From a virus, in the IMG/VR virus record IMGVR_UViG_3300004282_000005, positions 1 to 35,589 of that record: a DNA stretch of 35,589 nt. The stretch is one strand, 5' to 3'. A program made the position numbers and the translations under genes. Below the pieces are notes generated by a model. That model searched no databases. It was not told the origin of the DNA and was given only the letters and a program-made list of their open reading frames with translations. Position 1 is the first letter of the stretch, and each line of letters begins with the position of its first letter. Of this stretch, positions 1-35,589 are shown piece after piece.

Positions 1-338
1 GCGTGCATATATTCATAATTGGCAGGATCAAATAAGATACCGTCAGAACTCCATGTTGGTTTTTCTGTTCCTTCTGATGCCTGAATTAAATCTTTAGTTG
101 TTCCAAGGTGATCCGACCATTCAGATACTTGATTACTCCCATCATGAATAACATCATCCTGATCGTCTGCTATGTACCACGCAACAGTATGCCCATCTGA
201 AGTTAAAAATGATGGCACTTCCCCTGGCTCTTCTTCTTCAGTAACAACTCTAAACTGATGAGAAACAACACCCGTACTTATTTGACCACTTAAAGTAAAT
301 GTCAGTAATAGTCCTATGAAAATCAATAGCTTTTTCAT
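1..338 (-). CDS. Virion/tail protein with signal peptide, N-terminal part (cut by window edge)
   Basis: Reading from the ATG at 338 towards 1 gives about 112 residues without a stop; the rest lies outside the window. The protein begins MKKLLIFIGLLLTFTLSGQ, a Sec-type signal peptide with a likely cleavage after the Gly-Gln region. Residues from about 50 on contain the pattern AWYIADDQDDVIHDGSN, then VSEWSDHLG, then WSSDGILFD. This is how LamG/concanavalin-like domains begin in phage and Bacteroidota surface proteins. Its ATG overlaps the stop of the upstream gene by one base (TAATG), so the two are translationally coupled. By position at the end of the virion block it is probably a tail appendage or receptor-binding component. 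The function is inferred; no catalytic motif is visible. Confidence 0.75.
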   Translation of the reverse strand, partial: MKKLLIFIGLLLTFTLSGQISTGVVSHQFRVVTEEEEPGEVPSFLTSDGHTVAWYIADDQDDVIHDGSNQVSEWSDHLGTTKDLIQASEGTEKPTWSSDGILFDPANYEYMH

Positions 339-1441
339 TAGTCCTCAAGTCTCCCGATTAGTTCCCATCTATTCGTTCCTCTTTTAATAAGTTGCACCCA
401 TGAATGTCTCGTTTGCATAGTAACAGAATCTTTTGGACACTCAAATACAACGCCAGAAGCAGGAGTAAATTTAAGTGGTCCCGCCCCGTCTTGCTTAACT
501 ATTATCTGTGATCCTACTGGGAAAGCCACACTTGAATTAAGAGGAACTGTAAACTCTTGAAAGGTTGCATGATAACCCCTTATTGTCCGACCTGCATCAG
601 CCAATACAAAAGTGTAGGTAGTTGCTGTTATCCTTAAAGTATCGGTAACAAGTTTATTTATTTTTGTTGCAAGTCCTGTTACCCCATCATAACGTGACAT
701 ATAACCATCATCATAATTTACTGAATCAGCTAATGCCACACCGTCCTCTGCATCGCCCCTGATAGCATTCAGACTGTCTGCAATTACATCCCTCACCTCC
801 GCTGTTGTGGAATAATGTGTAAGCATATTAGCCGTATCTGATGCGCTTATTCCCGTTGCTTCGCCCAAGTCAGTTATTTTAGCATAGTGAATCAACATAT
901 TTGCTGTATCACTGATATTAAGTTTTAATCCCACTGCTACTATTTTTGCATAATGCGCTAACATTGCGGATGTATCAGATTTAGATAGTTTATATGTCAA
1001 ATTAACATCAGTAGCATATTTTGTAAGCATAGAGGCTGTATCAGATTTTAATAACCTGAGATTTAATGCAGTTATCTTAGCGTAATGTTCTAACATGGAG
1101 GCAGTATCTGCTTTATTAATATAATCTTCAAGCATTGCAGCCGTATCAGCAGGAGCTATTCCTCCAGTCTGGGCAGTCCATGATGTTACTCCATTACCAT
1201 CTGTCTTTAGAACATAATTATTTGTTCCATTGTTCGCCGGAAGTTGAAATATTGTTCCAGTACCAGCAATAGAAGGAACTCTTAAAACAGCAGTCCCACT
1301 TGTTATGCCATAAAGAGTTATTGAACCAGTAGAAACAGCTACTTTCCCTATATAAAAAGGATAAGTATATCTATTTTGGTTTTGTGCTATACATATTACT
1401 GTAATAAAAAGACTAATTAGTAATATAAAAAATTTTTTCAT
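338..1441 (-). CDS. Tail-fibre-like protein with signal peptide and DTAxML repeats
   Basis: The protein has 367 residues. It starts with a clear signal peptide (MKKFFILLISLFITVICIAQ, cleavage expected after AQ). Residues ~25-90 are a beta-rich head with the phrase NNYVLKTDGNGVTSWTAQ, common in fibre proteins of Bacteroidota phages. Residues ~97-225 hold six copies of the motif DT[AS]xML followed by a Tyr, spaced about 14-28 residues apart, which suggests a trimeric stalk of short repeats. The last ~100 residues form a beta domain (VPLNSSVAFPVGSQIIVKQ, ending in WELIGRLED) resembling the C-terminal domain of the fibre at 20482-21513. It is coupled to the next gene by TAATG. The fibre role is inferred from architecture. 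A signal peptide on a virion protein is unusual. Confidence 0.75.
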   Translation of the reverse strand: MKKFFILLISLFITVICIAQNQNRYTYPFYIGKVAVSTGSITLYGITSGTAVLRVPSIAGTGTIFQLPANNGTNNYVLKTDGNGVTSWTAQTGGIAPADTAAMLEDYINKADTASMLEHYAKITALNLRLLKSDTASMLTKYATDVNLTYKLSKSDTSAMLAHYAKIVAVGLKLNISDTANMLIHYAKITDLGEATGISASDTANMLTHYSTTAEVRDVIADSLNAIRGDAEDGVALADSVNYDDGYMSRYDGVTGLATKINKLVTDTLRITATTYTFVLADAGRTIRGYHATFQEFTVPLNSSVAFPVGSQIIVKQDGAGPLKFTPASGVVFECPKDSVTMQTRHSWVQLIKRGTNRWELIGRLED

Positions 1442-1456
1442 TTTAATGTTCTTATT

Positions 1457-1792
1457 TTAAGTTTGATATATGTTCTCCCAGTCTAGGTCCTCAACACCAG
1501 CATATCCAGTCACTGTTAATGTTTGATCAATATGATATGATGTCCCAACTATTCTATGTCTATATAAATTATCTGGATCTATTATAATGCTATCCTCTGA
1601 TGGATCAATATATACAATAGTCTCCCAAGTAGATCCACCATCACTAGAATATTCAAGAACATACTTACTTATTGCATAATTCATGCCTCTTCTATAGGAT
1701 GTGAGTCCACTAGTTAGTATAATCCACGTAGTTTCCTGTACTAATGATATACAAAGGCCTACTCCAATACCTATACCTATAGCTATACCCAT
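1457..1792 (-). CDS. Small virion-block protein with Gly/Ile-rich N-terminal membrane-like segment
   Basis: The protein has 111 residues. It opens with MGIAIGIGIGVGLCISLV, a Gly-Ile repeat long enough to span a membrane or to be an amyloid-like strand. The rest (~20-111) is predicted beta-rich, with YVLEYSSDGGSTWETIVYI reminiscent of a fibronectin-III or BNR-like strand pair. It lies between the spike-base gene and the repeat fibre, 13-15 bases from each, in the unit driven by the promoter at 2146-2214. No family is recognised with confidence. A minor tail or appendage protein is the likeliest reading. Confidence 0.65.
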   Translation of the reverse strand: MGIAIGIGIGVGLCISLVQETTWIILTSGLTSYRRGMNYAISKYVLEYSSDGGSTWETIVYIDPSEDSIIIDPDNLYRHRIVGTSYHIDQTLTVTGYAGVEDLDWENIYQT

Positions 1793-1805
1793 GATTTATT
1801 AATTA

Positions 1806-2126
1806 CTAAAAACAAATAACTATATCAGTAGCACTAGTCCCATTCCCTATATCTCCAACCCTAACAACATAAATTGGTAAGAATGAACCAGACGGTATAT
1901 TTTTAAATACTACATAACTAGTTGGATCTGATGTTTTAGCGTCAGGGTTATCTGCTGGTATAACAGCCACATCGCCACCAACGCCAATATACAATAATCC
2001 CTTGGGATATATAATCTCACTTGCTATTGTAACAGCCGAAGCTTTAGCAGGTTGGAAATTAACACCCAATCCATTAGCCCCAGTTACAGAAATCGGTCCT
2101 TCTACTTTAACTATTCTATCTGCCAT
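1806..2126 (-). CDS. Spike-base-like small virion protein
   Basis: The protein has 106 residues from the ATG at 2126. A longer reading from a TTG at 2156 exists but overlaps the -7 box of the promoter just upstream, so the ATG is the real start. The middle and end match the pattern of the phage spike base protein family (RCAP_Rcc01079 type): KGLLYIGVGGDVAVIPAD, then VVFKNIPSG, LPIYVVRV, and a C-terminal GTSATDIVICF. Members are short beta proteins found near tail or spike genes. Here it is the first gene of the leftmost unit, followed by the two signal-peptide-bearing appendage proteins. Family recognition is from memory of the pattern; attachment to the virion is inferred. Confidence 0.7.
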   Translation of the reverse strand: MADRIVKVEGPISVTGANGLGVNFQPAKASAVTIASEIIYPKGLLYIGVGGDVAVIPADNPDAKTSDPTSYVVFKNIPSGSFLPIYVVRVGDIGNGTSATDIVICF

Positions 2127-2145
2127 TTTCGTAAATTTATTTTTG

Positions 2146-2214
2146 CAAAGATACAAAATAATATTTTTATAACAAAATAATTTATAATATATTTCGCGTC
2201 TTTATAGTCTTAAC
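2146..2214 (-). promoter_or_regulatory. Minus-strand Bacteroidota-type promoter with upstream element
   Basis: On the minus strand the -7 box TATCTTTG occupies 2153-2146 and the -33 TTTG occupies 2176-2173, with a 19-base spacer. Further upstream GTTAAGACTATAAAG occupies 2214-2200, exactly 54 bases from the -7 box, as at three other promoters in the window. The start site should fall about 5-8 bases below 2146, giving a short leader before the ATG at 2126. It drives the spike-base/appendage unit. Confidence 0.8.
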
Positions 2215-2240
2215 ATTAAAGTAATCTAAAATAAAATAAT

Positions 2241-2266
2241 AAAAAAAGGGAGATCAAACTCCCTTT
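2241..2266 (-). terminator. Rho-independent terminator after the 2287-2856 gene
   Basis: An 8-base-pair hairpin (AAAGGGAG at 2245-2252, CTCCCTTT at 2259-2266, 6-base loop) is followed on the minus strand by a run of T at 2244-2241. It lies just after the stop of the 189-residue virion gene and just before the next promoter, so it closes the capsid/neck transcription unit. Confidence 0.75.
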
Positions 2267-2286
2267 ATATTAATTATCAGTACATA

Positions 2287-2856
2287 TTATGCTAATGTGC
2301 ACCCAGAATTTTCGATACATCTCCATCCTAGATTTTGCATTGCTATTAATATAACATAATCACCAGCATCACCAAGAGTAATAGTTGCAAGACCAGCGCT
2401 ACCAGAAACAGTAATAACGGAATCACTACCACCATCTACGGCCAATAGTATTTTCTTTAATACCCCTGGCAATGAAGATGCGGCTAACGTAGTCGCATTA
2501 GCACCACCAGCTCCTGTTGTTATAGCTGTTAGGTATGTCGCAGTATTAATAGCTGTATTAGGACCAGCAGCTGTAGTAGTGAGATCCTGTTGAATAGCCT
2601 GATTTATATACGGGACCTCAAATGATGTCATGGCCCAATGGCGTAAACCACCATCAAGATGCTGAACACCATCAACAATAACACCAGCATCCGTTGTTAC
2701 TTCAGCTATAGTGTCAGTCTTAATGGAGGTATCAGACGGTCTTAATGCGTCTAAATCGTCTTTTAGTTTATTATAATCGGCAGCAACAACAAGTTTTTGA
2801 GTCATCTTATTCGGCTCCATAGACGTGTTGAGCGTCGTCATTTTTGTAGATTTCAT
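2287..2856 (-). CDS. Virion structural protein, beta-rich C-terminal domain
   Basis: The protein has 189 residues. The N-terminal third is polar and helical (MTQKLVVAADYNKLKDDL). Residues ~110-189 are a small beta domain containing AASSLPGVLKKILLAVDGG, VITVSGSAGLATITLGDAG and a terminal WRCIENSGCTL, a pattern frequent in decoration or fibre-base proteins of tailed phages. It is the last gene before a terminator and follows the 409-residue structural gene after a second hairpin. No exact family is recognised. A capsid-decoration or neck/tail role is inferred from position and composition. Confidence 0.65.
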   Translation of the reverse strand: MKSTKMTTLNTSMEPNKMTQKLVVAADYNKLKDDLDALRPSDTSIKTDTIAEVTTDAGVIVDGVQHLDGGLRHWAMTSFEVPYINQAIQQDLTTTAAGPNTAINTATYLTAITTGAGGANATTLAASSLPGVLKKILLAVDGGSDSVITVSGSAGLATITLGDAGDYVILIAMQNLGWRCIENSGCTLA

Positions 2857-2873
2857 TCTTATAAAGTTTAAGT

Positions 2874-2895
2874 AAAGGGAGATTTCTCTCCCTTT
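2874..2895 (-). terminator. Intergenic hairpin, possible weak terminator or processing site
   Basis: A perfect 9-base-pair stem (AAAGGGAGA at 2874-2882, TCTCCCTTT at 2887-2895) with a 4-base loop sits between the 409- and 189-residue genes. No T run follows on the minus strand, so it may only attenuate transcription or protect the 3' end of the upstream message. Its stem closely resembles the terminator at 2245-2266, so the 189-residue gene lies between two near-identical hairpins. Confidence 0.55.
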
Positions 2896-2900
2896 TATTA

Positions 2901-4130
2901 TTAGAAACCAAATACAGTAGCTACGTTAGCATCAGCAGCAGCTATAGTCACAATCATAAGAGTTGTGTATGAATCTGCTGTTCCACCAATCGTTTCAGTA
3001 CTATTGTCTTTAAATCTAAGGCTATGTATATAAGTATATGTATCAGCACTTGAGGCATTAGAAGTGAAACTAACTGGCCATTCTGCTATCCTATAAGCCT
3101 CACGTCTATTATTCTGGAGCTCCCAGTCAAGTTGTGCGACTTGCTTGTATGTACCCTCACCTACCTTAGCCTGTGTGTCAAGTCTAACTTCAGTAGTACT
3201 GAAATCAGGAGAAACACCAACTGTGAAGAAGATAAGGTTAATACCATATTTACCAAGCTCAAAAGGAGCATCTGTATCATTTCCCGTGAATACTAAGCCC
3301 CATTTAGTAGTAGCAGCTTCAGCGTTAGCCTTACGGATAACTGTAGCATCAAATGTACCTTCTACATATGTGCCAGAAGCATTAGTAACGGGTCTATCAA
3401 GCTCTATAAGGTCAGTACTGTCGTGAGCCAAAGTTGTTTTAACAACACGATATACAGGAGATGCAACAGTAGGAGCTACACCAGCAGCGCCAAGTCTAAT
3501 GCAATCACCGATAACAGGTACTTCGTTTGTGCTATAGTCTGAGTCAGTTTTAAAGGTAAGATACTTGCTTCCTTTGACAACATAAACGTCATCATCAAAA
3601 CAGTCACCATTAACTTGAGCATAACTACATACAGCCTTAACAACCACTCTAGGGAATGCATCCTTAGCAAGGTTAGCGGCCAAATTATCTGCAAGACCTA
3701 TAGCAATATTGTAATTAGTGGCGGTTGCCCCAGCTACATATGAACCATATTTATACAGACGTTTATTACCAACCATCTTGGTAAGATCCCTAAATCCTAG
3801 GGTTACGAGATAATTACCTAAATTTGTAGGTACTATATCGCCATCAGTTCCATTATAACCTATACTTGATACTTGTGGAGTCAATGCAGCTACGGCTCTT
3901 TTGCTTTTGCTGATAAGATTAGACCAAGTAAACATAGGAGATTTTACTACTTTACCAGCAGCATTCATGTACAACACTTCAAACTGATCACCAGCTACGA
4001 GAGCTGAAGCATCACAGAGTTGTTCACCGATTCTACGTACACCCATATACCTAGCAGTAGCAGGAGCGGCAGTCGTGGCCAGAGCTGCTATATCTACAAA
4101 TAAATAGGTAACATCTTTTTGTGCAATCAT
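2901..4130 (-). CDS. Virion structural protein (409 aa)
   Basis: The protein has 409 residues, rich in Ala, Thr, Val and Gly and largely beta, with no signal peptide or enzyme motif. Recognisable stretches include GYNGTDGDIVPTNLGNYLV and LRFKDNSTETIGGTADSY. It lies four genes downstream of the major capsid gene and is followed by a hairpin, as expected for a well-expressed virion component. It could be a tail-tube, sheath-like or auxiliary capsid protein; the sequence does not decide. Structural role is inferred from location and composition. Confidence 0.7.
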   Translation of the reverse strand: MIAQKDVTYLFVDIAALATTAAPATARYMGVRRIGEQLCDASALVAGDQFEVLYMNAAGKVVKSPMFTWSNLISKSKRAVAALTPQVSSIGYNGTDGDIVPTNLGNYLVTLGFRDLTKMVGNKRLYKYGSYVAGATATNYNIAIGLADNLAANLAKDAFPRVVVKAVCSYAQVNGDCFDDDVYVVKGSKYLTFKTDSDYSTNEVPVIGDCIRLGAAGVAPTVASPVYRVVKTTLAHDSTDLIELDRPVTNASGTYVEGTFDATVIRKANAEAATTKWGLVFTGNDTDAPFELGKYGINLIFFTVGVSPDFSTTEVRLDTQAKVGEGTYKQVAQLDWELQNNRREAYRIAEWPVSFTSNASSADTYTYIHSLRFKDNSTETIGGTADSYTTLMIVTIAAADANVATVFGF

Positions 4131-4160
4131 TGTTTTTTGTTTTTAAAATTAATATTCAAT

Positions 4161-4889
4161 TTAGTTCTCATCAAATTTCTTTTCTGCGGCAGAGATCTCA
4201 TAACCACCATCCTCAAGAGAGGATTTGATTATTTTTATAGATTCGCCAATTATTTCATCCTGGAATGATTCATCTACTATCTCGCAATCAACCTGGCTTC
4301 CAGGAGTACCAACGTTAACTACTATATTCTCTGGATACTTAAGATATGAAATAATATAATCAGCTATAACATATGGATAGGGATATATTATCTCAACAGA
4401 CGGACTTCCACTTTCTAATTTAGAATCCATCCTCCAAACCATCTCTTCATATGGCTTCTTGTATCTATTCTTATAATTCTTTAAATAATAATCATAAGAG
4501 ATAGGAAGTACAAGAATAGGACCAGTCGTTACAGCAGTCCAGAAGTTAGTTATATATACTTGCTCTTCTAATAACCTACCAACAGTTACCGGTAATGTAA
4601 AAAACATCCCAGTTAATAAGTTAGTAACGCTATGAGAATAATCTGTTATAGTAGGATCAACAGTTGGTATAATACCCCCCTCTAAATAACTAGCCCCATA
4701 AACCAATGGAGAGAGAATCCTCTTTACCTTTTCGTTAGTGTCAAATAACTTAGCATAATCCCTAAATACTCTACGTTGCGCTCTGTTAATAATGGAGCTT
4801 ATCTGAGTATCATTATATCCAGGAGCAGCTCCCGCATAGAGACTATCTACGCCAACAAGAATATTATACCTAAGTGTGTTCGCTGTCAT
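4161..4889 (-). CDS. Head-tail connector/neck-like protein
   Basis: The protein has 242 residues. The N terminus (~25-65) is helical with GYNDTQISSIINRAQRRVF, resembling the adaptor proteins that dock beneath the portal. The centre has beta segments (ILVLPISYDYYLKNYKNRY) and a conserved-looking SVEIIYPYPYVIADYIISY. The C terminus is acidic and helical (DEIIGESIKIIKSSLEDGG). Its ATG overlaps the stop of the 282-residue gene (TAATG). In crAss-like phages one or more ring/adaptor genes sit at this place after the capsid gene. The assignment is from position and helix pattern, not from a certain family match. Confidence 0.6.
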   Translation of the reverse strand: MTANTLRYNILVGVDSLYAGAAPGYNDTQISSIINRAQRRVFRDYAKLFDTNEKVKRILSPLVYGASYLEGGIIPTVDPTITDYSHSVTNLLTGMFFTLPVTVGRLLEEQVYITNFWTAVTTGPILVLPISYDYYLKNYKNRYKKPYEEMVWRMDSKLESGSPSVEIIYPYPYVIADYIISYLKYPENIVVNVGTPGSQVDCEIVDESFQDEIIGESIKIIKSSLEDGGYEISAAEKKFDEN

Positions 4890-5737
4890 TATTTCTTATT
4901 ATTCTTAACCCTATCTTCAACAAGTAATTTAGACTGTTGATTCTTAGGATTATTAAAATATTCAATAGCTTGCGTCAAATCATATCCTATAACATCTCCT
5001 GACCTAAGTTTATATGTGCTACCCTCTATAAAGACCTCTCCAAGTTCTAACGCATCCATAACAAATACCTTCACATCGAAATCTTTATCACTAGCAACCT
5101 TTATAAACTCATCTATATTAGGCTGTCCAGGAACTTTAGCCCTCTGCTCTATAATCTTTACAAGCTCAGACTTAAGCCATTTAGTACTACCATCAGGTGG
5201 AATCTTCTTCCCAAGTAACCTAAGTACGTTAGCCATTCTCGTGCTAGACTTACTTATATTAGCAAAGAGCTTAGAGGCCTCTTCAAACCTATCAGATATT
5301 TTAACGTTAGCATCCAACTCTTCATCTTCACTAACGATATAGAACGTATGTTGAAGTACGTTTATCATATTCTTGCTATTGGCTACAGTATTCGATACTT
5401 TTAAAACTCTATAAGCAAGATTATCTTCTATATTTGATAAGTCTAAAGTCTTCCCTTTCTTATCAAGAATGACCCTAAAGTCCTTCCAGAAACTCTTTTC
5501 TTTATTTTGAAATGATAGATCTCCTTTATTAAGACCCATCTTATCTTCAAACCATCGTTGTTCTTCTTCTGTTAAAATAGGAACCAATCTATCGTATTGA
5601 TTCGTTGGGCATTGGAATATCTGCTTACAACCAGTGTATAATGTACTACCATCGCTGTCTTTTGAAAATCCTGTCCTATATTTCTGTACTACTTTAACAT
5701 TAATTTTTTTATTCTCTAAAAAATTTACATCTTCCAT
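4889..5737 (-). CDS. Conserved phage structural-block protein (282 aa)
   Basis: The protein has 282 residues. It is soluble and charged, with no signal or transmembrane segment. Residues ~50-90 read LVPILTEEEQRWFEDKMG and then FWKDFRVIL. The C terminus (~235-280) has GEVFIEGSTYKLRSGDVIGY followed by AIEYFNNPKNQ. Proteins with this N- and C-terminal layout occur next to the capsid gene in other large phages, where their role is unclear. The gene would directly follow the capsid gene if the HNH endonuclease were removed, which suggests the two were once adjacent. No function is assigned. Confidence 0.65.
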   Translation of the reverse strand: MEDVNFLENKKINVKVVQKYRTGFSKDSDGSTLYTGCKQIFQCPTNQYDRLVPILTEEEQRWFEDKMGLNKGDLSFQNKEKSFWKDFRVILDKKGKTLDLSNIEDNLAYRVLKVSNTVANSKNMINVLQHTFYIVSEDEELDANVKISDRFEEASKLFANISKSSTRMANVLRLLGKKIPPDGSTKWLKSELVKIIEQRAKVPGQPNIDEFIKVASDKDFDVKVFVMDALELGEVFIEGSTYKLRSGDVIGYDLTQAIEYFNNPKNQQSKLLVEDRVKNNKK

Positions 5738-5779
5738 TTTAACTCCGTTATTTAATTATTACTCTTCTCCTAGTTTATC

Positions 5780-6592
5780 TTATTTGTTTATTTTATTTGC
5801 TTTAGTAAGGTTTTCTTCTGCCCATAATGGTTGTAGATTTTCTAATCTTGATAATCTAATCCCATCTTCTAGATCTTTTGCAGATGATATTGGAATAATG
5901 TGATCAATATGCCACTCCCCATAATTATCCCAATTCATCCCCTCTTTAAATTGTTTTTCAATATGTTGTTTTAATTCTAGTGGTGAATAACCAAGAATTT
6001 CGTTTGTTGTTATATTTTTATTAATACTTATTACATTAAACATTCTCCTAACCATTCCCCTACAAATTTGTCCTAATCTATATACATCACTATTTTTGTA
6101 TCTCTTTCTTGTATAACTATTAATTCTTTCTGAATTATTTTTCCTATATTCTTTTTGTTTATTATATATTATTACCTTATTCTTTTCTATATATTCTTTG
6201 TGCTTTATTTTAATCTTTTCTAAATTATCCTGTCTGTATTTTCTTTGTTTGGCAAGAATTATTTCTCTATTTTCCTTATAGCTCCTAATCTTTGATTCTC
6301 TTATGGAATTTTGATGAGACGCTCTGTATTCTGCCGCTTTACTAATCAATTTCTCATGATTATTTTTATACCTTTCGGCATCTCTTTGTCTGTAATATTC
6401 TAAGTTATTTTTTCTTTTATTATTAGCGCATTCTCTACAAATTGCACAATGACCATCAGGTATTTTTGAATTTAAATTAAAATTATTAAATTCTTTTGCT
6501 TGCTTACATTTACTACACCATTTGAATCCCAGCTCAAGCAAATAACTTCTTTCTTTATTCGTAATCTTCTTCCCTTTAATTTGAAATTCCAT
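5780..6592 (-). CDS. HNH endonuclease, probably homing, with N-terminal zinc knuckle
   Basis: The protein has about 270 residues from the ATG at 6592. A GTG at 6637 lies within a few bases of the promoter and would start before the transcript does. Residues ~26-56 hold CSKCKQAKEF and CAICREC, a zinc-knuckle common at the front of phage HNH enzymes. Residues ~60-165 are a basic helical linker of repeated [KR]EYR-type units (DNA-binding arm). The nuclease core near the end reads WHIDHIIPISSAKDLEDG then LENLQPLWAEEN, giving the HNH catalytic pattern. It interrupts the capsid operon between the major capsid gene and its former neighbour, is more AT-rich than them, and carries its own promoter. 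Free-standing homing activity is inferred. Confidence 0.88.
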   Translation of the reverse strand: MEFQIKGKKITNKERSYLLELGFKWCSKCKQAKEFNNFNLNSKIPDGHCAICRECANNKRKNNLEYYRQRDAERYKNNHEKLISKAAEYRASHQNSIRESKIRSYKENREIILAKQRKYRQDNLEKIKIKHKEYIEKNKVIIYNKQKEYRKNNSERINSYTRKRYKNSDVYRLGQICRGMVRRMFNVISINKNITTNEILGYSPLELKQHIEKQFKEGMNWDNYGEWHIDHIIPISSAKDLEDGIRLSRLENLQPLWAEENLTKANKINK

Positions 6593-6609
6593 AATCTTAA
6601 TCTTAAATT

Positions 6610-6640
6610 GTAGTGTGGAAGAACTATTCAACCACACTAC
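6610..6640 (-). promoter_or_regulatory. 9-bp inverted repeat at the start site of the HNH gene
   Basis: GTAGTGTGG at 6610-6618 and CCACACTAC at 6632-6640 are perfect inverted copies separated by 13 bases, with a further GAA/TTC pairing inside the loop. The right half abuts the -7 box and the element covers the expected transcription start. It could be an operator for self-repression or a 5' hairpin that shields the leader. No T run follows, so it is not a standard terminator. Confidence 0.65.
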
Positions 6641-6671
6641 AAAGATAAGTATTATTTATGACATTACCAAA
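6640..6671 (-). promoter_or_regulatory. Promoter of the HNH endonuclease gene
   Basis: On the minus strand TATCTTTG lies at 6647-6640 and TTTG at 6671-6668, spacer 20 bases. It sits between the stop of the major capsid gene and the HNH ATG. Unlike the four virion promoters it has no GTTAAG-type element 54 bases upstream; that position is inside the capsid gene. Confidence 0.8.
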
Positions 6672-6687
6672 TAAATGGTAAGAAATC

Positions 6688-8178
6688 TTATGCTAATGCG
6701 CTAGGAATCCACTCTCCCATCCTCATGGGGTTGCGGACCATAATGCCAAGCCAGTCTGCTTTATGAATCTCATATCCATCAACAGGGGTAACCATTACTT
6801 TCGGTTTACCTTTTCCACCTGTTGAGAAAGGATCACGAAGACCTGGGATATACCCATGCTCTTCAGGCTGTCCTTTAATTCTAACCTGTTGGATATTCGG
6901 ATGTGCACCAGCTGTACCAAAGTCCATGATAGTCAACCTACGTGATTCCCATGTACCTCCTTCAGGATGCATCAGTTTATTTCTGGTCTCATTATCATAG
7001 TCAGGAATATGAATGAAATCAAATTCCACGCCATTGATGTCGGCCATGCTGATGTACTGAGGTTTGGTATATCTAGCTTTCGGTCCACCAGTAAGTGCGT
7101 CAACCCTGTTATAGGTGATAGCAGCTGCACCAGCGTAAGCTTCGATAGCCGCGCTAATCATCGCTAATCCATATTCACCAGTACCAATGACAAACTTCCT
7201 ACGGTCTTCTGGTAATTTACCAACAGACAGTCCGAGAGCATATCTTACAAGGTTCTGGATATTGAATGAATTGTAGAAAAACATGTTTGCAGGGGCAATC
7301 TGCTCACGAAGACCAAGACCAGCTTTTATTTCAAAGCCACTCGATCCAAACTGATTGTAATTGCCATCTGCTGTTTTGTTACCAGTTCCATAAAACAAAA
7401 GGCGAGCCTTCTCTCTACGGAATGATTTCATAAATTCCCAGTCCAACTTGTTAAGCCAGCTAGTGTGCTGTACGCCATCCTGATCAGCAAATGTGAATGC
7501 AAGAGGGTTATTAGCACCTTTAAGAATCATGTTACCAGGAACAGTGTGTTTCTTTCTAAGCATTGAAAGACGGTTACTCATCTTGAACGGTGAGGTAAAA
7601 CTAATGTCAGAAGCGTCTTTCGACAGAGTCTGCTCACTAATTGAATACTCAACACTCCACAGAGTACCAGCGATCAATTCTTCGTAAGGTATAAATGCAT
7701 CAACGTTTCCTGTAAACAATTCGCATTCATAAAGGAAACCAGTACTAAACGGTTCACCTTCTTTTTTAATCCTTACCTTATATAGGTCTGGTTTGTTACC
7801 AACTATTACGTTTGTCACGAAAAATAGCTTCTCGGGGAACAACATATAGAAGGTAGTTCCATTCTTACCAACCTGATCATTAGCTGTGATAGCCGTGAGG
7901 GTCGGAGTAGCTTCTTTAACAAAGCATCCAGTAAGTGGAATATTCTTCTCATCTGATCCCTGTAACATCCATTCGTACTCCCTATCATCCTCGATCTCAA
8001 ATGTCGGGTATTTGTTAAGGAGAGTAAGCATATCGTCTGCAAGGTTAACTTCATACAACCTCTCAATATACTGAGATATCTGGATAGGCTTCTCCTGAAA
8101 GAGCTGTCCTAGGTTGTTTTCGGTAACCAAGCCAGAGAAATCTTTAGGTTCATAAACTTGATTTGGAAAAACTTTCAT
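6688..8178 (-). CDS. Major capsid protein
   Basis: The protein has 496 residues, the usual size of crAss-like major capsid proteins, and directly follows the acidic scaffold-like gene in a TerL-portal-scaffold-capsid order. It has no signal or membrane segment and is mixed alpha/beta, as expected of an HK97-type fold. Distinctive stretches are YPTFEIEDDREYEWMLQGSD in the N-terminal arm, LNKLDWEFMKSFRREKARLL in the long-helix region, and HPNIQQVRIKGQPEEHGYIP near the C terminus. It is cotranscribed with the scaffold from the promoter at 9426. The HNH gene has inserted just behind it. Identity is inferred from size, context and pattern; the fold is not proven by the sequence alone. Confidence 0.82.
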   Translation of the reverse strand: MKVFPNQVYEPKDFSGLVTENNLGQLFQEKPIQISQYIERLYEVNLADDMLTLLNKYPTFEIEDDREYEWMLQGSDEKNIPLTGCFVKEATPTLTAITANDQVGKNGTTFYMLFPEKLFFVTNVIVGNKPDLYKVRIKKEGEPFSTGFLYECELFTGNVDAFIPYEELIAGTLWSVEYSISEQTLSKDASDISFTSPFKMSNRLSMLRKKHTVPGNMILKGANNPLAFTFADQDGVQHTSWLNKLDWEFMKSFRREKARLLFYGTGNKTADGNYNQFGSSGFEIKAGLGLREQIAPANMFFYNSFNIQNLVRYALGLSVGKLPEDRRKFVIGTGEYGLAMISAAIEAYAGAAAITYNRVDALTGGPKARYTKPQYISMADINGVEFDFIHIPDYDNETRNKLMHPEGGTWESRRLTIMDFGTAGAHPNIQQVRIKGQPEEHGYIPGLRDPFSTGGKGKPKVMVTPVDGYEIHKADWLGIMVRNPMRMGEWIPSALA

Positions 8179-8201
8179 TTTAATATAGTATTAATTGTGT
8201 G

Positions 8202-9398
8202 TTAAATGTGATAGGTCTTTTCTAGACCTTTAAGGAAATTAAGACTAGCTTTCTTTAGTGGCTCAGCACCCTTTTCGTGATCTTCAAAGTGTGTGTTATC
8301 CATCTCAGATACAGCCTCTTCAAATTGCTTAGTAGCATCTTTCTTTCCCTTTTCAGCAAGTTTTGTAAAATCCGTAAAGCCTTTTGTTATCTCGAATAAG
8401 TAATGTAACTTCATCTCGAACTCTACAGGATTCTCCATCCTAGCTGCGACTATTCTATTTACTGCACGCCCATTCTGATCATAGCCAACTGGCGTAGTCA
8501 TTGAAGCAAAGATATTGTTTTTAATCTTATCATTTAACTTCAGCCCAGGGATTATCTCGGCAGTTGTTTTTACCTTTTCCTGGAGAGCGACCAACTCTTT
8601 CTTTCTGTTCTCTTCATCAGCCTTACGTTGACTAGCTATTGTCTTTAGCTCATTAGCCTTTTCAGCTTCTATCATCGTCTTAAGTTCATCATATGAACTC
8701 TTGGCCTCATCTTCTAATTCACCTTTATCTTCATAATCATTAACAACTTTAGCTATCTTTGTTTCAGAAAACTTAGTTGTACGTTTAAGATAATCAGTGA
8801 CTAGTCTTTTTTGTAAAGTAACATCTTCTTCTATATTCTCAGGTGTCACCTTGGCAATCTCTGTCTCAGACCTATCTATCTGTAAGAGTTTCTCAAAAGG
8901 AACTCCTTCTTCATAGTTATTAATGAGATTCTTTATACGTTCTGGCAACGACTCTTTATAGCCATCAACAGCCCCAATTATCTCATTAACCATGGCTTCC
9001 TTCAGCGCATCCGCTGTACCATCAAAAGACTTTACATCTAAATTTGGAAGAACCCCCTCGTCCACAAGCAATTGAGCATACGGAGTCAATGGAGAAGAAG
9101 TTTTGCTTTTGCTTTTTTGAGGAGAATTTTCTATGTCAGACGAGGGTTCTTCCGGAGTATCTTTTTCTTCCACCTCTTCCTCTTCATCCTCTACTTCTTC
9201 TTGTTTATCAATATCTAAATCAATTAGATTCTTTTCTTGTTCAGCTATTGCTTTCTTTTCGGCAATCTCTTTTTCACTCGTTCTTTGTGGAATGATCTCT
9301 TCTGGATACATTCCATCGTTCGCTGTCTCTACCTCTATTGGCTGAGAACTAAGCAGTGAGTCTAAACTCACGTCAAATATACTACTTTTCTTCTCCAT
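8202..9398 (-). CDS. Scaffold-like acidic coiled-coil protein
   Basis: The protein has 398 residues and is strongly charged. Residues ~60-110 are an acidic low-complexity segment (QEEVEDEEEEVEEKDTPEEP). Residues ~215-300 are a long coiled coil rich in Glu, Lys and Ala. The C terminus is basic and helical (PLKKASLNFLKGLEKTYHI), typical of the capsid-binding end of scaffolds. It lies immediately upstream of the major capsid gene, 23 bases apart, and is first in the unit with its own strong promoter. No protease motif is visible. Scaffolding is inferred from these properties, which hold across many tailed phages. Confidence 0.75.
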   Translation of the reverse strand: MEKKSSIFDVSLDSLLSSQPIEVETANDGMYPEEIIPQRTSEKEIAEKKAIAEQEKNLIDLDIDKQEEVEDEEEEVEEKDTPEEPSSDIENSPQKSKSKTSSPLTPYAQLLVDEGVLPNLDVKSFDGTADALKEAMVNEIIGAVDGYKESLPERIKNLINNYEEGVPFEKLLQIDRSETEIAKVTPENIEEDVTLQKRLVTDYLKRTTKFSETKIAKVVNDYEDKGELEDEAKSSYDELKTMIEAEKANELKTIASQRKADEENRKKELVALQEKVKTTAEIIPGLKLNDKIKNNIFASMTTPVGYDQNGRAVNRIVAARMENPVEFEMKLHYLFEITKGFTDFTKLAEKGKKDATKQFEEAVSEMDNTHFEDHEKGAEPLKKASLNFLKGLEKTYHI

Positions 9399-9425
9399 TT
9401 TATTTTAAATCTCCATTTAATATCG

Positions 9426-9494
9426 CAAAGGTAATATTTATTATTATAACTTCCAAATATTTTGGCATATTTCTTTGCACGTTATAAGCTTAAG
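9426..9494 (-). promoter_or_regulatory. Promoter of the scaffold/capsid unit with upstream element
   Basis: Minus-strand TACCTTTG at 9433-9426 and TTTG at 9457-9454 are separated by 20 bases. CTTAAGCTTATAACG lies at 9494-9480, its near end 54 bases from the -7 box. The element runs almost to the stop of the exonuclease gene, so the whole 100-base gap between the two genes is promoter. Confidence 0.8.
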
Positions 9495-9498
9495 TTAA

Positions 9499-10425
9499 TT
9501 ATCTTCCTGGTATACTTACTAAAATATCCTTACTTTTAGGCAAACTTGTTTTTCTCTCTCTAGAGATAGATCCACAATCCAAACACTTGTGTAGTTTATA
9601 TTGAGCAGTCTGTGTATAATAATGTCCATCCTCCTCTATCATATTAGAACTACCACAATGAGGGCATACAGCTACGTCAGAATTACTCCATAAATTAAAG
9701 TTAGGATGTGTCTTTATAAACGGTCTCATCTTAAGATATACCTCTTCAAGAACAACAACGTCCTGTCTATTATATATCTCTAATTGTTTTAAAGCCTCAT
9801 CATCACCCTTCATACATCTAACCCACAATGCAAGTCCTGTATCCATCTTTCTCTCTAATCCTAGTGTCTGAGCTAGATAATCTAACCTATTACTAGAAAA
9901 ACCAAACTCTTTCTTAGCTACCTCTAATGTATCTACCTGTAGGTATGGTCTAGTCGGAGGTAACCCATTAACAAGAAACCTAGCTCTTATCTTTGGCATA
10001 TCAAACTTCTTACCGTTATGCGTACATATAACATCTGCTTGATTTATTAAAAACCATAATGTCTCCACTATACGCTTGTCATTTTCCTCTAGAACCTCAC
10101 TACCTTTTAAACCCTGAGACAAAACAACCAAGTCTCCTTGCCACCTAGCAGCCCATGATAGCATAAACCAATCAGAAATTATTGCTGGAATAGAAATATC
10201 TTGCTTCCATAATCTCCATACATATGCTTTTATTGGTGCTGTCTCTATATCTAAAAATAATACTTTAGGTTTTTTTATTTCTTTTATCTCTGATCGTCTG
10301 ACTATCTTTTTTGCTTCTGCTATATCCTCCTTACTACAATCAAACCACTTACTCAACTTTCCTTTTCCCATCTCAAGCAGATATCTCTTCTGCGACATCT
10401 TATTCACAACCTCTTCTCTCGTCAT
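9499..10425 (-). CDS. DEDDy-family 3'-5' exonuclease (DnaQ-like) with C-terminal zinc ribbon
   Basis: The protein has 308 residues. It is predicted to remove nucleotides from 3' ends with two metal ions. The three exonuclease motifs are in order: LFLDIET (Asp59, Glu61), CTHNGKKFDMPKIRARF (Asp near 142) and IYNRQDVVVLEEVY (Tyr218, Asp222), which makes it the Tyr variant. Residues ~1-45 resemble a small winged helix. Residues ~254-284 carry CPHCGSSN and HKCLDCGS, a four-Cys zinc ribbon probably used to bind DNA. It overlaps the portal stop by one base (TAATG) and shares its promoter. Replication-type nucleases are rarely placed between portal and scaffold, so a packaging or end-trimming role is possible; that part is inference. 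Confidence 0.88.
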   Translation of the reverse strand: MTREEVVNKMSQKRYLLEMGKGKLSKWFDCSKEDIAEAKKIVRRSEIKEIKKPKVLFLDIETAPIKAYVWRLWKQDISIPAIISDWFMLSWAARWQGDLVVLSQGLKGSEVLEENDKRIVETLWFLINQADVICTHNGKKFDMPKIRARFLVNGLPPTRPYLQVDTLEVAKKEFGFSSNRLDYLAQTLGLERKMDTGLALWVRCMKGDDEALKQLEIYNRQDVVVLEEVYLKMRPFIKTHPNFNLWSNSDVAVCPHCGSSNMIEEDGHYYTQTAQYKLHKCLDCGSISRERKTSLPKSKDILVSIPGR

Positions 10426-12761
10426 TACACCTTGGTTTTTGGTTTATTTTTCTCAACCTCTTTATTATGTCTAGTAGCTTCCTCTTCCTTTGCCATATTA
10501 ACACGCTTATTCTCAGCTATCTTCTCTTTTTCCAAAGCAATCTTATTCTCATGTTCTTGTATCTTTAACATAAGATCTTGCTCTCCACCTTTAGATTCAT
10601 TCTGAAGTACAGCTATCTGCCATTGCATATCAACCTCATACTTCTTCATCTCCCTATCTAATTCTTTTTGCTGAGCCTCATTCTGCATAATCTGATTCTG
10701 TAATGCGAGTTTCTTTTCCTCCATTGCATTAGCACTCTCAGCTTGCTGATCTTCAGCTTCTTCTAATATACGTGTCATTTCGGCAATACTCTCTGACTTA
10801 ATAGCATTAACCAACACGGAAGCAGAAGAACCATTCTGTACCATAGACTGAGCTAAGCTCTCTATAGTCTGACGTATCTTCATATCATCCTGTGTGGAAC
10901 TAACAAATATATCAAAATCTGTATATACAAGATCATCTCCATCAAAATCCAATAATACCCTAGACATATCATCTAGAACAAAATCAGCCTTGACATTCTT
11001 ACCCTTGTATATTTGCTTGGCTATATCGACACATGCCTGTAGAACTCTACGTTTAGTGTCTTCGTGAATAGTAAACCACCTCTCTGTGATATGTGACGAC
11101 TGTGTTACAGCTCTTTCTATACCACCTTTAGTTTCTCTATTCTCTATATTACCTTCTCTTTGCTTTGTAACCCCAGCAATAGTACCCAATTGTGTCTCTA
11201 TATACTGCAACATAGCAATATTCTGTTGTATAAAGTTGCCTATCTCAGGACTTATGGCCTTATTGGTAGTGTTAAAACTACCAGCTAATTTACCAGTTGC
11301 GGCTCCTTTCTTACCCTCATTCCATGGGTCTATAACCATATAACCCAACACATGCATGTAATACATCCACTTATCAAGTTCCCAATCATCTGGTATCTTA
11401 GATGTATCTATCTCTATTATAGGGCCACCAAACCTAGCACATAATAGCTCAAGCCTTCGCATGTACACATTATATGCAAATTGGAATGGTTTCATTCTAC
11501 TCATCATGGATATACCACAATCAGTACCTATAAAGCCAAGATCGCACTTAGACTTATTATTAATATATCTACGTTGATATTTACGTGGACCATACTTAAC
11601 ATATATCCTACCAGCAAGTTTAACACCTTCATATGCTTCATTAATCCATTTCCATTTAATAGTCTCTCCATTCTCAGGATTAACCTTATAATTCTCAGAA
11701 ACCCATTTTACTTGTTCATCACCAAACTCATCAAAATAGGTTAACTTACCTACTTTTCTCCTACCTCTCCAACGCGTACGAACGGTACGAACATTACCCT
11801 TATCATCAAATGGGCCAACATATCCATAGTTAGACATCTCATTGTCAACCTCAAGTAACCTAGGATCATCATCAGATAGATTGACAGGAAAGTAAAGTCT
11901 AGGATTGACATAGTTATAATTAAGAACACCCTCGTCCCTTTTTACGGCTATACCCCCCTCTAAGTACTTAATATCTTCATCACTAAGATAATCATAGAAC
12001 TCATCTATCAACTTACCAACAGGCTGATAATGTATCTGTATGATAATATCAGCGTCCTCTATTTTAAAGTCATTTGTATAACCTAGCGTATGTATCTGTC
12101 TTGGATCGCACTTCTCAACAACAACCTCACTGTTTACCTCATCAACTCTATAGATCTCTCTACTGGTGACAAGGTGATCTATCATCCCATCATTGAACTT
12201 TTTCTTTAATACTTGCTCCCTATAAATATAACTAAGCAATCTAGAAGCTGTCAACTCATGTGAGTCTTTCCAGTTATATTTAAGATACTTACCAAGTTTA
12301 GCTATCTTTTTCTTGGCTTCTTCTTCACTATAATTAGGATTAACTAACTCCTGCTCTACAAGTTGCATTATCATCTCCTGTTGCTGATCTTGTTTAGCTG
12401 ATACAGCAGACTCATTAGTACTACGTATCATCCAAGAGTCCTTCCTCATAAACTCCTCTCCAACCAATAAGTCTATCTTGGGAGCACAGATAGGATAATT
12501 CCTTGTCTCTGATGGAAATGTTATACCATCAAGATCCATCGGATTAAACATCTTCTCTAGATCGTCAGGTACAGCAATGCCTTTGTATACATTAAGATTA
12601 GACTCTATATCTATCTGTTTGGTTCTACTAAGACCACTTCTGTAATATAACATTGTCTCACAAGCATCTATACACTTCTTGTAAAATAGGTCACCCTTTT
12701 CTTTTGTTGCGATCTTTTGCTGAGGAAAAAATATTTGATTATATGCGCCAATTATATCCAT
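10425..12761 (-). CDS. Portal protein
   Basis: The protein has 778 residues and forms the dodecameric channel at the capsid vertex in the family. The first 130 residues contain NYPICAPKIDLLVGEEFMRK, the typical early portal segment. Residues ~390-470 have RMKPFQFAYNVYMRRLELL and GGPIIEIDTSKIPDDWEL. Residues ~520-610 form the long helical stem and crown region with NIAMLQYIETQLGTIAGVTK. The final ~110 residues are a Glu/Lys/Gln coiled coil (LALQNQIMQNEAQQKELDRE). It lies directly downstream of TerL, with its own promoter in the 100-base gap, and is followed by the exonuclease. Length and C-terminal coiled coil fit crAss-like portals. Confidence 0.88.
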   Translation of the reverse strand: MDIIGAYNQIFFPQQKIATKEKGDLFYKKCIDACETMLYYRSGLSRTKQIDIESNLNVYKGIAVPDDLEKMFNPMDLDGITFPSETRNYPICAPKIDLLVGEEFMRKDSWMIRSTNESAVSAKQDQQQEMIMQLVEQELVNPNYSEEEAKKKIAKLGKYLKYNWKDSHELTASRLLSYIYREQVLKKKFNDGMIDHLVTSREIYRVDEVNSEVVVEKCDPRQIHTLGYTNDFKIEDADIIIQIHYQPVGKLIDEFYDYLSDEDIKYLEGGIAVKRDEGVLNYNYVNPRLYFPVNLSDDDPRLLEVDNEMSNYGYVGPFDDKGNVRTVRTRWRGRRKVGKLTYFDEFGDEQVKWVSENYKVNPENGETIKWKWINEAYEGVKLAGRIYVKYGPRKYQRRYINNKSKCDLGFIGTDCGISMMSRMKPFQFAYNVYMRRLELLCARFGGPIIEIDTSKIPDDWELDKWMYYMHVLGYMVIDPWNEGKKGAATGKLAGSFNTTNKAISPEIGNFIQQNIAMLQYIETQLGTIAGVTKQREGNIENRETKGGIERAVTQSSHITERWFTIHEDTKRRVLQACVDIAKQIYKGKNVKADFVLDDMSRVLLDFDGDDLVYTDFDIFVSSTQDDMKIRQTIESLAQSMVQNGSSASVLVNAIKSESIAEMTRILEEAEDQQAESANAMEEKKLALQNQIMQNEAQQKELDREMKKYEVDMQWQIAVLQNESKGGEQDLMLKIQEHENKIALEKEKIAENKRVNMAKEEEATRHNKEVEKNKPKTKV

Positions 12762-12776
12762 AATGAAAATTTTCTA

Positions 12777-12845
12777 CAAAAGTAATCAATATAAGTATGA
12801 TAACAAAATAATCAACAAAATATTTTTAACCGTTATAGTCTTAAC
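12777..12845 (-). promoter_or_regulatory. Promoter of the portal/exonuclease unit with upstream element
   Basis: Minus-strand TACTTTTG at 12784-12777 and TTTG at 12807-12804 are separated by 19 bases. GTTAAGACTATAACG at 12845-12831 lies 54 bases from the -7 box. The start site falls only a few bases before the portal ATG at 12761, so the leader is very short. Confidence 0.75.
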
Positions 12846-12862
12846 CACTATCATAGCTAATA

Positions 12863-15067
12863 TTATTTTTTAAAACTCATGGAACTTTGGAAAGGAGTTA
12901 GCTTTTTAGTCTTGTAAGCCTTGTCCCAAAATGAACTCTGTGTTACCACCTGTATCTTCTTGTTAAAAGCATTCTTAGATAGGTTTATCTTATCCTCTCG
13001 AAGTATCATTAATAATATCATTGAAGACACCCTATCCACGTTTATCTCACTATTATAGGCTAACATCTCCTGTAAAAGAGCTGGAGACCTAATAGTACTT
13101 AAATTTCTTATATAATTAGAATCATCTTCTATATCCATATTACCCTGATCGTAAGATTTACAGTTAATATAATTAAGCAACAACTCTAACCCCCAGTTAA
13201 TAATAGGAGTAGTACAGTTAGTACCCTTAGTTTGATTACCAATAGCTCCAGCATTCTTAACTAACCCCTTCTCTGTCAATATCTCAGGCTGATCACACAA
13301 TAGATGCAATGATGTATGTCTTTTCATGTGAGGATAGAACCCCTTGAGGTTCCTCTCATAGTTACATATAGCATTGTAAAATATCAAACAACGTCTCCAT
13401 TGCTCATAGAAATCCTCTGCAAGCTTAGTCCTACCAGTATATTCACACACAATCCTATCTGTCCACGCGTCTAATATAAAACCCGATAATAGTGAATGAT
13501 CAACGTCATCACCACCATCATTATCTACAGGGTCAAGAGATGCAAGATACCTACCATAAGGGGGTTTCATTGTCGCATCAATCTTGGGTAACTCCCATAT
13601 CTCTATAGCTGTATCAAGAACATCACCTCTCCTATGAGGAAACTCTCTTAACACAGGCTTTTCTGACACATTCCAATCAACCTTACCATCTTTAATATAA
13701 AACTCAACCTTCCAACTAGCGTCTAACACCCTCTTATCGTTCTCTATAGAAGCTAAATGTTCCCTTAGATCATCTATGGGAAAGAAATTACCCTCTACTG
13801 TAAGAAATATATCTGATGGTTTGAGAGGTTTGTTGATAATCTCAGCCATATATCGCCTTCTATTACCAGATTTCTTAGCCTTATCTATCTCCTCATCTAT
13901 ATATATCCTAGCATTAGTCTCGTCAGTAATCCTATTCTCCCCCTTCTTAAACTTATTAATTGTATGAGTACCAGGAATAAAATAACCTATCTTTCCTTTA
14001 TTCTCCCATATATCATCAAAAGACAGACAGTTAAATTCCTCAGGATTGTAAAATATCTCCTTTGTATAAGTAACAGCTCCGTGTGTACTAAGACCACCAG
14101 TGCCAAGCCCATATATAACTAAATTCTTATAGTCAGATGATGCTTGTGTTGACTCCAACGCACCCCAGACTTCAATAATATTATTGAGGAAGCCAACTTC
14201 CTCAAGGAAGGCCCTATTGGGCCTAGTACCGTTAGCAGCCAAAGGATCATCCATAAATGTCCTATGGTTTATAACTGATCCAACTGCAGAAGTCAATGTC
14301 TTACCAGAAGCTAATGAACCAGTAAAACTAGTGAATAAAGGAGATGGATATATCTCTCCATTAATAATCTGCCTATCAGGTAGATGCTCTATTGCTATCT
14401 TTACCTTCTTTAACAAGTCATCACTATACTTACTCTCTACAGCACCAACAACAGTGTCTGATGTCAGTGGGGTTCCATCCTTCTTACTTTCTAGATATAG
14501 ATCGTAATTATATGCACCATCAAATAGGAAGTTATGTAATATAAGGGCACTAGCCCAATATGACTTACCACCACCCCTAGCCTCTAGATCTATTACGTTC
14601 TTAGCCTGATTCATATACAATGGCCTACCCATGTCTCCATTATGTATCCTTCTAAGATAATCTCTTGCTGGAATATATGATTTTGTTGCTAACTGATCTT
14701 CAGTTATCCATCCAAACTTCAAAGCTTTCTCTTTCTCTGGGCCAAACCTTCTATCACACGTATATAACGGATCATTACTAAACCCAGAGAAACCCAGTGC
14801 CTCCTCATATATATAGCCTCTTTCCCATTCTATATCCCTAAGCCATGGCTTACCTATACGCCTAGAACCAGAACCTTCCTCCTCAAACCTTATAGTGTGG
14901 AAGTTACAATAATAATATAATGGCCCTGGCATCCATTTACCACCTGACCAATATCCTTCTATACACGCAGTCTTCTGTCTTCTCCAGAAGGCACTCCTAT
15001 CGTAATGCTGTGATATAGCATGGAACTTAGATATCTCTGATAATAAAAAGTTATTATTATTTATCAT
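12863..15067 (-). CDS. terL: Terminase large subunit (packaging ATPase and nuclease)
   Basis: The protein has 734 residues from the ATG at 15067. A TTG three codons upstream is less likely, because the ATG overlaps the previous stop as ATGA. It powers DNA translocation into the head through the portal and cuts the concatemer. The ATPase half shows the Walker A sequence LEARGGGKS (~161-169), a Walker B-like RAFLEEVGF (~285-293) and the coupling motif VIYGLGTGG (~317-325). The nuclease half has an RNase H-like first strand YLASLDPVDNDGGDD (Asp near 512) and late acidic residues (SEINVDRVSS). Length fits crAss-like and other large-phage TerL. It ends a unit that starts at the promoter 17438-17469. 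Confidence 0.95.
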   Translation of the reverse strand: MINNNNFLLSEISKFHAISQHYDRSAFWRRQKTACIEGYWSGGKWMPGPLYYYCNFHTIRFEEEGSGSRRIGKPWLRDIEWERGYIYEEALGFSGFSNDPLYTCDRRFGPEKEKALKFGWITEDQLATKSYIPARDYLRRIHNGDMGRPLYMNQAKNVIDLEARGGGKSYWASALILHNFLFDGAYNYDLYLESKKDGTPLTSDTVVGAVESKYSDDLLKKVKIAIEHLPDRQIINGEIYPSPLFTSFTGSLASGKTLTSAVGSVINHRTFMDDPLAANGTRPNRAFLEEVGFLNNIIEVWGALESTQASSDYKNLVIYGLGTGGLSTHGAVTYTKEIFYNPEEFNCLSFDDIWENKGKIGYFIPGTHTINKFKKGENRITDETNARIYIDEEIDKAKKSGNRRRYMAEIINKPLKPSDIFLTVEGNFFPIDDLREHLASIENDKRVLDASWKVEFYIKDGKVDWNVSEKPVLREFPHRRGDVLDTAIEIWELPKIDATMKPPYGRYLASLDPVDNDGGDDVDHSLLSGFILDAWTDRIVCEYTGRTKLAEDFYEQWRRCLIFYNAICNYERNLKGFYPHMKRHTSLHLLCDQPEILTEKGLVKNAGAIGNQTKGTNCTTPIINWGLELLLNYINCKSYDQGNMDIEDDSNYIRNLSTIRSPALLQEMLAYNSEINVDRVSSMILLMILREDKINLSKNAFNKKIQVVTQSSFWDKAYKTKKLTPFQSSMSFKK

Positions 15068-15282
15068 TGCTCCCAAAATATATTAATATAGAAACGAGAG
15101 GTATTAGTTATAAAGTCTTCAAAGAGCTTCTTAACAGCATAATCGTAATCACCATCTATCCTTCTTTTAATGAAGAAGTTACCTATTGTCATCTTTACAT
15201 ATTCACCATCATCATCAAACTTTATACTCTTATAATCTAACCCAACAGACTTTATAAAACTACTAACCTTATCTTTATCCAT
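15064..15282 (-). CDS. Small hypothetical protein upstream of TerL
   Basis: The protein has 72 residues from the ATG at 15282, two bases past the previous stop. A start at 15303 would add seven residues and overlap the upstream gene by 20 bases. It contains VSSFIKSVGLDYKSIKFDDD and a positively charged middle (NFFIKRRIDGDYDY). It is coupled to TerL by an ATGA overlap. It has no recognised family. Its fixed place before TerL suggests a packaging accessory, which is inference. Confidence 0.65.
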   Translation of the reverse strand: MDKDKVSSFIKSVGLDYKSIKFDDDGEYVKMTIGNFFIKRRIDGDYDYAVKKLFEDFITNTSRFYINIFWEQ

Positions 15283-15283
15283 A

Positions 15284-15865
15284 TTATATCTCGTTTGAAT
15301 CATTTAGTGATTTAATCTTATTACCTTTACCACGCTTAATCTCATCATCCTCTATCTCTTTCTTTATCTTATAAAAGTCAGAATACATCTTAGGCGTAGT
15401 AGAGAAGGCCTTGTCTAACTGTTCAGCAGTACCCTTGACAACAATAAACTGACTAGTCCTACTCTTCACATTATCTCCACCCTCATCAGTCATATACTTA
15501 TCAAAATAATATTCCTGTTGTTTAAGGTACTTATCCCTCTTGGCCATAAGTTCTTCCCATGCTAACAAAGATCGTTCAGCCTGTGTCATATAAGACTCCT
15601 TAAAAGCCATTATTATAGGCTCATAGTTATCCCAGTTGATAGAAGCATCCATAGCTATATCCTTAGCGGCTAACTCCCACCTATTAGGAAGATTATACAT
15701 TGGTGACTCCTTACGTAGACAGAAGGCTATAGCCCACATGATATTAGAACTCTTCTCGTGGTTCTTACTTTTGTCCCCTCTAAAGAATGAATCGAAAACT
15801 TCCAATATTCTAAACTCAGGAAGTACGTCCCAGAAGTTGTTCCCTTTAAAATACTTACCTATCAT
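15284..15865 (-). CDS. Possible small terminase or packaging accessory (193 aa)
   Basis: The protein has 193 residues and is highly charged and helical, with an N-terminal domain (NNFWDVLPEFRILEVFDSFF) and a central pair of long helices (AERSLLAWEELMAKRDKYLK). The C terminus is basic (KRGKGNKIKSL). Proteins of this size and charge lie just before TerL in crAss-like and related Bacteroidota phages, and the size and position fit a small terminase subunit. No clear helix-turn-helix is visible, so the call is by position. It overlaps the preceding 55-residue gene by ATGA. Confidence 0.65.
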   Translation of the reverse strand: MIGKYFKGNNFWDVLPEFRILEVFDSFFRGDKSKNHEKSSNIMWAIAFCLRKESPMYNLPNRWELAAKDIAMDASINWDNYEPIIMAFKESYMTQAERSLLAWEELMAKRDKYLKQQEYYFDKYMTDEGGDNVKSRTSQFIVVKGTAEQLDKAFSTTPKMYSDFYKIKKEIEDDEIKRGKGNKIKSLNDSNEI

Positions 15866-16029
15866 ATTACTCTAACCTTACTAACGTTATCATCACATGG
15901 GGTATATATTATGGTCCTTCTAAAAGGATACCATATACCTTCATGCGCTATCAGCTCATACTCAGTCTTTAGGATTATATCCCATAGCTCATTATTCGCT
16001 AACCTCAATATCTTTATTTTTTTTGGCAT
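15862..16029 (-). CDS. Small hypothetical protein (55 aa)
   Basis: This 55-residue gene fills an apparent gap. It starts at an ATG at 16029 inside the end of the previous gene (38-base overlap) and its TGA overlaps the next ATG as ATGA. The protein runs from MPKKIKILRLANNELWDIIL to DDNVSKVRVI and is basic at the start and rich in aromatic residues in the middle (EGIWYPFRRTIIY). The tight coupling on the downstream side and the lack of other coding sense in this stretch support it. No family is recognised. Confidence 0.7.
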   Translation of the reverse strand: MPKKIKILRLANNELWDIILKTEYELIAHEGIWYPFRRTIIYTPCDDNVSKVRVI

Positions 16030-16267
16030 CTGTTATCTCCACTAATTTATTAATATGTTTCTCATTGGCTATGAAAGACCCTAGATATTTTACAAGGATA
16101 TTCTCGTATGTACCAAAATCTCTCCTATTGCCAATGCTCATCTTATTCGCAATAAACTCAAACTCATGGAAGTACACATCTTCAATAAGATCATAATCAT
16201 ATCCTTCATTATTGGCTATCTTACGTAGCATGTCTTTAATTTCTTTCGGGACAGTTCTTATATACAT
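15992..16267 (-). CDS. Conserved phage hypothetical protein (91 aa)
   Basis: The protein has 91 residues, mostly helical, with YENILVKYLGSFIANEKHI at ~56-74, a phrase typical of a small conserved family in Bacteroidota phages (from memory). Its ATG overlaps the stop of the preceding gene by 32 bases in another frame and its own end overlaps the 55-residue gene. It belongs to the unit of small genes that leads into TerL. No function is assigned. Confidence 0.65.
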   Translation of the reverse strand: MYIRTVPKEIKDMLRKIANNEGYDYDLIEDVYFHEFEFIANKMSIGNRRDFGTYENILVKYLGSFIANEKHINKLVEITDAKKNKDIEVSE

Positions 16268-16445
16268 TTCTAACGTAATTATAGATTTCTTCTATATCAA
16301 ATATAATATCCTCTATATTACCACCTCCATCTAATATCTGCAAAACGACTCTTTTATTATCAATATCAGGAGGAAGCTCAAATTGCTTTAAGGTGTCATC
16401 TAGTTCATCAGAATAACTCTCCTCATCATAATCATTCATCTTCAT
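16236..16445 (-). CDS. Small acidic hypothetical protein (69 aa)
   Basis: The protein has 69 residues and is strongly acidic (MKMNDYDEESYSDELDDTL), with a short helical tail (EEIYNYVRNVYKNC). An alternative ATG at 16439 would remove two residues. It overlaps both neighbours by 14 and 32 bases, which is usual in this operon. Not recognised. Confidence 0.55.
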   Translation of the reverse strand: MKMNDYDEESYSDELDDTLKQFELPPDIDNKRVVLQILDGGGNIEDIIFDIEEIYNYVRNVYKNCPERN

Positions 16446-16806
16446 TTATGTCAAAGTTAAAATTTACATAATATTTCTTATCAACTATTATTTGCAAAAA
16501 CTTCTGCAACCTACCTTCTTTGTCTATAAGCCCAGCCTTTCTTATAAGAGAAATATTGTTATTGAAGATATCCTTGTTCATATCTATATCTTCTTGCATC
16601 TTTCTCTTTGTGGCTGTATCGTTTATCACTCTCCATCTAATATCTTCCTGTACATCTCTATATTTATAGTTATAATACATTAATATAGCAAGTACGTCAA
16701 GCTCTCTGTTACGCAGTGTATCAAGTGGTGGTATACTCCTTATAACCTCCACTATCTGCCTATACACTCGTCTTTGTGTTGTCTTAATCGCTAACTTCAT
16801 CTCCAT
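16432..16806 (-). CDS. Winged-helix-like small protein
   Basis: The protein has 124 residues. The pattern LRNRELDVLAILMYYNYKYR (~36-55), then MQEDIDMNKDIFNNNISLIR and KAGLIDKEGRLQKFLQ (~78-110), reads as a helix-turn-helix recognition pair followed by a wing: helix, short turn, helix, then a Gly-rich turn and beta strands. Proteins of this pattern recur near the packaging genes of Bacteroidota phages. It may bind DNA as part of packaging-site recognition or as a late regulator; the sequence does not decide. It overlaps the preceding gene by 23 bases. Confidence 0.65.
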   Translation of the reverse strand: MEMKLAIKTTQRRVYRQIVEVIRSIPPLDTLRNRELDVLAILMYYNYKYRDVQEDIRWRVINDTATKRKMQEDIDMNKDIFNNNISLIRKAGLIDKEGRLQKFLQIIVDKKYYVNFNFDINEDE

Positions 16807-16990
16807 TGATCTTTTCAGTAAACTCCTTTATAAACGCCCTCTCATCTGACGTAAACATATTCTTAAGACCTATCCTAGAGGCCTCTTTCTTACACTTCCC
16901 CATTATGTTGTAGAATAAAGAAATAGCATCATCACCGTTATTAGTTATCTTAAACGTAATGCTATCCTCACTAAACATGTCTATTTGCAT
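16784..16990 (-). CDS. Small hypothetical protein (68 aa)
   Basis: The protein has 68 residues: a beta-like start (SEDSITFKITNNGDDAISLF) and a basic helix (KCKKEASRIGLKNMF). It overlaps the previous gene by 10 bases and the next by 23. It is part of the small-gene operon between the promoter at 17438 and TerL. No family recognised. Confidence 0.6.
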   Translation of the reverse strand: MQIDMFSEDSITFKITNNGDDAISLFYNIMGKCKKEASRIGLKNMFTSDERAFIKEFTEKINGDEVSD

Positions 16991-17211
16991 AGTTTCCAGA
17001 ATAAACCCAACTGCACGTCAGTAAGATTTTCAACTGTATTCTCCTCTAATGTCAAGTCCAATGGAGATTCCCTTTCCAACTCAAAATCCTGAATCTTCTC
17101 ACTCCACGATAGGATATCCCCATCAGACGTAACATACATCTCCCCATTAACAAACGAATTCGCTTCCCTTAAAGGGACACTCCCAAACTCATATACCTTA
17201 TATTTCTCCAT
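16981..17211 (-). CDS. Small hypothetical protein (76 aa)
   Basis: The protein has 76 residues, acidic, with GSVPLREANSFVNGEMYVTS and a Leu/Glu-rich C terminus (LTLEENTVENLTDVQLG). The gene starts 11 bases after the previous stop and ends with TAG. No signal peptide, membrane segment or known motif is visible. Confidence 0.6.
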   Translation of the reverse strand: MEKYKVYEFGSVPLREANSFVNGEMYVTSDGDILSWSEKIQDFELERESPLDLTLEENTVENLTDVQLGLFWKLCK

Positions 17212-17222
17212 ATTATATATTA

Positions 17223-17414
17223 TTAATTTTTCATAGCTACTGAATCTGGAGGATTGATCAACGCAAACTCTTCCCCCGTATCTGTTCTGACAGCTGCCAC
17301 ATCCCCAATAATCTCAAACTTAAAAAACTCATCTCCCTCCTTTGTAGCATTAAACACTACTGTTAGGTCTTGTGGTAATTGTGACAACTCTATTATTAAT
17401 TCTGTTACTGTCAT
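17223..17414 (-). CDS. Conserved small phage protein (63 aa), first gene of its unit
   Basis: The protein has 63 residues from the ATG at 17414. A GTG at 17438 would extend it by eight residues, but that codon lies inside the -7 box of the promoter, so it cannot be transcribed as a start. The sequence MTVTELIIELSQLPQDLTVV, followed by VAAVRTDTGEEFALINPP, matches a widespread short phage family (helix, then a small sheet). It leads the unit that ends with TerL. Confidence 0.7.
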   Translation of the reverse strand: MTVTELIIELSQLPQDLTVVFNATKEGDEFFKFEIIGDVAAVRTDTGEEFALINPPDSVAMKN

Positions 17415-17437
17415 AAGCCCCTGTTTAAATTTATACA

Positions 17438-17469
17438 CAAAGATAAGTATAATTTATCAATTATCCAAA
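17438..17469 (-). promoter_or_regulatory. Promoter of the small-gene/TerL unit
   Basis: Minus-strand TATCTTTG at 17445-17438 and TTTG at 17469-17466 are separated by 20 bases. No GTTAAG element lies 54 bases upstream; that place is occupied by the T-tract side of the terminator of the preceding unit. The nearest ATG downstream is at 17414. Confidence 0.82.
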
Positions 17470-17488
17470 TATTTAAGCAACTATTTTT

Positions 17489-17518
17489 AAAAAAAGAAAA
17501 CCCCCTATCTCTAGGGGG
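17489..17518 (-). terminator. Rho-independent terminator after the Hsp20 gene
   Basis: A GC-rich 7-base-pair stem (CCCCCTA at 17501-17507, TAGGGGG at 17512-17518, 4-base loop) is followed on the minus strand by TTTTCTTTTTTT down to 17489. It starts six bases after the stop of the Hsp20-like gene and ends shortly before the next promoter. It is the strongest terminator in the window. Confidence 0.9.
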
Positions 17519-17523
17519 CCTTT

Positions 17524-17856
17524 TTACTCAAGAGAAACCTTGTATTCAGAGTTCTCTTTCTTCTTCAGATACACGGTAAGAATACCATCCTTGACCGTAG
17601 CATAAGTCTCCTTCTTCACTACCTCACACGGTAGCACATAAGCATAATGGAACATAGGGGTAAACCGTGATTCTTTCATAGACTTAATAACTAATCGCTT
17701 GTTATTAACGATCCTTATATCTATATCCTCACGCGTAAGACCACTAACGCCCATACTAAAGACAATCTTATCATCAACATCATTCACATCACATGATGTA
17801 CCTACGACTCCCAGGTTCTTATAGACCTGATATAATCCATAATCAAGTAAATTCAT
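17524..17856 (-). CDS. Small heat-shock protein, Hsp20/alpha-crystallin family
   Basis: The protein has 110 residues, near the minimum for the family. Residues ~22-107 form the alpha-crystallin domain: KIVFSMGVSGLTREDIDIRI, then RLVIKS, YVLPCEV, and the signature-like ATVKDGILTVYLKKK at the end, corresponding to the A-x-x-x-n-G-v-L motif. The N-terminal arm is short (~20 residues), so large oligomers are less certain. Family members hold unfolding proteins in a refoldable state without ATP. It is the last gene before a strong terminator and lies 43 bases after the GroES-like gene, so both chaperones are made together with the virion block. Folding of virion proteins is the inferred role. Confidence 0.88.
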   Translation of the reverse strand: MNLLDYGLYQVYKNLGVVGTSCDVNDVDDKIVFSMGVSGLTREDIDIRIVNNKRLVIKSMKESRFTPMFHYAYVLPCEVVKKETYATVKDGILTVYLKKKENSEYKVSLE

Positions 17857-17899
17857 ATCTATATCTTTTTTTGTAGGTAATCAAATGATATGCCAAACA

Positions 17900-18232
17900 C
17901 TATACATTAACCTTCTCTGTAATCTTGTCAGGGTTAATGAAATTATCAGCCTTCACAGCTATCAGGATGGCACCCCTGCTGACAAATACAGCAGTACGTT
18001 CTACGCCACTAGCATCCTTATAAGGGAATCCTGTCATCTGGCCACCTACCTTAATTATGATATCCCCAGCCTCCATGTCAGTCACTAATGGTCCTACCTT
18101 GATTATCTTTATATAAGAATCATCATCCTTAGTACCATCAGGTGTCAACACATATCTCTTTGGCTTAATTAATTCCCCTAACATAATGTCAGCGGTTAAA
18201 ATACTCTTCGTTAAATCTTTTATCTTCTCCAT
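17900..18232 (-). CDS. GroES/Cpn10-like co-chaperonin candidate
   Basis: The protein has 110 residues. The order of motifs recalls Cpn10: a first strand with a mobile stretch (RYVLTPDGTKDDD), a core strand IIKVGPLVTDMEAGDIIIKV (compare V-G-P-G...v-k-x-G-D-x-V), and a last strand RGAILIAVKADNF in the place of the Cpn10 'DILA' strand. Identity looks low and other small beta-barrels could give similar strands. Phage GroES analogues such as T4 gp31 adapt host GroEL for the phage capsid protein. The neighbouring Hsp20 supports a chaperone pair. It starts two bases after the 22-residue membrane peptide. Confidence 0.5.
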   Translation of the reverse strand: MEKIKDLTKSILTADIMLGELIKPKRYVLTPDGTKDDDSYIKIIKVGPLVTDMEAGDIIIKVGGQMTGFPYKDASGVERTAVFVSRGAILIAVKADNFINPDKITEKVNV

Positions 18233-18233
18233 A

Positions 18234-18302
18234 TTACTCGCTTTTAATTGCCCAATATAAGAGCCCCATTATTACCACAATCGCTACTACTACTATTATC
18301 AT
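18234..18302 (-). CDS. Predicted 22-residue membrane micropeptide
   Basis: The ORF encodes MIIVVVAIVVIMGLLYWAIK plus two residues, a single hydrophobic helix with a basic end. Its ATG overlaps the upstream zinc-ribbon stop as ATGA and its stop is one base from the next ATG, so it sits exactly in an operon slot. Single-helix peptides of this kind include holin-like and inhibitory peptides, but nothing here identifies a role. Confidence 0.5.
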   Translation of the reverse strand: MIIVVVAIVVIMGLLYWAIKSE

Positions 18303-18388
18303 ATCACTAATGTTTTACAGTTTACACACAATCCATACTCCACTAATAGTGTCCTACACACAGGACACCTAATCTCGTCCCTGTCCAT
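18299..18388 (-). CDS. Zinc-ribbon micropeptide (29 aa)
   Basis: The ORF encodes a peptide with CPVCRTLLVEYGLCVNC, two CxxC pairs separated by ten residues, which is a minimal zinc ribbon. An in-frame ATG at 18445 would lengthen it to 48 residues but would overlap the preceding ORF extensively. Coupling to the next ORF by ATGA supports translation. Partner unknown. Confidence 0.5.
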   Translation of the reverse strand: MDRDEIRCPVCRTLLVEYGLCVNCKTLVI

Positions 18389-18494
18389 GGTAAGGCTTTT
18401 TATATAGTTTACTCCCCTTGTTAAACGACATCTTAGTCTTTGCATGTACTCCCTTTCTCTTGATCTTAGTCTTTTGTTTCTGCATCTGTCCCAT
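18369..18494 (-). CDS. Small basic protein (41 aa)
   Basis: This 41-residue protein has about 13 Lys/Arg and the stretches KRKGVHAKTK and KLYKKPYHGQGRD. From memory, small proteins with a KGVHAKTK...GQG pattern recur in Bacteroidota phages, possibly as nucleic-acid-binding or virion-packaged peptides. The gene starts within the end of the 75-residue gene and overlaps the zinc-ribbon micropeptide by 20 bases. Confidence 0.55.
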   Translation of the reverse strand: MGQMQKQKTKIKRKGVHAKTKMSFNKGSKLYKKPYHGQGRD

Positions 18495-18693
18495 AGTTAT
18501 ATTCTACCTCATACCTCTGTTTCTTATAAAAGAAATATGTCTCACCCTTAAGGTATGCCTTGAGGTGTTTCTTCTGCATATTCTCATATTCATTCATCTC
18601 CAACCCTAGGAAACCACTATGTAGCTTCTCCTCCCTAGCGTTAATAGGCCCAGCAAAACTCCTTCCTCTCAAAAACTGTCTCTTCTCTCTCAT
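18466..18693 (-). CDS. Small hypothetical protein (75 aa), first gene of the chaperone unit
   Basis: The protein has 75 residues, rich in charged and aromatic residues, with KKHLKAYLKGETYFFYKKQR at ~40-59 followed by a beta strand RYEVEYNYG. It follows its own promoter by a 20-base leader and heads the unit that ends with the GroES-like and Hsp20 genes. Similar proteins occur in related phages by the AYLKG motif; function unknown. Confidence 0.6.
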   Translation of the reverse strand: MREKRQFLRGRSFAGPINAREEKLHSGFLGLEMNEYENMQKKHLKAYLKGETYFFYKKQRYEVEYNYGTDAETKD

Positions 18694-18713
18694 ATGCTAT
18701 ATATTTTACAATA

Positions 18714-18745
18714 CAAAGATAAGTAAAAAAAATGACATCTCCAAA
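18714..18745 (-). promoter_or_regulatory. Promoter of the chaperone unit
   Basis: Minus-strand TATCTTTG at 18721-18714 and TTTG at 18745-18742, spacer 20 bases. No GTTAAG element at the 54-base position; the terminator hairpin of the preceding unit lies there instead. Confidence 0.8.
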
Positions 18746-18773
18746 TAATAAAGGAGGAATTTTTAGTTCCTCC
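18743..18773 (-). terminator. Probable terminator after the zinc-ribbon gene at 18803
   Basis: A 7-base-pair stem (GGAGGAA at 18753-18759, TTCCTCC at 18767-18773) is followed on the minus strand by TTTATTATTT. The T run is broken by A, so efficiency may be moderate. It overlaps the upstream edge of the next promoter. Confidence 0.6.
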
Positions 18774-18802
18774 CTATAAAATGTCTTTTTATCATACGAC
18801 AT

Positions 18803-19108
18803 TCATAAACCTTTGCACAGATGATCCTGATATATGAGGTTTATATTACCAATATTATAAATCTTGCCATCTAAATGACTAACAACTTCGTCATAAAGAA
18901 CACCACTCTCTATAAATCTTAGCTTATTAGCACATAAAGGGCTGGGACAGTAATGTGTATTAGTGACTAATATTAACGCCTTACCATTAACATCCTTATA
19001 TATACCCTCGGTAGAAGTGAGTGGTATAACAAAATTCCTCTGACAAGCAGAACACTCTGCCAGATCATTGTTCGTACAGTTAAACTGTAAAAAATCAGGT
19101 ATAGCCAT
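18803..19108 (-). CDS. Four-cysteine zinc-ribbon-like protein in the tail-fibre unit
   Basis: The protein has 101 residues. ECSACQRNF (~18-26) and HYCPSPLCANKLRF (~53-66) supply Cys pairs that could bind one zinc; the remainder is beta-like (GVLYDEVVSHLDGKIYNIGN). It follows the 452-residue fibre-like gene by one base and is the last gene before a terminator, so it is made with the tail fibres. It might be an assembly chaperone or adhesin-associated protein; this is inference. Confidence 0.6.
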   Translation of the reverse strand: MAIPDFLQFNCTNNDLAECSACQRNFVIPLTSTEGIYKDVNGKALILVTNTHYCPSPLCANKLRFIESGVLYDEVVSHLDGKIYNIGNINLIYQDHLCKGL

Positions 19109-19109
19109 C

Positions 19110-20468
19110 TTATTCGTATATTATTGTTGCATCTAATCCATTACCAGTAGTAATAATTATCAGTCCTGTATTAAAAGGTAAGTCATAGTTCCACACACCA
19201 AGAGCAGTCGAGGCTGTAGTTATGAGACCAATAACAGGTGTAGTACCAGTAATATTATCCACAAGAGTAACAGTAGTACCAGATGTGTTATTAAATATAA
19301 TACCGTGCAGAATTCCCGCACCTAGCTTTAACGTATGTGTAGCAGCATTACCAGATATACGATAATATATAGGTTGTGACTCATATTTACCAAGCCTATG
19401 TATGGACGCAACTCTAGTTGCAAGGGTAACACTACTAATAATCCCACTATTCAAACTATCAGCAAAGATATGAAAAGCCATAGTATTAGCCCACGTAGCA
19501 GTACTAGCAGTAACTAAGTGCAATATAACATCCCCTATGATAAACCACACTTTACTGTTAGTCCAATAGATCTCGTATGTGGTGACATTAGTAGTCGGAG
19601 TATATTGTCCTAGATTACCATTAAAAGTACTAACAACAGTTTCAACACCACCCTTACAGGTAACAATAGAAAACGTAGTACCAGATAACTGAAAATATGC
19701 ACCATCAGTGACAGTAGGCATAGCAGTAGATCCCCAGCCTAATCCCCACCTTCTTTTATTATTAAGAGTACCAGTATCGCCAAGCTGTATGACAGCCCTA
19801 TAGCGCATAGACGAACCAGAGACATACCTAGCCCTTCTGACACTAAAGATACTAGCACTAGCACCACTAGCAGTACCAGAAGTAATCAATGACTGAGCAC
19901 CTCCTTGCGTAACAGCAGCTGGAGCAGCAGTAGCCGTGGCAGTCCAGAACCTACTATCTATAGTACTGCCCTCAAAATTAGCACCAACAAGTCTTACTGG
20001 CTCCACAACCCTAGTCTCGCCAGTAGGAGTATTCTCTACATTGAACCCATATTCATCAGTAGGAGAACCAACCTTAAGATTACCATTGACATCCAAAGAC
20101 CTAGGTAAAGGATCAGCAATAGGACATAATACCGACTGAAGCCTAAACGAAGTAGTGGTGGCAAGATTAGTCGTTACTACTACCCTATAATAGCTAGAGA
20201 TAGCCTGTATAGTCTTACCAAAGTTAGTACTAGCCTTATAATAATAGACATCAGATATATCCCAGTGTGGAGTACCTAGTGTAGGTGACTGTTCTACATA
20301 CACAATACAGTTCTGATCAGCGAATAGTGATACTTGTATGCTGTTAACACCAAGTGTACTCACTGGTAACCCAGTAAACGTATAACTATTACCTACAGCA
20401 AGATTAACATCCGAACTATTTAAAGCATCAGAAACAACTTGCTGACTAATATGTGAAAAATAACTCAT
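19110..20468 (-). CDS. Virion/tail-fibre protein with lectin-like domain
   Basis: The protein has 452 residues, beta-rich with few charges. The first ~150 residues (NSYTFTGLPVSTLGVNSIQV, then SSYYRVVVTTNLATTTSFRL) resemble a repeated structural head domain. Residues ~165-355 look like a concanavalin-type sandwich: EGSTIDSRFWTATATA, MRYRAVIQLGDTGTLNNKRR, TTYEIYWTNSKVWFIIGD and a final MAFHIFADS. The last ~85 residues are another beta module (HTLKLGAGILHGIIFNNTSG). The N terminus has no signal peptide. It is cotranscribed with the 343-residue fibre gene. Sugar binding is plausible for the central domain but not shown. Confidence 0.75.
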   Translation of the reverse strand: MSYFSHISQQVVSDALNSSDVNLAVGNSYTFTGLPVSTLGVNSIQVSLFADQNCIVYVEQSPTLGTPHWDISDVYYYKASTNFGKTIQAISSYYRVVVTTNLATTTSFRLQSVLCPIADPLPRSLDVNGNLKVGSPTDEYGFNVENTPTGETRVVEPVRLVGANFEGSTIDSRFWTATATAAPAAVTQGGAQSLITSGTASGASASIFSVRRARYVSGSSMRYRAVIQLGDTGTLNNKRRWGLGWGSTAMPTVTDGAYFQLSGTTFSIVTCKGGVETVVSTFNGNLGQYTPTTNVTTYEIYWTNSKVWFIIGDVILHLVTASTATWANTMAFHIFADSLNSGIISSVTLATRVASIHRLGKYESQPIYYRISGNAATHTLKLGAGILHGIIFNNTSGTTVTLVDNITGTTPVIGLITTASTALGVWNYDLPFNTGLIIITTGNGLDATIIYE

Positions 20469-20481
20469 CTATTTAATATTT

Positions 20482-21513
20482 TTATATGATTGCCCATTTA
20501 TTAGAAGCATAACACTGTATCAGTAAACAGTCCCACTGAAAAAGAGTCTGAGTAAGCTCATCATCTATAGTCTCAGCAACATGTCCCTCAACAGTGACAA
20601 CACCAGTATTTATATTTTTAATTCTAAAGATCTGCCCTACTACTGTAGTAGGTAATGTGATAGTAAAATCTGTACTCTTATTACAAACAACCGTCTCATC
20701 AGTACTGAGAACAACATATGTATCAGTAACAGTAGTAATACTAGGAAACTTAATCAACTGCAACTGATCATAAAGCAACTTAGCACTAGGATATTGTACA
20801 TCAGTGGAAGCCCCAGAGATAGACGTGACCTTATTAGCTTCGTCCTCCGGTACATAATCAACATTACTACTTAATATATCCCAGTTGGCAGGTGTCTGCC
20901 CAGGAGTGGTAACCTTAGCTATGATAGAGTCACCTATATAAACAGCATTACCGTCAAGCTCGCCATTACCACTTATAACCCACATATCCCCCTTCATAAT
21001 AGCCCCAGCAGTACCAGAACCACCAGTAGTAGGATAAGCATCCCCAGAAGCATCATAAGCCCCTCTATAGTTTAATACATTGGCTACAGCATTATCTACA
21101 TACGTCTTAACAAGATTATTTGTAGGATACTTACTAGTAGAAGCATCTAAGACACTATTCTCCTTATTAGCTACATTCTCTGCAGTGAAACCAAGAGCAT
21201 CTTCCTTGTCATCCCAATAGTCCTTACTTACATCTGTGATGAACCTATGAGTAATATCTTCTACTATGAGAGTAGCTGGATGTGTATCAGGATGTACATA
21301 TAAATTAGCACCATCCTCTATACCATCTAACTTATCCTTATCAGCGTCAGTGAAATCATTAGACAGATCAGCGCTATCCAACTTACCATCAACAACAACA
21401 CTTAACTCACTAAAATCTAACTGTAAATCATTATATTCCTTCGTCTCAACATATTTATTGTTGATAGCACTAGGATACATCTGATTATGTGACTTTATCT
21501 GACTAGAACGCAT
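20482..21513 (-). CDS. Tail-fibre protein
   Basis: The protein has 343 residues. The N-terminal part contains DADKDKLDGIEDGANLYVHP, a motif widely shared by tail fibres of phages of many hosts, and ITHRFITDVSKDYWDDKEDA. The middle has GGSGTAGAIMKGDMWVISGN and ASTDVQYPSAKLLYDQLQ, again fibre-like spacer phrases. The C-terminal ~85 residues form a beta domain (STDFTITLPTTVVGQIFRIK, ending in SNKWAII) of the kind found in distal fibre tips, similar in layout to the end of the 338-1441 protein. It is the first gene of the minus-strand block, preceded by a 255-base untranslated leader. The role in host attachment is inferred from these modules. Confidence 0.85.
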   Translation of the reverse strand: MRSSQIKSHNQMYPSAINNKYVETKEYNDLQLDFSELSVVVDGKLDSADLSNDFTDADKDKLDGIEDGANLYVHPDTHPATLIVEDITHRFITDVSKDYWDDKEDALGFTAENVANKENSVLDASTSKYPTNNLVKTYVDNAVANVLNYRGAYDASGDAYPTTGGSGTAGAIMKGDMWVISGNGELDGNAVYIGDSIIAKVTTPGQTPANWDILSSNVDYVPEDEANKVTSISGASTDVQYPSAKLLYDQLQLIKFPSITTVTDTYVVLSTDETVVCNKSTDFTITLPTTVVGQIFRIKNINTGVVTVEGHVAETIDDELTQTLFQWDCLLIQCYASNKWAII

Positions 21514-21768
21514 AATTTCCCCTATTATTATTACCTTATTCGGCTTTTGTTTTGGGCATGGATATCTCTAGACAGGTTCCTTCCCTTCTACGATCCAGTT
21601 ATCAGCTCAAAATTAGTCGGATCTTCTTTTAGTCCCTCCTATGCTAACGCTCCCACGTTGTCTAGCAACTCGTCCCACGCTTAACTCCTGTACCTTTTTC
21701 TCGGTGATGGGCCCTAACTAACTTAATAACTTTCAATACATCATTCCTGTGATGTGTATTATTAACCG
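21514..21768 (-). ncRNA. Long untranslated leader of the tail-fibre transcript, candidate structured RNA
   Basis: The 255 bases between the promoter and the tail-fibre ATG hold no convincing ORF. The part from about 21540 to 21720 is visibly richer in G and C than its surroundings. Immediately after the start site is a near-palindrome (AATACATCA at 21735-21743, TGATGTGTATT at 21750-21760). Another small hairpin, GTTG/CAAC, lies within 21657-21669. Such a long leader is unusual here, where other leaders are under 50 bases. It could be an RNA regulator or an independent small RNA; no known riboswitch or tRNA T-loop is visible. Confidence 0.45.
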
Positions 21769-21837
21769 CAAAGATAAACAATATATTCGTAACTACCAAA
21801 TATTTTACCAATTATTTTTACTCCTTATAAACTTAAC
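21769..21837 (-). promoter_or_regulatory. Promoter of the tail-fibre unit with upstream element
   Basis: Minus-strand TATCTTTG at 21776-21769 and TTTG at 21800-21797, spacer 20 bases. GTTAAGTTTATAAGG at 21837-21823 lies 54 bases from the -7 box, the same distance as at three other virion promoters. It is the outermost promoter of the minus-strand block. Confidence 0.8.
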
Positions 21838-22034
21838 CCACCTTTTCTCTCTTTTTTGGTGTTATACCCCCACCCTAAATATATTAAAGTATAGTGAGAG
21901 AGTAGGGGTATACAGTAATATATATACCACGAGTGAGGGAGTGGAGGTATTCCTCTGAAGCACCCCTCTTAATATTGAGATTGGGGTCTCACCGGGCCTC
22001 AGAAATTAATTACTAATTTAAAACATTTATTGCG
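21838..22034. other. Divergent intergenic region with inverted repeats
   Basis: This is the gap between the minus- and plus-strand arms. TATACCCCCAC at 21863-21873 and GTAGGGGTATA at 21902-21912 form an 11-base inverted repeat with one mismatch. A TGAGA/TCTCA hairpin with loop TTGGGG lies at 21976-21991. The stretch between them is purine-rich (GAGTGAGGGAGTGGAGG). No clear plus-strand TAnnTTTG promoter was found. It could hold an early promoter for another polymerase, or an origin; neither is proven. Confidence 0.4.
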
Positions 22035-22289
22035 ATGAAATTGAATTATTTTGTTTCTAAGAAGAATGGCAACTACATCATTCCTTGCAAAAATGGAATG
22101 ATAATTGGTCATAGCTCATTGAGTCCTGAAGAATTCGAGGCTGGTGTGGCTGGCAAGACTGGTCGCTGGTATGAGAAGAACTACCTTGTAGGCTTTGACA
22201 GTGGAGTCAGTGGCACCATTACAGTGAAAGACCTTGCTCTGCCTCGGAACGAAGAGAACCTGCCTGTACTCGCAGGCGAGACTGTCTAA
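22035..22289 (+). CDS. Small hypothetical protein (84 aa), GC-richer than neighbours
   Basis: The protein has 84 residues: MKLNYFVSKKNGNYIIPCKN, then SLSPEEFEAGVAGKTGRWYE and a beta-like C terminus (SGTITVKDLALPR). Its codons (CTG, CGC, GGC, AAG) are much richer in G and C than those of the genes from 23.3 kb on. That suggests either codon optimisation for high expression or recent arrival. The ATG is preceded by an A/T-rich leader (TTTAAAACATTTATTGCG). It is isolated: a strong RNA hairpin follows within 25 bases. Not recognised. Confidence 0.7.
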   Translation: MKLNYFVSKKNGNYIIPCKNGMIIGHSSLSPEEFEAGVAGKTGRWYEKNYLVGFDSGVSGTITVKDLALPRNEENLPVLAGETV

Positions 22290-22295
22290 GATCCT

Positions 22296-22405
22296 GGAGC
22301 ACCAACAGATGGAGCTGCACCTACGGGTGCGCTCCTTACCATTTCGTCGAGCGAGGTTCCCTAATCAGCCCTCTCATACGTCCGAGCGAGACGGAAAGAG
22401 CTGAT
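22296..22405 (+). ncRNA. Candidate structured RNA with UACG tetraloop hairpin
   Basis: GGAGC (22311-22315), one bulged T, and GCACC (22317-22321) pair with GGTGC (22326-22330) and GCTCC (22331-22335) around a TACG loop, a ten-base-pair hairpin closed by the very stable C(UACG)G tetraloop. A second stem follows: ATCAG/CTGAT at 22364-22368 and 22401-22405, continued by CTCT/AGAG and an apical CGTC/GACG. There is no T run after either, so a plain terminator is unlikely. It may be a small RNA or a protected 3' end of the 22035-22289 message. The direction is assumed to be plus. Confidence 0.5.
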
Positions 22406-23259
22406 GCTGTGGTCTTTGGAAGGTGTGAGTGAGTGGTAGTACTTCTCCTTGCCGTTTATCTCTCTTGTTAGAAATACCTAACATTTGCTCGATATAGATA
22501 GTAATAGTCTTAACCAATAATGAAATTGCTATGAAACGTAACTATTAAGTGTTGCTGCAGGGATGCAGCTATCATTACATATTCTTTTATGCTTCACATG
22601 CTGTTAAATGTGTCTATCGTGAAATGTATTAGTAACAATGATAGTAAGTTTGTCACCGTTAGATATCACATAATGGCGAGACTTTCTGAGTTGGCGGTAA
22701 CTCAATTATATATAGATGAATAGCCGTGATAGTCGGCATTAAATGGAAAAACCTTCATTGCGATGGAAGAGGTAAATCGTGATCTATACACACTAGGCAT
22801 GATGTGTGATTATATAGGATACAAATCTTATTGCAGTAATATCTGGTCAGATATCCTAAGTGCACGGATGTCAGATAGCTACGTTAGTAACGTTACAACT
22901 AATTATATAACATTATTGCTAGCCGTTACAGTCGGCGTAGTGAGAGCTCGAGCCACTAGCAATTAATATCTACACCGATTAGGTGATAATATCATGCATG
23001 AGCTACGTACCATGTACAGACTTCAATTATCAATTGATTTCATCTCATGCAAGGGCAGCTAATATAATAGAAATGGCGGAACCGTCTATAAGAGAATCCA
23101 CTAGTATACATGGAAAATGGTAGTCGCAAAGGAAGATCTCTATATTAGCCTTCAGCATAGAAATATGTTGTCGTATAGTTTATATCAAAGAGACTCTAAA
23201 CATTATGGTCATATGACTATGACGCAGGTCGTCCAACCTGACTGGGTATTAAACTAATT
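22406..23259 (+). other. Non-coding stretch with scattered hairpins
   Basis: About 850 bases without a convincing gene. It contains small hairpins: GCTGCA/TGCAGC with loop GGGA (22554-22569), TGAGTT/AACTCA (22687-22704), GCCG/CGGC with loop TGATAGT (22723-22737), a similar GCCG/CGGC with loop TTACAGT (22922-22936) inside an 8-base-pair ATTGCTAG/CTAGCAAT stem (22915-22963), and CAGGT/ACCTG (23225-23240). A 67-codon ORF at 22763-22966 overlaps two of these and looks accidental. The recurrence of GCCGTnAnAGTCGGC is notable. No tRNA T-loop motif was found. Confidence 0.45.
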
Positions 23260-23310
23260 GTGCGACTAGCTATTGATACGCTAGTAGTATTAACATTAAT
23301 ATCAATAATT

Positions 23311-23481
23311 ATGTATATTCACATTCCAGAAAAAATATCCAACGTATTGTATTATACAATAATTAAATGCTTTAGACATTCAAGTAAGAAAACTCATCAG
23401 AGAATATTGAATTTATTACCTATGTGTGTTTTAAGATTTGATTTAACTTCTTATTTTAGAAATTTACATAATAATAAATAA
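23311..23481 (+). CDS. Doubtful small ORF (56 aa)
   Basis: From the ATG at 23311 the ORF gives 56 residues with many Ile, Leu and aromatic residues (EKISNVLYYTIIKCFRHSSK). A GTG at 23260 would extend it with a hydrophobic start. Base composition changes here from mixed to AT-rich, the same as the genes that follow, and the ORF ends four bases before the next ATG. No family resemblance, so it may be a remnant or chance ORF. Confidence 0.3.
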   Translation: MYIHIPEKISNVLYYTIIKCFRHSSKKTHQRILNLLPMCVLRFDLTSYFRNLHNNK

Positions 23482-23485
23482 TAAT

Positions 23486-23710
23486 ATGAGATTATTTAAT
23501 TATAAAATTACTGGGAATAGCTATTATCCATTTGGTGATGTTGATTATTTTGATTTTGAATCTATATTACAAGTAAATGATGATTCATTATCTAGTGATG
23601 AAATAAAAGATAAGTTGATTAAGATACTTAATTTATCTACCGAATATAAAGAAGTTATAGGACATTTTTATGTTGTTGATATCAAATTAGAACCTATATT
23701 GATTATTTAA
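23486..23710 (+). CDS. Small hypothetical protein (74 aa)
   Basis: The protein has 74 residues, acidic, with an aromatic-rich start (KITGNSYYPFGDVDYFDFES) and a helical centre (SSDEIKDKLIKILNLSTEY). It is the first of the dense plus-strand array and ends five bases before the next gene. No signal or membrane segment, no known motif, and it lacks the shared C-terminal peptide of many neighbours. Confidence 0.65.
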   Translation: MRLFNYKITGNSYYPFGDVDYFDFESILQVNDDSLSSDEIKDKLIKILNLSTEYKEVIGHFYVVDIKLEPILII

Positions 23711-23715
23711 TAATT

Positions 23716-23961
23716 ATGAAAAGACAAGAAGCAATAGAAATATTACTATCAAATAGCAAGAAGCTTTATCAATATAGTAGGGCTGTAGATAAACCTATTA
23801 AATGCTCTATTGAGGGTTTTGCTATATATGTTGATGGATGTGATAATGTAACATTCATATATGGTGCTAGAAGAGGTGATGATGGTCCATGTTTCTATCG
23901 TAATGGTAGGTGGAATATAAGAATAGGGATAGAACTTAATTCTAATATAAAAGTAATATGA
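23716..23961 (+). CDS. Small protein with NIKVI C-terminal peptide (81 aa)
   Basis: The protein has 81 residues: a helical start (KRQEAIEILLSNSKKLYQYS) and a beta-like body (GFAIYVDGCDNVTFIYGARR). It ends IELNSNIKVI, the leftmost member of the group of 14 proteins with this C-terminal peptide. The body resembles none of the others. Its TGA overlaps the next ATG as ATGA. Function unknown. Confidence 0.7.
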   Translation: MKRQEAIEILLSNSKKLYQYSRAVDKPIKCSIEGFAIYVDGCDNVTFIYGARRGDDGPCFYRNGRWNIRIGIELNSNIKVI

Positions 23962-24149
23962 AAAGGTTTATAAAGATATTCTTTGCAATAACACTTATAA
24001 TGTGTGTAATTAGTGTATTGATGTTATTTCCAATATATCTACGTGATATAACAGATAATAATATATTTTTTGGTATTTACTTTGTTTATCTGTTATTATT
24101 CATGAGTGCAATTGTATATTATTTAACAGACAAAAATAATAAATTTTAA
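23958..24149 (+). CDS. Small two-helix membrane protein (63 aa)
   Basis: The protein has 63 residues: a basic start (MKRFIK), a transmembrane segment at ~6-28 (FFAITLIMCVISVLMLFPIY), a short polar loop (RDITDNN) and a second segment at ~37-56 (IYFVYLLLFMSAIVYYL), then a charged tail. It probably sits in the host inner membrane with both ends inside. Translation is coupled to the preceding gene by ATGA. No holin or superinfection-exclusion family is recognisable. Confidence 0.65.
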   Translation: MKRFIKIFFAITLIMCVISVLMLFPIYLRDITDNNIFFGIYFVYLLLFMSAIVYYLTDKNNKF

Positions 24150-24173
24150 TTATTAATTTAAAACTGTGCTACT

Positions 24174-24422
24174 ATGGTAAATCAGACAGTGCCCTATATA
24201 GGGGTACGCAAACAGGTCGTTCTTAGTGCTCCGAAAAGACTCTTTGTTGAGCGCTATTTGACAGCTAAAGGCAAGAGGCTTATTGTTCTTGCAAAGACTC
24301 GCAAGGATAAGGATAGTGTATGGGCTAAGTATGGTAAGAACAGATACCGTAATAACCCTGATGCTATTCCTTGTAGGAATGCTATTGGTGGAGTGTTAAC
24401 TATAACACATTCATTAGAATGA
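24174..24422 (+). CDS. Small basic hypothetical protein (82 aa)
   Basis: The protein has 82 residues with about 19 Lys/Arg. It contains VPYIGVRKQVVLSAPKRLFV and KYGKNRYRNNPDAIPCRNAI. It is more GC-rich than its neighbours, like the gene at 22035, and the two share an A/T leader of the type AATTTAAAAC before the ATG. It overlaps the next gene by ATGA. Nucleic-acid binding is possible from the charge only. Confidence 0.65.
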   Translation: MVNQTVPYIGVRKQVVLSAPKRLFVERYLTAKGKRLIVLAKTRKDKDSVWAKYGKNRYRNNPDAIPCRNAIGGVLTITHSLE

Positions 24423-24637
24423 AACTATACAAGAGTCATATGCGCTTAAAGTGCATAACCAAGAAAGGTAGTGCTGTTGTCAGTGCTTATAATATTGCCC
24501 TTCCTATTGTTATAGATCGTAAGACCTATAATAACCTACTCAAGTGTCACGGTGTTGATGGTGACTTAGAATACGTTAAGAAATATAACATATACATCTT
24601 TACTCAGCATGTGTGTATACAACGGAGTTGTGATTGA
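24419..24637 (+). CDS. Small hypothetical protein (72 aa)
   Basis: The protein has 72 residues, basic, with MRLKCITKKGSAVVSAYNIA and a beta-like remainder (LEYVKKYNIYIFTQHVC). Two further Cys near the end could pair with those earlier. It is coupled to the preceding basic protein by ATGA. The internal Met8 (MRLKCI) matches the start of the beta-barrel-like proteins at 28692 and 29815, so that Met could be the true start. Confidence 0.55.
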   Translation: MKLYKSHMRLKCITKKGSAVVSAYNIALPIVIDRKTYNNLLKCHGVDGDLEYVKKYNIYIFTQHVCIQRSCD

Positions 24638-24674
24638 GACAGTCTCAGACTGGATTGACATAGATAAGAACTAG

Positions 24675-24956
24675 TTATGTTCAAGAAGAGAATATTATTT
24701 AACATATCATTCTACAGAAAAAGGGAAAGCTTCTTTTAAAAGAAATAAAAAAAACACAGAAAAGAGGCATCCTGAGGGTAAGAGAAGGAGGAATAGAGCT
24801 TATTTTAAAAGAAAAACTAATAATCTTCACGATAATTATGTTAAATCTTGTTTAAAAGGAATAAAAGTTATTAATATATCTCCTGAATTAGTAGAAGCAA
24901 AGCGTAATCAATTAAAATTACATAGATATGTCAGAGACAATAATCGAAGTTCGTGA
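24675..24956 (+). pseudogene. Remnant of an HNH-type homing endonuclease (C-terminal part)
   Basis: An open frame of about 93 codons with no start codon encodes basic, Asn/Arg-rich sequence (KRHPEGKRRRNRAYFKRK), then NLHDNYVKSCLKGIKVINIS and PELVEAKRNQLKLHR. The pattern [IV]-x-I-[ST]-P-E-L-[IV]-E-x-K-R-x-Q-L-x-L-x-R following a Y-V-K helix is the usual C-terminal end of zinc-knuckle phage endonuclease-like proteins. The front with the Cys knuckle and catalytic residues is missing, so it looks like a decayed mobile gene. Its end overlaps the start of the next gene. Confidence 0.6.
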
Positions 24957-25110
24957 TTCTTTAGCAAAAGACCTTGACACTATTAGATGTGGTAAAATGA
25001 GCTTTACCATAGCAAAAACTATAGTTAGTCATGCTAATGCTATATTTAAAGCTGAAAATATAGTATTACAAAGGGAGAGAATAGAGGAGAGAGTTGACCG
25101 TATTAAATAG
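24928..25110 (+). CDS. Small helical hypothetical protein (60 aa)
   Basis: The protein has 60 residues, all helical: EVRDSLAKDLDTIRCGKMSF, then IAKTIVSHANAIFKAENIVL. The pattern 'L-x3-I-D-x-L-x-x-G-x-[IM]-x3-x-A-K-x-I' with a second helix of Ala/Ile is a small phage family often near replication or early genes; role unknown. It ends with TAG and is followed by 59 bases without a gene. It lacks the NIKVI peptide. Confidence 0.6.
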   Translation: MSETIIEVRDSLAKDLDTIRCGKMSFTIAKTIVSHANAIFKAENIVLQRERIEERVDRIK

Positions 25111-25169
25111 TCTCCTTCAGGCCTTGAAATGCTTCATGTAAGTCCTGAATTTACTTTAATATTAGATAT

Positions 25170-25355
25170 ATGTATAAGAGAATAAAGCCAATAGTTTATT
25201 CAAGATGTAATGGATGTGTGTTTAGGGTAGGTATTCGCAATACTGATCTTAACCAATGTGTTCGTCCACATACAATTGCCTCTTGTTGTTCAGAGAGTTC
25301 TCATGACTGTATATATATTCTTATGGAGCTCAATAAAAATATTAAAACGATATGA
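25170..25355 (+). CDS. CxxC small protein with NIKTI C-terminal peptide (61 aa)
   Basis: The protein has 61 residues. It begins MYKRIKPIVYSRCNGCVFRV and has further Cys at CVRPHTIASCCSESSHDC. The layout M-x-Y-K-x-I-K, C-x-x-C-V-F, then two to three Cys and a hydrophobic strand (IYILMEL) is shared with the genes at 25352, 25725, 25928, 27328 and 27522, so these are paralogues, probably zinc-binding. It ends MELNKNIKTI. Its TGA overlaps the next ATG. Confidence 0.7.
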   Translation: MYKRIKPIVYSRCNGCVFRVGIRNTDLNQCVRPHTIASCCSESSHDCIYILMELNKNIKTI

Positions 25356-25528
25356 GATACAAAGGGATAAAGCCACAGAAGGTAGGTTTTTGTTATGGGT
25401 GTGTGTTTAATGAAGGTCATTGCTCTAGGTCTTATTTGATTGATGGTGAGTGTGTTATTGGGGGTGATCATAAGTATATCTTTATCAAGATTGACCTTAA
25501 GTTAAATAAATCGGTAAAAGTGATATGA
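25352..25528 (+). CDS. CxxC small protein with SVKVI C-terminal peptide (58 aa)
   Basis: This 58-residue gene lies between two ATGA overlaps and fills the apparent gap at 25356-25524. It starts MRYKGIKPQKVGFCYGCVFN, continues with CSRSYLIDGECVIGG and the strand KYIFIKIDLK, and ends LNKSVKVI. It is the clearest paralogue of the preceding gene: Cys-x-x-Cys plus two later Cys, then an aromatic strand. A zinc-binding fold is inferred. Confidence 0.72.
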   Translation: MRYKGIKPQKVGFCYGCVFNEGHCSRSYLIDGECVIGGDHKYIFIKIDLKLNKSVKVI

Positions 25529-25728
25529 AGATAGGTGATTTAGTTATGTGTATGCATGATGTACCAGTTATAAATGCTATAGCAGGATATACGTATACTG
25601 TGCAAGACACTGCGATGAATGGTGTATTTATTAAAATTAATAAAGATTCTCCATATCTTATTTCTGAGGATTACTTTGTATTAGTAAAGTCTACTATCAC
25701 ATTAAATAAACACACAAGAATAGTATGA
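25525..25728 (+). CDS. Small beta-barrel-like protein with HTRIV C-terminal peptide (67 aa)
   Basis: The protein has 67 residues without the CxxC motif. MKIGDLVMCMHDVPVINAIA, then GYTYTVQDT and YLISEDYFVLVK, reads as a five-strand SH3-like barrel (G-D-x-V ... G-x-x-Y-x-V ... D-x-F). It ends ITLNKHTRIV, the most divergent version of the shared C-terminal peptide (Lys replaced by Arg). It is coupled on both sides by ATGA. Function unknown. Confidence 0.68.
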   Translation: MKIGDLVMCMHDVPVINAIAGYTYTVQDTAMNGVFIKINKDSPYLISEDYFVLVKSTITLNKHTRIV

Positions 25729-25931
25729 AATACAAGCTTATAAAGACTGTGGTTAAGTCTGAATGGAAGAGTACATGTACAGCATGTGTATTTAACATAA
25801 AGGATGATAGTGGCATTCATTGTAAGCGTCCTAGGGACATTACTCAGGACTGTTTTACTCATAAAGGTGGTACTAAGCTTTATCATTTTGTTAGGACATG
25901 TGAATTACATAATAATATTAAGGTAATATGA
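25725..25931 (+). CDS. CxxC small protein with NIKVI C-terminal peptide (68 aa)
   Basis: The protein has 68 residues. It starts MKYKLIKTVVKSEWKSTCTA, with the CTACVF pair, then HCKRPRDITQDC and a hydrophobic strand (LYHFVRTCEL). It ends HNNIKVI. It belongs to the CxxC paralogue group with a slightly longer first loop. Both gene ends use ATGA overlaps. Confidence 0.7.
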   Translation: MKYKLIKTVVKSEWKSTCTACVFNIKDDSGIHCKRPRDITQDCFTHKGGTKLYHFVRTCELHNNIKVI

Positions 25932-26125
25932 AATATAGACGTATTGAAAGACCCGATAATAATGCGTGTTTTCATTGTATCTTTGGTGTTGGAGATTATG
26001 ATACAGGATGTTATAGACATGCTAGTAAAGCTGCAAATAAAGGTGATAGTTGTATGGAGGATGGTATTTGGAAATATATATTTGTTCACATTAAAGAATT
26101 ATCATCTAATATTAAGGTAGTATGA
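25928..26125 (+). CDS. CxxC small protein with NIKVV C-terminal peptide (65 aa)
   Basis: The protein has 65 residues. MKYRRIERPDNNACFHCIFG gives the CxxC pair; GCYRHASKAANKGDSC gives the later Cys; the final strand is WKYIFVHIKEL, and it ends SSNIKVV. The His next to the Cys pair may also bind metal. It is a member of the same paralogue group, coupled on both sides by ATGA. Confidence 0.7.
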   Translation: MKYRRIERPDNNACFHCIFGVGDYDTGCYRHASKAANKGDSCMEDGIWKYIFVHIKELSSNIKVV

Positions 26126-26382
26126 GGATAGGACAGAGAATAAAATACATAAAGGAAGATAATGCCACTTTTAAAAAAGGTAAGTACTATCATATCAGTG
26201 GTATACATAAATGTCCTTGTCCACATCAAGAGTTCTTAATATCATTACATGAGTTGGATAATGATCATGACTATACAGTGTGTTCTGATCCTAACTGTAA
26301 GGTACACTATAAAGGAAAATACTATAACCCTAATATATTTGAGACAACTGACAATTTGTTTAAACACATTAAAACAATATAA
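26122..26382 (+). CDS. Small protein with HIKTI C-terminal peptide (86 aa)
   Basis: The protein has 86 residues. The start MRIGQRIKYIKEDNATFKKG, then KYYHISGI, is barrel-like. The middle has CPCPHQEF and CSDPNCKVHYKG, four Cys and several His that could bind zinc, so it mixes features of both subgroups. It ends DNLFKHIKTI, but with TAA and two bases before the next ATG. This is the only member whose final residues are not tied to an ATGA overlap, which argues that the peptide itself is conserved. Confidence 0.68.
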   Translation: MRIGQRIKYIKEDNATFKKGKYYHISGIHKCPCPHQEFLISLHELDNDHDYTVCSDPNCKVHYKGKYYNPNIFETTDNLFKHIKTI

Positions 26383-26384
26383 TT

Positions 26385-26480
26385 ATGGATAATATGGAAG
26401 GATGTCGTAACCTAATGCGTATAATAACAGCTTGGCTTATTATTATGACCGCATTAATAATACTATTATGGCCATGCTAA
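26385..26480 (+). CDS. Membrane micropeptide (31 aa)
   Basis: The 31-residue ORF gives a short polar start (MDNMEGCRNLMR) and one hydrophobic helix (IITAWLIIMTALIILLWPC). It starts two bases after the previous stop and overlaps the next small membrane gene. It is one of four or five tiny membrane ORFs in a row between 26385 and 27092. No family recognised. Confidence 0.5.
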   Translation: MDNMEGCRNLMRIITAWLIIMTALIILLWPC

Positions 26481-26644
26481 AACTAAGACTTATGTTCGTA
26501 TCGTTGGTGATATTCATATTAGCTATCCCACCGATGATAAGTTATCTTACAAGTAACTTATTGTATCTCTTACTGTACATCTTCTGTGTACCTATATGTA
26601 TTGGATTATTAGTTATTTACCTAATAGATAAGCATCATGAGTAA
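26468..26644 (+). CDS. Small two-helix membrane protein (58 aa)
   Basis: The start is taken at the ATG at 26468, giving MAMLKLRLMFVSLVIFILAI; a TTG at 26432 would add 12 residues inside the preceding ORF, and an ATG at 26474 would remove two. There are two hydrophobic segments (~9-25 and ~31-53) and a charged end (DKHHE). The gene overlaps both neighbours by a few bases. No known family. Confidence 0.55.
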   Translation: MAMLKLRLMFVSLVIFILAIPPMISYLTSNLLYLLLYIFCVPICIGLLVIYLIDKHHE

Positions 26645-26816
26645 TTCAGGAGGTATAGGTTTTGCATCGCTATTAACAATAGCGTTTGTAGTGCTTAAAC
26701 TATGTCATGTTATATATTGGCATTGGATATGGATCATATCACCTATATGGATTGATATATCATTGGCTATTATTGTATTATCTATTATGTGGTTATATGG
26801 AAAAAGAAGATCGTAA
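26637..26816 (+). CDS. Small membrane protein, GxxGFxxLLT family (59 aa)
   Basis: The protein has 59 residues: GGIGFASLLTIAFVVLKLCH, then WHWIWIISPIWIDISLAIIV. The pattern G-I-G-F-x-x-L-L-T-I-x-F-x-V-L-K-L, then a Trp-rich turn and S-P-I-W-I, is a very common tiny two-helix protein of phages and prophages whose function is unknown. It starts inside the previous gene's last codons and its tail contains the ATG of the next micropeptide. Confidence 0.7.
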   Translation: MSNSGGIGFASLLTIAFVVLKLCHVIYWHWIWIISPIWIDISLAIIVLSIMWLYGKRRS

Positions 26817-26880
26817 TCGCGTTATAATACTAGGTATTATTGTGATATTATTATTATTTATCTTAGGCTTATTATCATGA
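26797..26880 (+). CDS. Membrane micropeptide (27 aa)
   Basis: The ORF encodes a charged start (MEKEDRNR) followed by a single hydrophobic helix (VIILGIIVILLLFILGLLS). It overlaps the previous ORF by 20 bases and the next by ATGA. Its composition and exact coupling support translation, though at this length chance cannot be excluded. Confidence 0.5.
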   Translation: MEKEDRNRVIILGIIVILLLFILGLLS

Positions 26881-27092
26881 AAAAGAAAAAAAGTAATATG
26901 AATATAAATCAGAACTTCTGGTATTATGTCCCTATAATAGGGATATTCTATTGGTTAACAGAAATGTACGATGATAATCCATTAAGAGATAGCCCTATTG
27001 TCGGTTTCAATGCCATGTCCTTTATGTGCCAGATTATTGGCATTGCGTTATTATTATGGTGGTCTGGTATATTTGATACAACATTATTATGA
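26877..27092 (+). CDS. Small membrane protein (71 aa)
   Basis: The protein has 71 residues: a lysine-rich start (MKKKKSNMN), then an amphipathic aromatic stretch (FWYYVPIIGIFYWLTEMYDD), a polar linker (NPLRDSPIVGFNA) and a transmembrane helix (FMCQIIGIALLLWWSGIF). It is the largest of the membrane cluster and appears to anchor in the inner membrane. It overlaps its neighbours by ATGA (start) and a few bases (end). Not assigned to a family. Confidence 0.62.
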   Translation: MKKKKSNMNINQNFWYYVPIIGIFYWLTEMYDDNPLRDSPIVGFNAMSFMCQIIGIALLLWWSGIFDTTLL

Positions 27093-27193
27093 ATGAAGAA
27101 ATATTAGCTGAATGTATTGCCAAGCAAGATATTCAGGATGATCATGAGTTCTTACTCTGTGAGAACCTTGCTATATTAAATAGTCTTAACTAA
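27089..27193 (+). CDS. Acidic micropeptide (34 aa)
   Basis: The 34-residue ORF is soluble and acidic (MNEEILAECIAKQDIQDDHE, then FLLCENLAILNSLN). It is coupled to the membrane gene by overlap and is the last ORF before a structured intergenic RNA. Its final codons include the bases TAGTCTTAAC, which resemble the virion promoter element but lie in a coding context. Confidence 0.5.
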   Translation: MNEEILAECIAKQDIQDDHEFLLCENLAILNSLN

Positions 27194-27195
27194 TA

Positions 27196-27327
27196 ATTGG
27201 TAGGGGAAGCGCCTACTTTTAATTGTACAGACAGAGATAACTCTATAAGCTTATCTGGTTAGTCCCCGTACCTATACGGGGGAGCTAGTTATTTGATAAC
27301 TTAACAGGCGTAAAAATCGTGCGAGCT
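27196..27327 (+). ncRNA. Structured intergenic RNA, four hairpins
   Basis: The 134-base gap holds four consecutive hairpins: GTAGG/CCTAC (27200-27216), AGATAA/TTATCT (27235-27256), CCCCGTA/TACGGGG with loop CCTA (27264-27281) and AGTTAT/ATAACT with a 3-base loop (27287-27301). The third is GC-rich and strong but has no T run behind it. The sequence is GC-richer than its neighbours. It could be the 5' leader of the next operon or a free small RNA. It lacks a tRNA T-loop. Plus strand is assumed from the flanking genes. Confidence 0.5.
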
Positions 27328-27525
27328 ATGAAACATAAAAAATTTAAAAGAATAGATTCACCTAATGTTGGATTATGTTTTGGATGTGTCATATATAGGG
27401 ATAATCTATTTGTTGATAATGGTAGTTGTGCTAATGTGCATCATAGCACCTGTCGTGATGATGGCAAATCTTATGTGTTTGTCTATGATGATATAGAACT
27501 AAATAAAAATACTAAGGTAGTATGA
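27328..27525 (+). CDS. CxxC small protein with NTKVV C-terminal peptide (65 aa)
   Basis: The start is the ATG at 27328; a GTG nine bases upstream is possible but less likely. The protein begins MKHKKFKRIDSPNVGLCFGC, has CANVHHSTCRDDG, a strand YVFVYDDIEL and ends NKNTKVV. It is a member of the CxxC paralogue group restarting after the membrane-gene cluster and the structured RNA. Its TGA overlaps the next ATG. Confidence 0.7.
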   Translation: MKHKKFKRIDSPNVGLCFGCVIYRDNLFVDNGSCANVHHSTCRDDGKSYVFVYDDIELNKNTKVV

Positions 27526-27689
27526 AGTATAGACTAGTAAAGGTTAATTATGATGATATTGGACATACATCTCTGTGTGCTATTTGTGCATTTGAGAAAC
27601 TAGATATTAATGAATGTTTAAAATGGCATAAGCCTGATCATTATTACGTAAAACTATGTGTTATGCCTAAAAATATTAAAGTAGTATGA
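27522..27689 (+). CDS. CxxC small protein with NIKVV C-terminal peptide (55 aa)
   Basis: This 55-residue gene between two ATGA overlaps starts MKYRLVKVNYDDIGHTSLCA, with the pair CAIC, and continues AFEKLDINECLKWHKPDHYY and VKLCVMPKNIKVV. Two later Cys complete the four seen in its relatives. The Leu that usually precedes the C-terminal peptide is Met here. Probably zinc-binding; role unknown. Confidence 0.7.
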   Translation: MKYRLVKVNYDDIGHTSLCAICAFEKLDINECLKWHKPDHYYVKLCVMPKNIKVV

Positions 27690-27904
27690 AATATAAAGTA
27701 GGTGATAAGGTAAAAATGACACAAAGACTTAATGGACATGGTATTCCAATTGGTCATTACGCTATAATAACTAGAGTACAAAAATCAGACCAAGAAAATT
27801 ATTTTTATGAAGGCAAGGAAGTGGATCAACGTTTAATATGGGCATTTGATGATAATGAATGTAAAAGTGTGATTAAAATATCTAATAATATTAAAACTAT
27901 ATGA
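27686..27904 (+). CDS. Small beta-barrel-like protein with NIKTI C-terminal peptide (72 aa)
   Basis: The protein has 72 residues: MKYKVGDKVKMTQRLNGHGI, then HYAIITRVQ and QRLIWAFDD, a KOW/SH3-like barrel opening (V-G-D-x-V-x-[MI]). It ends IKISNNIKTI. Although its first residues MKYK match the CxxC group, the body is of the barrel type, so the two subgroups share both ends but not the middle. Coupled by ATGA on both sides. Confidence 0.7.
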   Translation: MKYKVGDKVKMTQRLNGHGIPIGHYAIITRVQKSDQENYFYEGKEVDQRLIWAFDDNECKSVIKISNNIKTI

Positions 27905-28095
27905 GACGTACGTTAGAAGCAATAAGAGAGATAGCTGATAAGACTGTCAGTGATGAAGAATTGGGTGTTATGGTAAGAGATTATCTTAAAGATGGTCATC
28001 CTAATAGCTTTATTAAGTGTTTTCATTGTGGTACATACATACCTGATTTTTATTCTAGATGTAGACATTGTAAAAAGTCTTTGGATGATGAATAA
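27901..28095 (+). CDS. Zinc-ribbon protein with N-terminal helices (64 aa)
   Basis: The protein has 64 residues. Two helices (RRTLEAIREIADKTVSDEEL) are followed by CFHCGTYIPDFYSRCRHCKK, a standard CxxC-x10-CxxC zinc ribbon, and an acidic end. It does not carry the NIKVI peptide. Its reading frame ends eight bases into the next gene. A DNA- or protein-binding adaptor role is plausible. Confidence 0.68.
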   Translation: MRRTLEAIREIADKTVSDEELGVMVRDYLKDGHPNSFIKCFHCGTYIPDFYSRCRHCKKSLDDE

Positions 28096-28324
28096 GAAAG
28101 TAAAATGCAAGAAGGATTTTCTTTATGGCGATGTCTATGTTTTATTTAGAAAGAATAAAATATACGATCTGAAATGGCAAGGAATATCAAGTGTAAATAT
28201 TACGAGAGAACTAGTGGGAGGAGAATCTAAAGAAAGTATGTATTCTTTCTCTATTACAAATAAAGAATATAAAGAATACTTTTATAAATCTATTGCTTTG
28301 TCTAAAAACATAAAGACTATATGA
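28088..28324 (+). CDS. Small barrel-like protein with NIKTI C-terminal peptide (78 aa)
   Basis: The start is the ATG at 28088, one codon after another ATG (28085); a longer frame from 27992 would lie wholly over the zinc-ribbon gene and is rejected. The protein begins MNKKVKCKKDFLYGDVYVLF and continues RKNKIYDLKWQGI, a K-V-K-C-x-K-D ... F-x-K-x-K-I-Y-D pattern seen in small phage barrel proteins. It ends IALSKNIKTI and overlaps the next ATG by ATGA. Confidence 0.68.
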   Translation: MNKKVKCKKDFLYGDVYVLFRKNKIYDLKWQGISSVNITRELVGGESKESMYSFSITNKEYKEYFYKSIALSKNIKTI

Positions 28325-28587
28325 GTGATTTTGTAAATACTAAACATGAGGTAATAGTAAAATGTAGTGACTATCTACCTAAAGAGAGTGGTGATTATGA
28401 AACTAACCTTGGTGTTCTTCATTTTGTTAGAAGAGCATATTCAACAAGAGCTAGTAACTATGTAGAGTTAAAATGGTACAAGAAAGTTATTATCTGTGAT
28501 ATATGTACATATAATCTAATTAAACCCCAATGGTGGAAAGAAAAAGAAGAACCCCCGATAAGCGTATCATCATCACCAAGTCAATAG
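28321..28587 (+). CDS. Small hypothetical protein without the shared peptide (88 aa)
   Basis: The protein has 88 residues: HEVIVKCSDYLPKESGDYET, then LHFVRRAYSTRASN and KKVIICDICTYNLIKPQWW. A single CDIC pair is present. 'Y-x-P-x-x-S-G-D-Y-x-T' followed by W/Y-rich strands recalls small phage proteins of unknown function. The C terminus is Ser/Pro-rich and overlaps the next ORF by 58 bases in another frame. Confidence 0.6.
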   Translation: MSDFVNTKHEVIVKCSDYLPKESGDYETNLGVLHFVRRAYSTRASNYVELKWYKKVIICDICTYNLIKPQWWKEKEEPPISVSSSPSQ

Positions 28588-28676
28588 TGATAATAGAATA
28601 CAAGAGTGGTCATGATCTTGTTATTGCGAGACATGATGACAGAGCTAAAGCAATAATCAAAACTGTATCTTTTTAA
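28530..28676 (+). CDS. Small basic protein (48 aa)
   Basis: The 48-residue ORF starts inside the previous gene. It begins with a basic patch (MVERKRRTPDKRIIITKSIV) and continues with a strand/helix (IIEYKSGHDLVIARHDD). It ends 15 bases before the next gene and accounts for the otherwise empty gap 28588-28676, which supports it. Not recognised. Confidence 0.5.
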   Translation: MVERKRRTPDKRIIITKSIVIIEYKSGHDLVIARHDDRAKAIIKTVSF

Positions 28677-28691
28677 CTTAAATCAATCTAT

Positions 28692-29261
28692 ATGAAACTG
28701 AAGTGTATTAACAAACCAACAAAGTTCAAGAATCTATCCCTTAATAATGAATATGAGGGTATTATTGATGGTGATAACTATGTAGTCACTAATGATAGTG
28801 GCTTACGTGCCAAGTATGCATCAAAGTATTTTAATGTTGTACCTACAGAAGTGCCATTATTGAGTGCTGTATCTAGTCTTAGTTTTGATCTTGATGGCGA
28901 AGATCTACAAATCTTCTGCAATGATGAGGATCAAACAATCACTTTATCTCAAGCAAGTAATTCTTGTGGTATATATGATGTTGATGGTCTTGGTGGTATT
29001 ATTAGTTTAGTCGAGGATATACATACTAATCTTTCACCAAACGTAGTTGGTACTCGACTTGATCTATTCAGACATATTATTACATCATTAGTGGCATATA
29101 TCAAGACACAACGTAATCTTGCATTCATTACCTTCAGTGATAATCTCAATAATGCTGAAGAGATGCCATATAAGGATGTTATGAATGAGATGGCTGTTAC
29201 CTTTGCTGAAGGTGTCAATCGTAACTCTAGTAACACTATACGTCTTTGGATATTTAACTAA
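28692..29261 (+). CDS. Two-domain protein: barrel-like N terminus fused to a helical domain (189 aa)
   Basis: The protein has 189 residues. Residues 1-52 (KLKCINKPTKFKNLSLNNEY, then GIIDGDNYVVTND and YFNVVPTEVP) follow the same small-barrel pattern as 29424-30018. Residues ~55-189 are a separate domain: acidic, with GGIISLVEDIHTNLSPNVVG and LFRHIITSLVAYIKTQRNLA. It lacks the NIKVI peptide; instead the barrel is extended by the second domain. It is followed by RNA structure and a tRNA-like gene. Function unknown. Confidence 0.65.
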   Translation: MKLKCINKPTKFKNLSLNNEYEGIIDGDNYVVTNDSGLRAKYASKYFNVVPTEVPLLSAVSSLSFDLDGEDLQIFCNDEDQTITLSQASNSCGIYDVDGLGGIISLVEDIHTNLSPNVVGTRLDLFRHIITSLVAYIKTQRNLAFITFSDNLNNAEEMPYKDVMNEMAVTFAEGVNRNSSNTIRLWIFN

Positions 29262-29266
29262 GATCC

Positions 29267-29316
29267 TCCTGTACCCTTGAAAAACTCGGATTAGTTCAGC
29301 AGGAATTAAAAGGGTA
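29267..29316 (+). other. Possible RNA pseudoknot before the tRNA-like gene
   Basis: TCCTG (29267-29271) can pair with CAGGA (29300-29304), and TACCCTT (29272-29278) with AAGGGTA (29310-29316). The two pairings cross, so both together would make a pseudoknot with a 21-base connector between them. Each stem is short enough to occur by chance. It lies between the stop at 29261 and the tRNA-like gene. Confidence 0.3.
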
Positions 29317-29329
29317 GAAAATGGTGGTG

Positions 29330-29400
29330 TCCCTTGTAGCTTAATTGGTAGAGCCTTGGATTGTATCAAGAGGTTGTGAGTTCGAGTCTCACCTTGGGAT
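29330..29400 (+). tRNA. Atypical tRNA-like gene, anticodon uncertain
   Basis: The D arm (TAGCTTAATTGGTAGAGC) and the T arm (GTGAG, TTCGAGT, CTCAC at 29376-29392) are textbook. The anticodon stem CTTGG/TCAAG leaves a loop of only six bases (ATTGTA), so the anticodon cannot be read safely; GTA (Tyr) is one option. The acceptor stem TCCCTTG/CTTGGGA has two T-T mismatches, and no CCA is encoded. It may be a decaying tRNA, a tRNA mimic, or a tRNA interrupted or shortened by deletion in the anticodon loop. Confidence 0.55.
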
Positions 29401-29423
29401 CTAATATAAATAATAATCACATA

Positions 29424-29618
29424 ATGAGAAAAATATTATGTATAAATGATGTTAACTGTGCCCTTATTAAAAAGGGAGAGATATATGATGGATATCCATT
29501 ATTTAGCGAAAACCAAACATTAATAGGGTGGAATATACCTGGTAAATATCATAAATACCCTGTTAAATGTTGTGAATTAGTTGCTAAAACTTTGAGTAAA
29601 AATATTAAGACAATATGA
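29424..29618 (+). CDS. Small barrel-like protein with NIKTI C-terminal peptide (64 aa)
   Basis: The ATG at 29424 is the start; a longer frame from 29361 runs through the tRNA-like gene and is rejected. The protein reads MRKILCINDVNCALIKKGEI, then YDGYPLF and KYPVKCCELVAK, the phage barrel pattern K-[IV]-x-C-I-[ND] ... K-G-x-I-Y-x-G. It ends TLSKNIKTI. It is the first of three tandem paralogues up to 30018, coupled by ATGA. Confidence 0.7.
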   Translation: MRKILCINDVNCALIKKGEIYDGYPLFSENQTLIGWNIPGKYHKYPVKCCELVAKTLSKNIKTI

Positions 29619-29818
29619 AAGTAATATGTATTGATGATACTCCAGTGGCTGGTTCTAAACATAAGTTAGTAAAAGGACATATATATGAAGGTGAGATTTT
29701 AAGATATTATGCAGGTGAGGATAGATAGGAGATAGAAGGACATACTGGATGTGTATATTTCTTCCATAGGTTTAAAAAACATCCTAATAATCTTTCTAAA
29801 AACATTAAAGTGATATGA
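29615..29818 (+). pseudogene. Barrel-like NIKVI protein interrupted by an in-frame TAG
   Basis: The frame begins MKVICIDDTPVAGSKHKLVK and continues GHIYEGEILRYYAGEDR. A TAG follows at 29726-29728 (codon 38), then the same frame goes on EIEGHTGCVYFFHRFKKHPN and NLSKNIKVI to a normal TGA. Aligned with the paralogue at 29815, the TAG falls at a Tyr, so one base change would explain it. The downstream half keeps the C-terminal peptide and the ATGA coupling, so the break is recent or the TAG is read through. A 37-residue truncated product is also possible. Confidence 0.75.
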
Positions 29819-30018
29819 GACTAAAGCTTTTGTGTATTGACAATAAGGGGACAGAAAATTTTTTTATTCCATTAATAATAGGCAATACATACCATGGGAA
29901 ACTAGTACCATACGGTAGTCAAAAGAGATATCAGATAGAAAATCATAGTCGCTATCTTTATCACTTAGAAAGGTTTAAAATAATGAGAGACTTATCTAAA
30001 AATATTAAAGTTATATGA
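29815..30018 (+). CDS. Small barrel-like protein with NIKVI C-terminal peptide (67 aa)
   Basis: The protein has 67 residues: MRLKLLCIDNKGTENFFIPL, then IIGNTYHGKLVPYGSQKRYQ and RYLYHLERFKIMRD, ending LSKNIKVI. It is a paralogue of the two preceding genes (K-x-x-C-I-[DN] start, G-x-x-Y-x-G, and a final [HE]-R-F-K strand) and the last one with the shared C-terminal peptide in the window. Its TGA overlaps the next ATG. Confidence 0.72.
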   Translation: MRLKLLCIDNKGTENFFIPLIIGNTYHGKLVPYGSQKRYQIENHSRYLYHLERFKIMRDLSKNIKVI

Positions 30019-30362
30019 CTACATTAGAAAAAAGACAGTTGATAGAAGGTAATATAATGATGTCTAAGTATCTCTATGGAGAAGGTAATACAGAATTGTA
30101 TTATCAAGTAGGTTATAGAGGCACTAATCCTATCTATAGGCGTGCTGATGAGCTATGTGATAACCAATGGACTAACTTCCATAACAATTGGGATCTATTA
30201 ATGGATATCATATGTAAGATATCTAAGGATGAGCATGACTCATTCAGTAATGGTGATATATTACAGACTGAGATACGTAATCGTATGTTTCAGTTTGCAT
30301 ATGATCCTCAGTACGTGTGGGAAAAATGTCTTGAATATGTGAAGCTTAAACTAACTGTATGA
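30015..30362 (+). CDS. Hypothetical protein (115 aa)
   Basis: The protein has 115 residues, soluble and helical, with LEKRQLIEGNIMMSKYLYGE, RADELCDNQWTNFHNNWDLL and EIRNRMFQFAYDPQYVWEKC. The W/Y-rich helical layout is consistent but no family is recognised with confidence. It ends KLKLTV, so the NIKVI peptide is absent. It is coupled to both neighbours by ATGA overlaps. Confidence 0.62.
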   Translation: MTTLEKRQLIEGNIMMSKYLYGEGNTELYYQVGYRGTNPIYRRADELCDNQWTNFHNNWDLLMDIICKISKDEHDSFSNGDILQTEIRNRMFQFAYDPQYVWEKCLEYVKLKLTV

Positions 30363-30565
30363 TACTACAAATAATAGCAGGCTTATTAAGTTTGTCGGGA
30401 TATTATTTCATAAGTAAGAATCCTAGGTATTCATATATATCATTTATATTGTTAAATGGTGTGTTATTATTATCTGTATTTAACATAGGATTAATTATTA
30501 ATTCATTGTTTAGTAGTTATTTTTTAATAAAATATGAATATGAAAGATCAATTAATCTCATTTGA
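30359..30565 (+). CDS. Small two-helix membrane protein (68 aa)
   Basis: The protein has 68 residues with hydrophobic segments ILQIIAGLLSLSGYYFI (~2-18) and, after a short polar stretch (SKNPRYS), a long segment through YISFILLNGVLLLSVFNIGL and INSLFSSYFL. The C terminus is charged (KYEYERS). Likely in the host inner membrane. It overlaps the next gene by 32 bases. Confidence 0.62.
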   Translation: MILQIIAGLLSLSGYYFISKNPRYSYISFILLNGVLLLSVFNIGLIINSLFSSYFLIKYEYERSINLI

Positions 30566-30902
30566 GACAGCTAAATTAGCTAAAGAAAAAGAATTTACTT
30601 GGGATAATGGTATGGTAGAAATAGACAAAAGAATGTTTCCTAACTTACCAAATAAAATAAAAAGACTACCTACTCAATCTTTACTTCAGAAATGGTTAAG
30701 AGAGGAATATCATATTATAGTAGAATCACAGTTTGTTGCAGGAAAAACTACTAAAACAGCTTGGTATGATTATATAATACATGTATCTGATGAGTATGCT
30801 AGAAAGGATTTTAATTATTCAAGTATTAATCTTGAAATGAAATATAAAACATATGAAGAAGCTTTAGAAATAGGTTTACAAGAAGCATTAAAATTATTAT
30901 GA
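30534..30902 (+). CDS. Conserved phage protein, LAKEKGF/SLLQKWLRE family (122 aa)
   Basis: The protein has 122 residues. LISFETAKLAKEKEFTWDNG, then PTQSLLQKWLREEYHIIVES and a C-terminal YEEALEIGLQEALKLL, make up a widespread family of phage and prophage proteins in Bacteroidota and beyond. Its biochemical role is not known to me. It is complete compared with the family, and starts at MNMKDQ with a second in-frame Met two codons later. Its end is coupled to the next gene by ATGA. Confidence 0.78.
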   Translation: MNMKDQLISFETAKLAKEKEFTWDNGMVEIDKRMFPNLPNKIKRLPTQSLLQKWLREEYHIIVESQFVAGKTTKTAWYDYIIHVSDEYARKDFNYSSINLEMKYKTYEEALEIGLQEALKLL

Positions 30903-31243
30903 ATTACAATCAAGCGGAAGTCGTTCTGACTATGAAAATTAGAGGAACGCAAGCCATACGCGGCTCCTATTCACATTTTTATCGTATTGATAAGGATGGT
31001 AAAGAGATTAATGGAACAAGGATGGAAAAATCCCCAGTATTCTCTGAGTGTAACAAGACATTGAAGTTGGGTAATGAGTTCGTGCAAGGTGCGTTATCTG
31101 AGCCACCTAAAGAGCTTAAGCATGAGTTTCGTATTCCCCAATGGAGAAAGCTCCCTGAACGCAAACGTATATCGTTTCATGTTCATTCTTATGTTGTGGC
31201 TATGCACCCTGAGCATCGTGGATATGTAATGGAAATATTATAA
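30899..31243 (+). CDS. Hypothetical protein (114 aa)
   Basis: The protein has 114 residues, basic, with AEVVLTMKIRGTQAIRGSYS, RIPQWRKLPERKRISFHVHS and a final VVAMHPEHRGYVMEIL. The wording 'I-P-x-W-x-K-L-x-x-x-x-R-I-x-x-H' suggests a compact mixed fold. Its codon usage is slightly GC-richer than the array to its left. It is likely a small early phage protein of unknown role. Confidence 0.62.
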   Translation: MNYNQAEVVLTMKIRGTQAIRGSYSHFYRIDKDGKEINGTRMEKSPVFSECNKTLKLGNEFVQGALSEPPKELKHEFRIPQWRKLPERKRISFHVHSYVVAMHPEHRGYVMEIL

Positions 31244-31263
31244 CATACAATAAAACCTTTATT

Positions 31264-31581
31264 ATGAATAGTAAGTTTATAATCCTTGGTAAAGCCAAGG
31301 TAACCTTTAATCATGAATATGAACTACGTAATGTAGTTGACAAGAAATCAAGTCTTGTGTCTCTAGTATCATACCCTGTAGCAACAAGAGTACTTGTTGA
31401 GACAGAAGGTGGCAAATATCATGCTAAGGTATCACCATTCTACAAACAACCATTTACTTTTGAAGGTGGTCGTAAATATGCTCTTAAAAAAGCATTAGCA
31501 CAGGATAAGAAGCTTACGAAAGAAGAACGTCGTAGGATATGGGAGGAGTATAATAAACTTAAACCTGGTGGTAGATGGTAA
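31264..31581 (+). CDS. Conserved phage hypothetical protein (105 aa)
   Basis: The protein has 105 residues: FIILGKAKVTFNHEYELRNV, VATRVLVETEGGKYHAKV, and FEGGRKYALKKALAQDKKLT followed by KEERRRIWEEYNKLK. The end 'F-x-G-G-R-K-x-A-L-x-x-A-L ... L-[ST]-K-x-E-R-x-x-I-W' is a recurring phage motif of unknown function. The gene has its own short A/T-rich leader (20 bases) and overlaps the next gene by seven bases. Confidence 0.7.
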   Translation: MNSKFIILGKAKVTFNHEYELRNVVDKKSSLVSLVSYPVATRVLVETEGGKYHAKVSPFYKQPFTFEGGRKYALKKALAQDKKLTKEERRRIWEEYNKLKPGGRW

Positions 31582-31796
31582 CCTCAACTGCAACAAAACA
31601 CGATGATACTAATAAGTATCCTTGTTTAAAGATCCATGATAATGGCACTATAGGGCTATTTAATGAGTTGGGATGTGTGTTTGTATATATTCCCACTAAA
31701 TTAAAAGGCGATAACAATGTCGGAGATTTTTTAGATGAATATGATCTAGGAGATTGGATTCCTTATAATGGAATTGTAACACTACAATCAAGCTAA
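31575..31796 (+). CDS. Small hypothetical protein (73 aa)
   Basis: The protein has 73 residues, acidic, with YPCLKIHDNGTIGLFNELGC and DEYDLGDWIPYNGIVTLQSS. The final 'W-x-P-Y-N-G-x-V-T-L' is seen in other small phage proteins. It directly abuts the next gene (stop followed at once by ATG). Function unknown. Confidence 0.62.
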   Translation: MVTSTATKHDDTNKYPCLKIHDNGTIGLFNELGCVFVYIPTKLKGDNNVGDFLDEYDLGDWIPYNGIVTLQSS

Positions 31797-31979
31797 ATGA
31801 TAGAAAGCTTTAATTATATAGTAGGCAAATCGCCTGAGAATGCTTGGAGAAGGAATAACCTTCTTGCTGTACATGGCTGTATTGAGACTCCTGATTACTT
31901 TGAGGTAAGATTCAAGTTTGTGGAGTATTATAATAATCGTTCTGTTGAGGTAAATCTCTTATATCAGATAGTTAAATGA
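31797..31979 (+). CDS. Small hypothetical protein (60 aa)
   Basis: The protein has 60 residues: FNYIVGKSPENAWRRNNLLA, then CIETPDYFEVRFKFVEYYNN. It has no recognised family. It is coupled to the amidotransferase by an ATGA overlap, so the two are co-translated and may work together; this is suggestion only. Confidence 0.6.
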   Translation: MIESFNYIVGKSPENAWRRNNLLAVHGCIETPDYFEVRFKFVEYYNNRSVEVNLLYQIVK

Positions 31980-32623
31980 TAATAGGAATACCTGGATGGA
32001 ACATGGGGCCCAATTCATTTGGGATTGGGCTCACATACCTCGAGTTTTTACAAGAGGTGTTATACAGTAGTGATATAAGGATACTATTACCAAATACTCC
32101 TGTGTTGACTGATCTTGACCTATTAGTATTACCTGGTGGTGCTGACATCAATCCTAGTAGGTATGGTGAGCCACCTGGATTCTATACTGACAAGCCTGAT
32201 CTGATAAAGGAATACTTTGATGTATTCATGCTACCACAGTATATTGAGCAACGAACACCTATATTAGGTATATGTCGTGGATGTCAGGCTATTGCTGTGG
32301 CATTTGGTGGTAAGCTAATACAGAACATGTATCATGAGACTAATAAGGCTGATGATCCCTATAGTGGTGTTCATAATATCACTGTTGCTGATAAATCTAA
32401 GAAGATAAAGGTTAATAGTAGACATCATCAGTCTATACGACCACCAAATGATGATAGCCCTATAAAAGTGATAGCTACACACAGTAATAATAACTATCAT
32501 GTAGAGGCCATTAAAATACAAGATTATCCTATTACAGGTGTACAATGGCATCCTGAGGATCTTATTGAGGATTCAGGTGTCAATTATGTATGTCAATTAG
32601 TAAATAACATAATTAAAAAATAA
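31976..32623 (+). CDS. Class I glutamine amidotransferase, peptidase C26 (PuuD-like)
   Basis: The protein has 215 residues, a stand-alone class I amidotransferase fold. Motifs: DLLVLPGGADINPSRYG (~48-64), the nucleophile elbow ILGICRGCQAIAVAFGG with Cys100, the family phrase VNSRHHQSI (~147-154) and GVQWHPED with His192 and Glu194, completing the Cys-His-Glu triad. The HHQS phrase and PGG-DINP start match gamma-glutamyl hydrolases of the PuuD group, which cleave gamma-glutamyl amides, more than amidotransferase subunits of synthetases. It is slightly shorter than the bacterial enzymes (~240-255). The substrate in a phage is unknown; nucleotide or DNA modification, or polyamine metabolism, are possibilities. 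Confidence 0.88.
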   Translation: MIIGIPGWNMGPNSFGIGLTYLEFLQEVLYSSDIRILLPNTPVLTDLDLLVLPGGADINPSRYGEPPGFYTDKPDLIKEYFDVFMLPQYIEQRTPILGICRGCQAIAVAFGGKLIQNMYHETNKADDPYSGVHNITVADKSKKIKVNSRHHQSIRPPNDDSPIKVIATHSNNNYHVEAIKIQDYPITGVQWHPEDLIEDSGVNYVCQLVNNIIKK

Positions 32624-32628
32624 CTAAA

Positions 32629-32739
32629 ATGGAGGAAGAGAATGAAGGAATGAAAATTGAAATTTACGGTAATATGTCAGAAAATACATATAATGACCAA
32701 CAAATACTTGTTTATTTAGTAAATAAATATGAAAAATAA
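32629..32739 (+). CDS. Small acidic ORF (36 aa)
   Basis: The 36-residue ORF reads MEEENEGMKIEIYGNMSENT, then YNDQQILVYLVNKYEK. It starts five bases after the amidotransferase stop and ends where the promoter of the AP2-HNH gene begins. It might be a complete tiny gene or the tail of a gene cut by the endonuclease insertion. No family recognised. Confidence 0.4.
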   Translation: MEEENEGMKIEIYGNMSENTYNDQQILVYLVNKYEK

Positions 32740-32771
32740 TTTGGAAATCTCATTAAAAATGCTTATATTTG
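32740..32771 (+). promoter_or_regulatory. Plus-strand promoter of the AP2-HNH gene
   Basis: TTTG at 32740-32743 and TATATTTG at 32764-32771 are separated by 20 bases, a perfect Bacteroidota-type promoter, 18 bases before the ATG at 32790. It is the only such promoter I found on the plus strand. No GTTAAG element lies 54 bases upstream of the -7 box. Confidence 0.85.
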
Positions 32772-32789
32772 TACTCTAAATCATAGAGT

Positions 32790-33239
32790 ATGAAGAAAAT
32801 AAAATTGAGCCAAGGAGAATTTACATTAGTTGATGATGATGATTTTGAATATCTTAGTCAATTTAAATGGTATTGCAGGAGAGATAGAAATACGAGTTAT
32901 GCTGTTAGAAAATCTAGTCCTAGTAAAACTGTTTTGATGCATAGAGTTATAATGAAAACCCCAGATAATTTATTAGTTGACCATATTGATCATAATGGAT
33001 TAAATAATCAAAAAAATAATCTAAGAAACTGTTCAAAAACAGAAAGTCAACAAAATAGAAGAACATGGAGTAATAGTGGATACCTAGGTGTTCACATATG
33101 CATTAGAGCCGCAATTCAAGTTAATGGTAAGTGCCTTAGGCTTGGTACTTTTAAAACAATTAAAGAAGCTGCTATTGCTTATGATAATGCAGCAAAAAAG
33201 CATTTTGGTGAGTTTGCAAATTTAAATTTCAAGGAGTAA
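32790..33239 (+). CDS. HNH endonuclease with C-terminal AP2 DNA-binding domain
   Basis: The protein has 149 residues. The N-terminal strand region (KLSQGEFTLVDDDDFEYLSQ) leads to the HNH core: VLMHRVIM (His51), VDHIDHNGLNNQKNNLRNCS (~63-82) with the two His and Asn. The AP2 domain follows (~97-147): SGYLGVHICIRAAIQVNGK, LRLGTFKTIKEAAIAYDNAA and HFGEFANLNF. The first strand pair of AP2 appears a few residues shorter than usual (the W/R strand after GV is reduced), which may weaken DNA binding. It is a typical phage mobile endonuclease, has its own promoter, and its stop abuts the next gene directly. Confidence 0.92.
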   Translation: MKKIKLSQGEFTLVDDDDFEYLSQFKWYCRRDRNTSYAVRKSSPSKTVLMHRVIMKTPDNLLVDHIDHNGLNNQKNNLRNCSKTESQQNRRTWSNSGYLGVHICIRAAIQVNGKCLRLGTFKTIKEAAIAYDNAAKKHFGEFANLNFKE

Positions 33240-33800
33240 ATGGAGTTAAAGATTACCGTTGAAGAACTAAGGAAGATGGGTTTATCATTAACCCAGTATA
33301 TTGTGCTTTGGGGTTTATATAATCAAGTGAAAGTTAATTATTTAGTGGTCAATGAGGAAGGTATGGCTGATCTCCTTAAGAGACAGCTCGTAGGTTATTC
33401 TACCACCACAGGTGAGCTACTATTAACAACTAAAAGCTTAGAGATATTTGAACCACCAAGCGTGTTATTTGATTCTTTTATTGAGATCTTTCCAACAAGA
33501 GTAAAAAATAGTGCTGGAGTAGTTCGGGTGTTATCACCCGACTCTCCCACTTCATTGTCTGGAAGGAAGATCAAGCGTAAGTGGCATAGTATAACAAAGA
33601 ATAATACTAAGCTACAAGAGCATATTCTAGAATGTCTAAAAGAGGAGGTGAGAGTGAGAACAAATATGGGAGAACTCTATTGGATGCGTAATGCTGAGAC
33701 TTGGTTAAACAAGTGTACATGGGAAGATTATGAATATTTATTAGAGCAACCAAAAACAACAGAAAACTCATTTAATAAGATTGGTGAGATTCGTTTATGA
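33240..33800 (+). CDS. Conserved phage protein, possible replication initiator or helicase partner (186 aa)
   Basis: The protein has 186 residues. The N-terminal third is helical with a winged-helix look (LSLTQYIVLWGLYNQVKVNY). The centre reads FDSFIEIFPTRVKNSAGVVR and then KIKRKWHSITKNN. The C-terminal third has LQEHILECLKEEVRVRTN and LYWMRNAETWLNKCTWEDYE, a pattern seen in DnaD/O-type replication proteins of phages ('etWLn...W..y'). It lies directly before the DnaB-type helicase and overlaps it by ATGA, which supports a helicase-loading or origin-binding role. The role is inferred. Confidence 0.65.
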   Translation: MELKITVEELRKMGLSLTQYIVLWGLYNQVKVNYLVVNEEGMADLLKRQLVGYSTTTGELLLTTKSLEIFEPPSVLFDSFIEIFPTRVKNSAGVVRVLSPDSPTSLSGRKIKRKWHSITKNNTKLQEHILECLKEEVRVRTNMGELYWMRNAETWLNKCTWEDYEYLLEQPKTTENSFNKIGEIRL

Positions 33801-34876
33801 TTGCTAATAAGGTCATAGAATCCCTTGAGAAGAATAGAGGTAAACGATTACGTGGAGACCTAATAGCTATACCGTGGTCATTAGCGAAATTATCTTCATT
33901 GATACCTGGTGTAGAGAAGAGTAAGTATTATTTAATATCGGCATCACCTAAAGGTGGTAAGACTCAGTTAGCTGATTTCTTATTTGTCTATGAGCCTATA
34001 GAATGGTTTATGAGAACAAAGCCTAAGATGAAGCTTAAGATACTATATTTCTCTCTTGAAATGAGTAAAGAGAGTAAGGTATTGCAAGCTATATCTTATA
34101 AATTGAATAAGGATTACAATATTAGTATATCACCACAACATCTACGATCAACATTTGCTGGATATATATTAGATGACAGGGTTCTTAAGATAATACAATG
34201 TTCAGATTTTCAGTCTTGGTTGCGTAAGTTCGAGTCTATCGTCACATTAGTTGATGATATTCGTAGTCCTGATAGGATACACGCATTTGTCAAGGGTTAT
34301 GCTGAGAAGCATGGACGTTATATTATAGAGAATGATATAATACAAGATTATATCCCTGATGATCCAGAAGAGCATATCATTGTGATATGTGATCACTTAT
34401 CTCTATTAATGCCTGATAATGGTGATACTTTACATATGGCTATGTATAAGTATTCAGCTTATCACTGTCTTGAATTTCGAGATAGATTTAAATATACAGT
34501 AGTAAACATACAACAACAGAGTGCTGACTCAGCCAAACAGCAATTCGACTATAGAGGCAACTCTATATTAGAGAAGGTAAGACCATCACCTGATGGCTTA
34601 GCAGATATGAGACTATCCGCAAGAGATGTTAATCTCATGATTAGTCTATTCAACCCATATTCATATAACATTGAGGAATATGAGGGTATTGATCTTAGAC
34701 GAATAGGAAGGTGGCATAGAGAGTTATTTGTTAATCTTAATAGGGATGGTATGGCTAATGCTCAGTTACAGTTATACTTTAATGGTGCTGTTAATGAGTT
34801 TATGGAGTTACCTCGTGAGATGGATGATACTATGTATAAGTTAATACAAAACAAAGTAAATAAATTAATAACGTAA
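33797..34876 (+). CDS. DnaB-type replicative helicase (RecA-fold ATPase domain)
   Basis: The protein has 359 residues, smaller than bacterial DnaB (~450) because the N-terminal collar domain is short or absent. It unwinds DNA ahead of the fork in its family. Motifs: Walker A SASPKGGKTQLAD (~48-60), the DnaB 1a motif LYFSLEMS (~83-90), Walker B HIIVICDHLSLL (~193-204), and VVNIQQQSADSAKQ (~236-249) at the place of the DnaB H3 Gln. The final ~90 residues include an Arg-rich stretch (DLRRIGRWHRELFVNLNRDG), probably containing the arginine finger. It is flanked by a probable partner and by a RecA-type ATPase. Confidence 0.82.
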   Translation: MIANKVIESLEKNRGKRLRGDLIAIPWSLAKLSSLIPGVEKSKYYLISASPKGGKTQLADFLFVYEPIEWFMRTKPKMKLKILYFSLEMSKESKVLQAISYKLNKDYNISISPQHLRSTFAGYILDDRVLKIIQCSDFQSWLRKFESIVTLVDDIRSPDRIHAFVKGYAEKHGRYIIENDIIQDYIPDDPEEHIIVICDHLSLLMPDNGDTLHMAMYKYSAYHCLEFRDRFKYTVVNIQQQSADSAKQQFDYRGNSILEKVRPSPDGLADMRLSARDVNLMISLFNPYSYNIEEYEGIDLRRIGRWHRELFVNLNRDGMANAQLQLYFNGAVNEFMELPREMDDTMYKLIQNKVNKLIT

Positions 34877-34881
34877 AAGAT

Positions 34882-35589
34882 TTGAAATTACCAACGGAAA
34901 AGAGTGGGGTGACAAGACAGTCACCAAGGTTCATGATCATATTTTCTAAACCAAAAAGTGGAAAGACAACAGCTATCTCTCTATTAGAGGATAACCTGTT
35001 GATAGATCTTGAACATGGAGCGGGGTTTGTAGATACAATAAAAGTGGAAGCTAACACAATACAAGAGTTATTGAAGTGGGCTGAGCTTATTGAATCTGAA
35101 GGTAAACCGTATAAATATATAACACTTGATACAGCGACAGCCCTTGAGGATGAGATAATTATGCCTCTTGCAATACGGATGTATAAGAATACACCAATGG
35201 GAAAAACATACGATGGAGATGATCTACGTAAGTTACCTAATGGTGCTGGTTATTTGTATATTCGTGATGCATTCAAGTATGTCATTGATCGGTTCACAGG
35301 TCTATGTGATACATTGATCCTTACAGCTCATTGTGTTGAGAAACAGATTGACAAAGAAGGTAAGGAGATGTTCGAACTAGAGATGGATCTATCAGGTAAG
35401 CTTAAGAGAGTGATGGCATCTAAGGCTGATGCTATAGGGTTCTTATATAGAAGTGAGAACAAGACATATCTTAACTTTAATGGTGGCGGAGACACTATCA
35501 TAGAGGCAAGAAGTCCACATCTTACTAACAAGACGTTTCTTTTAATAGAGAAAGATTTAGAAACAGGAGTATTCACTAATCATTGGGAT
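34882..35589 (+). CDS. RecA-fold AAA ATPase (runs off the right end)
   Basis: The frame is open from a TTG at 34882 to the window edge (236 codons); the nearest ATG, at 34933, would begin at the first strand of the ATPase, so TTG is the likelier start. Motifs: FSKPKSGKTTA (Walker A, ~22-31), KYITLDTATALEDE (Walker B, Asp near 76) and LILTAHC (~150-156, sensor strand). The layout fits the AAA_24/phage Sak4-like RecA group, which act as single-strand annealing or recombination ATPases, often next to helicase genes. The last visible residues are GVFTNHWD. The missing C-terminal part prevents a finer call. Confidence 0.8.
   Translation, partial: MKLPTEKSGVTRQSPRFMIIFSKPKSGKTTAISLLEDNLLIDLEHGAGFVDTIKVEANTIQELLKWAELIESEGKPYKYITLDTATALEDEIIMPLAIRMYKNTPMGKTYDGDDLRKLPNGAGYLYIRDAFKYVIDRFTGLCDTLILTAHCVEKQIDKEGKEMFELEMDLSGKLKRVMASKADAIGFLYRSENKTYLNFNGGGDTIIEARSPHLTNKTFLLIEKDLETGVFTNHWD

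Follow-up and report, generated by a model that had tools for sequence, protein, structure and literature searches.

The capsid-targeting sequence (CTS) of phage T4 lies at the N terminus of the proteins that carry it. It serves the T4 internal proteins as a common address, so that a set of diverse small phage proteins has only one short terminal peptide in common (PMC3012670). The C-terminal degrons of ClpXP, such as ssrA and the RRKKAI with which MuA ends, are short tags that unrelated proteins carry at their free C-terminus, the MuA end being a degron for ClpX (PMC8138137, PMC5143411). In the virion of phiCrAss001, a crassvirus of the same order as the phage studied here, large amounts of cargo protein are stored, and the portion of that report considered here mentions no targeting peptide for the cargo (PMC10172136).

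The DNA examined here encodes a set of small proteins that end in one octapeptide, and a literature search for a shared C-terminal tail of this kind found no matching system described. As with the T4 CTS, one short peptide is found on diverse small proteins; unlike the CTS, the tail is C-terminal and occurs in early-region arrays of Crassvirales, and we regard the two as analogous without claiming the octapeptide as a member of the CTS kind. The likeness to the end of MuA lies in basic residues followed by an aliphatic end, although the constraint in the candidate tail, at eight residues, is longer than in the ClpXP degrons. Phage early regions are rich in small proteins of unknown role, and a constant tag on changing bodies would provide a handle on this whole class: it predicts class membership from eight residues, and the partner of one peptide, once found, would reveal a common destination for many uncharacterised proteins.

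The phage fragment and its tailed genes

The window, i.e., the whole stretch of 35,589 nucleotides that was analysed (IMG/VR record IMGVR_UViG_3300004282_000005), is part of the genome of a divergent crAss-like (Crassvirales) phage. This 35.6-kb record has PHROG matches to head and packaging proteins (E = 1.8e-85, 1.6e-112 and 1e-80), and a crAss-like major capsid protein (MCP), portal and large terminase are all encoded in it. The MCP matches those of Steigviridae and of Cellulophaga phage phi14:2 at 34-36%, and capsid and helicase have 33-36% identity with Steigviridae. Late genes occupy the minus strand up to ~21.5 kb, and the early region, in which the tailed genes lie, is on the plus strand from ~22 kb. 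Reassignment of TAG to glutamine was considered and rejected, as the long frames show no general effect.

All fourteen C-terminal peptides listed in the preliminary description were present as given, that of the frame at 29615 only beyond an in-frame TAG. The features are as follows:

23716-23961, plus strand: tailed gene, body a singleton type; tail LNSNIKVI at 23935-23958
25170-25355, plus strand: tailed gene, four-Cys body; tail LNKNIKTI
25352-25528, plus strand: tailed gene, four-Cys body; tail LNKSVKVI
25525-25728, plus strand: tailed gene, SH3-like type of body; tail LNKHTRIV
25725-25931, plus strand: tailed gene, four-Cys body; tail LHNNIKVI
25928-26125, plus strand: tailed gene, four-Cys body; tail LSSNIKVV
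26122-26382, plus strand: tailed gene, SH3-like type of body; tail LFKHIKTI, TAA stop, no ATGA overlap
27328-27525, plus strand: tailed gene, four-Cys body; tail LNKNTKVV
27522-27689, plus strand: tailed gene, short Cys body; tail MPKNIKVV
27686-27904, plus strand: tailed gene, SH3-like type of body; tail ISNNIKTI
28088-28324, plus strand: tailed gene, SH3-like type of body; tail LSKNIKTI
29330-29401, plus strand: tRNA-like gene directly 5' of the tailed gene at 29424
29424-29618, plus strand: tailed gene, SH3-like body; tail LSKNIKTI, tRNA gene 22 nt upstream
29615-29818, plus strand: tailed frame with an in-frame TAG, SH3-like body; tail LSKNIKVI
29815-30018, plus strand: tailed gene, SH3-like body; tail LSKNIKVI

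Owing to the TAG at 29726-29728, the ORF proper of the 29615 frame has 37 aa, and the tail is intact in the same frame, which stops at 29816-29818. Since reading TAG as glutamine had no general effect on long frames, this TAG appears confined to this site, as either a nonsense change or a case of readthrough. The gene at 28088 is enclosed by a longer ORF (27992-28324), and the ATG at 28088 is the plausible start. That the gene at 26122 keeps the peptide without an ATGA overlap was borne out, the next ORF (31 aa, from 26385) beginning 2 nt past its stop. The spacer at 27194-27327 had no unusual structure (z -0.6) and no Rfam match. Also situated among the tailed genes is one for an untailed 189-aa protein (28692-29261). 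Homologues of this protein occur in L082, L083 and L291, and its N-terminus, MKLKCIN, resembles by eye the SH3-like bodies.

The bodies had been described as unrelated folds; most of those in the window belong to two families, four-Cys and SH3-like, with tandem paralogues among them, and the gene at 23716 represents a third type. The tailed bodies form many clusters and are diverse, with several further types besides the SH3-like barrels and the four-Cys proteins. In the AlphaFold model of the 29815 protein, the body (pLDDT 84, pTM 0.66) is a predicted barrel of five strands. The barrel stops short of the tail, which is modelled without structure (pLDDT ~59) and lies outside the folded SH3-like part. 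Top PDB matches to this model in Foldseek were mostly SH3 or Tudor domains (TM ~0.4-0.6), none with E < 0.001. The model of a four-Cys body was of low confidence, and single-protein searches with the bodies found no strong match in phages, Pfam or PHROGs.

Conservation of the peptide and its codons

The shared tail, with the consensus L-[NS]-K-N-[IV]-[KR]-[VT]-[IV] exactly at the C-terminus of fourteen frames of the window, is real and beyond chance. A comparison of terminal with internal occurrences, proposed earlier for phage proteomes and made here on the window, gave matches to the tail regular expression at 14 of the 5153 stop codons of the window and one internal match in 71,174 six-frame codons, and first-order Markov sequences as long as the window had a mean of 0.08 tail ends (maximum 1). 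In an unbiased comparison of C-terminal octamers, 55 of 2485 pairs in the window were similar (2.2%) versus 65 of 34,562 at other loci (0.19%), and the window genes showed no such sharing in octamers taken from the N-terminus or the middle. Across 25 strict tails, each of positions -8 to -1 carries 2.4-3.3 bits of information, compared with 1.71 bits at -9 and 0.7-1.1 at -10 to -16, the 99.9th percentile of the internal-column null being 1.14.

The codons of the tail vary as had been claimed (pS 0.70, saturated; pN 0.30), and the values are alike within and between genomes (pS 0.65-0.70, pN 0.26-0.31); the seven codons preceding the tail have a pN and a pS of ~0.65 each and show no conservation. 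At -2, 24 of the 25 strict tails have V or T, encoded by GTN or ACN; residue -3 is K or R with five codons in use and exchange of the two via AGA, AGG and CGA. The last residue of the tail is also unshifted where the stop is not TGA (W26122, G2517, Gx3035). Given the saturation of synonymous but not of nonsynonymous sites, and the exchange of V/T and K/R, the peptide appears to be the main target of selection, and the sequences support this both within the window and in a relative's independent array. The contrary outcome, conservation of nucleotides only, is disfavoured by the saturated third positions, but the Lys codon at -6 does not vary. A recombination sequence, which the preliminary description had argued against, is disfavoured because of that same saturation.

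Its further claim, that selection does not act on RNA, stood only in part. The ATGA overlap with the next start is found in 13 of 14 tailed and 6 of 25 untailed genes of the window (p = 4e-5; pooled Fisher p = 4e-6), and the Lys at -6 is AAA in 19/19 tails of the window and of the relative G057 (L292, L301, L302), versus 25:24 before Asn/His elsewhere, for which codon usage gives no explanation. As that association is far from random and the AAA is invariant, some nucleotide-level constraint probably exists too. Same-codon use in the tails is slightly above expectation (p = 0.011).

The tail in related phages

Relatives in IMG/VR were found by alignments of the helicase, the capsid and a single-strand-binding-like protein. 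Two of them (L025 and L026, helicase ~80% identical) have one tailed gene each, just downstream of a tRNA-Met gene. In three phages a tRNA gene precedes a tailed gene by 13-22 nt (29330-29401 in the window, 5483-5556 in L025, 4984-5058 in L026); for the window copy ARAGORN gave no anticodon. A glutamine amidotransferase-like gene (31976-32623 of the window) is also common to L025 and L026, at 61-65% identity. A 63.8-kb record, L292 (G057), has nine tailed genes: an array of six, followed by a primase gene and a seventh, and two more elsewhere. The tail is also found on isolated genes outside arrays. In L199 (helicase 62%), two adjacent genes end in TLHKNIILL and KLNNSIFIL, and the latter directly precedes a homologue (MKK.VTVYGSLLEGFGNW) of the gene that comes after TLNKNVKTI in G057; to judge from these sequences, the L199 ends are probably, if not certainly, a degenerate form of the tail.

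Among the 11,112 ORFs of the loci compared, scores >20 were confined to L025 and L026, L007 being set aside as it had itself been retrieved by the tail pattern. No tail was seen in a same-genus relative (L196, L197), whose 34.8-kb record does not include the early region, or in those relatives whose helicase is 41-46% identical, or at further crAss-like loci; many of these contigs are fragments. Searches with the exact-tail pattern matched 19 stretches in IMG/VR and 91 in GTDB contigs, each stretch only once, and most of the matches inspected lay in another frame or within a short ORF, with no array; a helicase search of GTDB gave no relative. The clade of tail-bearing phages is represented by contig fragments only, and records near the window may lie outside these searches.

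Candidate roles of the tail

Given a constant, unstructured and exactly C-terminal peptide on bodies that vary, the best reading is an address tag bound in trans, and we put at about even the chance that the octapeptide acts in this way on a diversified set of accessory proteins. Small, fast-changing early proteins of different folds would carry a flexible C-terminal extension ending in the octapeptide, one common partner, phage- or host-encoded, would bind it as an extended strand including the free carboxylate, and this partner would bring the whole tailed set to one place, either for docking or for loading into the virion. The binding in trans, the single partner for all tails and the events after binding are what we infer. 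In support of the address tag are the presence of the tail in the window, G057/L292, L025 and L026, and in degenerate form in L199, as well as its sharp 8-residue border, its exact C-terminal position and the diversity of the bodies; counting against it are the ATGA overlap of nearly all tails, which a tag acting in trans does not predict, the apparent nucleotide-level constraint at Lys -6, and the confinement of the tail to one phage clade. A more specific proposal, which we advance tentatively and with less confidence, is a dedicated C-terminal sorting system of a Crassvirales lineage in which one receptor would gather a diversified, array-encoded set of small accessory (perhaps counter-defence) proteins via the octapeptide, for virions or for a host/phage complex.

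Because MuA ends in RRKKAI, the main rival of the address tag is a C-terminal degron, with a host AAA+ protease recognising [KR]-[VT]-[IV]-COOH and quickly removing the early proteins after their action. By analogy with ClpX, whose signals occupy a free C-terminus that is unstructured, the tail would be suitably placed, being exactly terminal and unstructured, with a basic residue before two aliphatic or beta-branched ones, but conservation reaches beyond the last three residues to span eight, with L at -8 and N at -5 among them, and we consider a degron unlikely.

With an ATGA overlap between most tailed genes and the next start, the arrangement resembles that of gene pairs coupled by termination-reinitiation, for which we know of no need for a fixed peptide. 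That the tail is a cis-acting translational device, its codons or the nascent peptide favouring reinitiation at the overlapping start, has in its favour the enrichment of ATGA overlaps, the invariant AAA at -6, and an A-rich stretch at -17 to -13 that fits the A-rich region at translation initiation in Bacteroidota (PMC6847099). Six ATGA pairs of the window nevertheless have no tail, and reinitiation in E. coli needs no more of the upstream gene than its final 15 nt (PMC10666635). Some tailed genes, moreover, have no coupled neighbour: the tailed G057 gene L301:12836-13066:- closes its operon, ending at TAG with no downstream gene and with a stem-loop and T8 (missed by a simple terminator scan that allowed loops of 3-8 only) between it and a convergent 1365-aa gene whose end is 84 nt away, and in another G057 gene (11657-11860 of reverse-complemented L302) the frame that begins at the ATGA is only four codons long. 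Such genes disfavour a pure translation-coupling signal. A general translation-initiation signal was rejected, as tail DNA does not occur ahead of untailed starts; nor is A at -3 and -6 higher than at those starts. Coupling cannot be the whole reason for the tail, and a translational device is improbable as its explanation, although the A-rich codons may serve coupling too.

The least probable reading, that the tail is a functionless relic carried along as [ATG-body-tail] cassettes were duplicated and recombined at their junctions, would account for the tandem paralogues and for the tail and ATGA travelling together, but not for residues that hold while synonymous sites are saturated, a tail that persists where bodies have diverged beyond detection, or its presence on isolated genes. 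The tail probably did spread as arrays grew by duplication and exchanged cassettes, and with the tail restricted to one phage clade, common descent of the array units adds to the similarity.

A separate observation concerns other crAss-like phages (L182, L183, L142 and L175), in which several genes share an N-terminal peptide resembling M-T-x-[QE]-E-[FML]-S-N, possibly a shared N-terminal domain.
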